A stretch of DNA of 17,746 nucleotides from Candidatus Helarchaeota archaeon (GTDB lineage Archaea; Asgardarchaeota; Lokiarchaeia; Helarchaeales; HEL-GB-A), in contig JAEOSY010000341.1 of the NCBI GenBank assembly GCA_016840125.1, forward strand, positions 1 to 17,746, in the 5' to 3' direction. This document shows, piece after piece, positions 1 to 17,746 of this stretch. The number at the start of each line of letters is the position of its first letter. The first letter of the stretch is position 1. Both the position numbers and the translations under genes were made by a program. Under the pieces are notes generated by a model that did no database searches, had not been told where the DNA came from, and worked only from the letters and a program-made list of their open reading frames with translations.

Positions 1-27
1 GGAAGGGTTGAAGGTGATTATTTTTTA

Positions 28-705
28 ATGGAATCGCGTAATTGTTTATTTGAAATAACTTCATTTGTTATCCCTCTCGATGTTTTCCGTATTGCAGGAC
101 TCTTTAAATCAGATGGTACGGTGGCACCAGGGGCAAGCTTACTTGTTGAAAAGTTCATGGGAATGGACCTGATCACACTCTTTAGACAAATGGGCAGTGA
201 TACGCCCGTATCACCGGCGAATCTTATTAATTCGTTACGAGTGGGAGGCATAATTCAATTTTTGAAAGCCGCGATCTCCTTCTTTCCTGCCTTATTACGC
301 CAAGTCGCCGGTGGCACTTGGGATAAGTGGGGTTTAATCAATCATAAACAGGAATTAGTTGGTGTTGGAACCCTGAAAATGGCAACTATACCGAATGAGA
401 AAGACGCAATGGCAGAAGGAATCGAGATCTACAAGTTTGAAGCAGATACCTCTAAAAAAAAGGTCGTAGCAGAAGTTAAAGTTGCTGAGATCGACCCAGA
501 GTGGCCAACTGTGATTGCAATCTTACTTATTGATAGAGCAACTGGAAAAGCATTGACATTAAATTATAATACAGCAATCAAGTATAAAGAATGGAAAAAT
601 GGGAGGAAACGTGCCACGCTTTCCATCCCAAAAATTGACCGCGAGAAGAACCTTAGGGCCTATCTCATGGCGGATATTTATCCTTTAAAGAAGATCGACT
701 TTTAG
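28..705 (+). CDS. Protein of unknown function, possibly incomplete at its 5' end
   Basis: I do not recognise this 225-residue protein. The first half is mixed hydrophobic (residues about 60-95 may be amphipathic helices). The second half, from about residue 105, alternates charged and hydrophobic residues in a way typical of beta strands and ends in IDREKNL...YPLKKIDF. No signal peptide, Cys pair or catalytic motif stands out. The start at 28 is preceded by AAGGTGAT (bases 11-18), a good archaeal ribosome binding site about 10 bases upstream, so 28 may be the true start. The frame is nevertheless open back to base 1, so the gene could be a C-terminal fragment of a longer protein. It ends in TAG overlapping the ribosome binding site of the next gene, which suggests co-transcription with the metallo-beta-lactamase-fold gene. 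Confidence 0.6.
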   Translation: MESRNCLFEITSFVIPLDVFRIAGLFKSDGTVAPGASLLVEKFMGMDLITLFRQMGSDTPVSPANLINSLRVGGIIQFLKAAISFFPALLRQVAGGTWDKWGLINHKQELVGVGTLKMATIPNEKDAMAEGIEIYKFEADTSKKKVVAEVKVAEIDPEWPTVIAILLIDRATGKALTLNYNTAIKYKEWKNGRKRATLSIPKIDREKNLRAYLMADIYPLKKIDF

Positions 706-717
706 GAGAATGAGAAC

Positions 718-1926
718 ATGCCTTACAAAAATAAAGGACCTATAAAAGAATTTCAACGTTCAAGAGTGATGGAAATCGCCCCAGATGTCTGGGAAATTGA
801 AGGTTACATTGGAACGAATTTTCTTGGGAATCCACCCTCGTCTAATATTTTCATTTTACGAGATGACGAATCAGTTTTACTAATTGATACGGGAACCTAT
901 CAGTTCTATCGAGAGCCGATGCTTGAAGTTCTGAGGAAGTTCAAAGAGGATGGTGCTACATCACTTATCCTCATGTTGACGCAGGGCCATTTTGATCACG
1001 TGTCAAATAATGATGTAATTCATGAGGCGGGTTATAAAAATGTGCGATTCTTACTCCCAGAAGTAGAATATCCCCTCTGTGATTTGGTGGGTCATTGGAC
1101 TGGAGAATTTGAGGAAATGCAAGAAAAGACGCACAATCCCTTTGCGATGATGCCAATGAAGGGACGATCGATCCTCTTTCGGTTTATCAATGCAATCTCT
1201 ACGAGATTAGCGTCCAAGCTACTGAAATGGTATTTAAGTCGCATGTTTGATGGGATTGATACGCTCAAGGATGAAGCGGAGATACTCACGCCCAATTCAC
1301 GGATAAAAAAAACATATGGGGATGTAGAGTTTCTGGGATGGGAGGTCGGACGGTTCTTCATCATCCATGATGGGACGCATAGTCCAGGGCATTGTAGTTT
1401 CTATGATCCTAAAAATAAGTTATTTCTCACAGGGGATGCTACCTTAGAGATTAATCCAGCTTTCTTCAATAGCAGCATGACCAAATGCATTGAAATGATG
1501 GGGAGATTTGCGCAGTTTGCGGAACAGGGGTATGTTGAACTGGCAACTGATGCGCATCGGAGTTCGATCTGGTCCAAGGATCTCATGGATCATACCAAGC
1601 GCGAGCCCTTATCACCACTACAAACCTATGACATGTATAAGGGCAAAGAGCAATGTGCCGCGTACTACAGATTCTTTGAGAATTACTATAAAGTTATTAC
1701 CCAAGAGGTACTTGAAGCCCTCTCACGGCTTGGGGAAGGAACTGTAAAACAGATCGTAAAAGAATTTAAGAAAACTGAGAAAGAGGAGGCTAAGTTAAAG
1801 ATCGCCTTTACTTTTCCAGAGGTACCATCCCGTCTGGATGTGTTAGTTGCGGTTGTTCTAACTGAAAACAAGATTCCAGTCCGTAGAGAGGGAAATAAAA
1901 TCATTTTTAGCGAAAAAACAGCATGA
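718..1926 (+). CDS. Metallo-beta-lactamase-fold hydrolase with C-terminal winged-helix-like region
   Basis: 402 residues. Visible fold markers are LLIDTGT (54-60), the metal motif region TQGHFDH (88-94), SPGH (222-225), TGDA (238-241) and TDAH (277-280). In the family the first motif is HxHxDH, with two divalent metals bridged by the later Asp. Here the first His is Gln89, while His91, Asp93, His94, His225, Asp240 and His280 are present, so the metal site may be altered or hold one metal. Residues about 310-402 look like a winged-helix-type helical and strand tail, common in archaeal members that act on thioesters or nucleic acid, but the substrate cannot be read. The start has AGGAG at 704-708, nine bases upstream. 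The gene follows the unknown gene by 12 bases and converges on the tandem membrane genes. Hydrolase fold sure, substrate unknown. Confidence 0.85.
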   Translation: MPYKNKGPIKEFQRSRVMEIAPDVWEIEGYIGTNFLGNPPSSNIFILRDDESVLLIDTGTYQFYREPMLEVLRKFKEDGATSLILMLTQGHFDHVSNNDVIHEAGYKNVRFLLPEVEYPLCDLVGHWTGEFEEMQEKTHNPFAMMPMKGRSILFRFINAISTRLASKLLKWYLSRMFDGIDTLKDEAEILTPNSRIKKTYGDVEFLGWEVGRFFIIHDGTHSPGHCSFYDPKNKLFLTGDATLEINPAFFNSSMTKCIEMMGRFAQFAEQGYVELATDAHRSSIWSKDLMDHTKREPLSPLQTYDMYKGKEQCAAYYRFFENYYKVITQEVLEALSRLGEGTVKQIVKEFKKTEKEEAKLKIAFTFPEVPSRLDVLVAVVLTENKIPVRREGNKIIFSEKTA

Positions 1927-1930
1927 AGTT

Positions 1931-1952
1931 AAAAAAAAAATGATTATCATTT
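1931..1952 (-). terminator. Oligo-T terminator and inverted repeat between convergent genes
   Basis: Ten A on the + strand (1931-1940) read as ten T on the - strand, about 23 bases past the stop of the membrane gene at 1963. Archaeal RNA polymerase terminates at such tracts. An inverted repeat AAATGAT-T-ATCATTT (1938-1952) overlaps it. This is inferred from sequence only. Confidence 0.45.
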
Positions 1953-1962
1953 ATATGTTTGA

Positions 1963-2397
1963 TTAGGTCCAAGTACTACTTCTTCTTTTTTCCTTAGGGG
2001 CTGGATACACAATCGCAGCTATCAAGGTAATAATAGCGCTACTGAGTGCTAGAATTAACACTAGCGTGGCTTGAACCATAGCTTGGGGAGGTATTAGAAA
2101 ATCCACTACGCTATACCCCAACATGTTGGTATAGTAGGCGAAAAGGCCAGTAAGTATTATTGCAATTTCAACCCCAAGAGGAGTTCGGGCGGTTACCCAC
2201 CCAGCCCTCGCAGAATGGACTCTCAGGTCTTTACGAACGTATATTAAACCTATTACCAACAGGGGAATTCCGATAGCTGCACAAGTGTATATTATTACTT
2301 GTGTAAGCATTGGAAATGCGTAGGATATGAAAAATACTGGTGCTAAAATGAGGATACTAACTATTATTAGGTTTTTTACAAGTTTCTTTCTATCCAA
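1963..2397 (-). CDS. Small four-helix membrane protein, paralogue of the next gene (copy 1)
   Basis: 144 residues with four hydrophobic segments (about 9-28, 32-53, 75-93 and 106-131), a basic N-terminus (MDRKK) and a basic Ser-rich tail. It is clearly homologous along its whole length to the protein at 2438-2872. Both share MDRKK at the start, SILIL, IGxxYxRKxLR, TARTPxGV and IPPQAxVQxTLV. The start codon is TTG, with GGTGAT five bases upstream; the second copy has the same TTG start and the same ribosome binding site. The two genes are 40 bases apart and probably one transcript (copy 2 first). No known family was recognised. The conserved cytoplasmic-looking RKxLR...TARTP loop between helices 2 and 3 and the IPPQA loop before helix 4 are the likely functional parts. 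Confidence 0.75.
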   Translation of the reverse strand: MDRKKLVKNLIIVSILILAPVFFISYAFPMLTQVIIYTCAAIGIPLLVIGLIYVRKDLRVHSARAGWVTARTPLGVEIAIILTGLFAYYTNMLGYSVVDFLIPPQAMVQATLVLILALSSAIITLIAAIVYPAPKEKRRSSTWT

Positions 2398-2437
2398 ATA
2401 ATCACCTTCATTGTTTGATTGGACGTCCTATTTATGT

Positions 2438-2872
2438 CTAAGTGGTACTTTGTTTTTGCTGTTCAGGCGGTTTAAATATAATAGCACTCATAAGAGCGAG
2501 AATTACGCTACTAAGAGTCAGGATTACAACTAAAGTACCTTGAACAACTGCTTGAGGTGGAATTACCCAGTCAACTGGCAATGGTCCTCCCGTGGATACT
2601 TGAGTGAAATAAAAAAAGTACCCAAAGAGAATCATTGCAATTCCCACCCCAATAGGAGTTCGGGCAGTAGACCGACCAAATCGCCAAGAATATGTCCTTA
2701 AACCCTTACGAATATACATTACTCCAATAAACAAGAAGATCATTGTTACAGCAGTAAATACGGATAAGAAAAGCTGCAAGTCGAAAGTGAAAGCTCCCGC
2801 TATAATAAATATTGGAATTAAAATAAGGATGCTGGCAATACATAAGTAGATTGCGAATTTCTTTCTGTCCAA
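2438..2872 (-). CDS. Small four-helix membrane protein, tandem paralogue (copy 2)
   Basis: 144 residues and four predicted membrane helices at about the same places as in copy 1, with the same conserved loop motifs (RKGLR, TARTPIGV, VIPPQAVVQGTLV). It also starts at a TTG codon behind AAGGTGATT. It differs from copy 1 mainly in helix 2 and in a slightly longer loop (VSTGGPLPVDW) before the IPPQA motif. It is the promoter-proximal gene of the pair. A perfect palindrome with a TTTAAA core lies 35-48 bases upstream of its start and probably forms or overlaps the promoter. Function unknown. A tandem duplication that has since diverged is the simplest origin. Confidence 0.75.
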   Translation of the reverse strand: MDRKKFAIYLCIASILILIPIFIIAGAFTFDLQLFLSVFTAVTMIFLFIGVMYIRKGLRTYSWRFGRSTARTPIGVGIAMILFGYFFYFTQVSTGGPLPVDWVIPPQAVVQGTLVVILTLSSVILALMSAIIFKPPEQQKQSTT

Positions 2873-2906
2873 ACAATCACCTTAGTCATTTGATTTATTT
2901 AGAGGT

Positions 2907-2920
2907 GGAATTTAAATTCC
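2907..2920. promoter_or_regulatory. 14-bp perfect palindrome GGAATTTAAATTCC upstream of the tandem membrane genes
   Basis: The palindrome is centred about 41 bases upstream of the TTG start at 2872. Its core TTTAAA lies at a distance that would place transcription start about 17 bases before the TTG, so it could be the TATA element itself, an operator overlapping it, or both. No second copy was seen in the window. Confidence 0.4.
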
Positions 2921-3024
2921 TTCTTTATAGAATTTTGAAAAATCAGTCTTATTAAATTAACCAATAACCTCGTTCTAGTTTCCTTAAAAAATATAAGTTC
3001 GGAGAATTTAGTATTATTTAAGGA

Positions 3025-3032
3025 TTTATAGA
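3025..3032 (+). promoter_or_regulatory. Putative TATA box of the hexapeptide acyltransferase gene
   Basis: ATTTATAG lies about 45 bases before the ATG at 3075, the usual distance for an archaeal TATA box with a short leader. The call rests on sequence likeness only; the region is A/T-rich throughout. Confidence 0.35.
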
Positions 3033-3074
3033 AAAATCAAGATGCATCATTTGATAAAGAAATAAGGGATAGGC

Positions 3075-3656
3075 ATGCAGCGAAAGCGACAAAAACTCAA
3101 TGAACTACGGGCTGAGAAATTAAAGGTCAGGAAAGGTTTTATTAAACAACTAATGAACCGACTAGTTCATATAGTCGCACGACACATACCAAATGGCTTT
3201 TTACGCACAAAACTTCATAGATTAAGAGGCGTCAGGGCAAGTAATAATGTGTGGATCGGAGCTGAAGTCTATATTGACGATGAAAATCCCAGTTTAATCA
3301 TTATTGAAGAAGGAGTTAGAATAGCCGCTAGCACAATCTTATTAGCTCATGGAAAAGACTTAGTTAATATCAAACCCGGGCAATATGCTTCAGAAATGCC
3401 ACTTCCAAAAGCTCCTATTATCATTAAAAAAGGTGCGTGGATTGGCTTACATGTGATTATTCTCCCAGGGATTGTCATTGGGGAGGGGGCAGCAGTAGCT
3501 AGTGGGAGTGTCGTGATGAGGGATGTGCCGGACTTTGCCTTTGTTGCAGGTAATCCCGCAAGGATTGTTCGACGATTACCCGAACCGCCAGATTTTAAAC
3601 CCCATCTCCCATACGTGAAATGGCCCAAAAAATTTCGGAAAGAGGAGCTTAAGTAA
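3075..3656 (+). CDS. Acyltransferase of the hexapeptide-repeat (left-handed beta-helix) family
   Basis: 193 residues. After a basic, helical N-terminus (about 1-50) come imperfect hexapeptide turns: NNVWIGAEVYID, LIIIEEGVRIAAST, then APIIIKKGAWIGLHVIILPGIVIGEGAAVASGSVV (about 114-148) and the family end motif VAGNPARIVRRL. Such proteins are trimers that move acetyl or other acyl groups from CoA (or ACP) to sugar hydroxyl or amino groups, and the C-terminal GNPA block is typical of the maltose/galactoside acetyltransferase and sugar O-acetyltransferase group. The likely acceptor is a sugar in surface glycan or glycolipid synthesis, but that is inferred. It stands alone on the + strand and converges with the phosphopantetheinyl transferase gene 27 bases away. 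It could work with the neighbouring acyl-ACP system, though nothing proves it. Confidence 0.85.
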   Translation: MQRKRQKLNELRAEKLKVRKGFIKQLMNRLVHIVARHIPNGFLRTKLHRLRGVRASNNVWIGAEVYIDDENPSLIIIEEGVRIAASTILLAHGKDLVNIKPGQYASEMPLPKAPIIIKKGAWIGLHVIILPGIVIGEGAAVASGSVVMRDVPDFAFVAGNPARIVRRLPEPPDFKPHLPYVKWPKKFRKEELK

Positions 3657-3683
3657 GTATAAAGAATTACTGATTTTCTTAAA

Positions 3684-4499
3684 TCAACTAGTTTTCCTAA
3701 CCATCCCAACAAAAAAAGAATCTTTCGTAATAAAATCAGCTAAATAAATGTGATCTTTTATATCATAAAAAACGAATAGCTTTCCATTTTCATATTTAAT
3801 AACGAGGTCTTTAAAATCAACAGAAAGTCCAAGCCCGATCGCTTTTGATGTCGCTTCTTTAAGGCACCAAATTCCGGTTTTAAGAGAATCTTCTTTGATT
3901 TTATATCCTTTTTCTTCTGAGAAGTGATGGTATTCCTCTAAGTCTGAGGGGCTAAAAACATTCTTGGAGAATGTCGCTGAAAAAACCCGTCGGGTTTCAA
4001 TGTCAATACCAACTGGTTGGGAGAGAGAAGAAATTGAGCCGATCATACCTTTCTTGTGTGATATCGAAAAATTAATCGTCTTGAGCATTTCCTCTGCGGA
4101 GCTTAAAATTGAATTCAAAATTTTAAATTGAGGTTTTTTTGAAGAGTCACTATGTATTTCAATTTGATTCAAATCACTTACTTCTACTAGTATTGGTTTT
4201 AAACGTTCGAAAATTGCTATTTTAGCAAGTAATCTCCCGAAAAACCATTCTCTTTGTCTATAAGGATTTGAGAAGTTTTGAAGAATCGCCTTCTCTTCTA
4301 ATGTAAGGTTATCTTGATTTAATGCATTAAATTGATTATCAGATAACCTCATGCCCGAATTTCTAATATTTGTAGAATAAAATTTACAAAAATCACTAAT
4401 CCCTAGCTCTTTATCGGGGAGTTGATATGGGAGTATTGATTCTTCAGCTATATGCAACTTTTTTTTCAGATTTTCAATATAAGTTAAGGAATCGCTCAC
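3684..4499 (-). CDS. Sfp-type 4'-phosphopantetheinyl transferase
   Basis: 271 residues. It would transfer phosphopantetheine from CoA to the Ser of a carrier protein, giving the holo form. Family motifs are all visible: REWFFGRLLAK (83-93), SISHKKG (145-151), GIDIE (164-168) with the metal-binding Asp166 and Glu168, and WCLKEATSKAIG (211-222) with Lys214-Glu215. About 60 N-terminal residues precede the usual family start, making it longer than Sfp (about 224). The start is GTG with GGTG just upstream. It is divergent from the acyl carrier protein gene, with 115-127 bases between them, so it is almost surely the activating enzyme for that carrier. Sfp-type enzymes are mainly bacterial and eukaryotic, which supports lateral transfer of the block. 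Family assignment is firm. Confidence 0.92.
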   Translation of the reverse strand: MSDSLTYIENLKKKLHIAEESILPYQLPDKELGISDFCKFYSTNIRNSGMRLSDNQFNALNQDNLTLEEKAILQNFSNPYRQREWFFGRLLAKIAIFERLKPILVEVSDLNQIEIHSDSSKKPQFKILNSILSSAEEMLKTINFSISHKKGMIGSISSLSQPVGIDIETRRVFSATFSKNVFSPSDLEEYHHFSEEKGYKIKEDSLKTGIWCLKEATSKAIGLGLSVDFKDLVIKYENGKLFVFYDIKDHIYLADFITKDSFFVGMVRKTS

Positions 4500-4614
4500 A
4501 TTAACACCGGAGAACTAAAAGACCATACAGCTTCTATTACTTTTAATGAATAACAAATATACCAAAAATAAAAAAATAACGATTTCAGCTAGAAATAAAA
4601 TACAATTAAAATAG
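4500..4614. promoter_or_regulatory. Divergent promoter region between the PPTase and the ACP-led operon
   Basis: A very A/T-rich spacer that must hold both promoters. No clean TTTATA box is visible. For the + operon, AAATAAAATA around 4593-4602 is the best candidate and would give an almost leaderless mRNA. No obvious operator palindrome was found. Confidence 0.4.
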
Positions 4615-4626
4615 TTGAATTTGCCT

Positions 4627-4866
4627 ATGAGTAAATTAGACAAATTATTGGATTTAATATCAGAGGTATTTAAGATATCTCAAGCAGACCTCGAGGACGA
4701 ACTCACTCCCGAAGATATAGAAGATTGGGATTCCATTTCCCATATGGAGTTAATGGCGAAGTTTGAGGATGAGTGGGGGGTTACGTTCGATGTGGAGGAA
4801 TTAGTGGAAATGGAAACAATTGGGCTGATAAAAGAGGCCTTAATTCGTCATGGAGTTGAATTATGA
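4627..4866 (+). CDS. Acyl carrier protein
   Basis: 79 residues from the ATG at 4627 (a TTG at 4615 would add four residues). The protein is acidic and helical with the carrier signature DWDSISHMELM. Ser36, in DSI, is the phosphopantetheine attachment site. The length and the LEDELTPEDI...EEWGVTF pattern match the PF00550 carrier family. It would hold a thioester-bound acyl group for the enzymes downstream. It is the first gene of a six-gene operon and its TGA overlaps the next ATG (ATGA). Archaea mostly lack ACP-dependent fatty acid synthesis, and no ketosynthase, malonyl transferase or dehydratase is present here, so the carrier probably serves a dedicated tailoring or reduction pathway rather than chain elongation. 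No Shine-Dalgarno sequence precedes the start. Confidence 0.9.
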   Translation: MSKLDKLLDLISEVFKISQADLEDELTPEDIEDWDSISHMELMAKFEDEWGVTFDVEELVEMETIGLIKEALIRHGVEL

Positions 4867-6374
4867 ATCTTACAGAAGAAATTTTTAGGAAATCTCGTAA
4901 GGAAAATAAAATCGCGATTTTTCACCGGGACGATATTATAACGTATTCTGATTTATTCGATAGGATTTGCGGTGTAAAGGAAGAACTTAAAAGGTTAGGT
5001 TGTAAGAGAGGTGAAAAAGTAGCGATATTTGCTAATAATTCGATTTTTACAACTATTACATACTTCGGCATTATTGGAAATGGTAATGTAGCCATTCCAG
5101 TCTATCCAAGAATTGCTCAAAATGAGTTAAATTACATAATTCAAAGTTGTGAAGTTAAAACACTTTTTATTCAGAGAAACCTCCTTAAGCGATTTGAAGA
5201 GCGCGCGGCAGTGAAAATGCAAAATTATTTTTTTGATGATGAAATGGATGCACGCACAAGTGGTTTAACAGAAGAAGCCTATCAATTTCCGAAAATTGAT
5301 GAAAAAAAAGAAACAGCGGTAATTGTTTTCACTTCAGGATCCACGGGCATGCCTAAAGGAGTGATGATATCGCATCGCAACGTAGATGCCAATACAAATT
5401 CAATTATAGAATATTTAGGGCTTACGAAGAACGACCGGTTTATGGAAGTTTTGCCCTTCAGTTATTGTTATGGGACTTCTTGGCTTCATACACACATGAA
5501 AGTAGGGGGGCAATTGGTTATCAATAATCGTTTCATGTTCCCCCCAAAAGTATTGGATGAAATAAACGAGAAGGAATGCACCGGATTTGGAGGCGTTCCC
5601 GCGCATTTTCAGATTTTATTGAGAAGATCAAAAATTCAAGAAAGGAAATTTCCGTCGCTCAGGTTTATTGCGCAAGCGGGCGGAAAGTTAGCAAACACTT
5701 TCATCAAAGAATTGATGGAATTATTCCCTGATAAACATATTTTTATTATGTACGGTCAGACTGAGGCAACAGCGAGATTATCTTATCTGCCACCGGCTTT
5801 ATTGGAAGATAAATTGGGATCTATTGGCAAGGGAATTCCGGACGTTAAACTCCAAGTCTTAAATAAAGGGGGAAATCCAGTTGGACTTGATGAAATTGGA
5901 GAAATTGTGGCCGAGGGAGACAATATCATGCAAGGGTATTGGAAAGACCCCGAAGGAACCAAGAAAACTTTGAAAGATGGGAAATTATATACTGGAGATC
6001 TTGCAAAAGTGGATGAGGATGGATTTATCTTTTTAGTAGATCGAGAAAAGAATATTATAAAAAGCGGAGGGTATCGAGTATCTTCTAAGGAGATTGAAGA
6101 TATTATTTTTCAAATTCCAGAAGTGGTTGAGGCGGCGGTTATTGGTGTGCCTGATGACCTTTTAGGTGAAGCCATTAAAGCATTTGTGGTGCCGGTTCAA
6201 TCCGCTAAGAATTTAATAGATAAAGATTTTATAATTAATTATTGCAGGAAGGAACTCCCATCCTATAAAATTCCAAGATATGTGGAATTTTTAAAGGGAC
6301 TTCCCAAAAGTAGCTCAAATAAAGTTAGATATGAAGTTTTGAAGCAACAGGAAAGAAATAAAGCAGGTGCGTGA
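4863..6374 (+). CDS. Acyl-AMP ligase (acyl-CoA/acyl-ACP synthetase family)
   Basis: 503 residues of the adenylate-forming superfamily: P-loop TSGSTGMPKG (157-166), YGQTEA (297-302), YTGD (376-379), hinge region DREKNIIKSGGYRVS (393-407), and the C-terminal catalytic Lys487 in SSSNKVRY. It would activate a carboxylic acid with ATP to acyl-AMP and pass it to a thiol. The ATGA overlap with the upstream carrier gene makes holo-ACP the likely acceptor rather than CoA. The acid (fatty, isoprenoid or other) cannot be read from the sequence. The protein ends 8 bases inside the GTG-started form of the next gene, or 4 bases before its more likely ATG. Family is certain; the acceptor is inferred from context. 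Confidence 0.92.
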   Translation: MNLTEEIFRKSRKENKIAIFHRDDIITYSDLFDRICGVKEELKRLGCKRGEKVAIFANNSIFTTITYFGIIGNGNVAIPVYPRIAQNELNYIIQSCEVKTLFIQRNLLKRFEERAAVKMQNYFFDDEMDARTSGLTEEAYQFPKIDEKKETAVIVFTSGSTGMPKGVMISHRNVDANTNSIIEYLGLTKNDRFMEVLPFSYCYGTSWLHTHMKVGGQLVINNRFMFPPKVLDEINEKECTGFGGVPAHFQILLRRSKIQERKFPSLRFIAQAGGKLANTFIKELMELFPDKHIFIMYGQTEATARLSYLPPALLEDKLGSIGKGIPDVKLQVLNKGGNPVGLDEIGEIVAEGDNIMQGYWKDPEGTKKTLKDGKLYTGDLAKVDEDGFIFLVDREKNIIKSGGYRVSSKEIEDIIFQIPEVVEAAVIGVPDDLLGEAIKAFVVPVQSAKNLIDKDFIINYCRKELPSYKIPRYVEFLKGLPKSSSNKVRYEVLKQQERNKAGA

Positions 6375-6378
6375 GAAA

Positions 6379-7458
6379 ATGATTAAAAAAAGTATCATGG
6401 TTCCGCATATTTTCTTCGGTAACGAACTCTATATCGGAAAAGGGGGATTAATGACTCTTAAGTATATAGAGGAAGAAACCTTTCTAATTTTTGTATCGGA
6501 AGTTGTAAAAAAATTTGAGAATTACGCGAAAATTGAAAAATATATGGAAGGCAAATCCTACACAGAAGAAATTATTGAAAGTTCTACCGAAGAGATAATC
6601 TTAGAGATGAGGGATAAATACAAGAATTCAAAGTTGGATGTTATTGTTGCTGTTGGGGGAGGATCAGTCATAGACGTTGCAAAAATTACAAAGTTTTTAC
6701 TTGAAAATCCAGAGCATGATTTGGAAACACTGAAGAAAGAATGGTATAATCATAATCAGAAAATTAAATTAGTCGCTGTGCCTACGACACCAACCACGGG
6801 GTCTGAGGCGACATACACAGCCTTACTCAAAAACAATCAAAACGATAAGGTAGCTTACGTGAATCGTTCATTCATGCCAGACATCGCCATTTTAGACGTG
6901 AACTTTATAGCAGCGATCCCACTCGAAAAACTCATTCCCATGACCGCAGATATCTTTGGGCATGCCTTTGAAGGATATTTCTCAAGAGTAAGTAATGCTG
7001 TAACAAAAACACATGCAATTTCTAGTATTAAATTTTTAAAAGAGGGAATCGCGGGGCTCAAAAAGAACGAAAAAGATCTGAAAAGCCTTGAAAAAATATT
7101 AATAGCTGGGTATTTTGGGGGAGTAGCTGTAGGTAACGCCTTTGTGGGTGCATGTCATGCCTTAGCTCATACTGCAGAATCAAAAATAGATAGGGGACAC
7201 AGCACTATGATTTTAAATCTGATCAAACCAACGCTTACGTGGCACCAAAAACAAACAGAAAACGCAGAATACGGGAAATTTTTGAAGGATTATGAAGAAA
7301 TTGGCTATGATAAGTTTATAGAATCAGGAATTTTCGATGGATTAGACGCAGATTGGTGGGCGAACGCAGCTGCTAAAGATCCAGCAATTAAAACTAACTC
7401 GGTCCGTATGAAAGTGGATGCTGTGCTGGAGCTGGTCAATTGGATCAAGACCAAGTGA
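6379..7458 (+). CDS. Iron-containing (group III) alcohol dehydrogenase
   Basis: 359 residues from the ATG at 6379, which has AGGTG nine bases upstream; a GTG at 6367 overlapping the ligase gene would add four residues. NAD(P)-binding GGGSVIDVAK (93-102), VPTTPTTGSEAT (134-145), and the metal ligands Asp191 and His195 (MTADIFGHAFE), His260 and His274 (GACHALAHTAE...DRGH) are all in place, with the same 14-residue spacing between the last two as in FucO. The family reduces aldehydes to alcohols, or the reverse, at an Fe2+ centre. Lying between the acyl ligase and luxE-luxC genes, it most likely reduces the aldehyde released by LuxC to the alcohol. The end overlaps the start of luxE. Confidence 0.9.
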   Translation: MIKKSIMVPHIFFGNELYIGKGGLMTLKYIEEETFLIFVSEVVKKFENYAKIEKYMEGKSYTEEIIESSTEEIILEMRDKYKNSKLDVIVAVGGGSVIDVAKITKFLLENPEHDLETLKKEWYNHNQKIKLVAVPTTPTTGSEATYTALLKNNQNDKVAYVNRSFMPDIAILDVNFIAAIPLEKLIPMTADIFGHAFEGYFSRVSNAVTKTHAISSIKFLKEGIAGLKKNEKDLKSLEKILIAGYFGGVAVGNAFVGACHALAHTAESKIDRGHSTMILNLIKPTLTWHQKQTENAEYGKFLKDYEEIGYDKFIESGIFDGLDADWWANAAAKDPAIKTNSVRMKVDAVLELVNWIKTK

Positions 7459-8555
7459 TTAAAGAGATAATTGCAGCAAATCAATTCGAACTCTCTCAAA
7501 CGGAAAAAGAATCTAAGCTCCTTCCTATTTTTAAAGAACAAATTACCACCCAAGCTGAAAATTTGATTAATTTAAAATCATTTTATAACAAATTCAGAAT
7601 AGATCTCAGTAATCTAAATTCAATTAATGAAATTCCCCCCATCCCCGTGAATATGTTCAAAAAATTTGATCTCAGAACCTGTAAAAAAGAAGATGTTGTT
7701 CGAGTTCTGCACTCCAGTTCTACAAGCACAGGAATACCGAGTAAAATTTACATCGATAAAAAAACCGCATTTCGTCAGACGCGTTCATTCATCTCAACCA
7801 TTAAAAATTTCATTGGGAAAAAGAGAAGACCACTCCTGATAATAGATACGGAGGAGGTAAATAAAGCTGGTGCCGATACTATAACTGCTAGGGGCGCGGC
7901 CATCCGAGCAATAACAAATTATGCCACTAAAAAGTTATATGTATTAGATTTAAAGAATGGCGACTTGGAAGTAAAGTTTGAGAAACTCAAAGAATTCTGC
8001 GAGGAATTCGCCGGACAAGAAATTCTCGTTTATGGGTTTACATACATCATTTGGAGTAGGTTTTATCAAATCCTGAAAGAGCAGAATATGCAACTAGATT
8101 TCCCGCAGGTGAAAATCCTCCACAGTGGCGGCTGGAAAAAGTTAGTGCAACAAAAGGTGGATAAGAAGACCTTCAATTCAGAAATTGCGAACCTGTTTAA
8201 TACAGACCCACGAAATATTATAGACTATTATGGAATGGTAGAACAGGTAGGGGTTGTATTCGTTGATTGCGAAGAGGGATGGAAACATGTTCCCGATTTT
8301 GCAGATATTATAATTAGAGATTTCTATACAATGGAAGAAAACGACCCCAAACAACCAGGTCTAATTGAAATAATGAGTATTTTGCCGTCAAGTTACCCAG
8401 GGCAAGCCCTTTTGACTGAAGATGTTGGTGAAGTTATTGGAATTGATGATTGTCCATGTGGTCGGAAAGGCAAGTATTTCACATTCAAAGCAAGGGTAGA
8501 AAAGGTTGAATTACGTGGATGTGGAGATACATTCGCTGAAAGGAGGGGTGAATAA
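7440..8555 (+). CDS. luxE: LuxE-family acyl-protein synthetase
   Basis: 371 residues from a TTG start at 7440, which has GGAG eight bases upstream; a GTG at 7455 giving a GTGA overlap with the dehydrogenase stop is an alternative. LuxE is a compact adenylate-forming enzyme that activates a fatty acid as acyl-AMP and moves the acyl to its own C-terminal Cys, from which LuxC takes it. Visible are the adenylate loop HSSSTSTGIPSK (91-102), LHSGGWKK (227-234), YYGMVEQ (263-269), EDVGE (327-331), CPCGR (338-342) and the C-terminal ELRGCGD (357-363) with Cys361, at the place expected for the acylated Cys of LuxE. The stop and the luxC start share one base (TAATG), so the pair is translationally coupled, as in lux operons. 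No luciferase gene is present. Confidence 0.88.
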   Translation: MDQDQVIKEIIAANQFELSQTEKESKLLPIFKEQITTQAENLINLKSFYNKFRIDLSNLNSINEIPPIPVNMFKKFDLRTCKKEDVVRVLHSSSTSTGIPSKIYIDKKTAFRQTRSFISTIKNFIGKKRRPLLIIDTEEVNKAGADTITARGAAIRAITNYATKKLYVLDLKNGDLEVKFEKLKEFCEEFAGQEILVYGFTYIIWSRFYQILKEQNMQLDFPQVKILHSGGWKKLVQQKVDKKTFNSEIANLFNTDPRNIIDYYGMVEQVGVVFVDCEEGWKHVPDFADIIIRDFYTMEENDPKQPGLIEIMSILPSSYPGQALLTEDVGEVIGIDDCPCGRKGKYFTFKARVEKVELRGCGDTFAERRGE

Positions 8556-9859
8556 TGGCCATTCATGTTTTGTATTTTCAGAATAAATATTATAAATTGG
8601 ATGAAAAAATTGTTCCAGATTTCAAAGAAATACGCGCCCAATTGAAAAAGAGCCAGCTACAATTCAAAAAAATTCCGATTGAACAGCGGATGGATCTTTT
8701 TCAGCAATTTGGTAGAAATTTGCGTAGTGATAAAGAAATTAGGCAATGGGAGGGCGTCCCATTTTTATCAAATTGGCTTGGAAAGGGAAATCTAACAAAG
8801 ATTTTAATTAAAAATTTGGGATCACTTGAAATTCTAAAAGATTTTATTGGGGAAGGACAGAAAAAAACAAAGGCGCAGCCAAGAGGGTTGGTTTGTCACT
8901 ATATTGCGGGAAATGTACCTACTTTGGGACTCTTTTCACTGATCCAGTCCATGCTCGTTGGAAATTCTAACATCGTCAAGGTACCTCCCGTTAGTCAATT
9001 TACCTTTCTTGAATTGGTCAAAATCTTTGAAAAAACAGAGTCAAATGGGATAAAGGGAGCAGATATTTTAAAAACGGTGGCGGTCATACACATTCCTATC
9101 ACAGATGATGTCTCAAATTTGAAACTCTCTCTCATCGCAGATGCTCGTATCATGTGGGGTGGTCAGGAAGCCATTGATGCCATTTCTAAAACTACTAAAA
9201 TGACTCATTGTGATGATATCATATTTGGTCCTAAATATTCCTTTGGAGTCTTGGATAGGAAAGCCCAAGAATCGGAAGATTTCCCCAAATTAATTCGCCA
9301 ATTTGTAAATGACATCATCGTATTTGATCAGGGTGCTTGTTCATCCCCCCAAGTAATTTTCTTTGAAAAAGGATCCTTCGATTTACGAACCATCGGGCAA
9401 AAATTTGAAGAGGAATTTAAAATAGCTGCAAAGAAATTTCCCAAGATTTTAGTGGATCAATATTTAGCATCAAAAATTATCAATATTCGAGCGGATTATG
9501 CCCTCTCTCCAGAAAAGGATATCATTGCTTCCAAAGAAAACGATTGGACCGTCTTAATGGATAAGAATGTTCAACTTGAAGAGCCCGTGCAATCGCGTAC
9601 TATTTTCCTAAAAGAAATTGATTCGGTCATGGATTGTGTGGCTTTAATTACCCCACGCATTCAATCAATTGGGACCGCAATTTACGATAAAGAAAAATTG
9701 ATGACTTTCACGGATGCTGTAACCTACAAGGGAGTAGCACGTTGCATTTTACCGGGACAGATGAACTTTTATGATTCCCCTTGGGATGGTATTTTTATAT
9801 TAAATCGATTGGTGAGGTGGGTTACACTATATATGCCTAGAGAAGAAAATCTTCAATGA
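8555..9859 (+). CDS. luxC: LuxC-family acyl reductase (aldehyde-forming)
   Basis: 434 residues. LuxC reduces an acyl thioester to a long-chain aldehyde with NADPH in bioluminescent bacteria; relatives (PF05893) occur in non-luminous species. Motifs are AGNVPTLGLFS (118-128), WGGQEAI (201-207) and GACSSPQ (260-266), in which Cys262 is the catalytic nucleophile that takes the acyl group. The start has a strong AGGAGGGG (8541-8548) ribosome binding site, and the gene overlaps luxE upstream and the next gene downstream (ATGA). It is close to family length (about 480), slightly shorter. In this operon the acyl donor could be acylated LuxE, acyl-ACP or acyl-CoA. The aldehyde would then go to the iron alcohol dehydrogenase two genes upstream. 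Confidence 0.9.
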   Translation: MAIHVLYFQNKYYKLDEKIVPDFKEIRAQLKKSQLQFKKIPIEQRMDLFQQFGRNLRSDKEIRQWEGVPFLSNWLGKGNLTKILIKNLGSLEILKDFIGEGQKKTKAQPRGLVCHYIAGNVPTLGLFSLIQSMLVGNSNIVKVPPVSQFTFLELVKIFEKTESNGIKGADILKTVAVIHIPITDDVSNLKLSLIADARIMWGGQEAIDAISKTTKMTHCDDIIFGPKYSFGVLDRKAQESEDFPKLIRQFVNDIIVFDQGACSSPQVIFFEKGSFDLRTIGQKFEEEFKIAAKKFPKILVDQYLASKIINIRADYALSPEKDIIASKENDWTVLMDKNVQLEEPVQSRTIFLKEIDSVMDCVALITPRIQSIGTAIYDKEKLMTFTDAVTYKGVARCILPGQMNFYDSPWDGIFILNRLVRWVTLYMPREENLQ

Positions 9860-10404
9860 AAGGGGAAGATTATGTGGGGGAGAACCAAGATCGAAAGAGA
9901 TTATACGCTTTAATTATTAGTGGAATTTTTTTTGTGGGAATTGTTCCATTCCTCTGTATATTGCTCGCATTGTTTATTGATGCTCTCCTAAACTTTCCGA
10001 TTCTTTTTATTAATTTATTTAATCTCTTTATAGCACTCCCAGTTTTATCTGTTGGATTTCTTTGGGAGATTTGGGCAAATATTGCACTTTATCGAGAGGG
10101 GAAAGGCAGTCCAGTTCCCACGAGTGCAACTGAAACAATCCGGTTGGTGGAGATAGGACCATACCGATTTAGCAGAAATCCAATGATTTTTGGTTATATC
10201 CTTATGTTTATCGGTTTAGGTATCCTATTTAATTCTCTATCTCTATTAGTAATAATTTCACCAATCATTTTAGGATTGCTTATTCTCTATGTAAAATTTA
10301 GGGAAGAGGTAGATTTGGAATTACGATTTGGGGAAGCGTATAAGAAATATAAAAAGCGCAAATCGTTCATTATACCATGTTTCCCTGAAAAGAAACTGAA
10401 ATAG
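9856..10404 (+). CDS. Isoprenylcysteine carboxyl methyltransferase-like integral membrane protein
   Basis: 182 residues with about four or five hydrophobic helices. The C-terminal half has the ICMT/phospholipid N-methyltransferase-like pattern GPYRFSRNPMIFGY (101-114), Glu150-Glu151, and FGEAYKKYKKR (158-168), which form the S-adenosylmethionine site near the membrane face in that superfamily. In prokaryotes these proteins methylate lipids or other membrane-embedded acids or amines; few have a defined substrate. The ATG overlaps the luxC stop (ATGA), placing it last in the six-gene operon. This suggests it modifies the lipid product or its precursor in the membrane, which is inference. It ends five bases before the convergent deacetylase gene. 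Confidence 0.8.
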   Translation: MKGEDYVGENQDRKRLYALIISGIFFVGIVPFLCILLALFIDALLNFPILFINLFNLFIALPVLSVGFLWEIWANIALYREGKGSPVPTSATETIRLVEIGPYRFSRNPMIFGYILMFIGLGILFNSLSLLVIISPIILGLLILYVKFREEVDLELRFGEAYKKYKKRKSFIIPCFPEKKLK

Positions 10405-10409
10405 CTAGA

Positions 10410-11234
10410 TTACCAAACTTTAAATCGTTTAAAGTAATCGATCATAGACAAATTATCAATGTCACCTGTGAAACAGACGAGCGTCTCATCTTCATCCTTT
10501 TTGTAGAACCTTGAGAAAGATTCCTTCAATGATATTAAGGTATAATTTCTCTTTTGATTGATCTTTTTTATAAGCCCTTCAAGTATTTCAACGTATTTTG
10601 CCTGTCCCATTCTAATAGGATGCATGTCATAAACCAAGACACCCTTTTTGCCGAAATCTAGGGTTTCTGAAAACCGTCGTAGGATCTCATTATTGTTATT
10701 CAATTTAAGGTCATCAATGAGATAATCATCGGTAATACCCATGAAGGGCATAGAGGTAACCCCGCATTCATGTTTTACTGGATGCGGAGGAGGATTTTCA
10801 GCTCTGATTGAAGAATCATATAGAATGCCTAACTTTTTTTCATATTCAAAGAAGATTTCAGCATTATTGCTAATTTTCGTGAGACCATAGGGGGCCCTGA
10901 AAACCCATGGGTCTAGATTTTGTTTTTTAAAAACAATCACGGAATTTTTCATATCATTGAGGGCGGCACTTTTTCCAACTACCGTATAATCAAGATGGAG
11001 ATGACCATGCGGGGCAAAATCATGATTTTCAAAATGTTCATGGTAGTCCGGACGGTTTTCAATGAGATACGTGGAAATAAAGTAGGTCATTTTAGTGTCA
11101 TGTTTATCTAACACCTGATTGATTCGCCGGATTAGATTCACCATATTATCAGAAAATAAATTCAAATAATTAGCAATTTTTTTGATGAGAACCGGGAATC
11201 GCCTACTACGATACTTTAGTAATCTCCTAAACAC
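10410..11234 (-). CDS. NodB-like polysaccharide deacetylase family protein, atypical motif order
   Basis: 274 residues. Metal-type motif HGHLH (76-80), RAPYG (113-117), VYDMHP (201-206) and the preceding MTYFISTYL strand fit the polysaccharide deacetylase fold, which removes N- or O-acyl groups from sugars. The usual first motif (TFDDG, holding the catalytic Asp) is missing from the N-terminus, which begins only about 48 residues before the MTYFI strand. A very similar element, CFTGDIDNL (254-262), sits at the extreme C-terminus instead. The start is GTG, and an in-frame stop two codons upstream rules out extension. It lies 14 bases downstream of the DRG GTPase gene, so they may share a transcript. 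No signal peptide, so it probably acts in the cytoplasm or on a lipid-linked sugar. Confidence 0.7.
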   Translation of the reverse strand: MFRRLLKYRSRRFPVLIKKIANYLNLFSDNMVNLIRRINQVLDKHDTKMTYFISTYLIENRPDYHEHFENHDFAPHGHLHLDYTVVGKSAALNDMKNSVIVFKKQNLDPWVFRAPYGLTKISNNAEIFFEYEKKLGILYDSSIRAENPPPHPVKHECGVTSMPFMGITDDYLIDDLKLNNNNEILRRFSETLDFGKKGVLVYDMHPIRMGQAKYVEILEGLIKKINQKRNYTLISLKESFSRFYKKDEDETLVCFTGDIDNLSMIDYFKRFKVW

Positions 11235-11260
11235 GCATTAAACACCCATTAAGCACGCAT
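11231..11260. repeat. Short imperfect tandem repeat, about 11 bases x 3
   Basis: ACACGCATTAA, ACACCCATTAA and GCACGCATATT follow each other at the 3' end of the GTPase gene and across the GTG start of the deacetylase gene. Slippage is a simple explanation. It may have created the current GTPase C-terminus or the deacetylase start. Confidence 0.45.
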
Positions 11261-12400
11261 ATTAATTTGAACGACATCAAAATCTTGTAATGAGTAGTCC
11301 AAACCCACTCTCCATTTTCGTTTTTCCACAGTGGGGAGAACATCGGTTTCTTCTTTGGTGGCATGCTGCACAAAGGCATAGCGAAAGCGCTCTACAAAAT
11401 CCCGATGGATTCTTCCAGCCACAAAGCGCACATCGGACTCCCTAGGAACGATGAGGGGTTCGATTAAATCCGCTTTGGACCCTTTAGGTTTTAGATAAAT
11501 TCTGATTAAATCTAGTTTTCGAAATATTTCATCTTTTAATACATCAATATTCATACCAGTTTCAGCAGAGATGCGGATTATCTGGCGTCCTTCCCTTTCT
11601 AGCTCTTCAAGGAACTTTTCTTGCTCAGGTGTAGCTATATCCATTTTGTTACAGACCACTAAAGACGTAATATATGCGCAATTACCGTTGAAATAATCGA
11701 TTAAATCGTCAGGAGTGATGTCTTGGTGCGCAACGATGAGTGCATTCACAATTTTAAATTCCTGGCAAATTCCCCGTGCCATTTCAAGTGTCATCTGTGT
11801 GAGTGGGACAGTGGAGTTGAGCGCAATACCCCCGGATTTCAAATAGGATACGGAAATCAACGGAGGAAAGCGGTCCAACCGCACTCCAATATTATATAAC
11901 TCATCAAGTATGGTTTTATACTGGAAATGAGGCAGGTTCCATATATCTAACATAATCAGAATTAGGTTTGAAGTTTTGGCTACCGCAAGGATACGCTTCC
12001 CAAGTCCTTTTCCATCCGAGGCACCCTTTATGATCCCCGGGAGGTCTATCACCATGATTCGGGCGTGTTTATATTCCATCAATCCGGGAATCGCGTCCAG
12101 CGTCGTAAATTCATATGCGGCCACCTTCGACTTCGCGTTAGTAATCTTGTTGAGGAGAGTGGATTTGCCCACTGACGGGAATCCGACTAAGGCGACATTT
12201 GAATCTCCCGTTTTTTTAACATCAAAAGTTGGACCGCCGGAAGATCTACCAATCCCTTCAAATATTCGATCCATTTTTTGGCGCTCTAATTTCGCAATCT
12301 GTGCTTTTAATTGGCAAATAGACTTCATAGTGTGTTTATTGACGGCAGTTTGCCTCAAACGCTCTTTTAGCTCATTAATCCGTTCCTGGTAATCAACCAT
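11249..12400 (-). CDS. drg: DRG/Rbg-family GTPase with C-terminal TGS domain
   Basis: 383 residues, full length for the family. An N-terminal helical region (1-60) is followed by the G domain: G1 GFPSVGKST (73-81), YEFTTL (96-101), G3 DLPGIIKGA (119-127), G4 NKMD (251-254) and G5 SAE (278-280), then the TGS domain (about 300-380) ending RVGLDYSLQDFDVVQI. The insertion between G3 and G4 is typical of DRG and differs from Obg. The family is conserved in archaea and eukaryotes and associates with ribosomes. In eukaryotes it works with a DFRP partner to relieve stalled translation, and a partner is not seen here. The ATG at 12400 has a TATA-like box about 60 bases upstream on the - strand. This housekeeping gene is the strongest indicator that the host is archaeal. 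Confidence 0.95.
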   Translation of the reverse strand: MVDYQERINELKERLRQTAVNKHTMKSICQLKAQIAKLERQKMDRIFEGIGRSSGGPTFDVKKTGDSNVALVGFPSVGKSTLLNKITNAKSKVAAYEFTTLDAIPGLMEYKHARIMVIDLPGIIKGASDGKGLGKRILAVAKTSNLILIMLDIWNLPHFQYKTILDELYNIGVRLDRFPPLISVSYLKSGGIALNSTVPLTQMTLEMARGICQEFKIVNALIVAHQDITPDDLIDYFNGNCAYITSLVVCNKMDIATPEQEKFLEELEREGRQIIRISAETGMNIDVLKDEIFRKLDLIRIYLKPKGSKADLIEPLIVPRESDVRFVAGRIHRDFVERFRYAFVQHATKEETDVLPTVEKRKWRVGLDYSLQDFDVVQINMRA

Positions 12401-12457
12401 ACGTTATAAGACACCCATCTGTAATCACTGGAAGTTAATACTACCAAAGAAACGTAA

Positions 12458-12465
12458 TTTATAAA
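12458..12465 (-). promoter_or_regulatory. Putative TATA box of the DRG GTPase gene
   Basis: On the - strand the sequence reads TTTATAAA with a further T upstream. It is about 60 bases before the ATG at 12400, giving a likely leader of about 30 bases. It is one of the cleanest archaeal TATA boxes in the window. Confidence 0.5.
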
Positions 12466-12567
12466 ACATACATACTCTTTTACTTTTGAACAGTTATAAA
12501 GAAAGAGAATCAGATAGAATTTTATAATAGGTTTTGCACACTTACTTTAGGTATAGAGGTAAAAAAT

Positions 12568-12897
12568 ATGGCAAAAATTGGGCGAACTCTCGGTGGAGTA
12601 ATCGCTATTGCAGGAGGAGGAGTTTATACATATCTTTTTATTAATTATCTTTTGGGATTATTGAGTCCACTTCCACAGTGGGTTCAGTTCTTTTACACTT
12701 TAACGGTCTGCCTTTTAGCTATTATCGGAGGCGTACTACTCCTGTTGGATAGGACGGTTGGTGGTGTTCTTGCAATACTAGCTGGTGGAATGGTGATAAT
12801 TGGATTAATATCTGTGGTACCAGTCTATTTTGTTGTCGATACGGCGTTCATGATAGCAGGAGGAATCATAGGATTAGCCGTAGGGGCGGAAGTGTAG
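12568..12897 (+). CDS. Small four-helix membrane protein of unknown function
   Basis: 109 residues, almost wholly hydrophobic and Gly-rich, with four predicted helices (about 7-31, 38-60, 63-84 and 86-107) and very short loops. The only charges are Lys3 and Arg6 at the N-terminus, Asp61-Arg62 between helices 2 and 3, Asp91, and Glu108. The start has GAGGT seven bases upstream. It is a single gene, divergent from the DRG gene and followed at once by seven T (12904-12910). I recognise no family. The Gly-zipper-like helices suggest tight packing or oligomerisation, but no function can be given. Confidence 0.7.
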   Translation: MAKIGRTLGGVIAIAGGGVYTYLFINYLLGLLSPLPQWVQFFYTLTVCLLAIIGGVLLLLDRTVGGVLAILAGGMVIIGLISVVPVYFVVDTAFMIAGGIIGLAVGAEV

Positions 12898-13159
12898 AGT
12901 CGATTTTTTTATTATAAATAGTTGGATATACCCGTAAGTATTTGAAAAAAAAAGGGGGGAGAATTAGAACATCATTCGATTTCGATGCTCGAGCACTTGT
13001 CGTTTTCTTTTAAATAAAAGTCATTACTTTTCTATTTCCATCTGCGAAACATGTGTGTTTATTTCATTGACCCATGCTTCAGCGTATTTCAATAGATTTA
13101 AGAATGGAACCCACTAGATGAATTCTCACGAATGGAATTCTTCAAAGGAGAGAAATGAT
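12898..13159. other. Intergenic region with T-run, 10-bp palindrome and a possible gene remnant
   Basis: About 262 bases without a clear gene. It holds T7 at 12904-12910 (likely terminator of the preceding gene) and a perfect palindrome TGCTCGAGCA at 12986-12995. On the - strand between about 13028 and 13110, a reading frame of 27 sense codons follows an in-frame TAG and encodes an amphipathic, coding-like peptide with AEAWVNEIN. No ribosome binding site or good start precedes that frame, so it is not called as a gene. The promoter of the following surface-protein gene must also lie here, but no clear TATA box was found. Confidence 0.4.
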
Positions 13160-13930
13160 ATGAAAAAGCAAGATCTCTATGCATTAGGATTATTGACATT
13201 TCTACTAGCTCTCAGTACGATCTGTCCAGTGATTGCGAATGATTGGGGATCTCCCCTGGCTACGGACCCTTCTGGGGATGCAGGCAACTCAAGAGATGAT
13301 ATCCAATCGGTAGATGCGCGTTATGCTAATGAACTCGTCTATTTTCGTTTCAAAATGAACAATTATCTCAATTGGGCGAATTATTATATGGTAAAAGTCG
13401 ATTTCGATAAAAATGTATCATCAGGAGAGACTTCTGATAGTGATTCAGATATAGGATATGAATTTTCCATATACTGTGGTGTTAATGATTATACACCATA
13501 TATTGAAACAGAGATTGAGATCGACATTTATGGGGGATCATCTTATTCTGTTAGATACAACATGACTGCTGGTGGTACTGCATTCGCTTGGAACCCTGAT
13601 CCGAGTGTCGAACCTTACTTTGACATGACCCTATTTATGAATAACTCTCAAGGAGACGTGGTGTTTGGACTGAATTGGACGTGGCTCACGGAAGAGCTGG
13701 CGGGTTTAGGCGTTGAGGGGGATAATTGCACCATGTACCTCGAGTTTGAGGTAGGAGGTTTCACCGACTGGTGCCCCGACCGCACTGGCGGGACTACCGA
13801 TTACATCGAGTGGGATCTCTACGAGGAAGGGGATGGCGGTTTTCCGTGGTTGGTAGTGGGTATTATTATTGGAGGACTGGCAGGATTAACAGCAGTGATT
13901 TTTGTGATGCGAAAGCGAGGTAAAGCCTAA
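13160..13930 (+). CDS. Secreted, C-terminally membrane-anchored surface protein
   Basis: 256 residues from the ATG at 13160, which has AAGGAG nine bases upstream; an earlier ATG at 13118 would add 14 hydrophilic residues before the signal peptide and is less likely. It has a signal peptide (1-26, likely cut after VIA), an acidic beta-rich ectodomain (27-225) opening with DPSGDAGNSRDDIQS, and a C-terminal helix (WLVVGIIIGGLAGLTAVIFVM) followed by RKRGKA. Several N-glycosylation sequons (NVS, NMT, NNS, NWT, NCT) and a few Cys are present. The opening resembles the beta-sandwich repeats (DOMON- or CBM9-like) found in many archaeal surface proteins, but that is only a likeness. It is a single gene with T8 about 48 bases after the stop. 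Confidence 0.78.
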   Translation: MKKQDLYALGLLTFLLALSTICPVIANDWGSPLATDPSGDAGNSRDDIQSVDARYANELVYFRFKMNNYLNWANYYMVKVDFDKNVSSGETSDSDSDIGYEFSIYCGVNDYTPYIETEIEIDIYGGSSYSVRYNMTAGGTAFAWNPDPSVEPYFDMTLFMNNSQGDVVFGLNWTWLTEELAGLGVEGDNCTMYLEFEVGGFTDWCPDRTGGTTDYIEWDLYEEGDGGFPWLVVGIIIGGLAGLTAVIFVMRKRGKA

Positions 13931-13977
13931 GCGCGCCCCCGAAGAGCAGGAAGTCATATTCAAATAATCCCAATCTC

Positions 13978-13985
13978 TTTTTTTT
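13978..13985 (+). terminator. T8 tract after the surface-protein gene
   Basis: Eight T on the + strand, 48 bases beyond the stop codon, fit an archaeal oligo-T terminator. No strong hairpin precedes it. Confidence 0.45.
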
Positions 13986-14036
13986 GAATAAATAGCGGGG
14001 TATAACCATAATTCTATAAACTTTATTTCAATCTTA

Positions 14037-14055
14037 TTTTTTTATAAAAAAAAAA
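14037..14055. terminator. Bidirectional terminator between convergent genes (T7-AT-A10)
   Basis: T7 (14037-14043), AT, then A10 (14046-14055) form a palindrome (16 bases, 14037-14052). It gives a T-run on either strand, 32 bases past the stop of the lbpA gene on the - strand. It would stop transcription from both sides. Confidence 0.55.
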
Positions 14056-14086
14056 GTAGAGAGTAAGTTTGAAGATATTTTTTTCT

Positions 14087-14518
14087 TTAGTCGGCTTTTT
14101 CTTTATTCTTCGCGATTTCCTCTTTCATCCACGTTATGAATTTTTCATCGGACGTCCGGAATAAATCCTTGATGTCGTCTTTATTATCCGGCTTGATTTT
14201 ACAGATCCAACCATCGCTATAGGGGGAGCTATTTAAGAGAGTTGCATCATAATCGACTTCTTCGTTCACTTCGGTGATTATCCCATTTACGGGCGCGTAG
14301 ATTCGCCCAACCCATTTCCCAGATTCAAGACTCGCAAAAGGTTTTCCTTTGGTAATCTTTGTATCTTCATCGGGTACTTCCACGTAGATGAATTCGCCAG
14401 CTACTTTTTGTGCATAATCAGTGGTTCCCAATGTTAAAACATCGCCGTCATCTCTTACCCAAAAGTGACGATCTGTATAATACAGATCTTCTGGAAATTC
14501 ATATTCCTCGATTTTCAT
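14087..14518 (-). CDS. lbpA: GcvH-like lipoyl carrier protein, LbpA-type
   Basis: 143 residues with the GcvH fold: YTDRHFWVR (14-22), LGTTDYAQ (30-37), then LESGKWVGRIYAPVNG (64-79), where Lys68 would carry lipoate. Glycine-cleavage H proteins usually read ES(V/T)KA at this point. ESGKWVG instead is what I recall from LbpA, the lipoate-binding protein of the sHdr sulfur-oxidation pathway, where lipoate carries sulfur between enzymes. The acidic C-terminus (DNKDDIKDLFRTSDEKF...) is normal. The start has GGAGATG. It is the last gene of lrp-tusD-tusC-tusB-lbpA, 16 bases after tusB, and no glycine cleavage P or T gene is nearby, which supports a sulfur role. A plain GcvH remains possible. Confidence 0.8.
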   Translation of the reverse strand: MKIEEYEFPEDLYYTDRHFWVRDDGDVLTLGTTDYAQKVAGEFIYVEVPDEDTKITKGKPFASLESGKWVGRIYAPVNGIITEVNEEVDYDATLLNSSPYSDGWICKIKPDNKDDIKDLFRTSDEKFITWMKEEIAKNKEKAD

Positions 14519-14534
14519 TTTCCCATCTCCTTCA

Positions 14535-14834
14535 TTACATACAAGAGACTAGTTTGTTTTCAACTACGAGATCAACAAACCCCTCATAATCAATTACGGC
14601 AATATTGTCTACAATATTTTTGATGGCACGAGCTTCTAGATCTGCCTTTAGTGCATAAACAGTTATATTGTCTCCTTGGAGTTTATGAATGATGTTCTCG
14701 GTTTGAACTCCTTTTTTAACACCAATGACGGCATCTTCAATTAATAGAACTTTGGAGTCCGTTGATTTTTTTAGTGCTGCACAATGTTCCAAATCTCGAG
14801 TTTGTAATGGAGATTTCGCAAAAATATATAGCAT
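14535..14834 (-). CDS. tusB: DsrH/TusB-like sulfur relay protein
   Basis: 99 residues, the family's usual length. MLYIFAKSP at the start, VLLIEDAVIG (29-38), VYALKADLEAR (59-69) and VIDYEGFVDLVVENKLVS (80-97) match DsrH/TusB. In DsrEFH/TusBCD this small subunit forms part of the heterohexamer that passes persulfide sulfur along. Cys18 and Cys98 are present; the DsrH Cys is not strictly conserved in the family. The start has GAGGTGAGG four bases upstream, and the gene lies nine bases after tusC. Order E-F-H (tusD-tusC-tusB) is the classic one. Confidence 0.85.
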   Translation of the reverse strand: MLYIFAKSPLQTRDLEHCAALKKSTDSKVLLIEDAVIGVKKGVQTENIIHKLQGDNITVYALKADLEARAIKNIVDNIAVIDYEGFVDLVVENKLVSCM

Positions 14835-14843
14835 TTCCTCACC

Positions 14844-15203
14844 TCAAAATGGTAAAATATGATCAAATTGGCTTAATTTTTCTTCAAAATTATCGGGTGT
14901 GCATACCTCAGCTTCGACAGTCAGTTGGTCAACAGTTATATTTCGTTCTTTCAGTGATTCCCCACAGACATAAAACTTGTTAATGTCCATTTCATCTAAA
15001 TCAGGTAAAACTGCGCCTAATGCCTTCATTTCAATACCCTCTGGGTTTTGATCTGCTAAGGCTAAAAAGACACCATCGTGAATTAAGAGCACTTCAACCT
15101 CAACCTCAAAGGCTGCTAAGCCCATCATGGCGCGGAGGGCCTCTGCAGGGTATACGGTCCCATAAGGGGATTTTCTTACCATTACTAAAACTTTCTTTGT
15201 CAT
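14844..15203 (-). CDS. tusC: DsrF/TusC-like sulfur relay protein
   Basis: 119 residues from the ATG at 15203, which has a perfect GGAGGT seven bases upstream. The open frame extends to 15245, but that would overlap tusD by 38 bases. The opening VRKSPYGTVYPAEALRAMMGLAAF (9-32) and VEVLLIHDGVF (36-46) and the pattern YVCGESLKERNI (78-89), with Cys80, are typical of DsrF/TusC. It is the structural partner of the DsrE and DsrH proteins in the sulfur-transfer hexamer. Only four bases separate it from the tusD stop, so translation is probably coupled. Confidence 0.85.
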   Translation of the reverse strand: MTKKVLVMVRKSPYGTVYPAEALRAMMGLAAFEVEVEVLLIHDGVFLALADQNPEGIEMKALGAVLPDLDEMDINKFYVCGESLKERNITVDQLTVEAEVCTPDNFEEKLSQFDHILPF

Positions 15204-15207
15204 ACCA

Positions 15208-15561
15208 TTAACCTCCGAATGTGATAAACCGATCAGATTCTTCAATAAAATCGGCCAGCTTTCCTAATCCAACAATTTTTGTATTTTCTATCGCCATATC
15301 TTTTTTCAGTCCCCGGAATTTAGAACATGCGACACAGGCATAGACTTTTACACCCTCAGCGCCCAATTCCGAAAATCTTTTGGCAATGTTGCGTTCACCT
15401 GGAGGCACGATGTATTTGTTGATATTATTGACTCCATCTGTGTAGAGAAAAATTCCTGTAATTTCATGCCCTTTTTTTAGTGCAGCTCTAACGAAATGAT
15501 ACGCAGTATCACTACATTCGAACTGATAAGGGCCTGTTAGTAACATTACACCTATTTTCAT
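15208..15561 (-). CDS. tusD: DsrE/TusD-like sulfur transferase, persulfide-carrying subunit
   Basis: 117 residues from the ATG at 15561 (AGGTGG six bases upstream; a GTG at 15570 is possible). LLTGPYQFECSDTAYHF (7-23), IFLYTDGVNN (37-46), and VYACVACSKFRG (73-84) are DsrE/TusD hallmarks. Cys76, the first Cys of CVACSKFRG, lines up with the active Cys of TusD (CVAAA.RRG), which receives sulfur as a persulfide. A second Cys79 is unusual and could help in disulfide chemistry. It is the second gene of the operon, 30 bases after the lrp gene. Confidence 0.87.
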   Translation of the reverse strand: MKIGVMLLTGPYQFECSDTAYHFVRAALKKGHEITGIFLYTDGVNNINKYIVPPGERNIAKRFSELGAEGVKVYACVACSKFRGLKKDMAIENTKIVGLGKLADFIEESDRFITFGG

Positions 15562-15591
15562 GGTTTCCACCTATCATCGAAAGCAGGTGGT

Positions 15592-16065
15592 TTATTCCTT
15601 GAGATTTAGCTTTATATCCTCTTTAAAGGTGCATAACACCGAGTGAGAGACAAGTTTTTGGATGCCTTCGATTCGAGAGATTTCTTTAGACAGTTCAGCT
15701 GCGTCTTCTGCAGATTTACAGCGAGCCATGGCAGCGATTTGGAAATCCCCGGCGACTTGATGAATATAAAGAAGTTCAGGGATATTGGTCAAATGATTCG
15801 CCACTATTTCTACATCGATTTTGGGATCCGTTTCCAAAAAGAAACAAATGGGGTAAGTTAATCCAAACGCTGCAGGATCTAGAATAGTTGTGTATCTAAG
15901 AATAATACCTCTTTCTTCTAGGTCTTTAATACGTCTGCTAACGGTGGAAAAGGATACTATTTTTTCTTTACCGGCTCCATTGAGTTTACGTGCGATTTCT
16001 CTCGCCGAGAGTTTTGCATTTTCCTGTAGTAACTGTAGAATTTTTCGGTCTAATTCATCGATCAT
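15592..16065 (-). CDS. Lrp/AsnC-family transcription regulator
   Basis: 157 residues from the ATG at 16065 (GGAG 11 bases upstream). The open frame extends to 16104, where MMVYSKLRGAQKF would be added without a ribosome binding site. The N-terminal helix-turn-helix (2-55) reads LDRKILQLLQENAKLSAREIARKL...STVSRRIKDLEERGII, with an insertion (NGAGKEKIVSF) between the second and recognition helices that most Lrp proteins lack. The RAM ligand/oligomer domain (about 62-150) holds the usual VAGDFQI strand. It is the first gene of the tusDCB-lbpA transcript and divergent from the dsrE2-hdrCB arm, so it probably senses a metabolite of this pathway and represses or activates both. Family firm, ligand unknown. 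Confidence 0.9.
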   Translation of the reverse strand: MIDELDRKILQLLQENAKLSAREIARKLNGAGKEKIVSFSTVSRRIKDLEERGIILRYTTILDPAAFGLTYPICFFLETDPKIDVEIVANHLTNIPELLYIHQVAGDFQIAAMARCKSAEDAAELSKEISRIEGIQKLVSHSVLCTFKEDIKLNLKE

Positions 16066-16150
16066 GAATTTTTGAGCTCCTCTCAATTTTGAATAAACCA
16101 TCATACTTTTTTTAATTAAGAGTTGTTCTTTGAAACACTAGCGAATTATT

Positions 16151-16160
16151 ATTTATAAAT
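16151..16160 (-). promoter_or_regulatory. Putative TATA box for lrp-tusDCB-lbpA
   Basis: ATTTATAAAT, read on the - strand, is about 50 bases before the upstream start at 16104 and 90 before the preferred ATG. The palindrome at 16164-16179 abuts its upstream side, where the TFB recognition element would be. Confidence 0.45.
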
Positions 16161-16163
16161 GTA

Positions 16164-16179
16164 TGCCACAATTGTTGCA
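16164..16179. promoter_or_regulatory. Candidate Lrp-type operator, palindrome TGCCACAATTGTTGCA
   Basis: Fourteen of 16 positions are symmetric (TGC, mismatch, ACAATTGT, mismatch, GCA). The site is four bases upstream of the - strand TATA-like box and five bases upstream of a + strand TATA-like box, in the middle of the divergent promoter region next to the lrp gene. This layout fits an autoregulatory operator controlling both arms. No second copy was noticed in the window. Confidence 0.5.
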
Positions 16180-16183
16180 CATA

Positions 16184-16194
16184 AAGTTTAAATC
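16184..16194 (+). promoter_or_regulatory. Putative TATA box for dsrE2-hdrCB
   Basis: AAGTTTAAATC on the + strand would put the transcript start at about 16215 and leave a leader of about 45 bases before the ATG at 16259. The match to a TATA box is only moderate. Confidence 0.35.
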
Positions 16195-16217
16195 TGGGTT
16201 TAGTGTCTCATATTATA

Positions 16218-16232
16218 AGTATTTTTAATACT
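16218..16232. repeat. Inverted repeat AGTATT-TTT-AATACT in the leader of the DsrE2-like gene
   Basis: Perfect 6-base arms with a 3-base spacer, about 11 bases before the ribosome binding site. It could be a second regulator-binding site or a weak RNA hairpin. In A/T-rich DNA it may also be chance. Confidence 0.3.
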
Positions 16233-16258
16233 ATTGAAAAATTGGAGGTTATTATGGT

Positions 16259-16684
16259 ATGAAAAAAATGGCTTTCATAGTCGGATCGAACTCTTTTGAG
16301 AAGATGATGATGCCTTTCATCATCAGCCAAACAGCAGAAGCGATGGATATCGAGGTACATATATTTTACACTTTCTGGGGTTTGAAACTGTTAAAGAAGG
16401 GGCAAGCTGATAAAGCTAAAGTTGCAGGCATGCCCTTTCCAATGAAGGGAATGGCGGCTTGGATGTTTAAGAAGAAGCTAAAAAAGCTAGGAACGTCTAA
16501 TCCAAGTGAATTAATAAGAGAAATCACAGAGGACGGTAATGTGCATCTGTATGCATGCAATATGACAATGGATCTGATGGGCATTGAGAAGGAGGATTTA
16601 ATTCCTGAAGTAGAGAAAGTCCTTGGTGCCGCTGCATTTCTAGAGATAGCCGATGATGCAGACCAGGTATTGGTTTTTGCATAA
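16259..16684 (+). CDS. DsrE2-like (DrsE_2 family) sulfur transfer protein
   Basis: 141 residues. FIVGSNSFEKM (6-16), FYTFWGLKLLKK (36-47), MPFPMKGMAAWMFKKKL (58-74) and VHLYACNMTMDLMGI (95-109) match the DsrE2 branch of the DsrE/F superfamily. Cys100 is the only Cys and sits where the sulfur-carrying Cys is expected. These proteins occur beside Tus, rhodanese, sHdr and other sulfur-relay genes and pass sulfane sulfur to partners. The start has GGAGG ten bases upstream, with a tiny two-codon frame in between (see findings). It is the first gene of the + arm, divergent from lrp-tusDCB-lbpA, and precedes hdrC by 42 bases. Confidence 0.85.
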   Translation: MKKMAFIVGSNSFEKMMMPFIISQTAEAMDIEVHIFYTFWGLKLLKKGQADKAKVAGMPFPMKGMAAWMFKKKLKKLGTSNPSELIREITEDGNVHLYACNMTMDLMGIEKEDLIPEVEKVLGAAAFLEIADDADQVLVFA

Positions 16685-16686
16685 TC

Positions 16687-16713
16687 AGGCGAAACTCTCA
16701 CCTATATTTTTTT
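16687..16713 (+). terminator. Weak hairpin plus T7 between the dsrE2-like and hdrC genes
   Basis: AGGCGA-AACTC-TCACCT (16687-16703) can fold into a short stem with one mismatch and is followed by T7 (16707-16713), before the GGTGAT binding site of hdrC. It may end some dsrE2 transcripts or lower hdrCB expression. The stem is weak. Confidence 0.35.
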
Positions 16714-16726
16714 ATTTGGTGATAAA

Positions 16727-17269
16727 ATGAGTGACTCAGAAACTGAATCAGAACCAGAAGAAGAATGTATTTTTTCTGATGATTTAGATCCCAATTTTAA
16801 ATTTGAAGTCGCTAAGGAACATGGAGGGGATGCAATTAAATACTGCTTTCAATGTGGCACCTGTGCAGCTGGGTGTCCAATTCGCACGATTAATTCTGAC
16901 TTTAATCCGCGGACAATTATTCGTAAAGTGCTTTTAGGTTTGAGGAAAGAAGTCCTTACGGGGAAGGACATTTGGATGTGTAGCAACTGTTACACCTGTT
17001 TTGAACGCTGTCCTCAAGATGTGAAGTTTACTGATATCATTTTTGCGCTCCGCAATATCGCGGCACGGGAGGGTTATGCACATAACTCGTTCATCGTGCA
17101 GGCGGAGCTCATCCAGGATATGGGGCGGTTATATGAAGTTACGGAACTTGAATTAGAGAAAAGAGAAAAAAATAATCTACCACCCATACGTCCTCAGAGT
17201 GATGATCTCATAAAATTATTTGAAAAAACGAAAATAATGGATAAAATAAAAAAGCGGAGAGAGGAGTAA
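16727..17269 (+). CDS. hdrC: HdrC-type heterodisulfide reductase subunit (two [4Fe-4S] clusters)
   Basis: 180 residues with two classic cluster motifs: CFQCGTCAAGCP (40-51) and CSNCYTCFERCP (85-96). HdrC passes electrons to the catalytic HdrB. In methanogens the complex reduces CoM-S-S-CoB; in the sHdr systems of sulfur oxidisers the same folds act with lipoate-bound sulfur. The N-terminus is acidic (about 1-20) and the C-terminus Lys/Arg-rich. The start has GGTGAT (16719-16724). The stop is six bases before the hdrB ATG, so the two are coupled. An HdrA would be expected further right, outside the window. Confidence 0.92.
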   Translation: MSDSETESEPEEECIFSDDLDPNFKFEVAKEHGGDAIKYCFQCGTCAAGCPIRTINSDFNPRTIIRKVLLGLRKEVLTGKDIWMCSNCYTCFERCPQDVKFTDIIFALRNIAAREGYAHNSFIVQAELIQDMGRLYEVTELELEKREKNNLPPIRPQSDDLIKLFEKTKIMDKIKKRREE

Positions 17270-17275
17270 AGAAAA

Positions 17276-17746
17276 ATGACAAAATATTCCTTGTTTCTTG
17301 GATGTACAATTCCCGTTCGAGCAATGAACTATGAGATTTCGGCAAGGAGAGTGCTCGAAGTCCTCGAAGTACCGCTTGAAGAAATTGAAGAATTTACCTG
17401 TTGTGGCTATCCCGTAGAATCGGTAGATAACCTAACATCTTTAACGGCCTCTGCAAGAAACTTGGCCCTTGCGGAGAAGTATGGGACCACCATTCTAACG
17501 TTATGTAGCGCGTGTACCGGAACTCTGACAAAAGCTAAAAAAACATTAGATGAGAATGCAGATTTGAGGAAAAAAGTAAATGAGAATCTTGCAGTATTAG
17601 GATTGGAATATACTACAAAGGCAGAGGTTAAACATATTGGAAAGTTTTTCTTAGAGGAAGTCACGCCTGAGAAGATTAAGGAAAAGGTGGTTACCCCACT
17701 CATTGATATCAGAATTGCACCGCATTATGGTTGCCATTTTAATAAA
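17276..17746 (+). CDS. hdrB: HdrB-type heterodisulfide reductase subunit, 3' end beyond the window
   Basis: The first 157 residues are present and the frame is open to the last base. A full CCG motif is visible: Cys10, Cys42-Cys43, Cys77 and Cys80, i.e. Cx31CCx33CxxC, the ligands of the non-cubane [4Fe-4S] cluster at which the disulfide (or sulfur intermediate) is cleaved. The second CCG domain begins just before the edge (HYGCHF). GAGGAG lies ten bases before the ATG. Together with hdrC it forms the catalytic pair. HdrA, and perhaps a second C/B pair as in sHdr, may follow. Confidence 0.93.
   Translation, partial: MTKYSLFLGCTIPVRAMNYEISARRVLEVLEVPLEEIEEFTCCGYPVESVDNLTSLTASARNLALAEKYGTTILTLCSACTGTLTKAKKTLDENADLRKKVNENLAVLGLEYTTKAEVKHIGKFFLEEVTPEKIKEKVVTPLIDIRIAPHYGCHFNK

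Follow-up and report, generated by a model that had tools for sequence, protein, structure and literature searches.

The window, the whole stretch of 17,746 nt analysed here from Candidatus Helarchaeota archaeon, holds a tightly packed set of Lux-type and acyl carrier protein genes (Table 1). ORF positions and Pfam profiles confirmed that the seven genes named in a first-pass annotation, from the divergent PPTase to the ICMT/PEMT-like gene, are real, and the ends of neighbouring cassette genes share between 1 and 19 bases. An LbH acyltransferase and a deacetylase, which lie outside the range covered by that annotation, probably belong to the same system. As had been noted, ketosynthase, luxD and luxAB were absent from the 20 window proteins scanned; no glycosyltransferase was found among the scanned window genes, which counts against a role in glycan modification.

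Table 1. Genes of the cassette and its flanks, with positions in the window
Feature	Position (nt)	Strand	Profile match and remarks
Left-handed beta-helix (LbH, hexapeptide) acyltransferase	3075-3656	+	PF00132; proposed acceptor-side enzyme
Sfp-type 4'-phosphopantetheinyl transferase (PPTase), divergent	3684-4499	-	PF01648, 58.9 bits
Acyl carrier protein (ACP)	4627-4866 (alternative TTG start 4615)	+	PF00550, 29.3 bits; Ser36 in DSxxHM
Acyl-AMP ligase	4863-6374	+	PF00501, 245.5 bits; PF13193; proposed ACP loader
Fe-type alcohol dehydrogenase (Fe-ADH)	6367-7458	+	PF00465, 102.4 bits; PF25137; proposed aldehyde-to-alcohol step
LuxE-type acyl-protein synthetase	7440-8555	+	PF04443, 214.5 bits; Cys361
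LuxC-type reductase	8555-9859	+	PF05893, 241.4 bits; Cys262
ICMT/PEMT-like membrane methyltransferase	9856-10404	+	PF04191, 39.2 bits; start overlaps LuxC end
Member of the polysaccharide deacetylase family with an apparent circular permutation	10410-11234	-	PF01522

Alignment across related loci, window included, bore out the catalytic residues previously read in ACP, LuxE, LuxC and the ADH. ACP Ser36 was kept in 64 of 64 sequences, LuxE Cys361 in 67 of 67 and LuxC Cys262 in 81 of 82, the remaining one being a piece of a split ORF, while the Fe-ADH metal ligands (n = 32) were found in 31 sequences for D195 and in 30 each for H199, H264 and H278. The catalytic cysteines of LuxC and of LuxE both aligned with the LuxC/LuxE complex 7xc6 (LuxC chain A, LuxE chain E). 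The best PDB match of the PPTase was Sfp (1qr0, E 0.00027), and its residues G164, D166, E168, W211, E215 and K219 were invariant in all seven aligned Asgard sequences. In the apparently permuted deacetylase, HGxxH and FRAPY lie in the N-terminal half and GDIDN at the C-terminus.

The cassette appears native to an archaeon, the contig being of Helarchaeota-type Asgard origin by its DRG GTPase and LuxC identities. The DRG GTPase was 76% identical to that of the Helarchaeota genome G001, with the next full-length match at 51%, and LuxC showed 80, 73 and 65% identity to proteins named Helarchaeota. Clostridium was the nearest named bacterial genus among the matches listed (LuxE 55-60%), as might be expected if bacterial contamination, which the first-pass annotation had kept in mind, or a chimeric assembly were the source. 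This is disfavoured by the DRG GTPase on the same contig and by a related cassette (L001) that sits inside a 1.48 Mb Helarchaeota contig. LuxC and LuxE are also named in the cultured Lokiarchaeum ossiferum and Promethearchaeum syntrophicum, and the Asgard rows of the LuxC tree all fall on one side of a branch, with weak support (30). We consider contamination or a chimeric assembly highly improbable.

Archaea have been reported to be without ACP and its processing enzymes, a few transfers aside (PMC3533463). In nine of ten cassette-bearing archaeal genomes, the cassette ACP was the sole ACP found; the model of this ACP alone gave one ACP per genome in 10/10, and genome G047 had further PP-binding Pfam matches in a PKS-like ORF. 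The cassette PPTase was the only PF01648 match in seven of the ten. Type II fatty acid synthesis, with a ketosynthase alongside the ACP, was not apparent: full-length PF00109 ketosynthases occurred in two cassette genomes, on contigs other than that of the cassette, and searches with full-length PF00109 found no FabF-type enzyme in the other eight. PF08545 (KAS III type) gave matches in seven of ten genomes, and in three of these the match spanned most of the model within ORFs of ~500 aa; a KAS III-like enzyme may therefore be encoded.

ACP and ligase travel with LuxC and LuxE across genomes. Among 81 loci examined from Asgards, other archaea, Clostridium and other bacteria, the four genes were together in 62, contiguous as ACP-LIG-LuxE-LuxC in 41, and in the order ACP-LIG-ADH-LuxE-LuxC in 13. 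ADH and LuxE are fused in L002 and LuxE and LuxC in eight loci, and an SDR stands in place of the Fe-ADH in other loci. Homology to the RfbN-type protein is indicated by one such LuxE-LuxC fusion, that of L063, retrieved with the LuxC alignment: one of its relatives is named RfbN by the source, and four Vibrio relatives among the matches listed were 42-43% identical over 99-100%. The ICMT-like gene, counted as a component in the first-pass annotation, had no homologue in any of 80 related loci, some of whose contigs stop shortly 3' of LuxC, and the conserved unit therefore comprises five genes plus the PPTase.

The neighbourhoods differed between groups. Among 89 neighbouring proteins in 13 non-Asgard archaeal loci were 12 hexapeptide transferases, 10 PPTases, five DegT aminotransferases and also glycosyltransferases. 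Neighbours of the Asgard cassettes include the housekeeping genes TatD, proteasome and ERCC4, which counts against a glycan function. In Clostridium, 21 of 26 loci had a member of the 4-hydroxybutyryl-CoA dehydratase family beside the cassette, pointing to C4 acids; this neighbourhood looks catabolic rather than glycan-related and speaks against the reading we prefer below.

The tetronate biosynthesis genes of Vibrio cholerae O1, reportedly described by Morona et al. in 1995, are VC0248-VC0252 (rfbKLMNO or wbeKLMNO), and we take their products to be, in order, an ACP, a ligase, an Fe-ADH, a LuxE-LuxC protein and an LbH transferase. On these roles, rfbKLMN has the order ACP-ligase-FeADH-LuxE-LuxC seen in the window, and an LbH transferase is linked in both. 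The window differs in that LuxE and LuxC are separate genes, in its added PPTase and apparently permuted deacetylase, in the lack of perosamine genes among the scanned window proteins and in its archaeal host. Tetronate is an N-acyl group carried by an amino sugar (PMC3441752). Two further papers (PMC7874193, PMC4875605) print the same protein families for flagellin-glycosylation islands of Aeromonas group II (as a set) and of Enterobacteriaceae. There, ACP, AMP ligase, LuxE and LuxC families lie in a glycan island as proposed for the window, but a 3-oxoacyl-ACP reductase (FabG, SDR) replaces the Fe-ADH and, in Aeromonas, Pse genes and glycosyltransferases adjoin; a liposugar was suggested by these authors. 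The assembly, which the first-pass annotation did not know as described, is thus represented in print by its families in these islands and by its order in the V. cholerae O1 genes (PMC3441752), and the latter largely place it in a known O-antigen pathway, an outcome that annotation had held against its own reading. No paper on the cassette in Asgards was among the matches listed, in a partial library.

The window shares the LuxC and LuxE families and the positions of their catalytic Cys with luxCDE of luminous bacteria, whose Lux fatty acid reductase acts on a long-chain acid, but luxD and luciferase are not among the scanned proteins and the scores lie far below the NCBIfam cut-offs (LuxC 125 vs 750, LuxE 74 vs 550).

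Asgards have a second ACP module, in which an FkbH-family protein replaces ligase, LuxE, LuxC and ADH. FkbH systems make glyceryl-ACP, which, like the proposed product of the cassette, is a small hydroxyacyl group bound to ACP. In all eight FkbH-type Asgard loci examined, an LbH transferase and a deacetylase homologous to those of the window stood alongside (LbH 78-112 bits, compared with 208 bits in L001), and the deacetylase motifs aligned in 10/10 sequences (window, L001 and the eight FkbH loci). The hexapeptide family was found near 19 of 81 cassette loci, and in six of eight Asgard ones with the window among them. In L003-L006, however, the LbH proteins exceed that of the window in length and resemble it distantly (30-38 bits), and among Asgard cassette loci the deacetylase occurred in the window and L001 only; both points weigh against the reading preferred below.

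The window ligase carries an arginine, Arg305, four residues past the E of YGxTE. An Arg at E+3 or E+4 was present in a ligase of 74/74 loci, as against one of four second ligases of those loci and, in a Helarchaeota genome, one of a further 24 ORFs for AMP ligases, the control there being 25 distinct ORFs of which a few are overlapping pieces. That ligases outside the cassette role have it too, one in G001 and one in L069, reduces its diagnostic value. Judged from the sequence, this pocket Arg would be as expected for a diacid substrate. Among the matches listed, a PDB search with the ligase profile gave NRPS alignments only.

We read the cassette, with a probability of roughly 0.6, as a tetronate-type (rfbKLMNO-like) system that makes a C4 diacid into an ACP-bound hydroxyacyl group for an amino sugar. 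The genes present, their order, catalytic residues, linkage and distribution are observed, and we infer substrate, order of steps and acceptor as follows. The PPTase would arm the ACP, and the ligase would couple to it one carboxyl of a small diacid, most likely malate and possibly succinate. The second carboxyl would be activated by LuxE on its Cys and handed to LuxC, whose NAD(P)H-dependent reduction would give an aldehyde. The Fe-ADH, replaced elsewhere by an SDR, would convert this aldehyde to an alcohol. The resulting hydroxyacyl-ACP, e.g., 2,4-dihydroxybutanoyl (3-deoxy-tetronyl)-ACP, would donate its acyl group through the LbH acyltransferase to a sugar amino group of a surface glycan, freed by the deacetylase. 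Aeromonas masses of 102 and 376 Da fit, as an arithmetic match only, a dihydroxybutanoyl group (102.03) and Pse carrying it (376.15), and the Aeromonas paper draws no tie between the 376 Da sugar and lux genes. A literature search on hydroxybutanoyl sugars, followed by a term search in one of its hits, gave no confirmation of this sugar chemistry among the matches listed, and a term search in a Clostridium pseudaminic acid paper (PMC13317340) gave no match to cassette terms.

The first-pass annotation had proposed a carboxylate-reducing module that is complete in itself, ACP and PPTase included, which is supported, and a fatty or isoprenoid alcohol for lipids as its possible product, which we consider very unlikely. 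Lux homology and the membrane ICMT-like gene overlapping LuxC would suit such an alcohol, but that gene is not conserved, most cassette genomes gave no full-length PF00109 ketosynthase, and the ligase pocket Arg together with gene context suggests a small polar diacid as substrate and an acyl group destined for a glycan. The tetronate order, the flagellin islands and the glycan contexts of loci outside Asgards also make the lipid product improbable. Two parallel branches would fit the two types of ATP-dependent ligase and the C4/4-hydroxybutyrate genes adjoining the clostridial cassette: ligase and ACP would make one acyl donor, and LuxE-LuxC-ADH would make a separate free hydroxy acid or alcohol (e.g., succinate to 4-hydroxybutyrate), possibly then loaded by the ligase. 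The frequent linkage of the four core genes, partly fused or overlapping, favours one pathway and renders this arrangement unlikely. The clostridial dehydratase and CoA-transferase families, a sigma-54 activator family and the neighbours of L007 (succinate CoA-transferase, a SucD-like enzyme and an Fe-ADH) could instead point to central metabolism, where the module would have a catabolic or redox role in handling short acids and none in glycans. Dehydratase/CoA-transferase clusters are, however, absent from the 20 archaeal loci, which have LbH acyltransferases instead and, outside Asgards, sugar enzymes, so that we regard this as quite unlikely.

Archaea that carry the cassette keep an ACP, its PPTase and the genes for acid reduction, although a FabF-type ketosynthase was found in two of ten such genomes only. 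If the cassette does the same job as the bacterial one, which supplies an unusual small acid to decorate surface sugars, as in the tetronate-type reading, some archaea use ACP to decorate sugars rather than to make fat. Tentatively, several archaea, Asgards included, might use ACP for surface-sugar acylation, and in Asgards two interchangeable modules, mutually exclusive in the genomes searched, might feed related pairs of permuted deacetylase and LbH transferase, ligase-LuxE-LuxC-ADH supplying a C4 hydroxyacyl and FkbH a C3 glyceroyl group. The tetronate-type role would open a way to study acylated surface sugars of Asgards, including the two cultured lineages with named LuxC and LuxE, and would explain a gene set labelled 'acyl-CoA reductase' and 'acyl-protein synthetase' by the sources. 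In two plasmid matches (H1 and H4), a 'long-chain fatty acid--CoA ligase' of ~360 aa adjoins the acyl-CoA reductase; close by lies an SDR or 3-oxoacyl-ACP reductase, and no ACP is annotated within 7 kb.

The ACP, acyl-AMP ligase, Fe-ADH, LuxE and LuxC genes overlap one another and a PPTase gene runs divergently, an arrangement which the first-pass annotation had described and which coordinates and domains bear out. The catalytic residues it had listed are all present, and alignments show them to be nearly invariant among relatives. In a structure-database search, the two chains of 7xc6 were the solved relative of LuxC and LuxE (E 0.01), and the nucleophilic cysteines of both align with it; LuxE also weakly matched a phenylacetate-CoA ligase structure. 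The ICMT-like gene had been counted as part of the module, but none of the 80 related cassette loci (0/80) contained a homologue. The window also encodes, in tandem on the minus strand (1963-2397 and 2438-2872), two membrane-type proteins of 144 aa each that look alike and match no Pfam family.

Cassette and neighbouring genes in the window
Gene	Position	Arrangement
Left-handed beta-helix acyltransferase	3075-3656	upstream of cassette
PPTase	3684-4499	opposite direction to ACP-LuxC genes
ACP	4627-4866, or from TTG at 4615	overlaps ligase
Acyl-AMP ligase	4863-6374	overlaps ACP and Fe-ADH
Fe-ADH	6367-7458	overlaps ligase and LuxE
LuxE	7440-8555	overlaps Fe-ADH and LuxC
LuxC	8555-9859	overlaps LuxE and ICMT/PEMT-like gene
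ICMT/PEMT-like gene	9856-10404	overlaps LuxC end
Polysaccharide deacetylase family gene	10410-11234	downstream of cassette
DRG-like GTPase	11249-12400	downstream of cassette

The cassette system is real, native and conserved. Bacterial contamination, which the first-pass annotation had named as fatal to its reading, is an unlikely source because the same contig carries a Helarchaeota-type DRG and because LuxC has its kin among Asgards. Among 227 genomes searched, the DRG was 76% identical to those of Helarchaeota genome G001 and of G090, the next full-length match being at 51% and fragments reaching 55%. For LuxC, three proteins under the name Helarchaeota showed identities of 80, 73 and 65%, and in the LuxC tree it formed a five-row group (support 100, starred) with these and L001, the Helarchaeota cassette locus in a 1.48 Mb contig. 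This group adjoins a Loki/Sigyn group (91, not starred), and the Asgard rows all lie on one side of a branch with a support of only 30. LuxC and LuxE are also named in the cultured Lokiarchaeum ossiferum and Promethearchaeum (Prometheoarchaeum) syntrophicum.

Relatives were taken from one scan of genome contigs, of which the best 80 of 218 were retained, giving 81 loci with the window; genes were counted within seven genes of LuxC, and the counts are lower bounds, since several contigs end close to LuxC. Whether the partner genes travel with LuxC and LuxE had been raised as a question, and they do: among these 81 loci, ACP was found in at least 64, ligase in at least 74, LuxE in at least 67 and all three together in at least 62. 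PPTases were of AcpS type in at least 13 and Sfp type in at least 7, and hexapeptide transferases and MaoC occurred in at least 19 and 11, respectively. Fe-ADH (at least 29 loci) and SDR (at least 17) look like alternatives for a single step, because both were present in only 3 (again a lower bound). The order ACP-ligase-LuxE-LuxC was contiguous in at least 41 of the 81, and ACP-ligase-ADH-LuxE-LuxC in at least 13, with hosts among Asgards, Aenigmarchaeota, Nanoarchaeota, Woesearchaeota, two candidate-phyla bacteria and one Chloroflexi bin. Fusions joined ADH to LuxE (L002) and LuxE to LuxC (L030, L047, L052, L056, L062, L063, L064 and L071), and precomputed domains of a related protein, P0353, joined SDR-type domains with LuxE and LuxC.

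The window ligase has the adenylation motifs and an arginine, Arg305, at E+4 (counted from the glutamate in YGxTE). In A-domains, we take this position (PheA 331) to line the pocket for the acyl group. At least one ligase per locus had Arg at E+3 or E+4 in 74/74 ligase-bearing loci, compared to one of four second ligases (L069, among L057, L068, L069 and L077) and 2 of the 25 AMP-ligase ORFs of G001, namely the cassette ligase and L138 (at E+3). Such an arginine would be more in keeping with a diacid than with a fatty chain, which, together with a layout shared with the tetronate and flagellin-glycosylation island cassettes, disfavors the fatty or isoprenoid alcohol suggested in the first-pass annotation. 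We put at about 0.6 the probability that a C4 diacid, e.g., malate, is tethered to the ACP, its free carboxyl reduced and the hydroxyacyl group moved to an amino sugar; reduction of the far carboxyl of malate would yield 3-deoxy-L-glycero-tetronate.

The layout indeed matches that of a known O-antigen pathway, which had been set against the first reading: the tetronate cassette of V. cholerae, in which VC0248-VC0252 presumably encode ACP, ligase, Fe-ADH, a LuxE-LuxC fusion and a hexapeptide transferase. A relative in Magnetococcales that bears the name RfbN, and fused relatives in Vibrio, agree with these roles. The window differs in its archaeal setting, in having a PPTase of its own and in a deacetylase that looks permuted. 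Passages in PMC3441752 give 3-deoxy-L-glycero-tetronate as the N-acyl group of O1 perosamine, assign its synthesis to VC0248-VC0252 and describe an in-frame wbeL (VC0249) deletion mutant as devoid of O1 antigen. Aeromonas group II islands contain ACP, 3-oxoacyl-ACP reductase, AMP synthetase, LuxE and LuxC, the same families occur in several Enterobacteriaceae island types, and a liposugar was proposed for them, as stated in sections of PMC7874193 and PMC4875605. By arithmetic, the Aeromonas 376.14 Da sugar equals Pse with one acetyl swapped for dihydroxybutanoyl (376.148) and the 102 Da unit equals C4H6O3 (102.032), other formulas being possible.

The neighbor census covered 136 of 147 proteins. 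Beside 13 non-Asgard archaeal loci (89 neighbors, best 25 of 85 families) were 12 hexapeptide transferases, 10 PPTases, 7 SDRs, 5 DegT aminotransferases, 5 group 1 and 4 GT2 glycosyltransferases, 4 GFO/IDH and 3 polysaccharide deacetylases; beside 7 Asgard loci (47 neighbors, best 25 of 58 families) were 5 hexapeptide, 4 MaoC, 3 DUF354, 2 epimerase, 2 GT4 and 2 ACPS proteins, with housekeeping families (e.g., TatD, proteasome, ERCC4) once each. The clostridial neighborhood, however, speaks for C4 acids and not for glycans, and is counter-evidence to a glycan role. In Clostridium, 21/26 loci had genes of a family represented, in the one member scanned, by 4-hydroxybutyryl-CoA dehydratase (1u8v, 810 bits), and three of the five without it (L013, L018 and L026) end about 3 kb or less from LuxC. 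CoA-transferases (4-hydroxybutyrate CoA-transferase 3eh7) and a sigma-54 activator family were also present, with succinate CoA-transferase, a SucD-like enzyme and Fe-ADH in L007 and GABA transaminase in L020. Such dehydratase/CoA-transferase clusters were absent from the 20 archaeal loci. Eight Clostridium loci had an Eco57I/PglX-like DNA methylase family (~585 aa, cluster c18, e.g., L031:5291-7045) just upstream of the cassette, and in Methanoregula a split transketolase lies directly 3' of the cassette and its SDR (L041:12221-14055).

A cassette-ACP model, trained on several sequences from the same genomes, had exactly one match in each of 10 cassette archaeal genomes. Pfam PP-binding, which misses even the cassette ACP in G002, G004 and G164, revealed no second ACP in nine of them; the exception, G047, had four more matches in a PKS-like contig. 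Eight genomes had a single PF01648 match, seven at the cassette (by arithmetic comparison of positions) and that of G047 in the PKS-like contig. G003 and G165 had none above threshold, but at their cassettes lies a diverged member of this gene cluster (c31). Since full-length PF00109 was found only in G047 and G164, on contigs other than the cassette's, there is no sign of ordinary FabF-dependent fatty acid synthesis in 8/10 genomes, which may be incomplete. PF08545 matched in 7/10, with most of its 80 positions covered in ORFs of ~500 aa in G003, G164 and G165. These ORFs are possibly HMG-CoA-synthase-like, because PF08545 also matches the controls Methanocaldococcus and Sulfolobus, or may be a KAS III-like enzyme. 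Other Asgards, including G016 (contig C1, L117:3390-13937) and G094 (L118:3088-14475), have giant ORFs (~3300-3800 aa) that contain PP-binding domains, in many cases more than one. The only one scanned, L117, contained KS, AT, three ACPs, KR, part of a dehydratase, NMO and, at its C-terminus, PPTase; it resembles an iterative polyketide synthase or PUFA synthase that carries its own PPTase.

The ACP model matched 43/227 Asgard genomes: 7 with cassettes, G104, three weakly (G016, G180 and G183) and 32 others at E < 1e-12. In G104 (L170), ACP, ligase and PPTase were present, with no LuxC within the 18 kb read. Eight of the 32 were examined (L171-L178), and in 8/8 the ACP adjoined an FkbH-family protein of 604-630 aa and an AcpS-type PPTase, identified by PF21211 and PF01648, respectively, in two scanned loci and by phmmer in the other six. 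FkbH enzymes transfer glyceryl from 1,3-bisphosphoglycerate to ACP, and this module is possibly a glyceroyl-ACP system. The model found no second ACP of this kind in the 7 cassette genomes. Homologues of the window's beta-helix transferase (78-112 bits) and deacetylase (53-80 bits) were also present in 8/8, whereas among 39 control LuxC-like Asgard loci, 30 of them ~4 kb or shorter, both families occurred only in the cassette loci L082 and L086. From their place beside FkbH-ACP, the two look like an acceptor side, with acyl supply from either module. In 10/10 aligned deacetylases, the GDIDN motif lies at the C-terminus, after HG(Y/H)xH, FRAPY and HPIR; this differs from what we take to be the usual NodB order, against which the enzyme looks circularly permuted.

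Distribution in Asgards was patchy, with PF05893 matching 62/227 genomes at E 0.001 and 52 exceeding the cut-off. Strong LuxC and cassette-type ACP occurred together in seven (G001, G002, G003, G004, G047, G164 and G165), the ligase of G047 (L009) being on the other strand. An eighth strong LuxC match, G091, had no ACP or ligase within the 19 kb read, and G090, near the window by DRG, had no LuxC match in the PF05893 search. A LuxC-like type of ~487 aa (L094-L096, L098, L100-L104, L106 and L116) was mostly paired with a weakly LuxE-like protein of 406-475 aa; L116, the only one scanned, had no Pfam match. Another LuxE-LuxC pair, with a longer LuxC of 553-573 aa (L112, L113, L115 and L119), was preceded by a gene for 437-456 aa, with FIST domains in L115, the only one scanned. 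G001 holds both this longer LuxC and the cassette type.
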